Below, piece after piece: positions 1 to 64,000 of a DNA stretch of 64,000 nucleotides (position 1 is the first letter of the stretch; the number at the start of each line of letters is the position of its first letter). Source of the DNA: Pseudanabaena frigida (GTDB lineage: Bacteria; Cyanobacteriota; Cyanobacteriia; Pseudanabaenales; Pseudanabaenaceae). A model generated the notes under the pieces. The model ran no database searches. It was given only the letters and a program-made list of their open reading frames with translations, and was not told where the DNA came from. The position numbers were made by a program, and so were the translations under genes. The DNA is taken from positions 28,397-92,396 of the forward strand of contig QBML01000022.1 of NCBI GenBank assembly GCA_003242085.1, given 5' to 3'.

Positions 1-1
1 G

Positions 2-157
2 TGGCTATATCCAGAGCCAGCGATCGCAGTATCAACAACTAATCTAATCCCTGCGATCGCAGCCGATCGACCCCAACTTTCTCACCCTCTGCCCGAATTA
101 CAAATTGTCGATCCAGATAACGATGCAAAAGTTGTTATTCCAATCAACTTGCAATAA
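2..157 (+). CDS. C-terminal fragment of a CDS truncated by the window edge, unknown product
   Basis: Open frame 2 from window start to TAA at 155-157 (…IVDPDNDAKVVIPINLQ*); no start visible. Confidence 0.4.
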   Translation, partial: WLYPEPAIAVSTTNLIPAIAADRPQLSHPLPELQIVDPDNDAKVVIPINLQ

Positions 158-160
158 AAA

Positions 161-298
161 TCAATAGCCACTGTCTGCAACACAAATTCCCTTGCATTTA
201 ATACCGTTAGTTGCAGTGCGTAGACAATGCGGGCATAGAACTGTCTCTTCCTTCGTTTCTTGGCAAGGTTCTTGATTAGTTGGAAGTTGGCTATTCAT
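161..298 (-). CDS. Small Cys-rich protein (about 45 aa from internal Met) with CPHC…CKGIC motif
   Basis: ORF 161..361; internal start MNSQLPT gives compact protein ending LCPHCLRTATNGIKCKGICVADSGY, resembling small cyanobacterial Cys-motif proteins. Confidence 0.5.
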   Translation of the reverse strand: MNSQLPTNQEPCQETKEETVLCPHCLRTATNGIKCKGICVADSGY

Positions 299-400
299 AG
301 ACTTGTTGATTATATGTACAGTCTGCGTAGTTTGGAAGCATTTCAATCTGTACTCTAGCACGTTGACTAAAGCTAGTTATGCTAGAACAAACCCAAAATC

Positions 401-441
401 CAAAAGAGAGTTGCGGCACTAAGCGCCGCAACTCTCTTTTG
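401..441. repeat. Intergenic palindrome (17-bp arms, 7-nt loop)
   Basis: CAAAAGAGAGTTGCGGC ACTAAGC GCCGCAACTCTCTTTTG. Confidence 0.9.
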
Positions 442-530
442 GGTTAACTAAAATAGCTGTAATGCATACCTCATTTTCACTCAGATATAAGTATTGAAAG
501 CAAGTAGTAATCAGATTTTAACCCATCTCC

Positions 531-2618
531 ATGACTAGCCCAAACTTCTACCTAGCCAAGCAGGGCGATCCAGATGCGATCGCTATATATCTCAATGAAA
601 GACTGAGCAGGCAAGGTATCACCACCCAAGCTAAGCGCAATCAGGAATGTTTGGTATTGGCGATCGCCTCTGAGCAAATCGCCGATCGCGAGACTTTGGT
701 AAATGTGGTAAGACAAGAACTAATCGATCTTGAGTCGAGAAGTATTACAAAGGTGCGGATGGGCGCTAGACAACAGGGGCAAAAGGTTTTTGATTGGCAA
801 GCTGAGTTTGATTTGGAGTATCCCAAGCCATTGCCTAAACTGGATCTGTCTCTAGCAATGGATGAGGAAGAAGAACCCAAAGATGGGTTACATGCAATTG
901 GTGATGTAATTCGCGATCGCTATCGGGTTTTGGAAATATTAGGACAGGGTGGTAATGGCATTACCTATGCAGCAACGGATTTACAGCAAAATAAAAAGAT
1001 GGCAATTAAGGCTCTATCATTACGCCATATGCATGATTGGAAGCAAATCGAGCTTTTTGAAAGAGAGGCTAAAGTTTTGTCTCAGCTCAATCATGAAGCT
1101 ATTCCTAAGTATTTTGATTTCTTTACTATTGATACTGAGGAAGACCGTGCTTTTTATATTGTGCAGGAGTTAGCGCAGGGGCAAAATCTGGCGAAATTAG
1201 TTGAGGCGGGATGGCGTACTAATGAGAAGGGTGTTAAAAAAATTGCCGAACAGGTTTTAAATATCCTGATTTATTTGCATGGGCTAAGTCCTCCTGTAAT
1301 TCATCGCGATATTAAGCCGCATAATTTGATTTATGGTGATGATGGCAAGGTGTCGTTAGTCGACTTTGGCGCAGTACAGGATACCTATCGCAGCACAATG
1401 GCGAGGGGCAGTACGGTGATTGGCACGTTTGGCTATATGGCTCCCGAACAGTTTCGGGGTCAGGCTGTATCTGCAACGAATTTATATTCTTTGGGTGCAA
1501 CGATTCTATTTATCCTGACTCATCGTTCTCCTTCAGAGCTTCCACAAGAGAGATTGCGCTACGATTTTCGTTCTAAGATTCAAGTTTCGGAACAGTTTGC
1601 TGATTGGTTGCAGAAGATGGTCGAGCCAGATCTTGATGATCGCTTTACTAGTGCAAGTGACTCTTTAAGCACTTTAAAGAGTAAAAGAATTGTTTGGAAT
1701 CCGACGAAGAAACTTTCTTGGCAAGCTTGGTTAGTAATATTTGGTATAGGTAGTATTTTGACTGCTTTCAGCATTTCTAACAAATGGGCTATCTTAGAAT
1801 ACTTTCAAATATATCCAAAGATTTGCAATGCGAAATTATACTGGAAAGATAAGTATGCAAGTTCTGCTGATATTCAAGAATTAATTGATTATGTTAAGCA
1901 AAGCAAAAAATTATCTAACAAGTTTCCAAGCGAATCTAATGAAGGAGATATTTGCGTAAGATTAAACCTTAATAGAAAAATACTTGATATTCTTAGTCAA
2001 CGAGGTTTTCAACTTGACAATGAACAACTTTGGTTTTATGCAAAGTCTGAAGATACATTAGAATGGTTTCTATCCAAAAATATTGACATAAATACTAAAG
2101 ACAAAGATGGCAGAACAGCTCTTGCTAATCTTGCTAACAGAGTAAATGATATAAACATTTTAAAATTTTTAATTCGAAATGGTGCAAGTATTAACAATCA
2201 AGATAATAATCGAAATACTCCACTCAATAATGCGGCAAGGTATGCGAATAAGGAAATTATTAAAATCCTAATTGAAAATGGTGCGAATGTTAATAATCGA
2301 GGAGGTTATGGACAAACTCCTCTTTTTATGGCATCAATGTATGGAAATAAAGAAGCTGTCAAAATCTTAATTGAAAATGGTGCAGACGTTAATATCGGAA
2401 ACAATGATGAAATTAATTTTTATGGCAGCACTCCTCTTTTTGCTACATTTTTTGAAATAAATCTAGAAACAAAGATGGAAATCGTAAATATCTTAATTGA
2501 AAATGGTGCGGACATTAATGCTAGAAATAGTAAGGGAGAGACTCCTCTCGCGATAGCAATATCTAAAGGAAAAAAAGAAATCGCAGATCTTCTAATTAAG
2601 AAAGGTGCGAAATTTTAG
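531..2618 (+). CDS. Ser/Thr protein kinase with C-terminal ankyrin repeats
   Basis: Kinase motifs GQGGNGITY, HRDIKPHN, DFGAVQ, APEQFRG; TM-like WQAWLVIFGIGSILTAFSI; several ANK units (ILIENGANVNNRGGYGQTPLFMAS). Confidence 0.95.
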   Translation: MTSPNFYLAKQGDPDAIAIYLNERLSRQGITTQAKRNQECLVLAIASEQIADRETLVNVVRQELIDLESRSITKVRMGARQQGQKVFDWQAEFDLEYPKPLPKLDLSLAMDEEEEPKDGLHAIGDVIRDRYRVLEILGQGGNGITYAATDLQQNKKMAIKALSLRHMHDWKQIELFEREAKVLSQLNHEAIPKYFDFFTIDTEEDRAFYIVQELAQGQNLAKLVEAGWRTNEKGVKKIAEQVLNILIYLHGLSPPVIHRDIKPHNLIYGDDGKVSLVDFGAVQDTYRSTMARGSTVIGTFGYMAPEQFRGQAVSATNLYSLGATILFILTHRSPSELPQERLRYDFRSKIQVSEQFADWLQKMVEPDLDDRFTSASDSLSTLKSKRIVWNPTKKLSWQAWLVIFGIGSILTAFSISNKWAILEYFQIYPKICNAKLYWKDKYASSADIQELIDYVKQSKKLSNKFPSESNEGDICVRLNLNRKILDILSQRGFQLDNEQLWFYAKSEDTLEWFLSKNIDINTKDKDGRTALANLANRVNDINILKFLIRNGASINNQDNNRNTPLNNAARYANKEIIKILIENGANVNNRGGYGQTPLFMASMYGNKEAVKILIENGADVNIGNNDEINFYGSTPLFATFFEINLETKMEIVNILIENGADINARNSKGETPLAIAISKGKKEIADLLIKKGAKF

Positions 2619-2637
2619 ATTAAAGGACAGAGAATCA

Positions 2638-4068
2638 ATGAAATCAATTCACGTTATAGGAGATGTAGTAAAGGGAGAGTATCGAATTACTGGATTTCTT
2701 GGACAAGGTGGTATTGCTACAACCTATAGTGCAATATCTCTAAATAATTTTCAAAAAGTTGCGATCAAAGTTATTGCTTTACAATCTCTAGAAAATTTTA
2801 AAATGTTAGAACTTTTCGAGAGAGAAGCCAAAACTTTATCTCAACTTGATCACTTTGATATTCCAAAGTATATTGACTATTTCCAAATTGATAGACCGAG
2901 ACAAAGACTTTTTTATATAGTTCAGCAATTAGCCGAGGGTAAAAATTTAGCTAATCTTATTGAACAAGGATGGAATCCTGATGAAATAGAAGTAAAACAA
3001 ATTGCTGAGAGGATTTTAAACATTCTCGTTTATCTTCAACATTTTGTCCCGCCAGTCATTCACAGAGATATTAAGCCTCAAAATATTGTCTATCATCAAT
3101 CTGCCGAATCCCAAGACAAGCACAAACTTTTTCTGGTGGATTTTGGTGCGGTGCAAGATAATTACCACAACTCTCTTACGGGTGGTAGTACAATTGTTGG
3201 TACTTATGGCTACATGGCTCCCGAACAATTTCGAGGTCAGGGAAAACTCAGTACGGATCTTTATGGATTGGGAGCAACCTTGATTTTTCTATTAACCCAT
3301 CAGCATCCATCTGAACTCCCACTAAAAAAATTAAAAATTGATTGGCGATCGCAGGTTAAGCTCGATAAACATTTTGAAACTTGGTTAGATAGGATGATCG
3401 AACCTGCGATTGAAGAAAGATTTATAGAGGCTGAGGAAGCATTAGCTGCTTTACGAAGAGAAAAAACATATAAAAGCTTCAATAGCAGAAAAAATGCTCG
3501 TCCTGCGAATAGTAAAATAGTTATAACAGAGAGTGAAACCAAGCAGGTTATTTCCATTCCGCCAATCCTTTTACGCAGCAACTACAGCCGCCTTTTCTCT
3601 GTTGTAACAATAATTTGGAACTTTTTCTTTTTGTTCTATGTTTGGGTGATTTTCGAGAAAACAATAAAAAGTGGAGATCTTACTTTAATACTAGATATTA
3701 ACTCCTTTGTAACTATAATATTCACTGTATTAATTAGTTTATGGATTTTATCAGCATTTCTTAAAGCTTGCTTAATAGAAGCCTATATTGAGATTGATGC
3801 GTACTCAGTTATTGTTAGACGTAGCATTTTTGGTTGGAGAATTCAAAATACTAGAGTAATAGGACAAGTTGCTCAAATATTACAAGCAAATCTCAAAAAT
3901 ACTCTGCTATCCATGAGGCGAGGTTCTCCCATTACTGTCTGCTCTTTAAAGATAAAACGCCGCAATATTTGCTTCGCTTCATTTCTTTCTGAAGAAGAAA
4001 AACAGTGGTTGATTGATGAGATTAAAGACTTTGTAGAAAAACAAAGACTAAAGTTAGAAGAAGGTTAG
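2638..4068 (+). CDS. Ser/Thr protein kinase, membrane-anchored, paralogue of preceding kinase
   Basis: GQGGIATTY, HRDIKPQN, DFGAVQ motifs; two hydrophobic segments; ATG at 2638 preferred over GTG at 2605 that overlaps the previous gene. Confidence 0.93.
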   Translation: MKSIHVIGDVVKGEYRITGFLGQGGIATTYSAISLNNFQKVAIKVIALQSLENFKMLELFEREAKTLSQLDHFDIPKYIDYFQIDRPRQRLFYIVQQLAEGKNLANLIEQGWNPDEIEVKQIAERILNILVYLQHFVPPVIHRDIKPQNIVYHQSAESQDKHKLFLVDFGAVQDNYHNSLTGGSTIVGTYGYMAPEQFRGQGKLSTDLYGLGATLIFLLTHQHPSELPLKKLKIDWRSQVKLDKHFETWLDRMIEPAIEERFIEAEEALAALRREKTYKSFNSRKNARPANSKIVITESETKQVISIPPILLRSNYSRLFSVVTIIWNFFFLFYVWVIFEKTIKSGDLTLILDINSFVTIIFTVLISLWILSAFLKACLIEAYIEIDAYSVIVRRSIFGWRIQNTRVIGQVAQILQANLKNTLLSMRRGSPITVCSLKIKRRNICFASFLSEEEKQWLIDEIKDFVEKQRLKLEEG

Positions 4069-4136
4069 ATTTGGATACTCCAAATCTGCCAATCTTTGAA
4101 TCAAGATTTTATGGTGGCTGATGTACAGGGGCAGCC

Positions 4137-5147
4137 CTAATCTTCTGCTATCACATTCTTCTGAGTAAAATAAGTATCTGAATTGGTGGCGTAATCTCGA
4201 ATTTTAGCTACAACAGGTAGAGAGTCTAGACCTTGATTAACTAAATCAGGAACCTGAGCTAGACTCTCAATAATAGTATCTGCGAAATTATAGTTTGAGT
4301 CCTCACCATATTGCAGAGTCAAATACTCCAATATCTCTAATGTGTAATCAGGAAAATTCATGATGTCAGCAATACAAGCTAATTTTAGCAATCGCTCTGG
4401 GGACTGCAATTTTTTATCAACATTTTCACAAATTAGATCGCGAAAATAGAAGGCTTCGCCCCAAAGTAATTGACCAGCTCTTGATGTTGAACGAATTGGC
4501 GATCGCTTACGCAGTCGATAAGACTGAGCTATATCAAACAATGTAAAATCATGCTTCCTCAAGAAGGTGTCAACATCAGCAAATAAAGGTTGATTGGAGT
4601 ATATATGTGAAAATTCCACCTCAATTTGGATCGCTAAAGTATCATTTAGAATCTGGCTAGCACCTTCTAGAACATCTAGATCCGCACCTTGGACATCAAT
4701 TTGAAGAAAATCAATTTCATTAATCCCTTCATTTTGACAGAAGTCATCTAAAGTTGTGGTATCAATTTCAAAACTAAAATCTAAATCAACCAGCTCTGAA
4801 AGTCTCACAAAACGTGCTAAATATGGTTCATTGGGGGGATATAGAGAACTACACATAGGATGTTTGGTGACATAGAGAGTTCTCTCTTCGATCGCTTTCC
4901 CAAGTGCCAAAGGAATATGTATTTCTTGCCAGTTAATGTGTCTTGCCTCAATGTCTGCATTAGCCTCATCACAAGCGTCTGCATCTGCATCAAATCCATA
5001 AATACTTAAATTGGGTGCAAATATCTGCCATCCTTGGCTAGCATAATCATCCTGAATATATAGCTTGCGCGATCCGACATTACAAATCGTGATATGAATA
5101 TTTTCTAAATATCCATTCTTTTTTAAATTGTCTAGGAAAAAAGCCAT
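4137..5147 (-). CDS. FkbM family methyltransferase
   Basis: Motifs CNVGSRKLYI, GFDADADACDEAN, TTTLDDFCQNEGINEIDFLQIDVQGADLDVLEGA. Confidence 0.85.
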   Translation of the reverse strand: MAFFLDNLKKNGYLENIHITICNVGSRKLYIQDDYASQGWQIFAPNLSIYGFDADADACDEANADIEARHINWQEIHIPLALGKAIEERTLYVTKHPMCSSLYPPNEPYLARFVRLSELVDLDFSFEIDTTTLDDFCQNEGINEIDFLQIDVQGADLDVLEGASQILNDTLAIQIEVEFSHIYSNQPLFADVDTFLRKHDFTLFDIAQSYRLRKRSPIRSTSRAGQLLWGEAFYFRDLICENVDKKLQSPERLLKLACIADIMNFPDYTLEILEYLTLQYGEDSNYNFADTIIESLAQVPDLVNQGLDSLPVVAKIRDYATNSDTYFTQKNVIAED

Positions 5148-5230
5148 ATATAATTACCTTGATGGATAACTTGAGCGAATTAATAACTTTGTAAAAGTTG
5201 TGATACAGGCTGTTTAGGCTTCATATAGTA

Positions 5231-5281
5231 CAATAAATTTTTGAAAAGTGTTGCCTCGCAACACTTTTCAAAAATTTATTG
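5231..5281. repeat. Perfect palindrome, 24-bp arms and 3-nt loop
   Basis: CAATAAATTTTTGAAAAGTGTTGC CTC GCAACACTTTTCAAAAATTTATTG. Confidence 0.95.
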
Positions 5282-5422
5282 GGTTTTGAGAAAGCGCAAA
5301 GATCTGTATTAATTAAAACATTAGCAAATGTTAGCTAAAATAAGTTTAAGATGTTCTACCATGCCTTGAACTCCATGACATATTGTTCAGACGTAAAGGA
5401 ATTATTGAATTAGGGTCATTCA

Positions 5423-7027
5423 ATGGTCGATGATTTTCATGCTGACGCTTCTGAGAATATTTATTGGCAATATGTTCAACAATGTTGTCCGCATTTTAAT
5501 CTTAATGTGCTGTCTCAGCTTAAAGAAGATATACAAACAACAAATTGGGAAGAACCAAGCTCAGCTATTGAGTTCAATAATGTTGCAGTCATGGCGTTGG
5601 TTGCCGCAGATAACGCTGAAGACCTATCTGAGAGATTAATTTATTGGGAATTTGCTCTAGATTTACTAAATCAAGGTGCAGAACTTCCTAATAATTTTCT
5701 TTGCAAAGCACATTTAGCTGTAGCTTACAGTTTGATCAATAATTTGAAGGATTCAACCAATATTGCAGACAATTGCTTTTTAGAAACATTGCAAGCATTA
5801 AGCATTCCCGCTTCAAGGCAGCCTTTGGGACTTGTTTATTTACCACGACATCTAAAAAAGTGGTCAATCATTTGTTCAGAGCAACTTCCAGTTATTTTGC
5901 AAGCATCTGATGGAGTTACACAAGCACTTACCCTTAGTACAGAAGTTCTTTGCCATTCACATCTATTCTTTTTAAATAAGCAAGGACTTAAGTTACTGCA
6001 ACTAGCTGTCCAATTTAATACTAATTCCGCAATGCTCAACCTCCAGTTAGGTCTTTGTGGTATCTGTCATGAGCACATGGAAAACTTAGCTTACATATAT
6101 CGAGCTAGGATCTTATCCCTTGACTCTTCAATTATCCTACAATCTCTATACTTAGTATGCCAACATTTACAACAAATGTTGATAGCTGAGCAATGGAAAG
6201 CGATCGCCACAACCTATGCTCAAAATAATCCTCAAGATATTCAATGGAAATGGACAGAGTTAGATGTTGATAGCCCGTTTACTTATGTTCCTTTTGAAGA
6301 TACTTTACTTTTAGCTGTTGAATCTAGCTTACATAGTATTGTCACCAATGTACTTATTGCCCAAGGCGATTGGTTTGAAGTAGAAATGGAATTGTGGCGA
6401 GATAATATTTACGCTGGCATGACTATAATTGATGTCGGCGCAAATGTTGGTGTTTATACTTATAGTGCCGCTCAGCGTGTTGGCAAATTGGGCAAAGTTA
6501 TTGCGATCGAGCCTTTTTCTGGATGTGTGCGTTGCCTTGAGGAGACTCGTCGGGTCAATCAGCTCGATTGGGTTCGGATAATTGCTGGAGCTGTTGGCGA
6601 ACATAATGGTAAGGCTCGACTTTCCCTTAAATCATCTAACGAGGCAAATAAACTAATTTCTGAAGACGATGAAGTAACCCCAACAGACATTTTTGAAACA
6701 GTTGCTTATTTCACACTTGATAGCTTGATTGAGCAGGAAAACTTAAATCGAGTCGATTGGCTTAAAATCGATGCTGAAGGGCATGAAATGCAGGTTTTGG
6801 CTGGTTCTAACCGTATTTTGCAAGAATTCAAGCCAAATATACTCTATGAAAATATTGAAGGCAAGCAAGAAAATAGTATCGAAGTTGCTGAATATTTAAT
6901 GCAACATGATTACAAATTGTTTTACTATAGACCTTATTTGAAGCAATTAATTCTAGTCGATTTACTGGAGGAACTACAGGGAAACCTAAATATAATCGCT
7001 ATTTCAAACTCAAAATTTCACAACTAA
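5423..7027 (+). CDS. FkbM family methyltransferase with about 300-aa N-terminal extension
   Basis: MTIIDVGANVGVYTYSAAQRVG…AIEPFSG…VDWLKIDAEGHEMQVLAGS in C-terminal half; helical N-terminal part not assigned. Confidence 0.88.
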   Translation: MVDDFHADASENIYWQYVQQCCPHFNLNVLSQLKEDIQTTNWEEPSSAIEFNNVAVMALVAADNAEDLSERLIYWEFALDLLNQGAELPNNFLCKAHLAVAYSLINNLKDSTNIADNCFLETLQALSIPASRQPLGLVYLPRHLKKWSIICSEQLPVILQASDGVTQALTLSTEVLCHSHLFFLNKQGLKLLQLAVQFNTNSAMLNLQLGLCGICHEHMENLAYIYRARILSLDSSIILQSLYLVCQHLQQMLIAEQWKAIATTYAQNNPQDIQWKWTELDVDSPFTYVPFEDTLLLAVESSLHSIVTNVLIAQGDWFEVEMELWRDNIYAGMTIIDVGANVGVYTYSAAQRVGKLGKVIAIEPFSGCVRCLEETRRVNQLDWVRIIAGAVGEHNGKARLSLKSSNEANKLISEDDEVTPTDIFETVAYFTLDSLIEQENLNRVDWLKIDAEGHEMQVLAGSNRILQEFKPNILYENIEGKQENSIEVAEYLMQHDYKLFYYRPYLKQLILVDLLEELQGNLNIIAISNSKFHN

Positions 7028-7093
7028 TTATCCTAACGCAGATCTTGTGGCATTCTTGAGGGTTATGAAAGGGAATAGATTTGATAACTATAG

Positions 7094-7134
7094 AAATTTT
7101 AAAAAGTGTTGATTCACAACACTTTTTAAAATTT
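7094..7134. repeat. Palindrome related to the one at 5231-5281
   Basis: AAATTTTAAAAAGTGTTG ATTCA CAACACTTTTTAAAATTT. Confidence 0.9.
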
Positions 7135-7141
7135 ATTGCAC

Positions 7142-7258
7142 TATATAGCACTCCTAAATCATTTGTGGAACAATGGGGCTTCGACTTCGCTCAGCCATCA
7201 ATATACGTTGGCTGAGCGAAGCCAAAGCCTCTCACAACTTATTTAGGATTGCTATATA
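7142..7258. mobile_element. MITE-like nested inverted repeat, copy 1
   Basis: 26-bp terminal inverted repeats TATATAGCACTCCTAAATCATTTGTG / CACAACTTATTTAGGATTGCTATATA (23/26 match) around inner palindrome GGCTTCGACTTCGCTCAGCC / GGCTGAGCGAAGCCAAAGCC. Confidence 0.7.
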
Positions 7259-7325
7259 AAGTCTAAATAGGCTGAAACGCGCAGCAATATCAGCATGAAT
7301 TAGGATGTAATTGAATCTTCTATTC

Positions 7326-7481
7326 ATGAGGCGAGGTTCTCCAATCACTGTAAGTTCTTTAAAGATAAAACGCTACAATATTTGCTGTGCTCCATTTCTT
7401 TCTGACGAAGAGAAACAGTGGTTAAGTGATGAGATTAAAGACTTTGTAGAAAAACAAAAACTAAAGTTAGAAGAAGGTTAG
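7326..7481 (+). pseudogene. Duplicated 3' end of the kinase gene at 2638-4068 (51 codons, frame intact)
   Basis: About 141/156 nt identical by hand alignment to 3913-4068; ends in same LKLEEG* terminus. Confidence 0.88.
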
Positions 7482-7677
7482 TTTTTATTGCATAGCTGTC
7501 CAAATTATAGAAATATGTAGAGTTATCTAAAATATTCAAGTTAATTGATCTAAAAGCTAAAGTATAATCACAAAAAACTCTTAGTTTTTACTTAGATTAA
7601 CTGGATTGTATATGTAAGTCTGTATTTGCATCCAAGGTGCTATTTTCAGGTTTACTTACTCTTTATCAAAAAGCTTT

Positions 7678-8439
7678 ATGAAATCTATAAAGAAGTATAA
7701 TTCGGCGATCGCTTATCTACTCACATACTTTACATTAACCAATGTGTCGGGATGTAGTCAGTCAGTATCTCAAGCAAAGACAACAGCAATTAGCGAACCT
7801 CCCTTGCCGACGGCTTCAAATGTAGCAAACATTAGCCAGAATAAAGCTAAACGAACCTTTACCCCTGAACTTGTCAAAGCATATATTGATGGTTGCAATG
7901 CATCTGGTGGTACACAGGAATACTGCAATTGCTTTATAGGCACAATTAAGACAGTTCTCACTCCAGATGAATTTGACAAAGCTGGTGAAGCTTTTAAATT
8001 AGAAGGTAAAATTCCTCCCGTTATAGATAAAGCGATGAAATCATGCCAACCAGCACCACAACCAAAGCCTAATAACAATCAATCACCTAGTCAATCTGTT
8101 AGCCAATCTGTCAACCAGCCCGTCAACAAAACGGTTCCAGACACTGGAGAAATATCACTTGCAAGGCATCTCAAGAAGATAGGAGCAGTTTTTTACGGTA
8201 CTTATTGGTGTCCAAGCTGTAGTTGGCAAAAGAATCTTTTTGGAGACGCATTTACAGAAATACAATATGTTGAATGCGATCCAAGAGGAAATAATCCCCA
8301 ACCTGAGATGTGTAATAGCTTCGGGGTAACTGCTTACCCTACTTGGCAAATCAATGGGAAGTCTTATGTTGGCGGCTACTATTTAAGCGATCTTGCCGAA
8401 ATATCTGGTTATAAAGGTTCTCGAAACTTTAGAAATTAA
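7678..8439 (+). CDS. Predicted lipoprotein with C-terminal thioredoxin-like domain of the VKOR-associated type
   Basis: Signal/lipobox-like LTNVSGCSQ; active site FYGTYWCPSCSWQKNLFG; VECDPRGNNPQPEMCNSFGVTAYPTWQINGKSYVGG matches Trx domain normally fused to cyanobacterial VKOR. Confidence 0.8.
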   Translation: MKSIKKYNSAIAYLLTYFTLTNVSGCSQSVSQAKTTAISEPPLPTASNVANISQNKAKRTFTPELVKAYIDGCNASGGTQEYCNCFIGTIKTVLTPDEFDKAGEAFKLEGKIPPVIDKAMKSCQPAPQPKPNNNQSPSQSVSQSVNQPVNKTVPDTGEISLARHLKKIGAVFYGTYWCPSCSWQKNLFGDAFTEIQYVECDPRGNNPQPEMCNSFGVTAYPTWQINGKSYVGGYYLSDLAEISGYKGSRNFRN

Positions 8440-8444
8440 GGCTC

Positions 8445-9305
8445 ATGTCACGAATCAAGAAATTCCTTTTAGCTCCATCAAGTATTTATGCAAGAAGATT
8501 TTTTCTTCCATGCCTACTTTTTATTGTCACGACAATTACGGTCTTATTAATTAGTAAAGTAAATTGGACATTGTTGTTTCAACCAATCCAAAATTTGTCA
8601 TTTGAGATGGATGCTAACTATTACCGTTGGTTCAGCAAGCAAGCAATGACAAATCCATTCATATTAATACCTCTTGCATTTGCGGGCGGACTGGTCGCTA
8701 GTATTTCTCCATGCATATTAGCTTTGCTTCCAGTAAATCTCAGTTATATCGGAACTCGCGAAATCACATCCAAAAAAGAAGCCTTCATTAAGGCTGGTAC
8801 TTTTGTATTAGGAGTGGTAACGGTTCTTAGTTTGCTTGGACTGTTCTCCTCATTTGCTGGTCTAATCTTGATCAAATATCAAGGATATATCCATGCGATA
8901 GTAGGGATGATTATACTTCTAATGGGATTGAGTTTATGGGGCATTTTTCGCTTACCCTTGCCACAAATTAGTTTCAGATTTCCTTCGTTGGGTTCCTATG
9001 GAATTGGACTAACTTTTGCTCTACTAAGCTCTCCTTGTACGAGTCCAATTCTATTTGCTGTGCTGGCTGCTGCCGCCACTTCAGGCTCTCAGCTTTACAG
9101 TGTTTTGGCTATGATTAGTTATGCCTTGGGTTACACCACCATTATTTTCTTAGCCAGTTTATTTACGGGTTTGGTGAAGCAAGCCCGATCGCTAATGAAG
9201 CATTCTGAAACAATTAATCGCATTGGTAGCATTGGCTTAATCTTAATGGGAGGATTTTATCTAATGACTGGTATGCAATGGATTGTCGCAATATTAAAGA
9301 TTTAA
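8445..9305 (+). CDS. ccdA: CcdA/DsbD-family thiol:disulfide transmembrane protein
   Basis: Polytopic; Cys motifs SPCILALLPVNLSY and ALLSSPCTSPILFAVLAAAA; starts 5 bp after the thioredoxin gene. Confidence 0.85.
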   Translation: MSRIKKFLLAPSSIYARRFFLPCLLFIVTTITVLLISKVNWTLLFQPIQNLSFEMDANYYRWFSKQAMTNPFILIPLAFAGGLVASISPCILALLPVNLSYIGTREITSKKEAFIKAGTFVLGVVTVLSLLGLFSSFAGLILIKYQGYIHAIVGMIILLMGLSLWGIFRLPLPQISFRFPSLGSYGIGLTFALLSSPCTSPILFAVLAAAATSGSQLYSVLAMISYALGYTTIIFLASLFTGLVKQARSLMKHSETINRIGSIGLILMGGFYLMTGMQWIVAILKI

Positions 9306-9327
9306 TTTAGACGATTCAATTTCTAAA

Positions 9328-10959
9328 TTATTGCAGATAGATATTTTCCCAATTATAGCGATCGCTATCCACCCCGAAGACCTTCACCAAAGCTAGAAAA
9401 TTACTCCCCGCATAACCAACTATCCGATCTGATTTACCTTGTAACTGAGGAATAAAAAAGTCGAAAATCAATTGAATTTTCTTCTCACTGCGATAGGCTC
9501 TCCAAATGCCATTTCGCAATCGTGAAAGTAATCTGGCTTCGTTAAGATCTTCTAAATTCTGACATTTCGGTTTGACTAACGCACAAGTACGAAATAGCTT
9601 TAAGCAGTCAATATCCTGTGACTCGATCGCCTCAAAAAACTCCTCTAAAATTTGCTCCACTAGTTCCTCTAGCAAATACTTCATCAAAAATGGCTGAAGC
9701 GTAAAACATACCTCTACTTCATCGACTACTTTCTCAATTAGCGATCGCCTTTCGAGTGCCGATAGAACTTCAAAAATCTGCGAAAAAGGTGGAGGCATCA
9801 GTAGAGCATCTCGCAACCTTGCTAAAGTCAACGGTTCGCGCTCGATAGTCAACCAATATAGAATCTCTTTCTCTAGCTCAGAAAGTCGATCCACTTGTTG
9901 CTTGAGTAATGACCTCATGCGATCGCCGATCACAATCGTATTTTCTTGCAAAAATGCGCGCACATCATTCCCAAACACCTCGCAAATTGTGGCGGCGATC
10001 ATTTTTAGTGCTAGTGGATTGCCGCTATACAGCGTTGTAATCTCTTGCAGTTCTCGTTCACTACCACGACAACCCTTTGCTTTGAATAGTTCTGTTACTT
10101 CGGCAATCTCTAAGCCACGCAAACCTAGAGATCGCATAGGCGAAGACGCTTCCTCATACATAGCAACTTCTGCAGGTTTTTCGCGACTAGTTAACAGCAA
10201 ACAACTTTGATGGCGATCGCTAGCTAATCTATTTAAGATTTCTCCATATCCCTCGTAACCCGTCTGATAGAATCCTGTCTGCGGCTTAATTTTTCCTTCA
10301 CTACTCAAAAATATGGCTTCCAAACCATCAATAATCAACAAACAACGATACTGCTGACAATACTCGATGAGTTGATTAATGCCCTGTTGCAAGTTATCGA
10401 TACTTACGGTCTCCTTAGCATTAGCAAAAAAGCGCAGTAAATCTTGTAAAAAATCTTTCGGTGTCGGTGCGGACTGAAGCGATCGCCATATCAAACGGTC
10501 AAATTTATCCTGCAAGCGATCGGCGCAAGCCACAGCTAGAGACGTTTTACCAATGCCGCCTATGCCCAAAATCGCCACCATTTTGCAGCGATCGCCGATC
10601 GACCAATTTTCTAGCAACGTCAATTCATCTTCGCGCCCATAAAAATCGATCAGATCAGGAGATTGATCCCAATCTTGCTGTGCTTGAGCATTTGTTAGTT
10701 TTGGGGCTGTAGGCGTATCCTCATCTTCTAGAAAAATATTTTCAGCGATCGCTTGCCAATCTGTTAGCCCCACCGCCACACAAATAGCAATAAATGTCTC
10801 GCGATCGATCGCGATTCCCCGCCAAAATCGTCGCACCGTCGCCTGTGATGTATGGGCTGCCTGCCACCATGCCAAAGTCCGAGTTTTCGTCCAGCCTTTA
10901 CGCCGCCTTGCGCGATCGGCTAGTTCAAGACCTTGTTTTGATGCTTTGAGCGTGGACAT
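9328..10959 (-). CDS. STAND ATPase (NB-ARC) with N-terminal vMAP-type HTH, lacking C-terminal repeats
   Basis: Walker A GIGGIGKTSLA, Walker B CLLIIDGLEAIF; N-terminal LELADRARRRKGWTKTRTLAWWQAAHTSQATVRRFWRG; ends at GYAGSNFLALVKVFGVDSDRYNWENIYLQ. Confidence 0.88.
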   Translation of the reverse strand: MSTLKASKQGLELADRARRRKGWTKTRTLAWWQAAHTSQATVRRFWRGIAIDRETFIAICVAVGLTDWQAIAENIFLEDEDTPTAPKLTNAQAQQDWDQSPDLIDFYGREDELTLLENWSIGDRCKMVAILGIGGIGKTSLAVACADRLQDKFDRLIWRSLQSAPTPKDFLQDLLRFFANAKETVSIDNLQQGINQLIEYCQQYRCLLIIDGLEAIFLSSEGKIKPQTGFYQTGYEGYGEILNRLASDRHQSCLLLTSREKPAEVAMYEEASSPMRSLGLRGLEIAEVTELFKAKGCRGSERELQEITTLYSGNPLALKMIAATICEVFGNDVRAFLQENTIVIGDRMRSLLKQQVDRLSELEKEILYWLTIEREPLTLARLRDALLMPPPFSQIFEVLSALERRSLIEKVVDEVEVCFTLQPFLMKYLLEELVEQILEEFFEAIESQDIDCLKLFRTCALVKPKCQNLEDLNEARLLSRLRNGIWRAYRSEKKIQLIFDFFIPQLQGKSDRIVGYAGSNFLALVKVFGVDSDRYNWENIYLQ

Positions 10960-11077
10960 TAGTAGTTAATTGAGTTAGGTTAATTTTCGAGATTTTGCAT
11001 AGCTCTACTTATCCTAGATATATGATGCATGACATAGATAATATTACAGAAATGATTATCTACAAGGATGTAGCAAA

Positions 11078-11518
11078 ATGTCTAACACCGAGTTTGATCT
11101 GTTAAATTCTGAGATTTGGAACTGTGATAAATTGCTTGAGTTTCGTTGTCCCCAAAGTTGGGCAGGTTTGACCGAAACATCAAATCAAACCGAACGATAC
11201 TGTCAGACCTGTCAAAAAAATGTGCATCTATGCTCCACACCTAATGAGTTTATTGCTAAAGGCAAGCTAGGACATTGTGTTGCAATACCAATAGAATTAA
11301 CCCCCAGTCATGCACTGATACCGATAGTTGTGGGAAGCCCCAATCAAGAAAAGGTGCGAAAGTGGCATGAAGCTAGTCAGAAAAGTAGTACCTGGTGGCT
11401 ATCTGTACTTTCTCAAAAAACATTTTTTACTGCTTTAACCTCAAACTTAGCCCTAACAGCAGTTCGTCGAATTATGGCATCTAACAAATTTCGGATAAGA
11501 TCTAATTTATTCAGATGA
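11078..11518 (+). CDS. Small Cys-rich protein of unknown function
   Basis: FRCPQSWAGLTETSNQTERYCQTCQKNVHLC metal-binding-like motif; start preceded by AAGGA. Confidence 0.7.
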   Translation: MSNTEFDLLNSEIWNCDKLLEFRCPQSWAGLTETSNQTERYCQTCQKNVHLCSTPNEFIAKGKLGHCVAIPIELTPSHALIPIVVGSPNQEKVRKWHEASQKSSTWWLSVLSQKTFFTALTSNLALTAVRRIMASNKFRIRSNLFR

Positions 11519-11562
11519 AAATGATTGATTCACCCAAATCCCAGCAAAGTCAGTGAATAGAA

Positions 11563-12102
11563 ATGGAACTTACCAAGAATTCCTACGACCGAAAATTAGA
11601 AATGGCTATTGAACAAATTTCAGAGCATTACGGGTTCAAATTGCATACTTCTGAAACCCAAAAAATTGTTAGTTTGCTACGAGAAGTACAAGATCCTTCT
11701 TGCTTAGAAGCAACTACACAAATTGAGGTTCACAATCATCATGTAAATTTTTTGAGTTATATTAACTCTCTGCTTAGTGCGATCGCGGAATGGGAATCTA
11801 AGCAAGTTGCATCAAATCTAAAGTTATGTCAAAATTTTCTTGGTAGAGTAATTACAGTGCCTCAAAATGAAGGGAAATTGATTCTTTGCGATGAACTAGT
11901 AAAAATATTTTGTTATAACCAACTTGAGTATTGTGATCGTGTAGTAGAAACGATTGCTAAGGTGGAAAAATCTTTCTTAAAAGTCGAAGCAAATATTAAA
12001 GGAATGCAATTATGTCTCTCTTGTAACAAGATAACTAAAGGATTTAAAGGGGAAAATGGTTGTTTTTGCGGTTTCTGTGGTCAAACTTTAGCTCAAGAAT
12101 AG
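11563..12102 (+). CDS. Unknown protein with C-terminal zinc-ribbon motif
   Basis: CLSCNKITKGFKGENGCFCGFCGQTL at C terminus. Confidence 0.7.
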   Translation: MELTKNSYDRKLEMAIEQISEHYGFKLHTSETQKIVSLLREVQDPSCLEATTQIEVHNHHVNFLSYINSLLSAIAEWESKQVASNLKLCQNFLGRVITVPQNEGKLILCDELVKIFCYNQLEYCDRVVETIAKVEKSFLKVEANIKGMQLCLSCNKITKGFKGENGCFCGFCGQTLAQE

Positions 12103-12166
12103 AATTGATGCATAGGTCAAAGTATACGAGAAGTAGGAATAGGTTGGGATAGTTACGGAAATTGTT

Positions 12167-13555
12167 ATGAAAGCAAGCCAGTATTGGCAATTTTTAAAGT
12201 TAAAGGCGACAGGTCAATGCATTCGCGAAACGATCGCCAATGCTAGAGAATTTTTCTTGCAACAATTTCCTGCCATAGATGATAGTGAATCTAATACTAA
12301 GGAACTATCAGATTTACAAGTTCAACGGCAACTATGGCAATTGTCACAAAATGGCGAGGCGATCGCTGAACTCTGTTTGCGATGTTTTATTTCTAATCAA
12401 ATCGAGCAAACCTGTTACCAAATCGCCAATCAGTTTGGAAATAATCATGGATTTAAGCATCACGATCTATTGCTTTTTGTACTGAATGATTATATCGAAA
12501 CATTACGCGATCGCCACCCAAGCCGATTTATATCAGTTTCCCGTGAAATCTTGGATAGCTTCGATCCAGATCGCAGTAACTTAGCCACTTGGACAAGTCG
12601 AAAGGTCAAACAAAATCGTGAATTAAATGCGTTTCTGTTAGAGCATGGCGTTTATCTAGTCAGCGATTGGGCGATTCTCAACGATACAAGTCAAAAGCAA
12701 TTGGAACGGATTTATACAGAGTTTTATCAAACGGATCTACATTCCATTCAACTGTCAAAAAATTTATTAGAGAGCTATCATGCCATTTATCGGGTCGATC
12801 GCTTGCAGTCAAGATTAAATGGAAGTAAAGGTCAATGTCCTCCTCCAACTCCAGAACAGTTGCAGAAAATCAGCGAATATTTAGCTCTGAATTACTCAAC
12901 AAGCATAGCCCTAACTACCATTCTGGATAGATTGCAGGAGATGGCAGGCAAACTGCGTCAGTATCGCATTCAAGCAAGAGGGGGGAAACCTCATCAAATT
13001 TCCTTCGATCAGCCGAATCTAACTATTAATTCTGCTAGTTTATTAGCTAATCCTGAAGACGATCGTGAAGCTTTTAATTTTTTAGAAGCATACCGTCAAC
13101 AGTTCGAGCAAAGCTTAGAGAAAGCGATCGCCAAAGTGACAGAAGTTCGTTATATCAGACTCAAACAGCGATCGTCTGATAACGCTGTAAATTTTCTAAC
13201 GGGGCTGAGTTTATTTCACTGTCATGGTCAAACTATGTCGGAAATTGCTACCGAAGTTGGACTAGAAGCTCAGTATCAGGTAACGCGATTACTCAAATTA
13301 AAAGAATTGCGATCGGATATTCGTCGTGAAATTTTGGGGAGTTTATGTGAAGATGTGATTGGAATAGTCGAGTTCTATGCTAATCCTTCACAATTAAGTG
13401 AACTAGATCGAAAATTAGAAGTTATTTTACAAGAACTGGTGGATGAGGAAATGGATCGAGCAGAAACTGAAAGTATCAAAAATAAAGGAACTCCACTCCG
13501 AAGTCGTTTTGCAATGAAGCTCTGTAAGTATTTAAGGCAAGTGCATAAATGCTAA
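12167..13555 (+). CDS. Conserved cyanobacterial protein with C-terminal HTH / sigma region 4-like segment
   Basis: GQTMSEIATEVGLEAQYQVTRLLKLKELRSDIRREIL; directly upstream of DUF1822 gene. Confidence 0.65.
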   Translation: MKASQYWQFLKLKATGQCIRETIANAREFFLQQFPAIDDSESNTKELSDLQVQRQLWQLSQNGEAIAELCLRCFISNQIEQTCYQIANQFGNNHGFKHHDLLLFVLNDYIETLRDRHPSRFISVSREILDSFDPDRSNLATWTSRKVKQNRELNAFLLEHGVYLVSDWAILNDTSQKQLERIYTEFYQTDLHSIQLSKNLLESYHAIYRVDRLQSRLNGSKGQCPPPTPEQLQKISEYLALNYSTSIALTTILDRLQEMAGKLRQYRIQARGGKPHQISFDQPNLTINSASLLANPEDDREAFNFLEAYRQQFEQSLEKAIAKVTEVRYIRLKQRSSDNAVNFLTGLSLFHCHGQTMSEIATEVGLEAQYQVTRLLKLKELRSDIRREILGSLCEDVIGIVEFYANPSQLSELDRKLEVILQELVDEEMDRAETESIKNKGTPLRSRFAMKLCKYLRQVHKC

Positions 13556-13619
13556 TGATTGCATAACTAATACATACCTAGCACTATGAACAGACAACGA
13601 ATTAGAATAAATCAACGTC

Positions 13620-14732
13620 ATGATGACACTCCACCTACTCAGCTCTGGGGGAAAGCCAATGATTAGCGAATTTGACACCATACCCCTTGAAGCGATCGCC
13701 CTATCTCCTGAGCTGCTCCGTCAAGCGATCGCCCTATCACAAAGTGCAAATAACCAATGGCAAGCTTACCTAGATGCGATCGCCTATTTGAGTGTTAGTG
13801 AATGGCTACGCGATCGATTACCAAACAACTCTCTAGATATCTCGAATGCTAATTGCCTACAGGTCAATGGCTTTACAGTTTATGTTTTAGCGATGACGCA
13901 ATCGGCAGGTGATTTGGTAGAAATCCCTAGAAACATTATTGATCTGGATAAAACTTACGCTAACAACAGCAATCTCTTTATTGTTGTTGTGGAAATTCAA
14001 GAAGAAATTGAGCAAGCTTTAATTTTAGGATTTATTCGTCATATTCAGTTAATTGAGTATCTTTCTAAGCGAGAGCGAAATACCTTCCAAGTTCCTTTAG
14101 CGCTGTTTGATGATGAACCTGAACGATTATTATTATACCTCCAACATTTAGAACCTGTGAAAGCATTGCAGCCAGAAGCAATTAAGGAATCATCTCCAGT
14201 GAGTATGAATGAGTTGATCCTCAATACTGGGCTATGGCTACAAGAACAACTGGATGAAGTCGCCAAAACTTTATCTTGGTATCTATTGCCTACTTGTCAG
14301 CCCAACTATGTATCAGCAATGCGCGCGCCTGCGATGGAACTTCAAACAATTTTTAGTGAAGTAGCTCTACTAGCTCTAAATATTCCAGATCGTGCAAGGT
14401 CGGCTTACCAAGACTTTCAACTAGGCGATCGCTATTTGCGTTTATATGCGACGGTGTGGACTGATGATAATCGCTCTGGAATATCTGAATGGTCTTTATT
14501 ATTTGTGTTGGGTAGTCAAACGATCGGCGAGATTCCCGATGGCGTGAGAATGCGAATTCGCGATCGCCATCAAATTTTAGTAGATCGTAGGCTAGAGCCA
14601 AATACTAACGATCTTTATCTTTATGCTTGTGTCACAGGCGATCGCGACGAAATATTTTCAGTGTCGATTTCTTTGCCTAGTGGTGTTATGTTAACCTTAC
14701 CAGCTTTTGCATTCCACCCAGATGCGCTCTAA
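13620..14732 (+). CDS. DUF1822 family protein
   Basis: IPLEAIALSPELLRQAIALSQ…WQAYLDAIAYLSVSEWLRDR matches remembered DUF1822 pattern; abuts next CDS. Confidence 0.8.
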   Translation: MMTLHLLSSGGKPMISEFDTIPLEAIALSPELLRQAIALSQSANNQWQAYLDAIAYLSVSEWLRDRLPNNSLDISNANCLQVNGFTVYVLAMTQSAGDLVEIPRNIIDLDKTYANNSNLFIVVVEIQEEIEQALILGFIRHIQLIEYLSKRERNTFQVPLALFDDEPERLLLYLQHLEPVKALQPEAIKESSPVSMNELILNTGLWLQEQLDEVAKTLSWYLLPTCQPNYVSAMRAPAMELQTIFSEVALLALNIPDRARSAYQDFQLGDRYLRLYATVWTDDNRSGISEWSLLFVLGSQTIGEIPDGVRMRIRDRHQILVDRRLEPNTNDLYLYACVTGDRDEIFSVSISLPSGVMLTLPAFAFHPDAL

Positions 14733-17201
14733 ATGCAGACTTACTATCTAGAAGTTGAGAAAATCGATACTCAATGCCGATTTCTGTTGAGATGGGGAAA
14801 GAATCAACGCTTGCCTATAGTCGCGATCGCCTATTCAAACCGTCTTGATACCTGCTATGGGGAATGGCAACTTGCATATCTCAACTACTATCGCAATGTT
14901 GATTTATTACCAGAGAAGCCTCATACGCAACTAAACCAAAACTTACGCGGCAGAGTCCAAAGCAGTGGTAGTTTTTCGCTTCCTAATATCGATTGGTATG
15001 AGAAATTGCGAGAGGCTGAGGAGAAACTACTTAGAGAATTTACCTTTTGGTTGCGAAGTCCTGAGCTTTATGAACTCTGGGAAGAAGTGAAGCGATCGGC
15101 ACGTCTGGTATCCATTCAATCTAAATCCTCAGATTTGCCTTCAGCACATATCGACTTACAGATCGCATGTTCCGAAGATTTGCTCTATTTACCTTGGGAA
15201 GCATGGAAATTACAAGATGAATTTGCGTCCCTCGATACGGTGCGAATTGCTAGATCTGTTTATTCCAGTGCTGAAGTATTAACACCTCAGCCGCGTCGCC
15301 GCCCTAGAGTATTAGCGATTTTTGGTGACGAGACAGGTTTAGACTTTCAGCACGATCGCGAGGCAATGCAGATTTTATCGGGTTTAGCAGAAATTCATAC
15401 GATTTGCTGGGATGACGATATATCTAATCGAATCAACCAAAAACAAAAAATCTGCGATGCGATCGCCGATACTAAGGGGTGGGACATTCTCTATTTTGGA
15501 GGACATAGCGACCAGACCAATTTAACAGTCGGTAAGTTGCTAGTTGCTCCTAACAGTTCGCTGACTATGAGCGATTTAGAATCTTATCTATTGCAAGCTA
15601 AAGAACATGGTTTGCAGATTGCAATTTTTAATTCTTGTAATGGAACTGAAATTGCCACTTGGCTGATCGCTAAAGTGGGAATACCACAAGCGATCGCAAT
15701 GCGTGAACCCATTCATAACCAAGCTGCACAAGGCTTTTTAGTCCAGTTTCTCAAAAATCTGGCGCAGCATAAAGATGCTCACACAGCTATGCTAGAAGCC
15801 TGTCGCTATTTGCAAGAAGAACGCTTACTATTCCCCTCTGTTTACCTAATCCCCTCTCTATTTCGCTATCCCGATGCACCGCTATTTCAGATATTGCCAA
15901 CAGGTTGGAAGTCGATCTTACAGCGAATTTTGCCATCCCCATTACAGGCGATCGCTCTCAGTACGTTGCTAGCAGTTAGCCTAGTTCCATCCTTACAAGA
16001 ATGGATGCTAGATCGGCGCGTTTGGCTGCAAGCAATCTATCGCCAGCAAACTCAGCGCATTCCTAATGAGGTTCCCCCAGTTCTCCTAGTCCAAATTGAT
16101 GAAACTTCCTTACAAAAAGCCGCGATCGCCGATCCGCATCCGATGGATCGCCATTACTTAGCTAAATTAGTCGATCGTCTAGCTAGTCAAAATGCTCAGA
16201 TCGTCGGAATTGATTATTTACTAGATCGCTCCCATCATAGCCGTAAGGATGATAAAGATGATGGACAAAGCGATCGCATCCTAGGAGAATCCATTCAAAA
16301 TGCTGTAAATCGAGAAGCTAATGGAACTTGGTTTGTTTTAGCATCTGTCTATAGTGAAGGTAATTGGTTAGAGACTTTACCCGAAATTGCTAGCAAAAAT
16401 GGCAGTGTGGATGGTCATATTCATATGTCGGTGCAGTATTTGCCGCTAGTACAAACCGATGTGCAAAAGTTGCCATTTTCCTATCTATTAGCAGGAATAC
16501 ATCGATTTAGAGCAACTAAGATTTTGCGATCGCCTCTAGCCAACAATGAAATCCTCTTCACGCAAATAAACGATACCCTCCGCATACATGGCAAAACCTT
16601 ACGCAATTTGCTTTCTCCGACTGCACAAATGCTACCGATTACAGACTTTGCTCAAGAGGCGATCGAGCAGTCATGGCTACATCCAATTGTCGATTTTTCC
16701 ATTCCCCCCGATCTCATTTATCGAACTATTTCTGCATGGCAATTACTACAGGATAATCCGCAAAATAGGCTGCAAATATCAGACTCTCAGATCGTGCTTA
16801 TTTCGGCTAACTATGCTGAAGCTGGAGTCTTCAAACAAGGTGAAGATTCATTTGCACAACCATCTGCAATTCGTTACTGGCTCCAGCAATCTACATCAAC
16901 GAGACAACGTGAAACCTATACAGGAGGAGAAGTGCAAGCATATGCGATCCACCATTTTTTGCGTGATCGCTACGTCGTGCCAATTCCTGACTCTTGGATG
17001 ATACTTTTATTTCTCACTGGTGGTGCAATTCTTGTAGCAACTTGGCAGCCGCGATCGCGTCAACAGTCTTATATTTTGCTAGGTGCTAGCCTGAGTCTAT
17101 ATACCTTAGCGAGTATCGAGATTTATATTTCGGGTGGGGTTCTTTTACCTATTGTATTTCCTGCGATTGTGGCGATCGTTTACTGCCTGCCTAAATTATA
17201 A
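14733..17201 (+). CDS. CHAT (caspase-like) protease domain fused to CHASE2 sensor and three C-terminal TM helices
   Basis: CHAT: LYFGGHSDQTN (His258) and AIFNSCNGTEIA (Cys302); CHASE2: VLLVQIDETSLQKAAIADPHPMDRHYLAKLVDRLASQNAQIVGIDYLLD; C-terminal WMILLFLTGGAILVA… helices. Confidence 0.9.
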   Translation: MQTYYLEVEKIDTQCRFLLRWGKNQRLPIVAIAYSNRLDTCYGEWQLAYLNYYRNVDLLPEKPHTQLNQNLRGRVQSSGSFSLPNIDWYEKLREAEEKLLREFTFWLRSPELYELWEEVKRSARLVSIQSKSSDLPSAHIDLQIACSEDLLYLPWEAWKLQDEFASLDTVRIARSVYSSAEVLTPQPRRRPRVLAIFGDETGLDFQHDREAMQILSGLAEIHTICWDDDISNRINQKQKICDAIADTKGWDILYFGGHSDQTNLTVGKLLVAPNSSLTMSDLESYLLQAKEHGLQIAIFNSCNGTEIATWLIAKVGIPQAIAMREPIHNQAAQGFLVQFLKNLAQHKDAHTAMLEACRYLQEERLLFPSVYLIPSLFRYPDAPLFQILPTGWKSILQRILPSPLQAIALSTLLAVSLVPSLQEWMLDRRVWLQAIYRQQTQRIPNEVPPVLLVQIDETSLQKAAIADPHPMDRHYLAKLVDRLASQNAQIVGIDYLLDRSHHSRKDDKDDGQSDRILGESIQNAVNREANGTWFVLASVYSEGNWLETLPEIASKNGSVDGHIHMSVQYLPLVQTDVQKLPFSYLLAGIHRFRATKILRSPLANNEILFTQINDTLRIHGKTLRNLLSPTAQMLPITDFAQEAIEQSWLHPIVDFSIPPDLIYRTISAWQLLQDNPQNRLQISDSQIVLISANYAEAGVFKQGEDSFAQPSAIRYWLQQSTSTRQRETYTGGEVQAYAIHHFLRDRYVVPIPDSWMILLFLTGGAILVATWQPRSRQQSYILLGASLSLYTLASIEIYISGGVLLPIVFPAIVAIVYCLPKL

Positions 17202-17226
17202 GTAAGTTGTTGGAATTAAATGTAGG

Positions 17227-17251
17227 ATGGGTTATCGATAGCGTAATCCAT
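17227..17251. repeat. Degenerate copy of dispersed cyanobacterial inverted repeat (ATGGGTTA…TAATCCAT)
   Basis: ATGGGTTATCGATAGCGTAATCCAT, imperfect palindrome. Confidence 0.35.
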
Positions 17252-17328
17252 AATTGATGCCTAATGCGATCTGGATGTATCGCAACTGGGATAAAGAAAG
17301 CAAATTAGTGTGGTAAATCAAAAAAGAG

Positions 17329-17685
17329 CTAGGGTAACTCCAACGCAGTCTTTAGGCAGTTATTCACATTTTGCATAACAGCATCAGGCAGTTGCCCCAG
17401 CTTACGCAAGATCTTTTCTTTGTTCAGAGTCAATAGATTGACATTGTTAACGACAGAATCTTGTCTCAAACCAGATTCTTGCCCCTCTTGGGTTGCAATC
17501 TCGATCAATAACTGTGTCGGTTCTAAAGATCTCTGGGTCTTGCTTGTGATTTGAGCGACGATTGTATTTTTGAGTCGTTGGTTGTCGAGATCATTTTGAA
17601 TCACAAGGACAGGACGCACTTTAGTTTCATTACCAGAGGTATAGGGATAATCAACCAATACCACATCACCTCGTTGAATATTCAT
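17329..17685 (-). CDS. MazF/PemK family toxin (type II TA)
   Basis: MNIQRGDVVLVDYPYTSGNETKVRPVLVIQND…NTIVAQITSK; overlaps upstream antitoxin by 4 bp. Confidence 0.88.
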   Translation of the reverse strand: MNIQRGDVVLVDYPYTSGNETKVRPVLVIQNDLDNQRLKNTIVAQITSKTQRSLEPTQLLIEIATQEGQESGLRQDSVVNNVNLLTLNKEKILRKLGQLPDAVMQNVNNCLKTALELP

Positions 17686-17948
17686 GACTCTTTACGGGGA
17701 TCGAGATCGTTATAGATATCCATTGCGGGATCATCCCAGCCTTCTCTTCCAAAAACTTCCATAGTGGGAAGATACATATTTTCAAGGAATTGGATACTTT
17801 GTTCTTCCAGCAAAAGTGCTTTCACCCTTGCATATAATGCTTCTGGAATCAGTACATAGGTTATATCTGTGTCTGGATCTATGGCACGAGGAGGTGTTTC
17901 TCCTTGATTTACTACTGCTTGTCTCTGTTCAAGAGTTAGTTCGATCAT
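17682..17948 (-). CDS. Putative antitoxin partner of MazF-like toxin
   Basis: 88 aa, LTLEQRQAVVNQGETPPRAIDPDTDITYVLIPEALYARVKALL; overlaps toxin by 4 bp. Confidence 0.82.
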   Translation of the reverse strand: MIELTLEQRQAVVNQGETPPRAIDPDTDITYVLIPEALYARVKALLLEEQSIQFLENMYLPTMEVFGREGWDDPAMDIYNDLDPRKES

Positions 17949-18088
17949 TGCTTACCTCTCTATTTTTATGTGTAAATTCGCTATTTTGATAAGCGATCAC
18001 CTAATGATTATTGATGATGAAAAAAAATGGTGATCGACAATCAATTTATGAATAAACTCAATGAATTGCTATCAAGAAGAGCGTGTTG

Positions 18089-19807
18089 TTATGCCAACAA
18101 AGTTTTAAGCTTTTCCTTAAGTATTTCACTACGCTTAGTTATAAATTCATCAAAATTACTTAACTCTAAACTTACATCTGGTATTAGGTGGCTTGCCAAA
18201 AATGAAATTCTATCCTTTCTATTTTCGTCAGTTTCTTTCTTTACCCATGGGGCTAAATCTTTTTTATTCTTTGACATATTTTCATTTGCGTCAAGCATTT
18301 GAAGATTTTTCAATGAGTTATAGGTATTCCACCCATACTTTTGTTGGAGATCTTGTTCCAGTTCATTGTACTTAGAAGCTGGATGCAAATGGTCTTTATG
18401 AAAATCATTGTTCTTATAGTCAAGATTGGGGTAAAGCAGTGCCAATATAGAGAAAGCATAGGCATTATCTATCTGTGTTAACAGGATATCTTCGATAAAT
18501 TCATCAGTTATGCCTATATTTTTAATATTTATATTAATACTGTCAATCGGAAACTTCAGGGTACTAAATTCAATTGCTTCTGTTGATATATCACTAGTAA
18601 AAGCATTTCGGATTTGACTTAAAATACTGTCAGATGTACCACTGAAAACCCTTTTGATCAGAACAACATGCAACCATTTTTTTATAATTTCCCTGTCGGC
18701 AGAATATTCAACTCTTTTACTAAAGTCTTGGTATATGTTCTTATGATAAAGGTAATAAATTATGGGTATGAGCGCATTTTTGGAAGTCAGTGTTGAATCG
18801 AAAAACCCAAATGATTTCACAAGATCAAACATAGATAGAATTGTATCCCTGATTTTTTCCCACTCGTTTTCAAATGCGATGGCATTGTCTACAGAGAAAT
18901 TCGTAACTTTAAATTTAATATCTTTGCTATGTAAATATAGAAATGTTTTCAATATAAAATCTTTTGAAATTGAAAAACCTTTATCTCTTACACTATCAAC
19001 TAGATCGTAAATTTCCTTCCTTGCATCTTTATGTTTCCAATTAGCAACAGCAATAGACATAATTAGATCCGAAAAGTCCAACTTCACCCCGCCACTGTTA
19101 ATCCTAATAAATATATTTAGAGCCTTATCAATGTTTTGCTCTGTTTCAAGAAAGAAATTTATAAGAGGCTTTGTATGAATAACTTCATGTAGAGTCGATA
19201 AAGTATTTTGGGAGAAATCACTAATAATATTATGCTCTCTCAAATATCTGCTAAACTGAGCAAAACCTGAAATAGCATAAATCTCAGAAACTTTGAACCA
19301 TTTCGTTGCATCTGATCTAAGCTCATCTTCTATCAAGAATTTGAATTCATATATTCTTCCGTCTTCCTGACTCGCCAGAGGTTTTTCAATATTCAAATAC
19401 AGATGTCTAGTTGGATAAGTTCTCTCAGTATTTTCCTCTTTAACTTTTGGTCTTCGATAGGCGTAGCTTCCACGAAGTCCAATATACAGAGAGGTTAGTC
19501 TTTGCTGACCATCCAGTATTGCCGTGAAATCATTATGAACATTAGTTGGAAACTCATTGTTATGAGTCTTATAGCGCTGTCTATACTCTCTCAGAAACTG
19601 ATAAAACTTATATTTTTTTCTCGTGTCTCCTTCAACTCGCCAAAATAAAAACGAACTGATCGGATAGTTTTGCATTATTGAATCAAACAACCACTCAATT
19701 TTCTCATGACCCCATTCAAATTCACGTTGAATTGCTGGCAGTAAATATTGATTCTTCTCAATATTTTGGATAGCTGTTGCAATTGTAATTGGAGCATGAA
19801 ATGACAT
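18089..19807 (-). CDS. DUF262 + DUF1524 (HNH-like) protein, GmrSD-type family
   Basis: QYLLPAIQREFEWGHEKIEWLFDSI, ILDGQQRLTSLYIGL; C-terminal KDHLHPASKY…NLQMLDANENMSKNKKDL. Confidence 0.87.
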   Translation of the reverse strand: MSFHAPITIATAIQNIEKNQYLLPAIQREFEWGHEKIEWLFDSIMQNYPISSFLFWRVEGDTRKKYKFYQFLREYRQRYKTHNNEFPTNVHNDFTAILDGQQRLTSLYIGLRGSYAYRRPKVKEENTERTYPTRHLYLNIEKPLASQEDGRIYEFKFLIEDELRSDATKWFKVSEIYAISGFAQFSRYLREHNIISDFSQNTLSTLHEVIHTKPLINFFLETEQNIDKALNIFIRINSGGVKLDFSDLIMSIAVANWKHKDARKEIYDLVDSVRDKGFSISKDFILKTFLYLHSKDIKFKVTNFSVDNAIAFENEWEKIRDTILSMFDLVKSFGFFDSTLTSKNALIPIIYYLYHKNIYQDFSKRVEYSADREIIKKWLHVVLIKRVFSGTSDSILSQIRNAFTSDISTEAIEFSTLKFPIDSININIKNIGITDEFIEDILLTQIDNAYAFSILALLYPNLDYKNNDFHKDHLHPASKYNELEQDLQQKYGWNTYNSLKNLQMLDANENMSKNKKDLAPWVKKETDENRKDRISFLASHLIPDVSLELSNFDEFITKRSEILKEKLKTLLA

Positions 19808-19893
19808 TTCCTATTCCTCAATATTTTTTTGTTTTGTTGTCAAGTGAATATCAGATGCTGATTCTCTCTATTGTTGAAAATAGCGATCGCAAT

Positions 19894-20385
19894 CTACAAG
19901 AACCACCACATGAGCGATATGCCTAAGATAGAGCCAGCGACAACTTGTACAGGTGTGTGACCTAATAGCTCTTTGAGAGGATCGTGTTCTTCTTCAAACA
20001 CTTCCACCATGATTTGATTGAGAACCTTAGCTTGCTTACCTGCGGCGCGGCGAATACCAGCGGCATCGTACATGACGATAAAAGCGAAGACTGTAGCGAT
20101 CGCAAATTGTGGGGTGTCCCATCCTTGAGTACGACCAATCCCAGTAGCCAGTGCTGATACTAAAGCTGAATGAGAGCTAGGCATTCCCCCTGTCTCAAAC
20201 AGGATCTTAAACCTGACTTGTCGGAATTGAGCTAACTCAATTAAGATTTTGAGAATTTGGGCGGTCAGGCTAGAACATAAAGCAATTAGCAGAACTTGAT
20301 TATCGAGGATTTCGCCAACGGGATGGAGGTTCATATCAATTGCAGGAATTAGGGTCAAAAAATATTGCAAGGAATAGTGGGGCAA
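19894..20385 (-). CDS. Divergent PAP2 family (DUF212/YuiD-like) membrane protein
   Basis: ETGGMPSSHSALVSALATGIGRTQGWDTPQFAIATVFAFIVMYDAAGIRRAAGKQA. Confidence 0.9.
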   Translation of the reverse strand: MPHYSLQYFLTLIPAIDMNLHPVGEILDNQVLLIALCSSLTAQILKILIELAQFRQVRFKILFETGGMPSSHSALVSALATGIGRTQGWDTPQFAIATVFAFIVMYDAAGIRRAAGKQAKVLNQIMVEVFEEEHDPLKELLGHTPVQVVAGSILGISLMWWFL

Positions 20386-20391
20386 TGTAGT

Positions 20392-21315
20392 TTAGTTTTT
20401 ACGAGCAGTGATGTAATCGGCAAGCGCCATTAGAGGTAAAGCCGCATCGCCATAGCTAACAAGCTGAGCTTTAGCCTGTTCTACAAGCTCCTGAGCCTTT
20501 TGCTGAGACGCTTCGATACCCCATAAGCTAGGATAAGTAACTTTTTGGGCAACGAGATCTTTGCCAGCAGTTTTGCCAAGTTGCTCGGAAGTAGACGTGA
20601 TGTCTAGGATGTCATCAACGATCTGAAAAGCTAAACCAATGTTATTAGCATAGGTGGATAGGCGCGTGATGTCAGTATCATTTGCACCTGCTAGTAATGC
20701 ACCACAGATGACACAGGACTCAAGTAAGGCTGCTGTTTTATGGATATGGATAAATGTGAGGGTTTCTGCCGTCACATCTTGCTTACCTTCACATTCTAGA
20801 TCGACTACTTGACCACCGACTAAACCTGTTGCGGCGACAGCATGTCCCAAATGCGCGATTGCCTTCAAAATGCGATCGGCAGGTACGCCCTTTGTATGTT
20901 CGGCAATATATTCAAACGCATAGGCTAGTAAAGCATCCCCCGCCAAAATCGCAATATCATCGCCATAAACTTTGTGATTAGTTGGCTTACCGCGTCGAAA
21001 ATCATCATTGTCCATAGCGGGCAGATCGTCATGGATCAAGGACATTGTATGTACCATTTCCATCGCGCAAGCTGTAGGCATGGCTGATGCGCGATCGCCA
21101 CCTAATAATTCACAAGAAGCGAGGCATAGAATCGGACGTAAACGTTTGCCACCAGCCATTAGCGAGTAGCGCATAGATTCGTAAATTTTTTCGGGATAGG
21201 TAACTGTGATCGAAGCATCAAGGGCTGTTTCAACCTCTTGTTTGAGATCGCGTAAATACTTATCTAAATTAAATGCGACGGTTTGTGGCATGGCTAGCTT
21301 CAGTGATTTCGACAA
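20392..21315 (-). CDS. crtE: Geranylgeranyl diphosphate synthase
   Basis: [46 protein letters not shown]. Confidence 0.95.
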
Positions 21316-21446
21316 TAACTAATGGCTGGATTTGGGGAGAATTCCCAGACTTTGTAAGGGCAGTATCCAGAATGTATATTATGCAATGACTTGTGTCTCT
21401 GCCCAAGATTTTATGTTTTTGTTTTTTAGCAATTAGCTGTTAGCAA

Positions 21447-22319
21447 TTAGCTGTTGGCTTGATGCTTTTGCTTGTAGCTGCACACCGTATTGTGTAGAAG
21501 CATGGTCACTGTCATCGGCCCTACGCCACCGGGGACGGGGGTGATGTGGGAGGCTACTTTGCTGACATTGGCATAGTCGACATCGCCGACTAGTCGGGAT
21601 TTGCCTTCGTAGTCGGTGATGCGATTAATGCCCACATCGATTACTACTGCGTCAGGCTTAACCATCTCGGCGGTAATAAATTCAGGTCTACCGATCGCTG
21701 CTACTAAGATGTCAGCTTTACTGGTAATCTCGGCAAGATTTTTAGTGCGAGAATGAGCGATCGTGACTGTGGCATTTTCTTCGAGCAGCATCAAAGCAAC
21801 GGGTTTACCAACGAGAATACTGCGTCCAACCACAACGGCATTTTTACCAGCAATATCAATTTTGGCTGAGGCTAATAGCTCCATTACCCCCGCAGGTGTG
21901 CAGCTCCGCAAGCCAACTTCACCCCTTGCTAATTTTCCTAAGTTGTTAGGATGCAGTCCATCAGCATCTTTATCAGGAGCGAGACGATTTAAGAGGGCGA
22001 TCGAATCCAGATTTTCAGGTAAAGGTAGCTGAATCAAGATGCCATCTACGCGATCGTCGGCATTCAATTCATCGATAACCTGCTCTAGTTCCGACTGAGT
22101 AACGCTAGCAGGAAAATGTTTGCCAAAAGATGCGATCCCAACTTTATGGCAAGCAGTTTCTTTGTTTCGTACATAGGCAGCACTAGCTGGATTGTCTCCC
22201 ACCATTAATACTGCTAAACCCGGAGGGCGACCATATTTGGGTTGTAATTGTGCTACCTCTTCAGCGATCGCTGCTTGCATCTTTTTAGCAAGTGCCTTGC
22301 CATCAATAATTACTGCCAT
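21447..22319 (-). CDS. folD: Methylenetetrahydrofolate dehydrogenase/cyclohydrolase
   Basis: [72 protein letters not shown]. Confidence 0.97.
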
Positions 22320-22404
22320 AAAATGCTATTAAATTTCTTTGAGTTCGTTACCCAGTACTTAAACGATTGTATCGTTCTAAACGAACATTTCTGCTGCTTT
22401 TATA

Positions 22405-22463
22405 GGTAAAGTCCAAAACCTACACCGTGCACTGTACGTGAGGTGCAGGTTTTGGACTTTACC
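22405..22463. repeat. Long palindrome in divergent folD/GGDEF intergenic region
   Basis: GGTAAAGTCCAAAACCTACACC … GGTGCAGGTTTTGGACTTTACC, 21/22 arm match. Confidence 0.9.
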
Positions 22464-22522
22464 GAGGTACTGATGACTGTCAATCAGATTGATAATCCTT
22501 ATGTAGTTAGCCCCCAACTGCC

Positions 22523-23599
22523 ATGACTTTGACGACGGACGATCCTATAGAAATCCTCAAAAGAAAAGCTGTAATTTTTATTTTGGGGGTTATGATTGTC
22601 GGCGGAATAATCGCCAGCTTTTTGCATAGTTTAGAGGCAAAAACTCACCCAATTTCATTAATAATTCCTCCAGTCACTGTTGTCATATGCTTGGGCACCC
22701 TGATTTATCTACTTAAGCATCCCCAGAAGATCTATTTAGCAATAAAAATTATCTTGGGATGGAGCAGTTTTATTGTTGTATTTCCAGAATATTTTTTTGT
22801 AATTGAGGCTTTTTTAAATCCCGACAAGCTTTTAATCGATTCTTTACCGCCAATTTCATCTGGCATTTTTCTACTGACTACAAGCATGATTGTTTTCCTG
22901 CGTCCGAAGAGGTTGCTGGGATTGATAATTTTGCTATGGGTAGTTATTGCATCTCCAATTGTTATCTATTTGATCTTTCATTTCCAAGAATTAAAAACAC
23001 CTAGAGGGATCGATCTAATTGTTACGCTCGTTCCTGCTATGGGTATCAATATATTTTTAGTGACCTTTTATGCAAGGCTTCAAGATGCGTTTAATCAGAT
23101 TTGTATGGAGCGATTTCATTTCAAAGAGGTTTCAGAAAAAGATGCGCTAACTGGTAGCTTTAACCGAGGCGCAGGAGAAAAAATACTTCAAAATTTAATC
23201 GATCAACGCGAGCAAAGTATTGGCATCATTTTGTGTGACATCGATCGCTTTAAGCAAGTGAATGATAACTACGGTCATTTGATCGGCGATCGCGTTCTCC
23301 AAACTATTGCTCGATGCTGTCAGGCGCACCTACGCAAGCAAGATATTCTGATTCGCTGGGGCGGAGAAGAATTTGTAATCGTGGTTACAGGGGACAGCCA
23401 ACAAGAATTAGAGAATTTAGCTGAGCGTTTAAGGTTTATTGTTGCCGAGCAACAAATACCTGAGGTGGGCAGAGTGACGGCTTCCTTTGGGGTTGCGATT
23501 TTAAAACCCCATGAAAATTTAATTCAGCTTTTTGCCAGAGCTGACAGGGCGCTATATCAAGCTAAAGATTGGGGGCGCAATCAAGTAGTTCTTGCCTAA
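22523..23599 (+). CDS. Membrane-bound GGDEF diguanylate cyclase
   Basis: Multiple hydrophobic segments; DALTGSFNRGAGEK, LCDIDRFKQVNDNYGH, IRWGGEEFVIVV. Confidence 0.93.
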   Translation: MTLTTDDPIEILKRKAVIFILGVMIVGGIIASFLHSLEAKTHPISLIIPPVTVVICLGTLIYLLKHPQKIYLAIKIILGWSSFIVVFPEYFFVIEAFLNPDKLLIDSLPPISSGIFLLTTSMIVFLRPKRLLGLIILLWVVIASPIVIYLIFHFQELKTPRGIDLIVTLVPAMGINIFLVTFYARLQDAFNQICMERFHFKEVSEKDALTGSFNRGAGEKILQNLIDQREQSIGIILCDIDRFKQVNDNYGHLIGDRVLQTIARCCQAHLRKQDILIRWGGEEFVIVVTGDSQQELENLAERLRFIVAEQQIPEVGRVTASFGVAILKPHENLIQLFARADRALYQAKDWGRNQVVLA

Positions 23600-23607
23600 A
23601 TAAATTA

Positions 23608-23665
23608 AAACCCAAAAGACTGTGTGGGCGCACGCGTAGCGTGCGCCACACAGTCTTTTGGGTTT
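23608..23665. repeat. Intergenic palindrome
   Basis: AAACCCAAAAGACTGTGTGGGCGCACGC … GCGTGCGCCACACAGTCTTTTGGGTTT (one G bulge). Confidence 0.9.
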
Positions 23666-23712
23666 GCGTCTAGCTACTTAATTCTTTGCATTGCATAAGT
23701 TATCCAAAAACT

Positions 23713-23751
23713 AGAAGAGAGTTGCGGCGCAAACCACCGCAACTCTCTTCT
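23713..23751. repeat. Intergenic palindrome followed by T-rich run; possible terminator
   Basis: AGAAGAGAGTTGCGG CGCAAACCA CCGCAACTCTCTTCT then GTTTTTTAT. Confidence 0.85.
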
Positions 23752-23834
23752 GTTTTTTATAGCGATCGCTATAAAAACAAAGCTAGGATGTCCGACTTCA
23801 GATAAACTAATAACTGAAAGTAACTAAAAGTGTT

Positions 23835-25091
23835 ATGGCGATTGTTTCTGAGAATACAAAAAGCACACAAAACGGCAAAGCCGAGACTAATTTAACAACC
23901 AGTAATGATGGTAGCGAAAATCTTGGTGTAATTGTCAGACGCAAAACTCGCCCCGTGCAAGTAGGTAATATCACCATTGGGGGAAGTTCACCCGTTGTCG
24001 TCCAATCGATGATTAACGAAGACACCCTAGATATCGATGGCTCCGTCGCAGGAATTCGTCGTTTGCATGAAATAGGCTGCGAAATTGTGCGTGTCACCGT
24101 CCCAAGCATGGCTCATGCCGCCGCCCTTTCAGAAATTCGCCAAAAGCTTAAACGTACTTACCTAGATGTGCCGCTAGTTGCCGATGTCCACCACAACGGC
24201 ATGAAAATTGCCCTCGAAGTCGCTAAGCATATTCACAAAGTACGGATCAATCCAGGGCTATATGTATTCGAGAAGCCTAAAGCTAATCGTACCGAATATA
24301 CCCAATCAGAATTTGACGAAATCGCTGAAAAAGTTCGTGATACCCTCAAGCCTCTAGTCTTGTCTCTCAAAGAACAAGGTAAGGCGATGCGAATCGGCGT
24401 AAATCATGGATCTCTAGCCGAACGGATGCTCTTTACCTATGGCGATACTCCTCAGGGTATGGTGGAATCAGCGATCGAGTTTATCCGTATCTGCGAAGAT
24501 CTCGACTTCCGAAATATTGTTATTTCCATGAAAGCCTCGCGCGTTCCCGTGATGATCGCAGCCTATCAACAGATGGTTAAGCGCATGGACGCTCTTGGGA
24601 TGGACTATCCTTTGCACTTAGGTGTGACTGAAGCAGGTGATGGTGAATATGGGCGGATCAAGTCCACTGCTGGTATCGCTACACTACTCTCTCAAGGTAT
24701 TGGTGATACCATCCGCGTCTCCCTCACTGAAGCCCCTGAGAAAGAGATCCCAGTCTGCTATAGCATTCTCCAATCTCTCGGACTTCGCAAAACGATGGTG
24801 GAGTATGTTGCTTGTCCATCCTGTGGGCGCACTTTGTTTAACCTCGAAGAAGTGTTGCATAAGGTTCGTGAAGCCACCAGTCATCTTGTTGGACTTGATA
24901 TCGCTGTAATGGGTTGCATCGTCAATGGACCTGGTGAAATGGCAGATGCTGACTATGGCTATGTTGGTAAAACTCCTGGGATTATTTCGCTCTATCGCGG
25001 TAAAGAAGAAATTAAGCGCGTCCCTGAAGCAGAAGGGGTAGAGCAATTAATCGCTTTAATTAAATCCGACGATCGCTGGGTCGATCCATAA
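23835..25091 (+). CDS. ispG: 4-hydroxy-3-methylbut-2-enyl diphosphate synthase
   Basis: [85 protein letters not shown]. Confidence 0.97.
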
Positions 25092-25121
25092 TCAAAAGGG
25101 GCGCTTCGCGCCCCTTTTGAT
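25091..25121. terminator. Hairpin between convergent ispG and glycosyltransferase; bidirectional terminator candidate
   Basis: ATCAAAAGGGGCGC TTC GCGCCCCTTTTGAT. Confidence 0.7.
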
Positions 25122-26291
25122 TTATAAAATTGCGGCTAAAGCTTGTTTTAGCCCAATAATCACGCGCTCATAGGAATAATCTGCCACAATCTTTTTGCTT
25201 TCCTCGCCCCAAAGTTTTAGGCGATCGCGATCGCTCATTGCCTCCTGCAAACAAGCCGCCAAAGCATCAATATTTCCTGCCTCAAAAATTAAGCCATTCT
25301 CCCAAGGTCTAACCAAGTCCGCCGCACATCCAACATGGTTACTTACTATTACTGGCTTCCCCATACACATTGCCTCATTAATTGCCAGCCCCCATGTCTC
25401 ACTGCTGCCATAACTGGGCAAAACAAATAAGTCTCCAGCAGCATAAGTGCGTGGCATTAGCGACTGATTTTGGAATGGGGCAAAATAAATGCGATCGCTA
25501 TGCTTTGCTAAATCTCGTATTTCTGGTTCCAATTTCCCAGCACCAACCAATAGCAGTGATACCGAATCTAACTTCGCATTGATAAAAGCCTTAATTAGAT
25601 CCAAAGGACATTTCTTTTCTTCAAACTTTCCCGCAAATAGAATTACTGCATCTCGCTCAGGAATACCAAGCTCCTGTTTCCAAATATTTGCTTGCTCAAC
25701 TGCACTGCTAAGGGCAGAAAAACGATCTCGATTGATCGCATGGGGAGCGAAAAATAACTTGTTTGCTGGCACAAAATGATACTGAAAGTAATCATGATTT
25801 GCTTTGCCAACATATAAACAAGCAGAAAATTTTTCAAATATTTTTGCTATAAATAAACGTTTTAAATTACTTTTTAAATCATTTTTAGGTAAAATTCGAT
25901 GAGAATCACCACGAAATATAATTGGAATATCTATATGTCGTAGCTGCCACAAAAAATTATAAATACTTGCATAGTTATAGGAAACTGTGAGTAATACGAC
26001 ATCGGGCTTAAAGTCTAATACTTGTTTGGCAAGACTCGGATTTTGTAAGCCAAATATGTGATGAGTGCCTCGATCTTTACTAGTATTATGTACAAACTCA
26101 AATTCATATCCATCCATCAGTGGAATATCCCACTTTACAGATTGATTAAACCCTAAATCTAATTGATTTGTAATACCGAAATTCCATAGATAGAAAACTC
26201 TAATATTAAAAAAATTATCCTGAGATATACACCGAAAAAGTGGTGCATAGTATTGAATAGGATGTGAAGCAACAATTGCTAAGTTAACCAC
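25122..26291 (-). CDS. Glycosyltransferase family 4
   Basis: ILFAGKFEEKKCPLDLIKAF…LFVLPSYGSSETWGLAINEAMCMGKPVIVS. Confidence 0.9.
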   Translation of the reverse strand: MVNLAIVASHPIQYYAPLFRCISQDNFFNIRVFYLWNFGITNQLDLGFNQSVKWDIPLMDGYEFEFVHNTSKDRGTHHIFGLQNPSLAKQVLDFKPDVVLLTVSYNYASIYNFLWQLRHIDIPIIFRGDSHRILPKNDLKSNLKRLFIAKIFEKFSACLYVGKANHDYFQYHFVPANKLFFAPHAINRDRFSALSSAVEQANIWKQELGIPERDAVILFAGKFEEKKCPLDLIKAFINAKLDSVSLLLVGAGKLEPEIRDLAKHSDRIYFAPFQNQSLMPRTYAAGDLFVLPSYGSSETWGLAINEAMCMGKPVIVSNHVGCAADLVRPWENGLIFEAGNIDALAACLQEAMSDRDRLKLWGEESKKIVADYSYERVIIGLKQALAAIL

Positions 26292-26301
26292 TGACTAACT
26301 A

Positions 26302-27768
26302 TTAACTCTCTATAGTTTCTAGCTTTTGCACTTTCATAAAGAAGAATACAAATACAAATAATGTTACTGTGGATTGAAATAAAGCAGCTACATATACCCC
26401 TGCTGTAAACTCAGTTTGGAAAGCATAACTCAGAACTAAAATTGCAAACAAATAGCGATCGCTAAATATAGGAGCATTGATACTAAGTAGCGAAACATAT
26501 CCATATCCTGCGCCACAAATAAAAGCTAATAAACCACATCCCAAAAGACCATAGTTTGCGTAGGCTTCCGCTAGTAGCCCCCACCCAATAGTTGTAGTTT
26601 GTGTATCCTTACGAGTTTGCCTACCATAATAAATATTTAATATGTACGTTCCTTCGTGACTAGTGATTTTGCTTTCATTTAAAATACGAGGAACGAGTAA
26701 TTGTGGAATAAGTGCGTAAGTGTAACCATCAAGTAATGGCAAACCTTTTTCTGTCATTGATTGTGTCAATAAAATTTGTTGGAAAACACTAGCACGATCG
26801 AGAATTGACTGTTCTGATTCTGTACGATCTTCCTCTTTAGCAGACAATGATTTAATACCAAAATCTATCCACTCTATATACCTAGATGGGTACTGCCAAG
26901 GTTGTATAGGTTGTTGCCAATATAATTCTCTAATTGAAGCTTTTCCTGCATGTAATACAGCAAATAAACTCATCACAATCACAATTGAGATCCAGGGAAA
27001 TCTGCCTTTTCCCAACGAGTAACCTACAACTGCAATTAAGAATAATGTTAAAGAAGCTACTAGTAAAAGAGAGATAGAATTGATTAGTAAACTTGATGTT
27101 ACGAGAATAAGATAAAAAACTTTTTTGATCTGAGTTAATTTATTAGCCCCAAATCTGTAGGACATAGCGAAGGTAGCGATCGCTGTTAGACCTAAAATCG
27201 CACCCCGTATTAGAGAAAATGAACCTACATCTATAGATATCCAACCAGCTAAATTAAATAAATTATATAAGTTGCCTAGGAATAAAATTCCGATAAATAT
27301 ACTATCGCCTTTTCTAATATCTAGGGTTCTATAGTGAGTTTTAGATTGTGGAAATTTATTAACAAACTGATACCATATTAATGTTGATAATAAAAGAAAT
27401 GCTGCAACTGTTGTGCTGGCAAAAAATCTTTCAGAAGTATTGTAAGTAAATACTAAAGGGTTCCCAGACATTAAAGGGATAGCACAAGTCCAGATATATG
27501 TAACTGAAAAAAGTGGGAAAATTGGAATGCCAAAAGCTTTTCCAGTGCACCAAAGATAAACCGAAAGTGTAGAAGATACCGAGATAAAGAAAGCTCCAAA
27601 TATATCTTCAGCCGCAATTAATGGACTGTTAAAAGCTTTGAAAACTGCGAAAGCAATATACACTCCTAAGAGAAGCCAGAAAAAAGGCAATAGATTGCGT
27701 TGACTATTGCGATTATTTATCTTTGTCTGTTGAGTATCATGGGTTGGCGCGGGAAATTGCTTAAGCAT
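26302..27768 (-). CDS. Wzy-like O-antigen/oligosaccharide polymerase membrane protein
   Basis: About 10 or more hydrophobic segments; location in polysaccharide cluster; TTIGWGLLAEAYANYGLLG pattern. Confidence 0.75.
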   Translation of the reverse strand: MLKQFPAPTHDTQQTKINNRNSQRNLLPFFWLLLGVYIAFAVFKAFNSPLIAAEDIFGAFFISVSSTLSVYLWCTGKAFGIPIFPLFSVTYIWTCAIPLMSGNPLVFTYNTSERFFASTTVAAFLLLSTLIWYQFVNKFPQSKTHYRTLDIRKGDSIFIGILFLGNLYNLFNLAGWISIDVGSFSLIRGAILGLTAIATFAMSYRFGANKLTQIKKVFYLILVTSSLLINSISLLLVASLTLFLIAVVGYSLGKGRFPWISIVIVMSLFAVLHAGKASIRELYWQQPIQPWQYPSRYIEWIDFGIKSLSAKEEDRTESEQSILDRASVFQQILLTQSMTEKGLPLLDGYTYALIPQLLVPRILNESKITSHEGTYILNIYYGRQTRKDTQTTTIGWGLLAEAYANYGLLGCGLLAFICGAGYGYVSLLSINAPIFSDRYLFAILVLSYAFQTEFTAGVYVAALFQSTVTLFVFVFFFMKVQKLETIES

Positions 27769-27774
27769 AGATAT

Positions 27775-29073
27775 TCAAGAAGATATATATCGATCAAAAA
27801 TAGCACATTGCTGTCGAGTCATTTCTCTAGCTGTATAGGGATTGAATGCTTGCCAATCAGTAGTTGGAGTATAGTCTTGAGACTGAGATAATAGCCAATC
27901 GAGTTTAGCAATTAGTTGCTCCAGAATGTTAGTAGTAGCATGGTCGTTAAACGTAACTATTTGTCCTGCTTGGCAAGACTCAATCACTTTTACTACGAGA
28001 CTCTGTTGATGCAGAATTGCTAAAATTGGCTTGCGAGCAAGAATACATGGATAAATTTTTGACGCAGAATAGCTTTTATCGTCAGAGCCAATTAATAAAA
28101 TGGCATGGCTGTCTGTTAATACTTGTAGTGCTTCAAAATAGGGAATCCGTTGAGGATGTTCAGTTACGATTTCATCAAGATTGTAAGATTTAGCGATCGC
28201 TTCTATCTCTTTATTACGATCGAAAATCGAATATTTAGTGCCAACAAAATGTAGCTTGATTTTTTGCCATGCTTCAGGCAATAGTTGACGATGCGTTTGA
28301 ATTGCCGAAAAAAGAGATTTGAGACTAAATGACATATCATCTCCCCCTCTCCCAACATATACCCAATGCTTGTATCCATCATTTGGATCGAATATTGTTT
28401 GTTGAATATTCAAACTGGGCAATATTTCAAAATCTTTTTCGGGTGCGCCAAAGGGTAAAACAGTAAATTTTTCTTCATGTAACCAAGAATATCGTTGCTT
28501 TAGTGTTTTGGGATATTCGGGTGAGACAGTTATTATATGGCTTGATTTTTTTAGAACGAATGGTTCTAAAATTCTAGCTAATGTCTGAGCAGTTTTGTAT
28601 TTAAGCTTTCCACCTGGTGGAGTAATGTTAGTGCGATCGTAATAATCATTTAGCCAAGGATCTTGAAAGTCTAAAATATAGGGTATTTTGTATCGTTCTA
28701 ACCAATATCGACCTAGCACCATGGTTATAAATACAGTAGTAGAAAAGTAAACTAAATCGATAGAATTTTTTTCTAAATATTTAGAAATCTTCTGTATTAA
28801 AAAAGGTGTTGACCTAAATGCTAAATCCCCCATTCCTAACTTGCGAGAAAATTTGGGTGAAATCGCGTAAGACTTAATAATTTCTATGTTTGATGGAATA
28901 GTTAAACTTAAATAAGGATCGACTACACCTTCAATGAAGTCAGGATCTACACATAATACTATAGACTCCCATCCAAACTCTGCAAAGTATGGCAAGGACA
29001 TTCTGATTCTCTGATGATCGGCAGCATTGATTGGTGGGAAGTTTGGACTAACGATCAGAACTCGATGATTCAT
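27775..29073 (-). CDS. Glycosyltransferase (GT4-like)
   Basis: HRVLIVSPNFPPINAADHQRIRM…ILDFQDPWLNDYYDR…HIITVSPEYPKTL. Confidence 0.85.
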   Translation of the reverse strand: MNHRVLIVSPNFPPINAADHQRIRMSLPYFAEFGWESIVLCVDPDFIEGVVDPYLSLTIPSNIEIIKSYAISPKFSRKLGMGDLAFRSTPFLIQKISKYLEKNSIDLVYFSTTVFITMVLGRYWLERYKIPYILDFQDPWLNDYYDRTNITPPGGKLKYKTAQTLARILEPFVLKKSSHIITVSPEYPKTLKQRYSWLHEEKFTVLPFGAPEKDFEILPSLNIQQTIFDPNDGYKHWVYVGRGGDDMSFSLKSLFSAIQTHRQLLPEAWQKIKLHFVGTKYSIFDRNKEIEAIAKSYNLDEIVTEHPQRIPYFEALQVLTDSHAILLIGSDDKSYSASKIYPCILARKPILAILHQQSLVVKVIESCQAGQIVTFNDHATTNILEQLIAKLDWLLSQSQDYTPTTDWQAFNPYTAREMTRQQCAIFDRYISS

Positions 29074-29143
29074 TTATTAGTTTTAAATCTGAAAATAGAT
29101 TGTTCTGAATTTATATAAAAACTAGTTATTTGTACTCAAAATA

Positions 29144-30007
29144 TTAAAAATAAATTCCCAAGGCTCGATACTTAGGAGCAGATTTACAACGATTTATAAT
29201 TATTTGTGAATTCTTGATCCATAAATAATTATTACTTGATTGATTGATATCTGATAAATTTAATGCTCTATTAAATGGGTCGTAGCTTGCAGGTTGGAAC
29301 CCAGAATCTTGAAGAGATTTCTTTATGTCAGAATTAACTGTTTCCAATAAAATAGCTAGCAAAGAATCACATTTTAGGGTCTGAAATGCTCCTAATATTA
29401 CATCTGGCTCAAAGCCTTCTACATCAATTTTAATTAGTGTTGGTTGCAATTGCTTAAGCATACGATCGAGAGACTCAACGGGAACTTCTATCCATGTGCC
29501 TGAGTAATCAGAATTAACTACTTGGTTTGTGGTGTCGAGATCGGTGGAAAATTTTAGTAAGCCACTATTTTTTCCTGCGGCACAACAATGACTATCTACT
29601 AGGGAATTTATATTGTTAATGCTTATATTACGCTGTAGGCATTGAAAAGTTTTTGGCACTGGTTCGATCGCAAAACTATTAGCTCCAACGACTTTTGAGG
29701 CTAGTACTGTATAGGAACCAATATTTGCACCGACATCAACGAATAAATCGCCCGATCTCAGTAAATGCAAACAAAAAGCCATGTCTACAAATTCGTGCAG
29801 TCCAGTGTAAATATTCCCAGTTGCTCCAGTCATTCCTAATTCAACGATGAGTTGAGATTCACCAATAAAAGGAACAACAACTGGCATTTTTAAAATTCGA
29901 GATCCAATTTGCCATTTGAGCCAGCGGCTAATGGCATTTGGTAAATTACGTGATGCTAGTGGATGAGAATGGATAAATCGCCAAGTACGCAGGAATGAAT
30001 CGATCAC
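29144..30007 (-). CDS. FkbM family methyltransferase
   Basis: LFVDVGANIGSYTVLASKVVGANSFAIEPVPKTF…LIKIDVEGFEPDVILGA. Confidence 0.93.
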   Translation of the reverse strand: MIDSFLRTWRFIHSHPLASRNLPNAISRWLKWQIGSRILKMPVVVPFIGESQLIVELGMTGATGNIYTGLHEFVDMAFCLHLLRSGDLFVDVGANIGSYTVLASKVVGANSFAIEPVPKTFQCLQRNISINNINSLVDSHCCAAGKNSGLLKFSTDLDTTNQVVNSDYSGTWIEVPVESLDRMLKQLQPTLIKIDVEGFEPDVILGAFQTLKCDSLLAILLETVNSDIKKSLQDSGFQPASYDPFNRALNLSDINQSSNNYLWIKNSQIIINRCKSAPKYRALGIYF

Positions 30008-30062
30008 AGGTTTGATAGTTGATGATGAAATAATTACTTACAATTTAGGATTATGCGACTTC

Positions 30063-30120
30063 ATGAAGAACCGATTTTTTGTGGTGCGGTTTGCTGCACC
30101 ACAAAAAATCAGTTCTTCAT
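30063..30120. repeat. Intergenic palindrome, 25-bp arms
   Basis: ATGAAGAACCGATTTTTTGTGGTGC GGTTTGCT GCACCACAAAAAATCAGTTCTTCAT (24/25). Confidence 0.92.
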
Positions 30121-30121
30121 T

Positions 30122-31159
30122 TTAATGCATGTCCCTTAATGAGTTTTTGTATAGTAGTTCATACCGATCTACTATTTTGGCTGCTGAAAAATGGTCGATT
30201 ACCTTTTGACGGCAGTGGTTGCGATCGAGCTGTTGTATTTGATTTATTCTATTAACTGCTTCGCCTATATTCTTAACTAAATAACCATCTACTCCCTCTG
30301 TAACGATTTCTGTTAAGGCACCTCTTGGACAAGAAATTATAGGAGTGCCGCAGGCTAGAGCCTCTGCAAAGACGATACCAAAAGGCTCTTCCCATTCTAT
30401 TGGCACTAGTAAGGCTAAAGCTTGTCCTAGTAAATTATTTTTCTGTTCGTCATTTACAGTTCCTACATAATCAATTCCGTTCTTTCCAAGATGTGGTTCT
30501 ATTTCTTCTCGCCAGTATCTTCCTGATTCACCTGTTTCACTATAGTTACCTGCAATTATCAATCGCCTACCACTTTTTTGAGCAATCTCGATCGCTGTAT
30601 GCGCTCCTTTAATGCGCTCAATACGGCTGAGAAAGACTAGGGGGGCATCGGAGACAATGTTTGGTTGAAATGTATATTTTTCGGGTTCCACGCAGTTATA
30701 GATAGTTTGCCAAGCTCCGCCAGCATTTCGCCCAATTTGGCAAATACTGTTGCTACAACCTGTGAAAGTGAGAGATTTGCCAGCAAGTTTAGCTGCTAGC
30801 TTGACCGTGCGATCGCTAGGCTTGCGTTGATAAGACATGATCTTGGGTAAAGGCGATCTGAGAATTGGTAGCATATAAAAAATGCGTGAAAAGCTATGAA
30901 CGAGATCGGGTTGAAATTCCCGTACTGCTGACCATAGAGCGATCGTATTTTGTAAAGTATCAAACTTACTTTGCGATCGCTTCCCTCGCCAAGGAAAAAA
31001 TTTCGAAGCAGGTGATATTGATTCAGAATGCGCAATAAGCGCGACTTCATGACCTTTTTTCTGTAGCCCCTTTACTAATAAATCAACAATCCGCTCAATT
31101 CCACCATAGAATTTTGGCGGTACTGGAAGCTCGGGATCGGCGGTAAGGATTATACGCAT
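30122..31159 (-). CDS. Glycosyltransferase family 4
   Basis: PPKFYGGIERIVDLLVKGLQKKGHEV…PIEWEEPFGIVFAEALACGTPIISCPRGALTEIV. Confidence 0.93.
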   Translation of the reverse strand: MRIILTADPELPVPPKFYGGIERIVDLLVKGLQKKGHEVALIAHSESISPASKFFPWRGKRSQSKFDTLQNTIALWSAVREFQPDLVHSFSRIFYMLPILRSPLPKIMSYQRKPSDRTVKLAAKLAGKSLTFTGCSNSICQIGRNAGGAWQTIYNCVEPEKYTFQPNIVSDAPLVFLSRIERIKGAHTAIEIAQKSGRRLIIAGNYSETGESGRYWREEIEPHLGKNGIDYVGTVNDEQKNNLLGQALALLVPIEWEEPFGIVFAEALACGTPIISCPRGALTEIVTEGVDGYLVKNIGEAVNRINQIQQLDRNHCRQKVIDHFSAAKIVDRYELLYKNSLRDMH

Positions 31160-32389
31160 TTACTTAGAAATTGCTTTTTCAATTAGCTTCAAGATCGTAT
31201 CTTCTTGATTTTCCCAATTTAATTTTTCTTGCGCTGCTTCCAAAGCGGCTTTTTGTCTGTGTTTTAGCTTTTGCATGTTGTCGATCAAGCTATTTATAGC
31301 CTCTGCCAGTGCCATAAAGTCATTGCTGGGAATTAATTCTCCAATTTCAGGATACTGAGAGAGTATCTCATACTGTCCCTCCGTATTAGTGGCGACTATC
31401 GCTAAACCCGCTTGTAGATACTGAAAAAATTTATTTGTAATAGTAAGATTTCGACTGGAAATACTATTACACTCTAAGGCTAATCCTATATCGTGTTCGG
31501 CTATTCGAGAAAGTAATTCATCGTTAGGAACTGTGGGATGAATAAATAGGCGATCTCGACACTCTGGAGGAACTTGTGACTCTAGCCATTGACGAGAGAC
31601 TTCTGGATAATTACCTCGCAGATGAATTTCTACGCTCTTATTAATATAAGGCAGTGATTGAAAAAGAACTTCTAAACCTCTACCTTGTCCAATAGTTTGC
31701 GAAAACCAGTGAATCGAAGCTAAGTCTAAATTTTGGCGATCGCGAATTTGTGCGTCAATCTGCGATCGTTCCGACCAAGGGAAGGAATTATAAATAGCTG
31801 TTGGTTTCGGCACTTGGTAGGCTTTTGCTAGGGCTTCAGCTAAGGAATGAGAAGTCGTTAGGCAGTATTTGCATTCATTTATTAATTGGTTTTCAAGACT
31901 TTTTAATATATCGATTGGGCGATCGATACGCGCATTTGGTAACAGATCTTCAGAGAACCAATCCTCAAAATCTACTCCAACATTAAATCCTCGATCTAAT
32001 AGTTGCTTTCCTACCCACATTCCTCCTTCTGAATGGACGATAGTAATATCTGCACTAACTTCTTGAGCATACTTTAACATTGCTCTTGTTCCATAGCTTA
32101 ATAGTTCAGGCAAAAAAACTCCAAACCTTCTGAAAATCTCTTTAGCTATTCTTGTTTGTAGTCTAATCCAATAGTTAGTAAATCGTCGGTTAGGTTGAAA
32201 ATCAACAATAGCGTTAAATCGAAATTTTTGGTTAGTTAATAACAAGCGATCGCGCTCAATAAATACTGGCTCAAACCAAAAGCCCCCAATAATAACATCA
32301 TAGCCAGCATTAGCTAAAACTCGGGCCTCTTTTTGGGCACGCGGTGCACTACATAAATGGCCACCTATCAAGATAAGAATCTTTAACAT
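31160..32389 (-). CDS. Glycosyltransferase (GT4-like)
   Basis: HLCSAPRAQKEARVLANAGYDVIIGG…FFQYLQAGLAIVATNTEGQYEIL. Confidence 0.85.
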   Translation of the reverse strand: MLKILILIGGHLCSAPRAQKEARVLANAGYDVIIGGFWFEPVFIERDRLLLTNQKFRFNAIVDFQPNRRFTNYWIRLQTRIAKEIFRRFGVFLPELLSYGTRAMLKYAQEVSADITIVHSEGGMWVGKQLLDRGFNVGVDFEDWFSEDLLPNARIDRPIDILKSLENQLINECKYCLTTSHSLAEALAKAYQVPKPTAIYNSFPWSERSQIDAQIRDRQNLDLASIHWFSQTIGQGRGLEVLFQSLPYINKSVEIHLRGNYPEVSRQWLESQVPPECRDRLFIHPTVPNDELLSRIAEHDIGLALECNSISSRNLTITNKFFQYLQAGLAIVATNTEGQYEILSQYPEIGELIPSNDFMALAEAINSLIDNMQKLKHRQKAALEAAQEKLNWENQEDTILKLIEKAISK

Positions 32390-32417
32390 GTTGTATTAAT
32401 TATCATAATTAATAGTG

Positions 32418-32536
32418 ACTATAGGAATCCTAAATCATTCGTAAAAGTTAGGGCATTTGCTTTGCTAAGTCAACAATTATTATTTCTAGCTGAGCAAAAC
32501 AGATGCCTCTTTCATATCATTTAGAATTGCTATAGT
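32418..32536. mobile_element. MITE-like inverted repeat, copy 2 (degenerate)
   Basis: Termini ACTATAGGAATCCTAAATCATTCG / CATATCATTTAGAATTGCTATAGT, 19/24 complementary; shares CCTAAAT…TTGCTATA ends with copy at 7142-7258. Confidence 0.55.
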
Positions 32537-32582
32537 AATTCTAAAAATTTATATTGTAATGTACAGTAATTTGCAATGGACA

Positions 32583-33566
32583 TTACAAAGTTCTAATGCT
32601 GTTTCTTAAGAAAGAATAAGCTTCTTTTTGGCGTTTTTTTGATTGCAGTATAAAAAATGATGATAGTGGTCTTCTAATAAGTGTTAAAAGAAATCTTAGC
32701 TTTAAAATAATGGAGCCTTGCTTCCAGAGAGGTTTAGCTTCCGAAAATACTAATGCTGTATATAATAAAGAAGTATAGAGCTGTTTTTGACTATACAAGG
32801 TTCGTTGCCAAAGTGAATTTGCTAAGTGTTCTCTCTCAGCATTAGAGGCAACTTCAAATATAGAACCAATTAATAAAACTTGATAAATACCCCATCTAGA
32901 TTTATCAACAGATCTATAAGAATCGATTGTTTCTGAATAATTAACAAGGGGCTTGTTCACTAATAAAATTGGGTGAGGAATTACTCGCTCACGAAAATGC
33001 TCGGTAACGTCTATGGGGATTGAGATCGGAGTCTGCCAATCAGATGCATTTTTTGTTCTCCAAAGCATCGAACTATTACAGATTTTAGCGGAGCCGCATT
33101 TGTCGGATAAGTTATATTCAAATACATCAAAATCGCGATCGTTGCACCAAATAGTTTTATTGGTATTTAACCAACTTCCATTCTGTTGCTCTTTCCATAT
33201 CTTTTCGTTTGCACAAGCGAGCTCAATATGAGGAAATCCGTTCAAAGCAGAAATCATACATTCTAAAAAATCCTCTTCATACCAGTTATCATCTTCTAGT
33301 AATGAAGCATAAGTAGTCTCTGAAGAGCGAAAAGCATAATTAAAGTTTTCAGTTCCACCCCTATGAACCTGTGGCTCAGCAAGAGATATTCTAGGCTCAT
33401 TCAAACTGCTAATTAACTCTGCAACCCCTCCGTCAAGAGGATCGTCATTAATCACTTCAGCGATCCAATGTTTATAAGTTTGTCCAATTAGACTTTGTAA
33501 TGCTCTAGCCAGAAGGTGAGTTCGTCTGTAGGTTACAACATGAATTTTTACATATTGGACTGTCAT
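32583..33566 (-). CDS. Glycosyltransferase family 2
   Basis: VVTYRRTHLLARALQSLIGQTYKHWIAEVINDDPLDGG…LLEDDNWYEEDFLECM. Confidence 0.88.
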   Translation of the reverse strand: MTVQYVKIHVVTYRRTHLLARALQSLIGQTYKHWIAEVINDDPLDGGVAELISSLNEPRISLAEPQVHRGGTENFNYAFRSSETTYASLLEDDNWYEEDFLECMISALNGFPHIELACANEKIWKEQQNGSWLNTNKTIWCNDRDFDVFEYNLSDKCGSAKICNSSMLWRTKNASDWQTPISIPIDVTEHFRERVIPHPILLVNKPLVNYSETIDSYRSVDKSRWGIYQVLLIGSIFEVASNAEREHLANSLWQRTLYSQKQLYTSLLYTALVFSEAKPLWKQGSIILKLRFLLTLIRRPLSSFFILQSKKRQKEAYSFLRNSIRTL

Positions 33567-33580
33567 TTTTTCCTGTTTAT

Positions 33581-34588
33581 CTACGTTAGAGAACTAACCT
33601 TCTTATTTTTAAGGCGATCCATAGCTATTTTTCTATATCCAAACCGATATAAAAATGATTGCAAGATTTTAGCTTGCTTCCAGCCTAAAATCGATGTTAA
33701 TAATTCAAAAGATGGACTGCCAACTGGTTTTAAATTGCTACCACCAAATTCTTTAACTTTCATCGATGCTTTTTGTAGTAAATCTGACGCATCAGGATAA
33801 ACCTCATATACGAAACGTTGAAATACCATAGCGCAGACTCTTCTAGTTCTAAAACTATCTTCTACATTTAATAAATTATTTGTACATAGGTTCAACGATA
33901 GAAATTGAGATTCCCTAGCCCTTTGAAAACGAGAATCACTGAGACTATGGAGGTTTCCCGATCGATAGTAGGATTTTGCCCCCTGACAAAACTTTACTCC
34001 TTCACTTGCGAGGATAACTCGGCAAAAGTATTCACCATCATCATTTAATGAAATATCTTCATTCCAATAACCAACTTTCTCTAAAATTTTACGCGGGACA
34101 AGCCAAGCTGCTGGATGCATCATTAAGTTATTTTCCCAAGCACAAACTAGCCAGTCAACTGGATTCATGTCTGACCAGAGACTTTGATGCGTAAACAATG
34201 CCTCAGATGATGTTTGGTAAAATCTAGCCCATTCACCAGATAATACATACTCTGAATTGCAATCAAACTCTAAAAGTTTTAGTTGCTGTTTAATTTTATC
34301 AGGAGCTAATAAGTCATCAGCATCTAGATATTGAATAAAATCTCCTTGAGCTTCATTTAAAGCTCTATTTCTAGCAGCACTAGCTCCTTGGTTTTGTTGA
34401 CTGATTACCTTAACTTTAGATGATTGAAAATTTTGAGCGATCGCTAAACTACGATCCGTTGAGCCATCATCCACTAGAATGATCTCCGTATTCTCCCATG
34501 TTTGACTGAGAGCAGACTCTAAAGCTTGAGGCAACCATCTATCTGCATTAAAGCAAGGAATAAGTATTGAGACTAACGATTTTTTCAT
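33581..34588 (-). CDS. Glycosyltransferase family 2
   Basis: VSILIPCFNADRWLPQALESALSQTWENTEIILVDDGSTDRSL…YLDADDLLAPDKI. Confidence 0.94.
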   Translation of the reverse strand: MKKSLVSILIPCFNADRWLPQALESALSQTWENTEIILVDDGSTDRSLAIAQNFQSSKVKVISQQNQGASAARNRALNEAQGDFIQYLDADDLLAPDKIKQQLKLLEFDCNSEYVLSGEWARFYQTSSEALFTHQSLWSDMNPVDWLVCAWENNLMMHPAAWLVPRKILEKVGYWNEDISLNDDGEYFCRVILASEGVKFCQGAKSYYRSGNLHSLSDSRFQRARESQFLSLNLCTNNLLNVEDSFRTRRVCAMVFQRFVYEVYPDASDLLQKASMKVKEFGGSNLKPVGSPSFELLTSILGWKQAKILQSFLYRFGYRKIAMDRLKNKKVSSLT

Positions 34589-34640
34589 CTTAATAGATAT
34601 TTAAAACAAGAGTAGTGCTAAAGATGTCAGGATTTTAGAT

Positions 34641-34675
34641 TTAGGATAGACGGCGCAAAGCGCCATCTATCCTAA
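34641..34675. repeat. Intergenic palindrome
   Basis: TTAGGATAGACGGCG CAAAG CGCCATCTATCCTAA. Confidence 0.85.
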
Positions 34676-34685
34676 CCGATCGCTA

Positions 34686-35681
34686 TCAAAATAAGGTTAG
34701 ATCGTCTCTTTGCAGTAAACCTTGTATGATTTGTTTTGGGATTGGTTTAAACAAATGTTTGTATATTTTTTGAATATATCTAAATTCATAACATCGCAAC
34801 TGCCAAAAGTTGACTGATTCATAAGCCTTCCAGATTTTTTTGTTGTAATCATCTTCCCAAAGTTTTTGATAACCTTCATTTACAGATTTGGCATCTGGTT
34901 GCACCCTAGAAACTGCAAGTGGATAACGAAGATGACTCTTCGATCTTTTAACCACTAATCTTAACCATAGTTCTGCGTCAACGGCACAGTTTAAGTCTTC
35001 CCATATAGGTTGATGGATACTTTTCTTCCAGAACGCAGCATGAGAAGGAATAATTCCTCCAAACCGTAAATATCTATCAAGGACAAGGAAGCTTTGGGTA
35101 TAGCTCAGCCATTTTTTGTTCTCGTCGAGTGTTAAAGAATCTCCATAGATAAAATCTTTGTTGACTTCGACAAACTGTTTCGCAACTTTATAAAGACAAT
35201 TAGGAGAATAGAAGTCATCACTATTGATCCAACCGAAGTAATCACCACTAGCAAGACTGAATCCAAGATTAATTGCATGTCCTTGACCGCGATCTTTTTT
35301 GCTTTGCCAAAAGCTCAACCAAGGACTATATTTTTCTAATATCTCAATCGTGTTGTCAGTAGAACCTCCATCACAGACAATAAATTCTAAGTTCGGATAA
35401 TTTTGTAGTAGAACGGAACGAATTGTCTCTTCAACGTATTTACCTTGGTTGTAACTGGGCATTACAATTGAGATTTTAGGAGCCAAAAAGCTTTCTCCGA
35501 AATTGATTTTAGTTTCTACAGTCCAAGGCCATCCAGTTCTATCTTTTGGTGATGGTAATTCTTTTAACAATCCTACTTCGGAGAAAGGAACATTTCGCAA
35601 TGGAGTACTCACGCCTTGTGATGCAAAATAATCACGATAATCTTTTAAATTTGGTACTGATATTGGATGTTTAGTTAACAT
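34686..35681 (-). CDS. Glycosyltransferase family 2
   Basis: ISIVMPSYNQGKYVEETIRSVLLQNYPNLEFIVCDGGSTDNTIEIL…GWINSDDFY. Confidence 0.94.
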   Translation of the reverse strand: MLTKHPISVPNLKDYRDYFASQGVSTPLRNVPFSEVGLLKELPSPKDRTGWPWTVETKINFGESFLAPKISIVMPSYNQGKYVEETIRSVLLQNYPNLEFIVCDGGSTDNTIEILEKYSPWLSFWQSKKDRGQGHAINLGFSLASGDYFGWINSDDFYSPNCLYKVAKQFVEVNKDFIYGDSLTLDENKKWLSYTQSFLVLDRYLRFGGIIPSHAAFWKKSIHQPIWEDLNCAVDAELWLRLVVKRSKSHLRYPLAVSRVQPDAKSVNEGYQKLWEDDYNKKIWKAYESVNFWQLRCYEFRYIQKIYKHLFKPIPKQIIQGLLQRDDLTLF

Positions 35682-35718
35682 TTATTAGCTATTAGATATA
35701 TAACTTCCGCTTAGCAAC

Positions 35719-36729
35719 CTAAAATAAGCTTTTGCAATTATGTTGCACAATGTGCTTCCATCCATATCGGAAGTACCAAGATTTAGAATCTGCAACATAA
35801 TGATGTAGTACAGCTTTAGGCTGGATCACCTCAGCACAGCTTGGCATAACAATATATTCTTTAGCAGGAACAATAACACAAGACTTACCAGCTATGAGCA
35901 TTGCCACAAGAGCCTGCTCTTGGTAGTAGCTAGTTCCTTGCTGTTCAATCATAGTTTTACACCAATATTCTAGTTTTTCCCAATCAATATCCTCACTTTT
36001 TAGTCCACAAATTCCTACATTTACCCGCTCAGGTATTACTGAATTTGCGAGAGTAGTCATTAAATCTAGTGAATAGCCATAGGCAGTTTGTACATCCACC
36101 ATATGACAAGGTTGACTTGGATTATTTAGCCAATCCATCAAAACGTGAGGCGTTCTAAAAAACAACATATCAGAATCAAGGACTAGTTTCCAGCCCTGCG
36201 AACCAATATGAATGTCCGTAATTTTTCTTATGTGAGGATAGTTAAGACGACGTTCTCTTAAATAAGGAAACTTGTTTTGTGGAAGATATCGATCTATGTA
36301 CTCTTCGATCGCTGAATTAAGAATAATTTTTGCATTGGGGAAAATTCTAACAATCTCTTCTTGATGTTGTTTCTTTAACGAGCCATCATCATATATAACT
36401 GGTCGTAATATATTATTGGTCTGCTGCGACATTGAGTAAGCACAGAAACAAGTCTGATACCAGAATTTTCTCCCAGTTAAAAAATGTATGTTTAATGCAT
36501 TTATGTCCTTTTGTGTAACATCAAATTTGGTTGTTAAATTATAGGTTGATTTTTCCATTTGCAGTTGACCCTGAAAATCTGCATACATATCAAACACACT
36601 TCTATGGGCTAGTTTTTGTATGAAAGATTTTGGGGCGTAGTAAAGTTTATAAGCAATTACTCCAAGCTTTAATTTTTTTGATAGATTGCGGATGATTTGA
36701 GATTTCATAGAAATTAATATAGGTAGCAA
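35719..36729 (-). CDS. Putative glycosyltransferase (GT-A, DxD)
   Basis: WKLVLDSDMLFFRTPHVLMDWLNN; cluster context. Confidence 0.65.
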   Translation of the reverse strand: MLPILISMKSQIIRNLSKKLKLGVIAYKLYYAPKSFIQKLAHRSVFDMYADFQGQLQMEKSTYNLTTKFDVTQKDINALNIHFLTGRKFWYQTCFCAYSMSQQTNNILRPVIYDDGSLKKQHQEEIVRIFPNAKIILNSAIEEYIDRYLPQNKFPYLRERRLNYPHIRKITDIHIGSQGWKLVLDSDMLFFRTPHVLMDWLNNPSQPCHMVDVQTAYGYSLDLMTTLANSVIPERVNVGICGLKSEDIDWEKLEYWCKTMIEQQGTSYYQEQALVAMLIAGKSCVIVPAKEYIVMPSCAEVIQPKAVLHHYVADSKSWYFRYGWKHIVQHNCKSLF

Positions 36730-36793
36730 GGGTCAGTTATACCTAATAAATGAATAGTAAATTCTATCTAGGAATTTTTTAGTAGTTCAGTAT

Positions 36794-37741
36794 TCAGCCA
36801 TCTAAATCAGCAAGTCCTTCAAATGTACCGCATGTACCTCTCCAGCTTACAAAAGCACTAGGACTTTTCCATGCTTGACAATTAAAAAAAGACTTTAGTT
36901 TTCTTGGCAAAACGCTCCATCTAGGGATTTTCTCCCAAGGTCTAATGTTATGGGAATCTAATACTTGAATCCAAGAAAGAGACGCAGCATAGTTTAATCG
37001 AGCGAGATACTCTTTTGTGAGACGATTGGCGGAAATTAGGTGACTTAATTGTAACTGAGGGAAATATCCAACACCCCAGCCAGAGTCTAACAATGTCAAG
37101 TTAATATCGCAATCTCCGCCTGAACGTAGGCTTTTACCCGTTCGATCTAATTCCAGTCTCTTAGGATCTTTTGCAACACTATTGGCATAGTATATTGCTG
37201 CTTCTCTTTGTAGAGTCATACCCGCTCCAATTGGGGCAAATGATGGATAATATTTCTCTTGGTTAGGGGAGTGACTATAGAAATATGTTTGTACATCTTC
37301 GCCTAAATCTCGAAGCGCTAAGCAAACCCAAAAGTCTTTAATCCAAGCTTCTGGAGAAATTTCAAATTCGGGTAACGACTTCCCACCGATCGCACCCAAG
37401 TTAGGATATTTAGAAAATATACTAACTATATTTTCTAAATAGTTTGGATCGAGAACGTTATCGTCATCTACAAATACGATGTAGTTACCTTGGCTAGCTT
37501 GAATTCCTGCCAATCTTGCTCGGGTCAGTCCTAAATTTTTTTCAATAATAATCTTTGAATAATTAAGCCAAGATATATCAAAACTTGGAATATATTGAGG
37601 ATCTGGAGTGGCATTATCAACGATAATTAGCTCCCAAATATTATTTATAAGTGTTTGTTCTTGTAACCCATTAAGTGTTCTTTGAAAATACATCTGGTTA
37701 GGATTATGAGTGCAGATAATAACGGAAATAAGAGGGTTCAT
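36794..37741 (-). CDS. Glycosyltransferase family 2
   Basis: MNPLISVIICTHNPNQMYFQRTLNGLQEQ…YIVFVDDDNVLDPNYLE; start corrected to 37741, ATGA overlap with upstream gene. Confidence 0.92.
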   Translation of the reverse strand: MNPLISVIICTHNPNQMYFQRTLNGLQEQTLINNIWELIIVDNATPDPQYIPSFDISWLNYSKIIIEKNLGLTRARLAGIQASQGNYIVFVDDDNVLDPNYLENIVSIFSKYPNLGAIGGKSLPEFEISPEAWIKDFWVCLALRDLGEDVQTYFYSHSPNQEKYYPSFAPIGAGMTLQREAAIYYANSVAKDPKRLELDRTGKSLRSGGDCDINLTLLDSGWGVGYFPQLQLSHLISANRLTKEYLARLNYAASLSWIQVLDSHNIRPWEKIPRWSVLPRKLKSFFNCQAWKSPSAFVSWRGTCGTFEGLADLDG

Positions 37742-38331
37742 AGACGAGTTCTTATAACTTTTGCAGGAATCCCAACAGCGATTGAGTATGGAGCTAAATC
37801 TTTTGTTACAACTGCTCCAGCACCAACTATACATCCATTTCCAATAGTTATGCCACCTAAAACGGTAACCCCAGCTCCAAGCCAAACGTCGTCGCCAATA
37901 GTAACGGGCAAAAGAATGTCAGGTTGCGATCTGATTCTAGTATTTTTGCTAGGAATAGTATGGTTTGAAGAGATAATTTTACAGTGAGTTGCAATCAAAG
38001 TATCTCTACCAATTTTGACTCCTCCATTGCCATAAATTATTGTGTATGGCCCTATAAAAACGTTCTCATCTATATCGATCGCTCCACCCCAACATTCCAA
38101 ATTCACCCCGTTACAAATTTCGGATTTTGCACGTATATTTATTTCCCCTTTCTTCCCTTGAGATAACCCTAATTTCACTGTTACATTTTTTCCTACCAAG
38201 CAATCAGAGTCAATTTTTATGCCGATTTCTTTTAATATAAATATTCTGAAGGAGTTACTGATGGGAGATATCCTGTTGATAAAAATCTCTAAAATGGACT
38301 TATTCAAATAAGGAATAATAGACAGTAACAT
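37738..38331 (-). CDS. Left-handed beta-helix (hexapeptide) acyltransferase
   Basis: NVFIGPYTIIYGNGGVKIGRDTLIATHCKIISSNHTIP…IGDDVWLGAGVTVLGGITIGNGCIVGAGAVVTKDL. Confidence 0.93.
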   Translation of the reverse strand: MLLSIIPYLNKSILEIFINRISPISNSFRIFILKEIGIKIDSDCLVGKNVTVKLGLSQGKKGEINIRAKSEICNGVNLECWGGAIDIDENVFIGPYTIIYGNGGVKIGRDTLIATHCKIISSNHTIPSKNTRIRSQPDILLPVTIGDDVWLGAGVTVLGGITIGNGCIVGAGAVVTKDLAPYSIAVGIPAKVIRTRL

Positions 38332-38359
38332 AATAATTATATGTTTGAGTTATAAATAA

Positions 38360-39559
38360 TTATTTGTTTCCATTCGCGATCGCTAAAAAACGGTAGGCAA
38401 ATTCTTGAGTTTCTTGAGCATTTCTATCTCTTGCTAAAGCTTCTTGCTCCAGATCGGGTGTGACGATCGGACTATTCCAACATTCATCAATTAAGTGTGC
38501 TAACTGCTGAGGGGAATGCCGTTCAAAAAAACTGCTATTAGGTGGATTTTGCTCTAAATGTACGGAGAAATCGGATAAAAGCATTGTCTTGCCAAGACAT
38601 CTAGCATCTTCTACAACCGTGCTCCAACCTTCAAACAACGATGGTTGGATTACGGCAATAGAGCGTCTCATTAACTGCATTTGATCCTGCTTAGGTATTA
38701 AACCTAATAAATATGTTTGAGATTCTAAACTATATTCTTGAATTGTTTTAAGAATAGTATCCATATAGTTAGGATTTCGATAATCCTCAGTACTACCTGT
38801 ATAGGCTATAACTGGATAGATCGATTTGCTTTTTAATATTTTCAGAGCTTCAAAAATTATGCCATGATTTTTGTGTTGCCAAAATTGATTACTTACTAAG
38901 AAAAACCGATCTGGCAAACTATACTTTTGCTGTATTGCGATCGCATCCTCTTTATACCAAGCTTCCTGTAAAGAAGTTCTAAATTGTAAAACCTCAACTT
39001 TAGTTTTTGAATTGGGAAAAAATGTTTGGAAATCTTTAGCTGCACTATTACTACTTAAGACAACTCTTTGACTTGATGTGGCTATCTTTTTAAATGATTT
39101 ATCCCTATCGATAATTTCTGATTCTGTAAACAAATGCGGTAAATATTTGTGTTGAAAATCAGCGATCCAAGGACATCCATGTAGGTTTAATTTTTCTTCT
39201 CTTGTTGATGTTTGATATGGATAAATAAAATCAATACCAACCTTTTGCAAAAAGTCTGACATTCGAGGATTAGCTTCTCTCAAGAAAATATTTCTTGCTT
39301 TCCATCGTAAGCGATCGATTAGATTGCGAGATTTTAATTCTCTATCTAAATCATAGGTAGTATTTAAAAAAGGTTCTAATTGATTAAGGATATCAGGATT
39401 GATAGATTTTTTACTATAGAGCAAACAAACTTCAAAGGTTTGCTTAACTTCAGAAGGCAAATTAATTAATGCTAAAATAATATTTTTAATATACTCAGAT
39501 CCGCCAATCCATTCTTTGCCACCTAACATTATCAAACCGATTCTTAGAGGCTTTTTCAT
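38360..39559 (-). CDS. Glycosyltransferase family 4
   Basis: PDRFFLVSNQFWQHKNHGIIFEALKIL…AVIQPSLFEGWSTVVEDARCLGKTMLLSD; start at MKKPLRIG. Confidence 0.92.
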   Translation of the reverse strand: MKKPLRIGLIMLGGKEWIGGSEYIKNIILALINLPSEVKQTFEVCLLYSKKSINPDILNQLEPFLNTTYDLDRELKSRNLIDRLRWKARNIFLREANPRMSDFLQKVGIDFIYPYQTSTREEKLNLHGCPWIADFQHKYLPHLFTESEIIDRDKSFKKIATSSQRVVLSSNSAAKDFQTFFPNSKTKVEVLQFRTSLQEAWYKEDAIAIQQKYSLPDRFFLVSNQFWQHKNHGIIFEALKILKSKSIYPVIAYTGSTEDYRNPNYMDTILKTIQEYSLESQTYLLGLIPKQDQMQLMRRSIAVIQPSLFEGWSTVVEDARCLGKTMLLSDFSVHLEQNPPNSSFFERHSPQQLAHLIDECWNSPIVTPDLEQEALARDRNAQETQEFAYRFLAIANGNK

Positions 39560-40479
39560 ATATCTAAAAGTTCGGCTTTGCACCAATTTACAAAAGTTTT
39601 AACACCCTGCTCGAATGGAACGGTAGGGATAAAACCAATAGATTTTATCTTAGTAATATCGGCTTGCCAATTGAGGGGGTTACCTGTAGGAACAACACCA
39701 TTAAATAGGGGTGTAGATTTTTTGTCTAATGACTCTAGCACCATCTTCGCTAGTTCGACAATGGTAACTTCTTGACCATTGCCCAGATTATATATTTCTC
39801 CTTGCATGGGTGCGCGATCGCTAACTATATCAAATGCTCTCGCAATATCAAGGGCATGGATAAAATCTCGACTCTCAATGCCTGTACCTTGGAGGATCAA
39901 TTCTTTTTGAGATATGGCTTTTTGGCAAATATCCCACATTACCTGGCGGCGCAGTCCTGCACCATAGGCCGAAAAGATTCTAATGCTTGCTGTTGGTTGA
40001 TTATAAATTCTGGCGAACTCTAGACATATTTGTTCGCTTTGGAGCTTGTGAAATCCGTAGGGTGAGATGGGGGCTACAGGATGTTTCTCGTCAATGGGTA
40101 ATTTTGATGGGTTGCCATAGACGGCGGCACTAGAGAGAAAAATAAATTTACAAGTGGGGACGTTGAGACGCAGTGCGTTAAGGATATTGAAGGTCAGTAA
40201 TGTGTTGCTATAAAAGTCAGCGGCTGGATCGGAAACCGACAGAGCCACTGAGGCTCGTCCAGCACAATGGATCAGGGTGTGTGGCTTATGAGCTGCTAGT
40301 AAGCTATGAAATTCTGGGGTTGGTAATTGTAGACGTTGGTATGCCGATAGATCTGCAAGGGGAGCGTTTTCTGGTGGGGAGTTATCAGTGCCGATAACTT
40401 TCCAGCCTTGCCTTGAGAAATAACGTGCTACATAACGACCAATAAAGCCTGCAACGCCTGTAATTAATACTGTTTTCAT
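39556..40479 (-). CDS. NAD-dependent sugar epimerase/dehydratase (SDR)
   Basis: VLITGVAGFIGRYVARYF, SSAAVYGNP, SPYGFHKLQSEQ (YxxxK). Confidence 0.94.
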   Translation of the reverse strand: MKTVLITGVAGFIGRYVARYFSRQGWKVIGTDNSPPENAPLADLSAYQRLQLPTPEFHSLLAAHKPHTLIHCAGRASVALSVSDPAADFYSNTLLTFNILNALRLNVPTCKFIFLSSAAVYGNPSKLPIDEKHPVAPISPYGFHKLQSEQICLEFARIYNQPTASIRIFSAYGAGLRRQVMWDICQKAISQKELILQGTGIESRDFIHALDIARAFDIVSDRAPMQGEIYNLGNGQEVTIVELAKMVLESLDKKSTPLFNGVVPTGNPLNWQADITKIKSIGFIPTVPFEQGVKTFVNWCKAELLDI

Positions 40480-40523
40480 TTAGCGAATTACATAAATTGG
40501 TAGCGATCAAGAGGCTAAGATTG

Positions 40524-41369
40524 TCATGGCTTAATTGCTAAGAATGAATAATGGCGACCAGGAGTATTGTCTTTTTGTGATTGATACCAAATATAAAGCT
40601 CTTGCAAAGCCTTAAGTTTGGAAAGATTAAACCCTATTGTATTGCCAAGTTTTCTGATTAAAAAAGGTTTGACTAAATTTTGGCGTTGGGTTTTGGTCAT
40701 TGGAAAGTAGTTAATAACACTTTGGAGAGGTGCTAGGGTTTGAAGTATTTTTAGTCCTGATAAATTAATAGCTGTAATATATTCTTCTAATAGATAAGCA
40801 TTTTCTCCTCCATAGAGATGATGAAGTGGATGAGAATCGAGAAATTTTTGTAAGTCTGCTTTTTGAGAAATGATATGTTCGCGTGTAGCAATGAAGTAAC
40901 CATTCGGCTTTAAAACTCTAGCGGCTTCTTGGCATAACTGGTTAAGATCCTGGGCGTGATGAAGTACGGCTCTACCGTAAACAATGTCAAAAGTGTGATC
41001 GCCAAATGGTAAAGTTTCACCCCAGTCCTGTACTACTTCGATCGCTAAACCTGAACTTTTAGCTAAGTTCTGAATAGCTCCTGCTCCGACTAAATTACTA
41101 GGATTAGGTTCTAGAGCGGTTACTGCGTAACCTGATTTAGCAAAAGCATAGCTAGAAATTCCTCTTCCTGCACCAATATCTAATACTTTTCCAGAATTTT
41201 TAGTCTTTAAAATGCTAATTAATTCACTCCATTCTTCGCTCTGAAAAAATCTTTCAGCAGCAGTTTCTAATGGATCGTCATAGTAACAATATTTGACTAA
41301 TTCGCTTTTGTCTGGCTGTTCTCTTAGCCATTGAACTGCTTCTTCCCAAGTCAAAAATTTTTCGAGCAT
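40524..41369 (-). CDS. Class I SAM-dependent methyltransferase
   Basis: GKVLDIGAGRGISSYAFAKSGYAVTALEPN…FDIVYGRAVLHHAQDLNQLCQEAARVLKPNGYF. Confidence 0.93.
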   Translation of the reverse strand: MLEKFLTWEEAVQWLREQPDKSELVKYCYYDDPLETAAERFFQSEEWSELISILKTKNSGKVLDIGAGRGISSYAFAKSGYAVTALEPNPSNLVGAGAIQNLAKSSGLAIEVVQDWGETLPFGDHTFDIVYGRAVLHHAQDLNQLCQEAARVLKPNGYFIATREHIISQKADLQKFLDSHPLHHLYGGENAYLLEEYITAINLSGLKILQTLAPLQSVINYFPMTKTQRQNLVKPFLIRKLGNTIGFNLSKLKALQELYIWYQSQKDNTPGRHYSFLAIKP

Positions 41370-41392
41370 TTTCTAATGATTTTCTATTATTT

Positions 41393-41707
41393 TTAAGCTG
41401 CCATAGGAATTAGGTAATTAGAGAGGTTTGCTAAGACATCTAAATACCACCACCATTTTTGCGATGATATATTGTTTTTCTTTCGATGCTCAGACAGGTT
41501 AATAAAATGAGAAATTTCTTGATAAAAAACGGCAGCATTAGCTATTAGTTTTTTGTCTGCCTCAAATAATATCCTTTGTGCATCTAAACTGAATTCTGAT
41601 TCTAAAGTAGCAATTTGATCTCTGATTGCTAAGAGTTCTAACTGTTCTCCACCACTTACGTCTGGATAATCCAAGCTGAGGTTATAAATATTTAGTAGTT
41701 TGTTCAT
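41393..41707 (-). CDS. Unknown 104-aa protein in polysaccharide cluster
   Basis: ORF with good context, ATGA overlap with small upstream ORF. Confidence 0.5.
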   Translation of the reverse strand: MNKLLNIYNLSLDYPDVSGGEQLELLAIRDQIATLESEFSLDAQRILFEADKKLIANAAVFYQEISHFINLSEHRKKNNISSQKWWWYLDVLANLSNYLIPMAA

Positions 41708-41817
41708 TTTAACAAATCCTCTAATATTTCAATATAAACAAAGTTTGGATTGCTCAGGTAATTATGTGGATCTTTGGGAGGAAATGATGTTTCTAGTATG
41801 CCATCTATTCCAATCAT
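41704..41817 (-). CDS. Putative 37-aa small protein, translationally coupled to the 104-aa ORF
   Basis: MIGIDGILETSFPPKDPHNYLSNPNFVYIEILEDLLK*, stop overlaps start of 41393..41707 (ATGA); fills otherwise empty gap. Confidence 0.4.
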   Translation of the reverse strand: MIGIDGILETSFPPKDPHNYLSNPNFVYIEILEDLLK

Positions 41818-41828
41818 GACTAATTAAT

Positions 41829-42731
41829 TTATTCAATATTTACGAGTGGTAGAGAATTTAAGATTTTTTGCTCTTCTTCGAGAGACAGATAGGCTAGGTT
41901 GCCCAATTCATCACGGGATTCCCGAAACTGTGCAGCGACATATCCTTCTTCAGAAGTGAGTTCTTTTAATGCATCAGGTTTTAGATCTTTTCGCACAAAG
42001 AAAGCATTGTTTCCAGCAGTATTACAGCCAACAAAAGCATAACCTTTTCTATTAGCCAAGAGACATAAAGCTTTAAGTGAAGCTCCAAAATAAGCATTTG
42101 AGTGATGGGCTTGTGTACGCACAAAATTTGAGTCATAGGGAACAACTAGAGCTTTTGTTGCACCAAACCTAAAGTTATACTCAGACACGACAATTGCTGG
42201 ATTAATAACATTTATGGCTTGCCATACCCAATAGTCATTTCCATCTATATCAACAGAGAGCAGCCCTATATCTCCTTTGATACCATTCTCTGAAATAATT
42301 TGATTGATATTGTCTGTGGTTATAAATGAATGAACAGCTTTAAGATTGTACTGCCAATAAATGGGATCGTGTCTAATATAAGTAATATCTTTTAAATTAC
42401 CATCTATAACTAGACCAGACCAATTATTGTTAATTAATAAAAATCTTGTATTTGATTCGGTGTAATTTTGAACGCCAAATTCAACAAATATATTGCGGGA
42501 CACTTTAACATTTTTTAGTAAGTATTGGATAATGCCATCTTCACCCCACTGAGAAAATACCCTATATTCATTCCCTGCCAACTCATTGTTACAGGATATG
42601 TCTAGTTGCCTACTCTCAATTCTGCCAAGAGATTCCTGAATTTTATGTAGAGTTAAGTTTATTTGTTGTTGCTGAACATCAATTTTATTTAATTGTTGAA
42701 ATTTAGATATTACTTTGCTTATAAAATTCAT
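41829..42731 (-). CDS. FkbM-like / SAM-methyltransferase-like protein of unknown specificity
   Basis: YRVFSQWGEDGIIQYLLKN…IFVEFGVQNYTESNTRFLL…IGLLSVDIDGNDYWVWQAI. Confidence 0.65.
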   Translation of the reverse strand: MNFISKVISKFQQLNKIDVQQQQINLTLHKIQESLGRIESRQLDISCNNELAGNEYRVFSQWGEDGIIQYLLKNVKVSRNIFVEFGVQNYTESNTRFLLINNNWSGLVIDGNLKDITYIRHDPIYWQYNLKAVHSFITTDNINQIISENGIKGDIGLLSVDIDGNDYWVWQAINVINPAIVVSEYNFRFGATKALVVPYDSNFVRTQAHHSNAYFGASLKALCLLANRKGYAFVGCNTAGNNAFFVRKDLKPDALKELTSEEGYVAAQFRESRDELGNLAYLSLEEEQKILNSLPLVNIE

Positions 42732-42748
42732 AACAATGGGGAATAAAA

Positions 42749-43372
42749 TTAGATTGTTTTGATTATTTTGGATGGATTCCCAGCTACTACAACATTAGGA
42801 GGAATGTCTTTAGTTACGACAGAACAAGCTGCTATTATGGAGCCTCTTCCTATTTTAACCCCTTTTAGAACCGTTGAATTAAATCCAATCCAAACGTCAT
42901 CTTCTATGACTACTGGTGATGCCTTAATATCAAAAATATTTTCTTTTAGATGACCTGTAGACATAATTGATGAGAAATGCTGACTTCTTAGATAAGCATC
43001 AGTAGAGTGTGAGTTTGTATCATGTATATTGACGTTATGAGATATGTAAACACGACTACCTATTGCAATTGATTCAGATGACCATATCCTAGTCCCTTCT
43101 CCTACATAACAGCCTTCTCCAATGGATATTTTTCCTGCGTGAGCAAATATAAGTAATTCACCACGAACAACTGAATCTTTACCAATATTTATTAAGTCTG
43201 GACGCTGGCTAAGATTTGCAACCACCGCATTCGGCAATATTTTTACAGAGGTATGAATAGTGGCATTGCTTAAAAATTGTGCGTGTCTTTGTCGCTCTTC
43301 TTCAATTGCAATACCTCTTTTTAAGAACATAAATATTTTTTGTAAAAGACTATCTTTTAACCTTTTAATCAT
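42749..43372 (-). CDS. Hexapeptide acyltransferase
   Basis: [39 protein letters not shown]…[38 protein letters not shown]. Confidence 0.94.
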
Positions 43373-43420
43373 ATAAATAATATATTAAATTTATATAGTT
43401 TGTATTCTTAAGTATTTAAT

Positions 43421-44326
43421 TTAGTTAAGTAGTTTCATAAGTATTTTCTTAATGCGTTGCAACCAACTCAATGGTTTATTTAGTTGACGTAAATACTTAA
43501 ATATTACATTCATAACTTCATAGTCAACTTTAATATTTGTCGGCATAGACAATATTTTTTCTTGATTTATCTCAATGCTAAGCGGTAAAGATGTCCCACA
43601 ATGTGTACCACTACCGTCAAATCCTATATTTTCCACAAGTGTACGAATCGGATATAGAGTTAATCCATTAATTATAAATGTACTTAAATACCAGCGAATA
43701 GCCCATGAATCAATATCTCCATTGATTTGACTCTCTAGCATCTTGAAGTATGGATATGAGTTGTTTAAGTTAAACTTATATTTTAGTTTTCTATTATTAC
43801 TTAACAATTTGTATCCAGACATTTCAGGATCGAAATGCTGCCATGCCCGCTCCCAAGTTGCCCAGCCCCAAGAAGTTGTAAATGGTAAGAAAACTGTGTC
43901 ATTAGCTGAAATTAACTTTACAGGGAACATATGCCCAGATATTTGAATTACTTTAGATTCTGTTTCGTAAAAGTCTAAAGCTTTATTCATATATTCTAGA
44001 AAGGTAGAAGACAAAACTAAATCATCTTCTAAAACGATAACCTTGCCATACTTATTACAAAGTTCTGTTACTCCATTAATAATAGATTTCGCTAGCCCAA
44101 TATTTTGTTCACGCTCAATTATGTGAACTTGTCCACACCATTTTTGACTTTTAACAACTTCCCTTACTTGTTGAATAGCTTCCTTGTCTTCTGATTTCTT
44201 GATACCATCACAGAATACAAATAACTCACTTAATTCCGCAACATGATTTTTAGCTAGAGATTCTAGCGATCGTCTAGTATGCTCAGGTCTTTTGTAAGCA
44301 AAAAATGCGATCGGGGCTAGATTCAT
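43421..44326 (-). CDS. Glycosyltransferase (GT2-like/GNT-I-like)
   Basis: PIAFFAYKRPEHTRRSLESLAKNHVAE…KVIVLEDDLVLSSTFLEYMNKALDFYE…TSWGWATWERAWQHFD. Confidence 0.88.
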   Translation of the reverse strand: MNLAPIAFFAYKRPEHTRRSLESLAKNHVAELSELFVFCDGIKKSEDKEAIQQVREVVKSQKWCGQVHIIEREQNIGLAKSIINGVTELCNKYGKVIVLEDDLVLSSTFLEYMNKALDFYETESKVIQISGHMFPVKLISANDTVFLPFTTSWGWATWERAWQHFDPEMSGYKLLSNNRKLKYKFNLNNSYPYFKMLESQINGDIDSWAIRWYLSTFIINGLTLYPIRTLVENIGFDGSGTHCGTSLPLSIEINQEKILSMPTNIKVDYEVMNVIFKYLRQLNKPLSWLQRIKKILMKLLN

Positions 44327-46260
44327 AGTAATTCTGACATCACAACTTTACGATACCAAATTTCTAGCAATAACAGCTTGTAAAGCATAAAAGTATGTTC
44401 GCGCTTATTTGTAAACTCTTGGCAAATCTTATTTAAATAGCTAGCATCTATAACTTGTAGTTCAAGCAAATGTCCATCAATTAAATAGTTTATGTACCTA
44501 TCCAAAATACCTTCCATCCATTCTTGTACTGGAGGCTGAAAGCCTTGTTTGGGACGATTTAGCACTTCATCGGGAATAGTGCCCTTTAGAGATTGCTTGA
44601 GCCAGTATTTTAGCCCTAACTCTTGATCTGGTTGTGTTTGGCGCAATCCCATCACTAACTCAATTAGTTTGTAGTCGAGGAATGGCAGTCTTGTTTCGAC
44701 AGAGGATGCCATACTAACGCGATCGCCCAAAGCTAAACAGTTAGAAACTAGCCAAGTGTCAAATAAAATTTGACAAATCTGTTGGGGAATTTCGTCAATA
44801 TTTTGTGAATGCATCTCATAGGGACGAAAAGCATTTCTGTAGGGTATTAATGCGGCAAATTCATCGGTATATAGCTGTTTGCTATATTGCAAAGCTAATT
44901 GAAAATTGCCAACTAGGTTTTGATATACGGCTTGTTCGGGGTGTTGCAGATCTAACAGACTATGCTCGATGCCTTGACTAAGCAGCGATCGCAAAGCTTG
45001 CGGACTTTTATGACTATAGGCAAATTTACGATATAGCCGATGATTGGCAAATTTACTAATTAAATCTAAACCAAATCTGGGTTTTATTTGACCTTGCAAA
45101 ATTTGCTGTTTGCGCTGAGTTAGTTGAACAGCTTCAATAGTCCAAGCATAGCCCCAAAAAAGCTCATCCCCGCCGATACCACTCATCATTACCTTAATAC
45201 CGCGATCGCTAGCTAGTTTCATCACTGAGTAATGCCCAAAAGCAGCAATATCAGCTATAGGATCGTCCATTGCCGAGACTAAATCTGGGAAAAAATCGAC
45301 TAAGGCTTCTGTCTTTAATTCGATATCAGCAAATGGTAAGCCCAGAGACTTAGCTAATTCTTCTGCTTGTTTGCGTTCATCGTATGGTGGGCGATTAGGA
45401 TAGCCAATACTAAAACATTGCAAAGTATCTTTATATTTTGGTGCAGCTAAAGCAGCGATCGCACCAGAATCAATGCCGCCACTTAGAGCAACTCCTACTG
45501 CCACGTCTGAACGCAAAGTCAGCTCGATGACTCGATCTAGTTCTTGGCGAATTAATTCGATAGGATCGCCACTAATTGGAGGGATTTGACTCAAGCTCCA
45601 ATATGGTTGTGGTTGTATTTCCCAAGTTTGATAATCAATCAATAGATAGTGAGCAGCAGTCAGTTTATATACTCCTGCTAATGGAGTTCTGGGTTCTGGA
45701 ACGTATTGATAATGTAAAAATAAATCTATTGAGATCGGATCTAGTTTCGGCTGATGAGGAAGCATTTTCACTAATGCTTTAAGCTCAGAAGCAAAATAAA
45801 ACTTATCTCGATCGTACCAGTAATACAAAGGCTTTTCACCAATGCGATCGCGAGCTAAAAACAATTGTTTGCTCTGGGTATCCCAAATCGCAAAAGCAAA
45901 CATGCCTCTCAATTTTTCTAAGCAATTTTTACCCCATTGAGCATAGGCAGCTAGCAAGACTTCTGTATCGGTCTTGCTATCAAACAAATATCCTAAATCA
46001 ATTAATTCTTGTCTAATTTCTAAGTAATTATAAATTTCCCCATTAAAAGTAATCCAATATCTTTCATTTTGATAAGACATGGGCTGATGTCCAAGCGAAC
46101 TCAGATCGAGTATTGAGAGTCTTGTGTGACCGAGATAAACACGATCGTCATGCCACTCTCCACAATCATCAGGGCCACGAGATTTAATTACAGTTAACAA
46201 TTTATAGAAATTGTTAACTGTAATTAAATCTTTACTAATAATTCCTATAATGCCACACAT
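44323..46260 (-). CDS. asnB: Asparagine synthase (glutamine-hydrolysing)
   Basis: MCGIIGIIS, SRGPDDCGEW, FNGEIYNY, VGVALSGGIDSGAIAAL, LPFLDYKLIE. Confidence 0.96.
   Translation of the reverse strand: MCGIIGIISKDLITVNNFYKLLTVIKSRGPDDCGEWHDDRVYLGHTRLSILDLSSLGHQPMSYQNERYWITFNGEIYNYLEIRQELIDLGYLFDSKTDTEVLLAAYAQWGKNCLEKLRGMFAFAIWDTQSKQLFLARDRIGEKPLYYWYDRDKFYFASELKALVKMLPHQPKLDPISIDLFLHYQYVPEPRTPLAGVYKLTAAHYLLIDYQTWEIQPQPYWSLSQIPPISGDPIELIRQELDRVIELTLRSDVAVGVALSGGIDSGAIAALAAPKYKDTLQCFSIGYPNRPPYDERKQAEELAKSLGLPFADIELKTEALVDFFPDLVSAMDDPIADIAAFGHYSVMKLASDRGIKVMMSGIGGDELFWGYAWTIEAVQLTQRKQQILQGQIKPRFGLDLISKFANHRLYRKFAYSHKSPQALRSLLSQGIEHSLLDLQHPEQAVYQNLVGNFQLALQYSKQLYTDEFAALIPYRNAFRPYEMHSQNIDEIPQQICQILFDTWLVSNCLALGDRVSMASSVETRLPFLDYKLIELVMGLRQTQPDQELGLKYWLKQSLKGTIPDEVLNRPKQGFQPPVQEWMEGILDRYINYLIDGHLLELQVIDASYLNKICQEFTNKREHTFMLYKLLLLEIWYRKVVMSELL
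46180..46231. repeat. Perfect 24-bp-arm palindrome inside the 5' part of asnB
   Basis: AGATTTAATTACAGTTAACAATTT ATAG AAATTGTTAACTGTAATTAAATCT. Confidence 0.95.
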
Positions 46261-46435
46261 GTTTATAATTCATTCTAAAGAATAACTTCATATAACGATC
46301 GATTTATACTGGCTTTTAAATATTTATGTAGATGTTTGAAAATCAATATAAATTTTCTTGTTCAGGCTATCAAGGCTGCTTTTCAAGCATAACAAAATGA
46401 TATATGACAAATTTGTTTCTACAATAATTGAATTT

Positions 46436-47335
46436 TTATGATTTTAATAACTTATTCAAAATAGATTTTAAATTCAACTTAACTTGACTAATAAAGGATA
46501 TTTTCCCAATAGGTTTGGCTTTTTTCCAAGGTGTTTTTTCTATGTATTTATAGTACTCATGCTTAAACGGATGAGTACAGTAAAAATGCCAAGGTTTGCA
46601 AGAGCCACCTCCAGTGTAATGCACCAAAGAAGGATCGAGCTTAGCCTTTTGTAATTCTTGTTCTGTCGTCCCTAATTCTACTGAAGAGAAGTCTTTAAAA
46701 AAGACTTCTTGAGCATTCCATTCTGGCTCAATTTTTAACCATTGTGCTTGAAGTAAGTAATTTAAAATATCTTGATCCCAAAATATAATTTTTTCAGGAT
46801 GGTCTCGAATAAATTTAAGTGCTTTAGTTGTTATATTTAAGTCTCGCCATTTCTTCAAATTAATCAACATTACACCAGCATTAAAATATGAGTTTGCATC
46901 ACTAACTCCTAAATTTAGCTTGTAATCCTCTGAAATAAATGGATTTTCGATCGCAGCATGAGTGTAATTAGAGATGTCATTTGACCAAAGTTGAGCTATA
47001 TCATGACGGACTATAATATCGGAGTCTAAAAATAAGACTTTTTCCATAGAGGCATCAATTAATTCTGGAATAAAAAGTCTGAAGTATGTTGCGATAGAGA
47101 CATGATCGGACAGAATAGCGCCTTTAAGAAGGGTACTGTCAACTTCTAAGAATAAAAAGTTGTGAGTAGATTCTTTAAGAAAATTTTCTAAAAGCTTTCT
47201 TCCCTTCGCATTCAAACCATTGTGGATAATGTAAAAGAAAAAATTTTTATATTGACTATTACTCAAAAGGGAACAGAGCATCACTCCACAGTGTTGAATA
47301 TAGTTATTATCAATTGTGCATACAACGCTAATCAT
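46436..47335 (-). CDS. Glycosyltransferase family 8
   Basis: YFRLFIPELIDASMEKVLFLDSDIIVRHDIAQLW…YFNAGVMLINLKKWR…HYTGGGSCKPWH. Confidence 0.93.
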   Translation of the reverse strand: MISVVCTIDNNYIQHCGVMLCSLLSNSQYKNFFFYIIHNGLNAKGRKLLENFLKESTHNFLFLEVDSTLLKGAILSDHVSIATYFRLFIPELIDASMEKVLFLDSDIIVRHDIAQLWSNDISNYTHAAIENPFISEDYKLNLGVSDANSYFNAGVMLINLKKWRDLNITTKALKFIRDHPEKIIFWDQDILNYLLQAQWLKIEPEWNAQEVFFKDFSSVELGTTEQELQKAKLDPSLVHYTGGGSCKPWHFYCTHPFKHEYYKYIEKTPWKKAKPIGKISFISQVKLNLKSILNKLLKS

Positions 47336-47354
47336 AAGATATTTATTTAAAGTA

Positions 47355-48089
47355 CTAATTCTTTTGACAGAGGAAGATATTAGACATATAGACTAGTCCC
47401 TTAAGTTGCACGGAATTTTGTAGTTTGCGATCGCGTAATATGTTGAAAAGAATCTCTTTGATTAGTTTGACAAAACGATTTAACAATCGATCTCTAAATC
47501 TCTGACTCACTGGAAGAGAGTAAACACTTGCTAGTAATGTTCCTAAAACATCCCATGCATCACCTGCATTTTCTTGATGTAAAACCCTAAAATTATGTTT
47601 TTCTGTAAAATATTGCAATGCAAAAGGTGTGGGTCGCCAAAAATCGTAGGGAGCCTCATGAAGTTGATAAAAGTGTGGACAGGTAATAAAGAGCTTGCCT
47701 CCACTATTCAACAATTTTGAAAAGTTAGAAAAAGCCATATTCCAATCAGCGACATGTTCCATAACCTCAGTACAGAAAATAAGATCGAAAGAACCTAGTT
47801 CAATAATTTCATCAGGTAAAGCTTTATCGATTTCGCAAATAATATCTACAGTTCCATTTGAGTTTTGGCTTATATCAATGCCCATATATTTATAACCGAG
47901 TTCTTCTAAAGCTTTCCTAAAGGGTTGACCACCACAACCCACATCTAAAACACGTTTGTTTGACTCAAGTGGCTTTAAATATTTAGATAAAACTTCCTCA
48001 ATATGAGTTTTAAGTAAAGGGACTATAAATTCTTCTGGTGGCGCATAAGCATGATAGTTAGAACGTCTTGCAGATTCCGATCTAGTCAT
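47355..48089 (-). CDS. Class I SAM-dependent methyltransferase
   Basis: NKRVLDVGCGGQPFRKALEELGYKYMGIDISQ…FDLIFCTEVMEHVADW. Confidence 0.93.
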   Translation of the reverse strand: MTRSESARRSNYHAYAPPEEFIVPLLKTHIEEVLSKYLKPLESNKRVLDVGCGGQPFRKALEELGYKYMGIDISQNSNGTVDIICEIDKALPDEIIELGSFDLIFCTEVMEHVADWNMAFSNFSKLLNSGGKLFITCPHFYQLHEAPYDFWRPTPFALQYFTEKHNFRVLHQENAGDAWDVLGTLLASVYSLPVSQRFRDRLLNRFVKLIKEILFNILRDRKLQNSVQLKGLVYMSNIFLCQKN

Positions 48090-48220
48090 TTTTATTATAG
48101 AGTTGAAGATTTTCTTGATGTATATTTAAATGTGCTATTTTCTCGTTAAAGCTGCATGTTAAATTTCGAGAACATTAAATAGTAGATCTATGTTAACAAT
48201 AATAGCCCTCAAAGAAGATT

Positions 48221-48997
48221 TTAAAGCTTTATAGCCACTCGACCAGTATCGTCAATCCGACTTAAGAAAATCCTAATTTGCTGCTGCTGAAAGTACTCAT
48301 CTACAGCAAGTTTTGCTCCTTGCCAATACCCATAATCATCAATAATGAGAATTCCATGTTGATTAAGGATCGGGAAAAGATGAATTAACTCATGGTGAGT
48401 AGACTCATACCAATCTGTATCTAAACGAAGTAGTGCAATTTGTGTTGGTGCTTGTTCTGGAAGTGTATCTTCTACTTTACCTTTAATGAAATGAATTTTT
48501 TCTGGATTATAACCTGTGCTATATATGACTGATTTGACTTCGTCCAAAGTTGCATTGCACCAAAATGAGCGATCGTCTTCTTTGTTAGAGTTTTTTAATA
48601 TCTTCTCTGCATTGTTTCCATTAAAGTCTATATCTTTCTCTGTTGGCTCTGACATGCCAGAGAATGTATCAAATAGATATAAATTTCGGCTTTGATCCCC
48701 AAGTTTCAGGAGTGTCTTTGCAACAGCCATCATACTTCCTCCTTTCCACACTCCACATTCGACAATATCACCAGAAATTTTTTCCGTAGTGATATATTTA
48801 ACAGCATTTATTAAAGTATGAATTCGCTCCTTGCTAGTCATTGTGTAGGACGAAACCTCATTAATAAGCTGTATATCTTGGTTGTCAAAATCTGCTGGAA
48901 AGTTATTTTCAGTAGATTTAGTTTGGTTTCTATTTGAGTATTTAACTATATCAAAACCAAAAGATCTTAAAGTATTTTTAATTAGCGATTTCAGCAT
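48221..48997 (-). CDS. TylF/MycF family (macrocin O-methyltransferase-like) methyltransferase
   Basis: ISGDIVECGVWKGGSMMAVAKTLLKLG…YLFDTFSGMSEPTEKDID…LLRLDTDWYESTHHELIHLFP. Confidence 0.93.
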   Translation of the reverse strand: MLKSLIKNTLRSFGFDIVKYSNRNQTKSTENNFPADFDNQDIQLINEVSSYTMTSKERIHTLINAVKYITTEKISGDIVECGVWKGGSMMAVAKTLLKLGDQSRNLYLFDTFSGMSEPTEKDIDFNGNNAEKILKNSNKEDDRSFWCNATLDEVKSVIYSTGYNPEKIHFIKGKVEDTLPEQAPTQIALLRLDTDWYESTHHELIHLFPILNQHGILIIDDYGYWQGAKLAVDEYFQQQQIRIFLSRIDDTGRVAIKL

Positions 48998-49153
48998 TTT
49001 AATTAATTAACTCCCTAACAAACTTCTTTCAATCTTAATGTGGCTTGATAGTTTTAAAATTTTAATTAAGAATTATACATACATGCTACTACAGCACATA
49101 AATTTGCTCCTATATCACAAAAAAGATTGGCTGAAGACCTCCACTAGCTTAAC

Positions 49154-49699
49154 TTAAACTCTATACTTGATTATTTTTGCAGGTACTCCTGCTACTACTG
49201 CATAAGCAGGAACATTTTTATTAACGACTGCTCCTGCTGCAACAACACTTCCCTTTTCTAAAGTAACTCCATCAAGGATTGAGCAGTTATGTGCAATCCA
49301 AACGTCATCCTCGATATTAATTCCTTTACTAATATTTCCCTGTTCCCAAATCGTCTTACTGCGATCCTTATAGACGTGGTTATTAGGGATAATCATACAG
49401 TGACCTGCGATCAAAACGTTGTTACCGATTTTAGTTCCTCCATGTCCGTAAATGATTGTATAAGGATTGATACTGCAATTAGAACCGATACTGATATTCC
49501 CTCCATATGTCATAATCAAAACCCCATCTAATATTCCGCAATTATTACCGATTACGATTTCACCCCCTTGTATGATTTTAAGCTTTGCACTTTCCTCAAT
49601 AAATACATTATCCCCAATTTTTATCCTTTCATCTTTATACAAAATATTTCTATTCTTCCATGGAAGGAATTGTTTAAGAAAATTCTTGAAATTCATCAT
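49154..49699 (-). CDS. Hexapeptide acyltransferase
   Basis: [42 protein letters not shown]…[47 protein letters not shown]. Confidence 0.94.
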
Positions 49700-50931
49700 A
49701 CTTCCCATTTAAAGTCTTCCAAATATGTACATAGGTTGCTTTGCCATTCGTAATCTCGCTGTTTGCTAAACATCACAACTTCAAATGGACAAATATTTTC
49801 TATTAATTGAAACATCTCTCCTGTTTTGTGTGATGCAAAAAAAACATTGAGCGTGTAATTCCCTTGATATAATCTCATTTTATCAAAGATGCATTGTAAC
49901 CGATGAAGTCCTGCTTCTCGTAATATTGGAACCTCCGAATCGAATAGCCATGTGTGAGCAATAGTCTGTTGCAGTCCATTAACTATATTGATTGCAATTG
50001 CTCCTCCATTAATAGCAAAAGGAGTTGCTATTTCTATCTCTATTTTAAGAGGCTCTCCATGCATATGAGTATTAGAGACTTCTGAAGTCAAAACTCTAAC
50101 ATTTGTGACTTTGGGATTAGTGTCTGAGGGCTTGTCAGTATATGTAAAGCTTTGATCGTTACCATACCGTAGATATTCACTGATCATTTTTTCGGTTTTG
50201 CCTTTATTGATTAATTGACCAAGAGAAAGAAAAATCAAAGTTTCAGTTAGGCTTGTAATTGCCTGCATGTTATGGCTAACAAATAAAATAGTTCTACCTT
50301 CCTTCGATACGTCTTCCATTTTTCCAAGACACTTCTTCTGGAATTGAGAATCTCCGACAGCTAAGACTTCGTCGACGATCAAAATTTCTGGCTCTAGATG
50401 AGCTGCTACGGCAAATGCTAAGCGCACATACATCCCTGAAGAATAACGCTTTACAGGGGTGTCTAAGAATTTTTCAATCTCGGCAAATGCAACAATCTCA
50501 TCAAACTTTTTCTTAATTTCAGATCTATCCATTCCTAAGATTGCGCCATTGAGGTAGATATTTTCTCTGCCAGTTAGTTCGGGATGGAAGCCAGTACCAA
50601 CTTCCAGAAGGCTAGCAACTCTGCCTCTGATCGATATTTTGCCAGAAGTGGGTTCGGTGATACGGCTAAGGATTTTTAGTAATGTGGATTTACCTGCGCC
50701 ATTTCGTCCAATGATACCCACGCGATCGCCTTGTTTAATTTCAAAACTTACATCCTTAAGTGCCCAAAACTCTTCGGAACTTGGATCTTGATATTCCTGT
50801 TTAGAAAATCTTCGTCCTATGGACTTGACACTGTTAGCGATAACGTCCCTTAGAGCTGTATATCTTTCCTTCTCATGACCGATGATATATTTTTTACTTA
50901 GATTTTCTACTCTAATTACCGTGTCGGACAT
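49696..50931 (-). CDS. wzt: Polysaccharide ABC transporter ATP-binding protein with C-terminal carbohydrate-binding-like domain (Wzt type)
   Basis: [82 protein letters not shown]; about 150-aa C-terminal extension. Confidence 0.93.
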
Positions 50932-50946
50932 AAGTAATATATTTTC

Positions 50947-51492
50947 CTATGGCTGTGGCGATCGCTTTACTAATTTTAAAATTGAATCTTTAAGATTATG
51001 TAATGTTTGTGCATCTTCTTCTTTAGATGTATAAGCTGCATCTGAATTTGTCTGATTAGATTCTTGGGATTGATCTTCTGACTTCCGATCTAGGCGATCG
51101 CATAGGTCACCTAGATATGTTGCCATCTTAATGGGGAAATGGGGCGCAACAGAATCAAGATTAGGATGGTTTGGAATATCGTCACACGGACAACAAACGG
51201 GGGCACGCGCACCCATATCTAGGATCGGTACGAGTAAACTACAACGGGCACAAGCTATTATGTCCCACTGACCGCTGAGTAAATTGCTGATTGTCTGATC
51301 TGTACCGCTCAAATGTGCTTCATGGGCTTTTGTCGTACTAATTTCATCCCAAAGCTTATTGAATACGGCTGAATACTTTTCGCCTTGGACAATTTTGGAA
51401 ATGTAAACTTCCTCGTTGTTAGATAAACTTACTGCTTTGCCCATTTGCATCCATTGAGCGAGATAATTTTTAACTAAGGTTCGAGATGCCAT
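50947..51492 (-). CDS. Unknown cyanobacterial protein with Cys motifs
   Basis: WDIIACARCSLLVPILDMGARAPVCCPCDDIP; downstream neighbour is wzt. Confidence 0.7.
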   Translation of the reverse strand: MASRTLVKNYLAQWMQMGKAVSLSNNEEVYISKIVQGEKYSAVFNKLWDEISTTKAHEAHLSGTDQTISNLLSGQWDIIACARCSLLVPILDMGARAPVCCPCDDIPNHPNLDSVAPHFPIKMATYLGDLCDRLDRKSEDQSQESNQTNSDAAYTSKEEDAQTLHNLKDSILKLVKRSPQP

Positions 51493-51652
51493 AGGTTAGA
51501 ACCTTTATAAATAATCAATAGAATTTTATTAGGCAGACCATAAATTATTGACCCTGCCATAGTTAATATAGTCTGAGAGCTTCATCAATAATCTGAATAA
51601 AACTTTTATTTTGTCCGTAGGTTTATTTATTTTGTCCATAGGTTATTAGACT

Positions 51653-52432
51653 ATGCTCGACATCTCTGATACTTCTGCCCTAACCTCATCGCTATCTAAC
51701 AACGTTGAGCCATCAATTCAGATCCGTAATTTAAACTTTCATTACGGTGAAGGTGACTTATTTAAGCAAGTTTTATTTGACATCAACTTAGATGTCTTTC
51801 CTGGGCAGATTGTCATTCTTACAGGCCCTTCTGGCTCGGGTAAAACTACTCTTTTAACTTTAATAGGCGCTTTACGCACGATTCAGGATGGCAGTCTGCA
51901 AGTTTTGGGACAAGAGCTTAGAGGTTTAAGCCAGAAGAAACTCGTGCAGATTCGCAAGAGCATTGGATTTATCTTTCAGGCTCATAATCTTTTCTATTCT
52001 TTGACAGCTCGGCAAAATGTGATGATGTCAACCGATCTTTATCCTCATGCTGCTGGTAATGTTGCACCTGCGAGCGTAGCTGCGGATATTCTTGGAAAGC
52101 TTGGGCTAGGTGAGAGGGTAGACTATAAGCCCCATGCCCTATCGGGTGGTCAAAAACAACGGGTGGCGATCGCGCGAGCTTTAGTCAATCGTCCGAAGTT
52201 AATCCTCGCTGATGAGCCGACGGCAGCATTGGATAAAAAATCTGGGCGCGATGTAGTAACGCTGATGCAAAAAATGGCAAAAGAGGAAAACATCACGATT
52301 TTGATGGTCACTCACGATAATCGTATTCTCGATGTCGCCGATCGCATTATCAACCTAGTCGATGGCAACCTCGAATCAGACAATGTGGTAAATGATTCTG
52401 TAACAAGTGATTCGCGCACATTTATGCTGTAA
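51653..52432 (+). CDS. DevA-family ABC exporter ATP-binding protein
   Basis: GPSGSGKTTLLTLIGALRTIQDGSLQVLGQEL, ALSGGQKQRVAIARALVNRPKLILADEPTAALD. Confidence 0.93.
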   Translation: MLDISDTSALTSSLSNNVEPSIQIRNLNFHYGEGDLFKQVLFDINLDVFPGQIVILTGPSGSGKTTLLTLIGALRTIQDGSLQVLGQELRGLSQKKLVQIRKSIGFIFQAHNLFYSLTARQNVMMSTDLYPHAAGNVAPASVAADILGKLGLGERVDYKPHALSGGQKQRVAIARALVNRPKLILADEPTAALDKKSGRDVVTLMQKMAKEENITILMVTHDNRILDVADRIINLVDGNLESDNVVNDSVTSDSRTFML

Positions 52433-52433
52433 C

Positions 52434-52476
52434 AAATAACTAAAAAGAGGCACTTTACGCCTCTTTTTAGTTATTT
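52434..52476. terminator. Hairpin between convergent genes; terminator candidate
   Basis: AAATAACTAAAAAGAGGC ACTTTAC GCCTCTTTTTAGTTATTT. Confidence 0.75.
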
Positions 52477-52731
52477 ATCGAGGCGGACGACATACCATTG
52501 CCATGTGCCGCGATCGCCACAATCTAAATCGCAAGCAGTTTTAATTAGTCGCTGGACTCGCTCATTAATTGTGGGGAGATTTTGTAAATCCGTGGGGAGA
52601 TCTTGATGTTGAATATCAACAAGCAGATCGTGCAAAATTTTTTCTAATTCTGGCTGAGTGACAAACTGCTCTTGCATATCTGGAGGCAGCACTACATAAG
52701 TGTCTTCGTAGTACATCATGCTGCTTGGCAT
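52471..52731 (-). CDS. Small conserved hypothetical protein
   Basis: 86-aa ORF with coding-like composition, isolated from overlaps. Confidence 0.6.
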   Translation of the reverse strand: MPSSMMYYEDTYVVLPPDMQEQFVTQPELEKILHDLLVDIQHQDLPTDLQNLPTINERVQRLIKTACDLDCGDRGTWQWYVVRLDK

Positions 52732-52825
52732 ATGGTTTCTCAGCTTGTGAAATTTTTTGTTTAAGAGTATAAAAAGAGCGTAAAAGTGGCGCTACGCACC
52801 GCCTATACTCGGTTAAAATTTTAGC

Positions 52826-53452
52826 ATGACGAATGTATTGCCTTTTGAACAACCTCTCGATCCTGTAGACGCAGCCGAACTAGAGCCTGAAGAAGATTTA
52901 GAGCTTGAAGAAAACCTTGAGGCTGAGCCACTGTCTTTATCCATGGATGGATTTGAGCAGACAGAACTACCGATCGCCAATAACCTCAAGCAAAAAGTAG
53001 AAGCAGTTTTGTATCTAAAGGGGCAGCCGATGAATTTGGCAGCGATCGCCGAGGCTTTGGGTTGCGAGATTGAGGATGCAGAGATGGGGCTGATTGACTT
53101 AATTACCGAATATGCCCATCGCGATAGTGCCTTAGAAATTGTGGAAACCGATGTGGGTTTTTCGTTAAGACTGCGATCGGAGTTTGCGGACTTAGTGCAT
53201 AAACTGATTCCTGTGGATTTAGGGCGCGGAGCTTTACGAACTTTGGCAGCGATCGCGCTCAAAAAAAATATTGTGCAATCGGAGTTGATCGAGTTACGCG
53301 GTGCTGGGGCATATCAACATGTGCAAGAGCTGGTCGAACAAGGATTTGTGAGAAAGAAAAGGCAAGCAGATGGGGGGCGATCGTCGGTTTTACAGGTAAC
53401 AACCAAATTTCATCAATATTTTGAAATCGATGACTTAACTAAATTGTTCTAG
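52826..53452 (+). CDS. scpB: Segregation and condensation protein B
   Basis: LKQKVEAVLYLKGQPMNLAAIAEALG…LRTLAAIALKKNIVQSELIELRGAGAYQHVQELVEQGFVRKKRQADGGRSSVLQVTTKFHQYFEI. Confidence 0.93.
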   Translation: MTNVLPFEQPLDPVDAAELEPEEDLELEENLEAEPLSLSMDGFEQTELPIANNLKQKVEAVLYLKGQPMNLAAIAEALGCEIEDAEMGLIDLITEYAHRDSALEIVETDVGFSLRLRSEFADLVHKLIPVDLGRGALRTLAAIALKKNIVQSELIELRGAGAYQHVQELVEQGFVRKKRQADGGRSSVLQVTTKFHQYFEIDDLTKLF

Positions 53453-53514
53453 GATCATTAGTACAGGCAATGGGCTTAAAACCATTGTTGCTAGATTGTT
53501 AAAGGAATTTTATT

Positions 53515-54903
53515 TTGAGCATATTAATTCGACAAAGCCAGATTATTTTGCCTGACGGTGAGACTTTGCTGGGCGATGTTTATATTCAGCATGGCAAAAT
53601 TGCAGCGATCGCTCCACAACTAAATCCCGCAGAACTAAGTGCTGATGACAAACCTATAGAAATCATTGAAGCATCAGGCTTAACTTTGTTGGCGGGCGTA
53701 ATCGATCCGCAAGTTCATTTTCGCGAACCTGGGCTGGAGCATAAAGAGGATTTACAAACGGCTAGTCATGCTTGTGCTAAGGGGGGAGTGACTAGCTTTT
53801 TAGAAATGCCAAATACGCGACCACTCACAATTACGCAAGCAGCACTGGATGACAAGCTCAGTCGGGCGGCTAGCAAATGTGTCGTTAACTATGGCTTTTT
53901 TATCGGTGCAACTGGTGAAGTTTTACCTGATTTGCTTAGTGCTAATCCCACCTGTGGCATCAAAATATTTATGGGATCGATGCATGGGGCTTTGCTAGTC
54001 GATCAAGAGGAGATTTTGGATCGGATTTTTTCGCAAGGCGATCGCCTTATCGCGGTTCATGCCGAGGATCAAGCACGAATTGCCCAACGCCGCAAGGAAT
54101 TTGCAGGAAGCAAAGAGCCTGCCCTGCACTCGATCATTCAAGATAATCAAGCCGCGCTTAATGCCACCCAACTCGCGGTCAAGCTTTCTAAAAAATATCA
54201 GAGACGTTTGCATATTCTGCATATGTCCACAGGGGAAGAAGCGGAATTTTTACGCCAAGATAAGCCTGAATGGGTCACGGCGGAAGTTACGCCGCAGCAT
54301 TTACTAATGAATATCAGTGCTTACGAGAAAATAGGTTCCCTCGCCCAAATGAATCCACCACTGCGATCGCCCCGCGATCAAGAAATACTATGGCAAGCCT
54401 TGCTTGATGGTGTAATCGACTTTATTGCGACAGATCATGCACCGCATACATTAGCGGAGAAAGGACTAGCCGCCAGTGAAGATAATCTAGCCAACCAGTC
54501 TGAAAAATCCTCTAAAGATACGGTATTGCTAGAGCCAGCAAATGTACCATCGGGAATGCCTGGGGTAGAGACTTCGTTATCTCTGATGCTTACAGAATCG
54601 ATGAAAGGACGTTGTACAGTCCATCAGGTAAGCCAATGGATGAGTAGTAATGTGGCTAAAGCCTACAAAATTGCGAATAAGGGGGAGATTCGAGTAGGGT
54701 GGGATGCGGATTTAGTTTTGGTCGATCTCCATAACTATAAACCCGTACGAAATGAAGATTTGTTGACTAAATGCGGTTGGAGTTCATTTGCAGGGTGGGA
54801 ACTCACAGGATGGGCAGTGACAACGATTGTCGGTGGTCAGATTGTATTTGCAAATGGCAAAGTCAATCCTGATGTACGTGGTCAAGCATTGCAGTTTGGC
54901 TAA
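53515..54903 (+). CDS. pyrC: Dihydroorotase (TTG start)
   Basis: GVIDPQVHFREPGLEHKEDLQTASHACAKGGVTSFLEMPNTRP, LHILHMSTGEEAEFLR, DFIATDHAPHTLAEK. Confidence 0.93.
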   Translation: MSILIRQSQIILPDGETLLGDVYIQHGKIAAIAPQLNPAELSADDKPIEIIEASGLTLLAGVIDPQVHFREPGLEHKEDLQTASHACAKGGVTSFLEMPNTRPLTITQAALDDKLSRAASKCVVNYGFFIGATGEVLPDLLSANPTCGIKIFMGSMHGALLVDQEEILDRIFSQGDRLIAVHAEDQARIAQRRKEFAGSKEPALHSIIQDNQAALNATQLAVKLSKKYQRRLHILHMSTGEEAEFLRQDKPEWVTAEVTPQHLLMNISAYEKIGSLAQMNPPLRSPRDQEILWQALLDGVIDFIATDHAPHTLAEKGLAASEDNLANQSEKSSKDTVLLEPANVPSGMPGVETSLSLMLTESMKGRCTVHQVSQWMSSNVAKAYKIANKGEIRVGWDADLVLVDLHNYKPVRNEDLLTKCGWSSFAGWELTGWAVTTIVGGQIVFANGKVNPDVRGQALQFG

Positions 54904-54926
54904 ATTCACGACACAATGAGTAAATA

Positions 54927-54961
54927 AACTTAAAAGCCTTGCAATACAAGGCTTTTAAGTT
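54927..54961. terminator. Hairpin downstream of pyrC
   Basis: AACTTAAAAGCCTTG CAATA CAAGGCTTTTAAGTT. Confidence 0.7.
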
Positions 54962-54998
54962 AACTGGGTTTAATTAGTCCGCAAAATTAAGTAACACT

Positions 54999-55724
54999 AT
55001 GTTTCTTTCGCCAAAGATATCTAATAGGGTATCGATTTTATTACTGTCAGCGATCGCTACAGGCTTATTTGCTGCTTGTAGCAACTCAAATAAGGGCAAT
55101 AATAATTTGTCAATACCAGCGATCGACACTACTAAAGTTACCCCTACTGCCACACCTACAAACGCTACACCGCTCCCAACCCCAGCAAACTCATCTACGG
55201 TTAGACCTAGTCCTGAGATCGACTTGAGTAAGTTACCAGAACTAGAAATAGGCGAACTTGAGCCTTATAAACATCGTTCGGGTATTTTGGAAATGAATGT
55301 CCCAAAGGGATGGAAAGCCATTGACAATAGTCAATCAGGCGAATTGCTGCTCGCTTGGAATGAAAAAGCGGGGCGTGCCACTATTGCTGTAAATATTTTT
55401 GTTCCACCAAGTGAAATCCCCGAAAATCGTCTTGTGGATGTTTTTGAAGTGATTCTCAAGGGAATGTATAGCAATCAGCCAGATTTCTCAATGCGATCGC
55501 CTGTACCTGAAGCAACAGGAAATGTGGTGATCGAATGGACATCAACCGTAACAATTGCTAATAAAAAATTTAAGTTTCAAGCCAATAGTAAACTGCAACG
55601 TATTAATAACAAGTTTGTAATTTTAACTTTTGGTGCGATCGAACCTAAATTTATGGAAATGAAAGATTCCTTCGCTAAAATATCCAACAGTCAGATTGTA
55701 AATGCTAGTCTTACTATTCCTTAA
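54999..55724 (+). CDS. Predicted lipoprotein, paralogue of next gene
   Basis: Lipobox ATGLFAACSN; LEPYKHRSGILEMNVPKGWKAIDN domain. Confidence 0.8.
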   Translation: MFLSPKISNRVSILLLSAIATGLFAACSNSNKGNNNLSIPAIDTTKVTPTATPTNATPLPTPANSSTVRPSPEIDLSKLPELEIGELEPYKHRSGILEMNVPKGWKAIDNSQSGELLLAWNEKAGRATIAVNIFVPPSEIPENRLVDVFEVILKGMYSNQPDFSMRSPVPEATGNVVIEWTSTVTIANKKFKFQANSKLQRINNKFVILTFGAIEPKFMEMKDSFAKISNSQIVNASLTIP

Positions 55725-55749
55725 AAATCGGGAAAAATACTGAAAACAA

Positions 55750-56442
55750 ATGCGAAAAACTAATTCGATAGCTGCGGCTTTTGGCGCGATCGCCATCTTA
55801 GGAACTTTACTTGGAAGCTGTACTCCTGATAAAAAAGCTAGTGATACACCTGCTAGTCCTAATGCATCTAGTGCCAGCAGCGCACCAAAAACACCTGATG
55901 CCAAAAGTGTTGCAACAAAAACTGAATCTGCCGCCCCGTCTGATGCAAGGATCATTAAAGTTAAGATTGACGGTTTAGAAACCTATAAACATCCTTCTGG
56001 ACTGTTCCAAATCGATGCCCCTAAGGGTTGGAAGCCTACAGAAAACAAAAAACCAAACGAAGTAATTGTTTTATGGTTTGACCCAACTAAAAATGCTTTG
56101 TTGACGGTGGATGTTTTCAAAGCACCAGCAGAGACTACACCTGAACAATTGACTACGCTTTTGGAAACATTTCTCAAGTCAACTTTTGGTACTAGACCTG
56201 GGTTTGCTCTTGAAAAGCCTGTAAAGCAAAAGGATGGCAGTATCCAAATTGTATGGGGCTATGATGAGTCGATCAAAAATATCACTGCTAAAGTGCAAGG
56301 TAACAGCTTTATCAGCCGCAACGGTGACAAAGTTTCGCTAATTACCACAGGTGGTGTTGCCGATCAAATCCCTGCGCTGAAGGAATCTTTCGATCGCGTT
56401 GTCAATAGTTACAAGGTCGATCCTGCCGTAGCTATTCCATAA
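55750..56442 (+). CDS. Predicted lipoprotein, paralogue of previous gene
   Basis: Lipobox LGTLLGSCTP; LETYKHPSGLFQIDAPKGWKPTEN domain. Confidence 0.8.
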   Translation: MRKTNSIAAAFGAIAILGTLLGSCTPDKKASDTPASPNASSASSAPKTPDAKSVATKTESAAPSDARIIKVKIDGLETYKHPSGLFQIDAPKGWKPTENKKPNEVIVLWFDPTKNALLTVDVFKAPAETTPEQLTTLLETFLKSTFGTRPGFALEKPVKQKDGSIQIVWGYDESIKNITAKVQGNSFISRNGDKVSLITTGGVADQIPALKESFDRVVNSYKVDPAVAIP

Positions 56443-56486
56443 ACCTATCGTATGTATATCTACTAAGACTATGCGTATTGGATAAG

Positions 56487-56537
56487 GCTTCAACTCCGCT
56501 CAGCCAAAGTAAACTTCTGACCGAGCGGAGTTGAAGC
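56487..56537. repeat. Palindrome sharing its arm with inner palindrome of MITE-like copy 1
   Basis: GCTTCAACTCCGCTC … GAGCGGAGTTGAAGC; compare GGCTTCGACTTCGCTCAGCC at 7177. Confidence 0.85.
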
Positions 56538-56591
56538 TAGAAGCCTATTCTACAAATCATTTATTGGACATCAATATTTAAAAAAGACGAT

Positions 56592-57398
56592 ATGAAACTG
56601 GCGATCGCGATTATTGATGCATTTACCAATCAAACATTTCGAGGTAATCCTGCGGCAACGATATTAGTCGATCGATTCCCAGAAGATTTTCAAATGCAGC
56701 AAATTGCTGCTGAAATGAATCTCTCGGAAACTGCCTTTGTCAAACCTTTAGAAAAAAACTGGTTCCAGTTGCGATGGTTTACGCCGAAGCAGGAAGTCCC
56801 TCTCTGTGGTCATGCCACCCTTGCGATCGCACATTATTTGCGCGAACTAGAGGTAATTGATACCAAATCGCCACTCATTTTCTCTACGCTGAGTGGCGAT
56901 TTAAAAATTAGCTTCGAAGAGCGTCTGATCGTGATGGATTTTCCTGCTACTGTTTATCGAACTTGCTCAGAGCGATCGCAGCAAGTGTTAGCAGAGATAT
57001 TTTGCGATCGACCCTATGAATGTCTCGGACAAGCCGAAGATTACATAGCTGTAACTTTAGAGTCTGAATCTGCTGTCCGATATTTTCAACCGCAATACGA
57101 TCTTATTGCACAGTTAGATGGCTTTGGATTTATTGTGACAGCGATCGCCGATCGCCATCAGTCCTATGATTTTGTGTCGCGATTTTTTGCACCCAAGGCA
57201 GGCATTCCTGAGGATCCTGTCACAGGCTCAGCCCATTGTAGTCTTACCCCATACTGGGCAAAATGCCTCGGTAAAAGTACCCTCAAGGCAAAACAGTTGT
57301 CAGCACGTTCAGGCGAACTCGAAGTTTGCGATCTTCACACAAGGATTTTGCTCAAAGGTGAAGCTGTCACATTTCTCCGCGGCGAGATTACATACTAA
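56592..57398 (+). CDS. PhzF family isomerase
   Basis: IIDAFTNQTFRGNPAATILVDRFPEDFQMQQIAAEMNLSETAFVKP, WFTPKQEVPLCGHATLAIAHYL, GIPEDPVTGSAHCSLTPYWA. Confidence 0.96.
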   Translation: MKLAIAIIDAFTNQTFRGNPAATILVDRFPEDFQMQQIAAEMNLSETAFVKPLEKNWFQLRWFTPKQEVPLCGHATLAIAHYLRELEVIDTKSPLIFSTLSGDLKISFEERLIVMDFPATVYRTCSERSQQVLAEIFCDRPYECLGQAEDYIAVTLESESAVRYFQPQYDLIAQLDGFGFIVTAIADRHQSYDFVSRFFAPKAGIPEDPVTGSAHCSLTPYWAKCLGKSTLKAKQLSARSGELEVCDLHTRILLKGEAVTFLRGEITY

Positions 57399-57415
57399 AT
57401 AATTATCTCTATACC

Positions 57416-57456
57416 AAAGAAGGAAAGGCGGCGCTTCGTGTCGCCTTTCCTTCTTT
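57416..57456. repeat. Intergenic palindrome
   Basis: AAAGAAGGAAAGGCG … CGCCTTTCCTTCTTT. Confidence 0.88.
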
Positions 57457-57482
57457 GCTTATAGTTGTCGCCAGTATTGTTA

Positions 57483-57539
57483 GGACATAAAAAATATGAG
57501 TGGCGGCGCTTCGCGCCGCCACTCATATTTTTTATGTCC
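57483..57539. repeat. Perfect palindrome, 27-bp arms, TTC loop
   Basis: GGACATAAAAAATATGAGTGGCGGCGC TTC GCGCCGCCACTCATATTTTTTATGTCC. Confidence 0.96.
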
Positions 57540-57580
57540 AACTTACATTGCTATATGGCTCTGACTACGCACAGCTAACA

Positions 57581-57835
57581 TTAGCTAAACTTGGTCTCAT
57601 CGGGTTTCTGAATTTCCGCAAAGTACCACCATAGAGAAACGCGATCGCCTTCATCAACGACTATCGACATCATACCTGCATCCAAATCTTGACGACAAGC
57701 TGCGATCGCCTCTTGCTGGTTCGAATGAACATCGATAGGCAAAAAAGTTTTCCCCAAATAACAAATCCCCATTTCTCGCCCCCAAGGTGTTTGAAAACTT
57801 GTCGGTTGAATATCAGATAGCGAAAGAATAATCAT
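57581..57835 (-). CDS. Small conserved hypothetical protein
   Basis: 84-aa ORF, no conflicting gene. Confidence 0.6.
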   Translation of the reverse strand: MIILSLSDIQPTSFQTPWGREMGICYLGKTFLPIDVHSNQQEAIAACRQDLDAGMMSIVVDEGDRVSLWWYFAEIQKPDETKFS

Positions 57836-57996
57836 AACTAGCTAACACAGGTCGTTCTTCACATCTCCTATATTCGACTAATTGCCTTCCACAGATAGTG
57901 ATACTGAAATGGGCTTATTTGTGATAGTTCTAAGTATTTGTACGTGACTGGATCAAATGTAAAAGTGACTGAAATCACCGATATATAGCTATTCCC

Positions 57997-58035
57997 AAAA
58001 GAGAGGTGTAGCGCAAAGCGCTACACCTCTCTTTT
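57997..58035. repeat. Perfect palindrome, 17-bp arms
   Basis: AAAAGAGAGGTGTAGCG CAAAG CGCTACACCTCTCTTTT. Confidence 0.92.
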
Positions 58036-59147
58036 CATACATCGTTATACAGTACCTTTACTAGCGGCAAAAATACTCTTACTATCGTTTGCTCGTAGGG
58101 AATGCTGTCAATTTCTAACCTGCCTCCATGAAGTTCAGCAAGTCGTTTGGCGATCGCTAAGCCTAGACCCGTACCTTGCTGAATATATAGCTTTTTCTCA
58201 AACTTGATATATGCCCCAAAATTAGCAAGCTGTTCTGGCTCAATGCCTTGACCGCGATCCGTCACACTCAGACAAAACTCTTTATCGTCAAAACTACCCG
58301 ATACATTGACCGAAGAGCCTTCAGCAGAAAACTTAAACCCATTATCAATAATTTCCTTCGCAATAGTACTTAGGTAGGAGTCTGAAATTTGAATGCTTGC
58401 ATCTTTGATGTCAACATGCAAATCAGAAACACGGCTATAGTTTTCCGCAATTTTCTTTGCACAAACTGAAATTTCAATATCTACAAAGGTGGTTTTACTG
58501 TTGCGAATTTGTTTTAGCCATTCGGTATCATTCTCCGTTGACTCTAGCTCAGCATATAGCAGAAACTTTTTCACCATCTCATGCATATCTCGTCCTGCCT
58601 TACGAATGCGCTTTCCGAGTTCTGGAACCTCGTGAGCTTCCATTGCATGATAGTTTTTGACCAAAATATCAGCTAAACCCATCACCTCGATCGCGGGAAA
58701 CAACAATTGGTGTGGCAGCGACTTGGAAATATTTCCGCGTAAGTTATCTAACTCTTGTTTGTAATAACTATTAATTATTTCTTGCTTCTTAAACTGTGCA
58801 TCGATCGCCCCCAGCAATTCATCTCTAGTAAATGGCTTAGTCAGATAGTCATCAGAGCCTAACTCCATGCCATGCCGAAAATCAGTTTTATCAGATTTGG
58901 CACTAAGAAATATAAAAGGAATTGTGGTTGTAGCAGGATTATTACGGAGTGCACTAATAACTCCATAGCCATCTATTTCAGGCATCATGATATCGCTGAT
59001 AATCAGACTAGGAATATGCTGCTGAGCCATTTCCAAACCATCACGTCCATTACTCGCCCCAATAACCATATAGCCCTCAGATTGCAACATTCTGGTGGTG
59101 TTTAGCAAAACATTGGGATTATCTTCAATGAGGAGAATTTTTTTCAT
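58035..59147 (-). CDS. Response regulator receiver - histidine kinase hybrid
   Basis: REC: ILLIEDNPNVLLNTTRML…IISDIMMPEIDGYGV…LSAK…DDYLTKPF; HATPase: EIIDNGFKFS, DRGQGI, GTGLGLAIAKRLAELHGG. Confidence 0.92.
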   Translation of the reverse strand: MKKILLIEDNPNVLLNTTRMLQSEGYMVIGASNGRDGLEMAQQHIPSLIISDIMMPEIDGYGVISALRNNPATTTIPFIFLSAKSDKTDFRHGMELGSDDYLTKPFTRDELLGAIDAQFKKQEIINSYYKQELDNLRGNISKSLPHQLLFPAIEVMGLADILVKNYHAMEAHEVPELGKRIRKAGRDMHEMVKKFLLYAELESTENDTEWLKQIRNSKTTFVDIEISVCAKKIAENYSRVSDLHVDIKDASIQISDSYLSTIAKEIIDNGFKFSAEGSSVNVSGSFDDKEFCLSVTDRGQGIEPEQLANFGAYIKFEKKLYIQQGTGLGLAIAKRLAELHGGRLEIDSIPYEQTIVRVFLPLVKVLYNDV

Positions 59148-59299
59148 GGTGATTTTCCATTATTTCTAAGCACATTATAACGACAGAGATCGCTTCTAAA
59201 AATAAGGCATAAGACTTAAGATTTAGGGCGAGTGGAGAGCGGACATTATCAATTTTCTAGACATGATTTTGAAGGATAATCTAGAGGCATAAGTAAAAG

Positions 59300-60547
59300 T
59301 TAAAGCGATCGCGAATTAGAATCGTCACAAATAGGTAAGACAACTATAAATTTTGTACCGACATTCAAATGGCTTTCAACGGATATTGACCCATTATGAA
59401 TATCTACACAGTTTTTAACAATCGATAAACCCAATCCAGTCCCAGGTAATATTCCAACATTTTTACCACGATGAAATGCACTAAAGAGCTTTCCTAAATC
59501 TTCTTCAGGAATTCCAATACCTCGATCGCTAATTGAGAAGGTGGCAGATTCGCGATCTATTGTCAATCCAAAACTAATCATACTGTTTTGAGGGGAATAT
59601 TTAATCGCGTTGGTAATCAGATTTGTGAGGATTTGACGTAATAGTTTTTCATCCATTTTAACGATTACATTAGGAAGATTATTTTGAAGATGAATATTTT
59701 CAAGTGAAATACTTTCTAAGACGGCCTTTACGGATGAATGTACTGTATAGTTTCTAGCAAATGTTCTTTGCATTTGCCGTAATAACTGGCTACAAAAGTT
59801 AATCAGATCGAACTTAGTTAAATTGATTTTTGACTTATTCGCATTAGCTCGACTGAGAAAAAGCACATCCTCCATTAGAGATGTCATGTGCTTTACTTCC
59901 GTTTGGATTTGATGTAATTGTTCGACTTGTTCTTCCTTTGACCATTCGTAATATTCGAGCAGTTCTGATGCACTTTGAATTGTCGTAAGTGGTGTACGAA
60001 ATTCGTGGGAAACAACTGAAATAAAGTCCGATTTCATTTGACTGAGTTCGCGTTCTTGCTGTAGCGATCGCGTTAATAGAGAAGCCGCTATTTGCAATTG
60101 TTCATTTTGTACTTGTAATCTTTTTTGTAGCGAGCATAGACGTAAATGAGTTTCTATTCTTGCTAATACTTCAATTAGCTGAAATGGTTTGCTAATATAA
60201 TCCACACCCCCGACTGAAAAAGCCTCTACTTTTTCAGATGGTTCTTCTATCGAACTAATAAAAATAATTGGAATATCTTTAGTAGCTGGATTTGCCTTTA
60301 ATTTTGTACAGACTTCATATCCATTCATGTCAGGCATCCGAATATCGAGCAGAATTATATCTGGCAATTCTTGATGCGCGATATCTAATGCTTGCAAACC
60401 ATTTGCAGCTTGCTTAACCTCATAGCCCTGTCTGATTAGCATTAACGATAAAAGTTGAATGTTGTAAATAGTATCGTCAACTATAAGGATTGAGAAATTA
60501 TTAGCATTTCTTTCTTCTTCACTTTGGCTTAAGTCTTGATTAGTCAT
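59300..60547 (-). CDS. Response regulator receiver - histidine kinase hybrid
   Basis: REC: ILIVDDTIYNIQLLSLML…IILLDIRMPDMNGYEV…DYISKPF; HisKA FISVVSHEFRTPLTTIQSASELL; HATPase NAIKYS, GTGLGLSIVKNCVDIHNG; start corrected to MTNQDLSQ. Confidence 0.94.
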   Translation of the reverse strand: MTNQDLSQSEEERNANNFSILIVDDTIYNIQLLSLMLIRQGYEVKQAANGLQALDIAHQELPDIILLDIRMPDMNGYEVCTKLKANPATKDIPIIFISSIEEPSEKVEAFSVGGVDYISKPFQLIEVLARIETHLRLCSLQKRLQVQNEQLQIAASLLTRSLQQERELSQMKSDFISVVSHEFRTPLTTIQSASELLEYYEWSKEEQVEQLHQIQTEVKHMTSLMEDVLFLSRANANKSKINLTKFDLINFCSQLLRQMQRTFARNYTVHSSVKAVLESISLENIHLQNNLPNVIVKMDEKLLRQILTNLITNAIKYSPQNSMISFGLTIDRESATFSISDRGIGIPEEDLGKLFSAFHRGKNVGILPGTGLGLSIVKNCVDIHNGSISVESHLNVGTKFIVVLPICDDSNSRSL

Positions 60548-60608
60548 AAGAAGAAAATATTGAGTATTCTTAACATCATACTCTTTTGTATATACTGCAA
60601 AGTCACCT

Positions 60609-61334
60609 ATGCGACTATCGATAATTCTGCCATGCCTCAATGAAATTCGGCATGGGTATTTAGACCGCATTCTCGCCAACTTAATTGCTCAAAATGGTGA
60701 AAAGGAAATTATTGCGGTTTTGAGTAGCAGCGATGATGGTACAGATTTGGTCTTAGAATCCTATGCATCGAGATTTTCAGAAGTTAAAGTTATCAAATCG
60801 CTTGCTAAAAATCGCGCCCAGAGACTAAATGAGGGAATTTCCTCTAGTACGGGGGACATAGTCTTATTACACCATCCTGCAACTCTTTTACCTGAGCAAA
60901 ATAGCTTAGATCTAATTGATCGGGCTTTGTTATCAGGCAGTGATTGGGGTGCATTTCAGCATTCCTTTGATTTTTCACATTGGTTATTGCACTTTACATC
61001 TTGGTACTCCAATAACGTACGTCTTAAACAAAAGGGAATCGTTTACTTCGATCACTGTCCATTTATCAGCCGTCGAGTTTTAGCTCAAATTGGGAATGTC
61101 CCCGATCTCGATATTTTTGAGGACACGGTGTTAAGCGATCGTTTACGCCAGTTCTCAAAGCCAGTTCTAGCAAAGGGTAAAGTGGTTACTTCAGCACGAC
61201 GATTTCATCAAAGAGGCATATATCGCCATGCGGTATTGAACCAGATACTCAAGTTGTGCTATCTGCTTAATATAGACCCGAAGTATCTCAATCGCTTGTA
61301 TGAAAAGAGTTATAGCATCAATGTTAAGTACTAG
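60609..61334 (+). CDS. Glycosyltransferase family 2-like
   Basis: MRLSIILPCLNEIRHGYLDRILANLIAQNGEKEIIAVLSSSDDGTD…FEDTVLSDRLR. Confidence 0.85.
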   Translation: MRLSIILPCLNEIRHGYLDRILANLIAQNGEKEIIAVLSSSDDGTDLVLESYASRFSEVKVIKSLAKNRAQRLNEGISSSTGDIVLLHHPATLLPEQNSLDLIDRALLSGSDWGAFQHSFDFSHWLLHFTSWYSNNVRLKQKGIVYFDHCPFISRRVLAQIGNVPDLDIFEDTVLSDRLRQFSKPVLAKGKVVTSARRFHQRGIYRHAVLNQILKLCYLLNIDPKYLNRLYEKSYSINVKY

Positions 61335-61524
61335 TCTCAGCAGTATTTGAGTCTAAAAATTCTGGGTGATTAATAGTTTTATATCCTTTCGGCAACAGTT
61401 TAGGGTAGGTCAAAAATTAGAGTACCGATCGCATGTACGAACAAAACGCTAGTATTAACGTCAAGTATGGAGATCGGCATAACAATCGAAATATTGAATA
61501 ATATGAGTAATAGGCTTTAGCTTA

Positions 61525-62844
61525 TTGTTTGTGTTGATAGACCATTTTACAGAGGAGTTTTTAAGGGTGATTGGTTCCCACAGTTTTGGCAAAGGTAGAT
61601 TAGTTAAAGCGAAGCGATCGCCACAAACTAAAAAATCAGCTAGGCAACAAGCATCTTGGCAAGCATTTTTATATCGCGGTGGGGATGTATTATTTGCAAC
61701 TTGGGTGGGGCTAATTTGCGCTGTGCCGCCTTGCTATATGCAGACAGAATTTCAAATGCCCGCCGAAGCTGCCGAAATTGCTGAACTTAAACTCGCTCAA
61801 GCTATAGTTCCGATCCCAACGAAAGCGACTAATCCGCTCAACCTCGATCTCACTGACGATCTATTAGAGAGCGATCGCCTTAATCTCTTGCAGGCGATAG
61901 ACAACAGCATTCAATATATTCGCACCCCATCAGCAGAACGACGTTATCCTGTAGCGGGAATCAGTCGCGATCTGATGGAGCGCAGCTTAGTAAGATTTCG
62001 CCGCCTCGTGCAAGTGTCTCGCACCGCCAAAGATTTACAGCAAGCTGTGAGCCGCGAATTCAATCTATATAAGTCAGTGGGGCGCGATGGTACTGGTGGC
62101 GTACAGTTTACTGGTTATTACGAAGCTGTGTACAAAGCTAGTCGAGTTCGTACAGGGGAGTTTCAATATCCGCTCTATCGGTTGCCGCCTGACTTCGACC
62201 AATGGCGATCGCCACATCCGACCCGTGCCATGCTCGAAGGTAGCAAACAGTTAGCAGGTTTAGAGATTGCATGGCTGAGCGATCGCTTCCAAGCTTTTTT
62301 AGTCCATGTTCAGGGATCGGCAAGGTTTGAACTACCCGATGGGAATTTATTAACCGTTGGTTATGCTGGCAAAACTGACCAACAATATCGCTCGGTTGGT
62401 GCAGAGCTAGTCAGAGATGGCAAGATGCGTCTCGAAGACGTAACTCTACAAACCCTGATCGAGTATTTCCAAAAAAATCCCCAAGATTTAGTAACTTATC
62501 TCAACCGTAACCCCAGCTTTGTATTTTTCCGTGAAACTAATGGGAAACCTGCAACAGGCAGCCTAGGTGCGCCTGTAAGTGCAGAGCGATCGATCGCTAC
62601 TGACAAAAAAATCTTCCCCTCTGGCGGTATTGCACTGATCCGCACCGAAATTCCCTTTGAAAATCCTAAAACAGGGAAGCTCGAACTCCGTCAAGTTCAG
62701 CGCTTTGTCCTCGATCAAGATACTGGCGGTGCAATCCGAGGTGCAGGACGTGTAGATATTTTTATGGGAACAGGCGATCGGGCAAAACAACGAGCTGGAT
62801 TAATTAAAGGTGACGGCGAGTTGTATTATCTTGTATTAAAGTAA
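61525..62844 (+). CDS. mltA: Membrane-bound lytic murein transglycosylase A (start uncertain, TTG)
   Basis: VQFTGYYEAVYKASRVRTGEFQYPLYRLPPD, AFLVHVQGSARFELPDG, NPSFVFFRE, DTGGAIRGAGRVDIFMGTGDRAKQRAG. Confidence 0.93.
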   Translation: MFVLIDHFTEEFLRVIGSHSFGKGRLVKAKRSPQTKKSARQQASWQAFLYRGGDVLFATWVGLICAVPPCYMQTEFQMPAEAAEIAELKLAQAIVPIPTKATNPLNLDLTDDLLESDRLNLLQAIDNSIQYIRTPSAERRYPVAGISRDLMERSLVRFRRLVQVSRTAKDLQQAVSREFNLYKSVGRDGTGGVQFTGYYEAVYKASRVRTGEFQYPLYRLPPDFDQWRSPHPTRAMLEGSKQLAGLEIAWLSDRFQAFLVHVQGSARFELPDGNLLTVGYAGKTDQQYRSVGAELVRDGKMRLEDVTLQTLIEYFQKNPQDLVTYLNRNPSFVFFRETNGKPATGSLGAPVSAERSIATDKKIFPSGGIALIRTEIPFENPKTGKLELRQVQRFVLDQDTGGAIRGAGRVDIFMGTGDRAKQRAGLIKGDGELYYLVLK

Positions 62845-62901
62845 AAAGTAATTTGTAGTGGGCGGTGTGAAGTGCCGCCGATTCAAGAAAGAGATAATTT
62901 T

Positions 62902-63159
62902 ATGCCAGTTAATCCTTTTACGGTCAGAATGCAGATTACGCGAATGTTTGAGCAAGGGCAATCACTATTTGCCGAGCTCAAAGTTCAAGACTGGCTTAAG
63001 GATCGCAATCATAATCCTAAGGATTATATAATTCGCTTTCATCAAAAAATGGCTCCCGTCGGCTCAAATTCTTCAGTAATTGTTGAGATAGAACTCGTTC
63101 GCAAAGATGGACAACCCGTTGATGAATGGCTGTTACAAGAAATCAATCGGCAAGCCTAG
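62902..63159 (+). CDS. Small conserved hypothetical protein
   Basis: Start at MPVNPFTVRMQITRMFEQGQ (internal Met of ORF 62872..63159). Confidence 0.65.
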   Translation: MPVNPFTVRMQITRMFEQGQSLFAELKVQDWLKDRNHNPKDYIIRFHQKMAPVGSNSSVIVEIELVRKDGQPVDEWLLQEINRQA

Positions 63160-63170
63160 AGAAAGGAACT

Positions 63171-63211
63171 AGATTTTTGATGGCGCGGCTTTGCAGCGCC
63201 ATCAAAAATCT
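63171..63211. repeat. Perfect palindrome, 16-bp arms
   Basis: AGATTTTTGATGGCGC GGCTTTGCA GCGCCATCAAAAATCT. Confidence 0.92.
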
Positions 63212-63274
63212 AAATTGCAGAACCCTCAGTAAGAATGTGAGAACGTAAAACAGTTAAGGCTAGAGTATTAATCA

Positions 63275-63934
63275 ATGAATACAGTATTATTCGATCTAGA
63301 TGGAACTTTAACCGATCCAAAAGTTGGGATTACTACCTGTATTCAGTATGCTCTGGATTGCCTCGGCTATCATCCCCCAGAAATCGATAAATTACTCTGG
63401 TGTATTGGCCCACCGCTCAAAGTAAGCTTTGCGAATCTGATGCAAACTTCCGATGCATCTTTAATAGAGCGGGCAATAACTTTTTATCGCGATCGCTTTG
63501 CAACAATTGGCTTGTTTGAAAATGTTCTCTATCCGCAAATTCCTGAAACTCTTCAAGCTATTCGCTCCGAGGGCTATCAAACCTATGTCGCCACATCAAA
63601 ACCTCATATTTTTGCAAAGAGGATTGTAGAACATTTCGAGTTGTCTTCTCTATTTGATGGCATCTATGGTAGTGAATTAGATGGCACTCATACCGATAAG
63701 GGCGAACTTATTCATCACATTCTTTCTACTGAAAATCTAGCACCTGCAAAAACTATAATGGTTGGCGATCGCAGTCATGACACTATTGGTGCTAAAAAAA
63801 ATCAATTATTAGCGATCGGTGTAACTTATGGATACGGCACTGAAGAAGAGCTAAATAATCATGGCGCAGATTTAATTGTTAATTCTCCTTTGGAGATAGC
63901 CAAACATTGCATAGAATTAAAGCCTAAAAAATAG
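63275..63934 (+). CDS. HAD-superfamily hydrolase (phosphoglycolate phosphatase-like)
   Basis: VLFDLDGTLTDPKVGITTCIQYAL, VATSKPHIFAKRIVEHF, IMVGDRSHDTIGAKKN. Confidence 0.94.
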   Translation: MNTVLFDLDGTLTDPKVGITTCIQYALDCLGYHPPEIDKLLWCIGPPLKVSFANLMQTSDASLIERAITFYRDRFATIGLFENVLYPQIPETLQAIRSEGYQTYVATSKPHIFAKRIVEHFELSSLFDGIYGSELDGTHTDKGELIHHILSTENLAPAKTIMVGDRSHDTIGAKKNQLLAIGVTYGYGTEEELNNHGADLIVNSPLEIAKHCIELKPKK

Positions 63935-64000
63935 AATCGGGATTTTTGCAATAACTTTTATAGAAATGGACATAAAACCCAAATAAATAGAGGCGGCGCT

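Follow-up and report, generated by a model that had tools for sequence, protein, structure and literature searches.

A putative membrane sensor-protease, a DUF1822 protein and a divergent sigma-like protein in Pseudanabaena frigida, with a predicted promoter-like motif and local regulon

The closest described systems are the EACC2-caspase proteins, which carry CHASE2 and other C-termini and are encoded beside an ECF sigma factor and a DUF1822 protein (Kaur et al., eLife 2021, PMC8195603). In the scheme proposed for them, sensing leads to caspase activation and the output passes through the ECF sigma factor (PMC8195603). The same logic has been demonstrated experimentally for Csx29, a CHAT protease that cuts Csx30 and so relieves the inhibition of a sigma factor (Science 2022, PMC10028731). 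Because of these two precedents and that of HetF-PatU3, the kind of system considered here is a known one. An earlier note on the same DNA had regarded the arrangement as undescribed, but the organisation is already present in Kaur et al. (PMC8195603). The window analysed here is a stretch of 64,000 nucleotides from Pseudanabaena frigida, and we compare its locus with these systems below.

Organisation of the locus and conservation of the trio

As the earlier note had it, five co-directional open reading frames, all on the + strand, make up the locus, and the DUF1822 and CHAT-CHASE2 genes abut with zero gap:

11078..11518, +, Cys1, small Cys-rich protein of 146 aa (ORF; lineage-specific, outside the conserved core)
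11563..12102, +, Cys2, small protein of 179 aa with a C-terminal Cys-pair segment (ORF; lineage-specific)
12167..13555, +, divergent sigma-like protein of clade D, 462 aa (profile match to a sigma clade and fold matches)
13620..14732, +, DUF1822 protein of 370 aa, alpha+beta model (Pfam, AF2 and adjacency to the sigma-like gene)
14733..17201, +, CHAT-CHASE2 protein of 822 aa (Pfam, dyad, constant N-terminus and hydropathy)

The idea of a five-gene unit had to be given up. The real unit is the trio of sigma-like, DUF1822 and CHAT-CHASE2 genes, usually extended to a quartet by a DUF928-like gene, and Cys1 and Cys2 are not conserved. Both are missing from the loci of all eight relatives examined, and neither has a Pfam family above cut-off. 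Among 37 other relatives Cys1 has a single weak homologue, on a different contig, and the only counterpart of Cys2 is a short degenerate match in genome G026. A short gene of about 220 aa, a tentative sigma factor candidate, precedes other DUF1822-CHAT loci. The window also encodes an NB-ARC STAND protein, a PemK/MazF toxin and a GmrSD/HEC-05 homologue near the block; the STAND gene was considered as a conserved neighbour and rejected, a close homologue being adjacent in G032 only.

Conservation of the neighbourhood, a check named beforehand, bore the trio out, as it recurs in the same order across cyanobacteria. In about 100 cyanobacterial genomes DUF1822 lies directly downstream of 113 of 121 sigma-like genes (median gap 7 nt) and CHAT is also present at 69 of the 121, 62 of them with CHASE2, these being proportions of a set chosen by matches to DUF1822 and the sigma-like protein, in which some contigs end nearby. 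Since the sigma-like and DUF1822 genes are nearly always paired, even where no CHAT gene is near (44 pairs), the pair has the appearance of a core, with the protease as an addition. Seven clade-D sigma-like genes with DUF1822 undetected nearby count against the mechanism preferred below. Within the family the two genes co-occur, adjacent, in the same nine of 38 genomes, and CHAT-CHASE2 then follows the pair in 8/8 relatives examined. Over a set of 291 genomes, DUF1822 exceeds its cut-off in 184 and the sigma-like protein is found in 95. Of all pairs of different proteins compared at 50 trio loci, the sigma-like protein and DUF1822 had the highest partial correlation of distances (0.49, uncorrected for phylogeny). 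The tree of the sigma-like family separates, with a branch support of 100, a clade S of 52 members (DUF1822 at 51, the trio at 17) from a clade D of 69 members that includes the window protein (DUF1822 at 62, the trio at 50).

Homologues occur on 40 plasmid records, mostly cyanobacterial, so the system is partly mobile. In G021, of the same genus, the CHAT-CHASE2 protein is 77.7% identical to that of the window, and the trio has the coordinates of the one on plasmid NZ_AP017563.1 of Pseudanabaena sp. ABRG5-3. A phage origin was rejected, as a search of phages found no homologue of the sigma-like protein.

The sigma-like, DUF1822 and CHAT-CHASE2 proteins

Taken alone, the 462-aa protein has no Pfam match above cut-off, and neither region 2 nor region 4 is recognised; the clade-D members that were scanned singly likewise have no match to the Pfam sigma models. 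Members of clade S match Sigma70_r4 and, more weakly, Sigma70_r2, and they match solved sigma factors in region 4. When the profiles of the two clades were compared, 312 columns aligned with a probability of 98.9 and an E value of 1.1e-17. The window protein was also modelled with AF2 (pLDDT 90); the first five fold matches of this model in the PDB are sigma factors, all weak (best E 5.6e-3, low TM). The sigma relationship suggested earlier for this protein is thus supported, although it becomes visible through homologues only. On profile and model evidence the protein is sigma-like and sigma-derived, short of a proven sigma factor, and it belongs to a divergent sigma-like clade missed by Pfam, which is new here. 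Because the Pfam sigma regions are not recognised in it, we call it sigma-like and do not file it as an ECF sigma factor. The sigma candidates L207 and L208 of the same genome were rejected as relatives, as no trio profile matches their regions.

The DUF1822 protein scores 73.3 bits in Pfam (cut-off 25). Kaur et al. (PMC8195603) describe DUF1822 as a TPR protein, a descriptive rather than a defining feature; here the AF2 model (pLDDT 86, pTM 0.58) has an alpha+beta fold whose C-terminal part is a beta-sandwich, and 0 of 75 members match a TPR model, so that we rejected this assignment. Compared with the PDB, the DUF1822 model has no match under 1e-3. A linker at about residues 183-200 is flexible and length-variable, and in the model it is a possible candidate for a protease-accessible site; no conserved cleavage motif was seen in it. 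In the literature searched, DUF1822 is mentioned in two papers only, neither of which tests its function.

In the 822-aa protein, CHAT (PF12770, about residues 139-361) scores 40.2 bits against a cut-off of 24, and CHASE2 (PF05226) 72.2 bits against 26.3, with hydrophobic segments on both of its sides. The C-terminal hydrophobic helices described before are roughly right: hydropathy peaks at about 748-770 and 781-822, with one further segment at about 399-422 before CHASE2. His258 (GGH) and Cys302 (NSC) are placed as first reported; in an alignment of 80 full-length homologues both residues, together with Asn300 and Ser301, are unchanged in every one. The domain thus has both the score and the His/Cys dyad of an active CHAT peptidase, and it is predicted to be active. 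An N-terminal module directly before CHAT is common to 80 of the 81 CHAT proteins longer than 500 aa, including those that lack CHASE2, and the C-termini that follow this constant part are CHASE2, Peripla_BP_6/ANF_receptor, nSTAND1 or nSTAND1-WD40. By sequence, the CHAT protein is therefore a constant N-terminus with a swappable, putative C-terminal sensor.

The linkage of this protein to the pair bears on a further explanation, by which the protease acts elsewhere and has only its operon in common with the sigma-DUF1822 pair. A membrane CHAT-type protease of that sort is HetF of Anabaena, which cleaves PatU3 (PMC12288457), and many sigma-DUF1822 pairs have no CHAT. We consider this explanation very improbable, however, given the tight gene order in 69 loci and the fact that the protease keeps its association with this pair across different sensor domains.

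A downstream gene is present at 66 trio loci; at 52 of them it lies on the same strand and no more than 200 nt away, and many of these genes overlap the CHAT stop. Of the 52 genes, 43 belong to a single family whose N-termini are hydrophobic and resemble signal peptides, and 20 have a Pfam match to DUF928. Most trio operons hence end in a predicted exported DUF928-like gene, which is new here; this fourth gene is absent from the clade of the window.

A promoter-like motif and the predicted regulon

When six close relatives were aligned, the gap that separates the sigma-like gene from DUF1822 proved to contain a conserved block, and a weaker block was seen ahead of the sigma-like gene. The motif has the form TTGCATAGCT-N10-TAGAnnTATG, and the pattern used for exact searches was TGCATANNT-N10-TAG-N3-TATG, of which the window holds three copies, all on the + strand. 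These, and a weaker copy, are:

13559..13588, +, promoter-like motif TTGCATAACT-N10-TAGCACTATG, 32 nt before DUF1822 (exact in all six close-trio genomes)
12108..12137, +, weaker copy with 2-3 mismatches, 30 nt before the sigma-like gene (four of five close relatives have a comparable block)
10995..11024, +, exact copy, 54 nt before Cys1
7488..7517, +, exact copy, 161 nt before the 7678/8445 gene pair

As the pattern was derived after the window sites had been seen, the tests that count are the search of other genomes and the trained matrix. In 26 genomes the exact motif has 10 sites, all of them in the six close-trio genomes, six being the DUF1822-upstream site and related by descent; the 20 other genomes, three of which have a distant trio, have none, and the reversed control gave 0. 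The motif is absent from G010, G011 and G020, which have another DUF1822 and no close trio. With two mismatches allowed the search comes near background (73 sites in the six trio genomes vs 146 in 18 others); at this setting five of the 13 sites in G022 lie on its 36-kb trio contig. A matrix built from the six gap sites only found, at the strictest threshold, eight other sites in 148 kb vs 0.29 expected, the expectation being taken from 2,054 kb of other cyanobacterial DNA. Seven of the eight lie at most 200 nt before a same-strand ORF; in a longer stretch, the eighth is seen to be followed by a CHAT gene at a distance of 107 nt. A generic promoter scan found sites no more frequent than in shuffles. 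The co-occurrence of this promoter-like motif with the trio is new here.

The most invariant columns of the motif are asymmetric (TGCATA..T / AGA..TA) and several sites stand 30-35 nt before a start codon, a combination that fits a promoter, while a partial inverted repeat within it (CATAGCT/AGCTATG) makes an operator possible. The latter would suit a different account of the 462-aa protein, as a sigma-derived DNA-binding regulator rather than a working sigma factor, with the motif as its operator and with DUF1822 and CHAT tuning the regulator; that Pfam sees neither sigma region in the protein also speaks for it. The homology to clade S, however, spans both sigma-like regions over its 312 columns, and the asymmetry and spacing of the sites are promoter-like, so we judge the operator account rather unlikely.

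Two genes downstream of the copy at 7488 belong to the predictions:

7678..8439, +, lipoprotein-like protein, 253 aa (weak thioredoxin/glutaredoxin matches for its G022 homologue)
8445..9305, +, DsbD_TM (cytochrome c biogenesis membrane) protein, 286 aa (Pfam 1.1e-12)

From sequence, the first is a probable member of the regulon and the second is probably co-transcribed with it; G022 has a gene pair of the same kind upstream of its sigma-like gene. The predicted targets, drawn from one genus, include DUF1822 and the sigma-like gene and, in G022, a second DUF1822 gene. A CHAT protein of about 605 aa that shares the constant N-terminus is a predicted target both in G022 and in G000, where it is on another contig. 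Further predicted targets are M48 peptidases, a PrsW-like protease, the DsbD_TM and thioredoxin-like lipoprotein genes and a PspA/IM30-like protein (1.1e-5, under its own Pfam cut-off). Their common theme is the maintenance of the envelope, and they suggest an autoregulated envelope-stress response.

The same targets weigh on the option, raised in the earlier note, of a conflict or cell-death system, in which the protease would kill or arrest the infected cell and the sigma-like pair would control expression. Kaur et al. (PMC8195603) class the family among conflict systems, and the plasmid-borne homologues and the STAND, toxin and GmrSD/HEC-05 genes nearby agree with this. It is disfavoured by the predicted targets, which are envelope proteases, redox proteins and a protein like PspA, by the occurrence of the core pair without the protease, and by PADLOC, which matched none of the five proteins convincingly. 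We regard this option as improbable, with plasmid carriage leaving it some room.

Proposed mechanism and comparison with known systems

The reading that we prefer, and hold with about even confidence, is that a membrane sensor-protease controls a divergent sigma factor through DUF1822, with promoters of its own and a small local regulon. With CHASE2 outside and CHAT inside, sensor and protease would be joined in one membrane protein. An extracytoplasmic cue sensed by CHASE2 would switch on the CHAT active site, which might then cut DUF1822 or a DUF1822-sigma complex; this proteolytic step, on DUF1822 or the sigma-like protein, is one that we purely infer. The sigma-like protein, once freed, would read the motif and transcribe its own genes and the local regulon, including envelope proteases and redox proteins. 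The computed support consists of gene order, dyad conservation, sigma homology, sensor swapping and the co-occurrence of motif and trio. The coupling to transcription suggested before is supported, and a dedicated motif is consistent with it. More tentatively, we suggest a new form of cyanobacterial envelope-stress signalling. One membrane protein, both sensor and caspase-like protease, would release a divergent sigma factor that has a promoter class to itself; the sensor domains would be interchangeable, most lineages would add an exported DUF928-like partner, and the regulon, made up of envelope-protease and redox genes, would be autoregulated. The sigma/DUF1822/CHAT family is common in cyanobacteria, and with the predicted motif and targets to hand, what had been a prediction of one paragraph becomes directly testable.

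With the EACC2-caspase systems the locus shares a constant N-terminal module and caspase-like domain, a variable C-terminus (CHASE2, STAND), sigma-like and DUF1822 neighbours and the same proposed logic, the N-terminal module being a candidate for the published EACC2 alpha+beta domain. It differs in that the sigma-like clade of the window is divergent, the sigma link of the window protein consisting of a profile comparison and a weak fold match. What the present analysis adds to that description is the exported DUF928-like partner, the occurrence of the sigma-DUF1822 pair where CHAT is missing, and the promoter-like motif. To our knowledge, within the literature searched, the divergent sigma clade, the non-TPR model of DUF1822, the DUF928-like partner, the core pair and the motif with its predicted regulon are new.

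Like the Type III-E CRISPR CASP system (Csx29 TPR-CHAT, Csx30 and CASP-sigma; PMC10028731), the locus encodes a CHAT protease, a partner and a sigma factor-like protein together; CASP, however, senses RNA, whereas the window system has a predicted membrane sensor, and no Cas7-11 or other Cas gene was found among the neighbouring proteins scanned. HetF-PatU3 of Anabaena, compared by description from the parts of the papers drawn on (PMC8406250, PMC12288457), is likewise a cyanobacterial membrane CHAT protease cleaving a regulator. As described there, HetF differs in having CHAT, one TM and TPR and in acting in cell division and heterocyst formation, with no sigma or DUF1822 partner described in those parts. 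If the preferred mechanism is true, cyanobacteria gain a caspase-like counterpart of protease-released sigma factors. With DegS-RseA-sigmaE (cited in PMC10028731) it would share an envelope signal, a protease, release of an ECF sigma factor and envelope-type targets; it would differ in that caspase-like protease and sensor are one protein and in that DUF1822, in its putative anti-sigma role, shows no anti-sigma homology.

Genes flanking the block

The block, which includes the sigma-like, DUF1822 and CHAT-CHASE2 genes, is bordered on both sides by genes on the opposite strand:

9328-10959, minus strand, NB-ARC STAND protein gene, divergently oriented relative to the block
17329-17948, minus strand, PemK/MazF-type toxin gene with a small ORF upstream of it, directly downstream of the CHAT gene
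18089-19807, minus strand, gene of a GmrSD-like protein

In PADLOC, the GmrSD-like protein was strongly matched (E 8.8e-206) by HEC-05, a candidate defence family. A close homologue of the STAND protein, with 75% identity, adjoins the sigma-like gene in one compared genome (G032), and in another (G026) a close homologue lies on a different contig.

A short ORF at the DUF1822 start

In the aligned relatives, a short ORF was spotted by eye:

13585-13665, short ORF (MNRQRIRI...), starting within the TATG of the promoter-like motif

It crosses the DUF1822 start out of frame, ending near the second ATG of that gene, and may be a leader ORF or due to chance.

Sigma-like and DUF1822 genes at other loci

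At compared loci (L024-L026), an HD_5-domain gene lies upstream of the sigma-like gene (gap of 10 nt or less), and the operon has TPR-CHAT genes at its flanks. Where the sigma-like gene is absent, a family of approximately 220 aa is found upstream of DUF1822, often with CHAT too (L093, L099, L103, L106, L110, L112, L113, L019 and L020). This family has no Pfam match, and is possibly a third sigma-like type. Regarding DUF1822 itself, a strain comparison (PMC9679502) described genes with a 19-base insertion and a SNP on two Tolypothrix plasmids; CHAT-CHASE2 is also present on the plasmids carrying these changes (NZ_CP063787 and NZ_CP063788).
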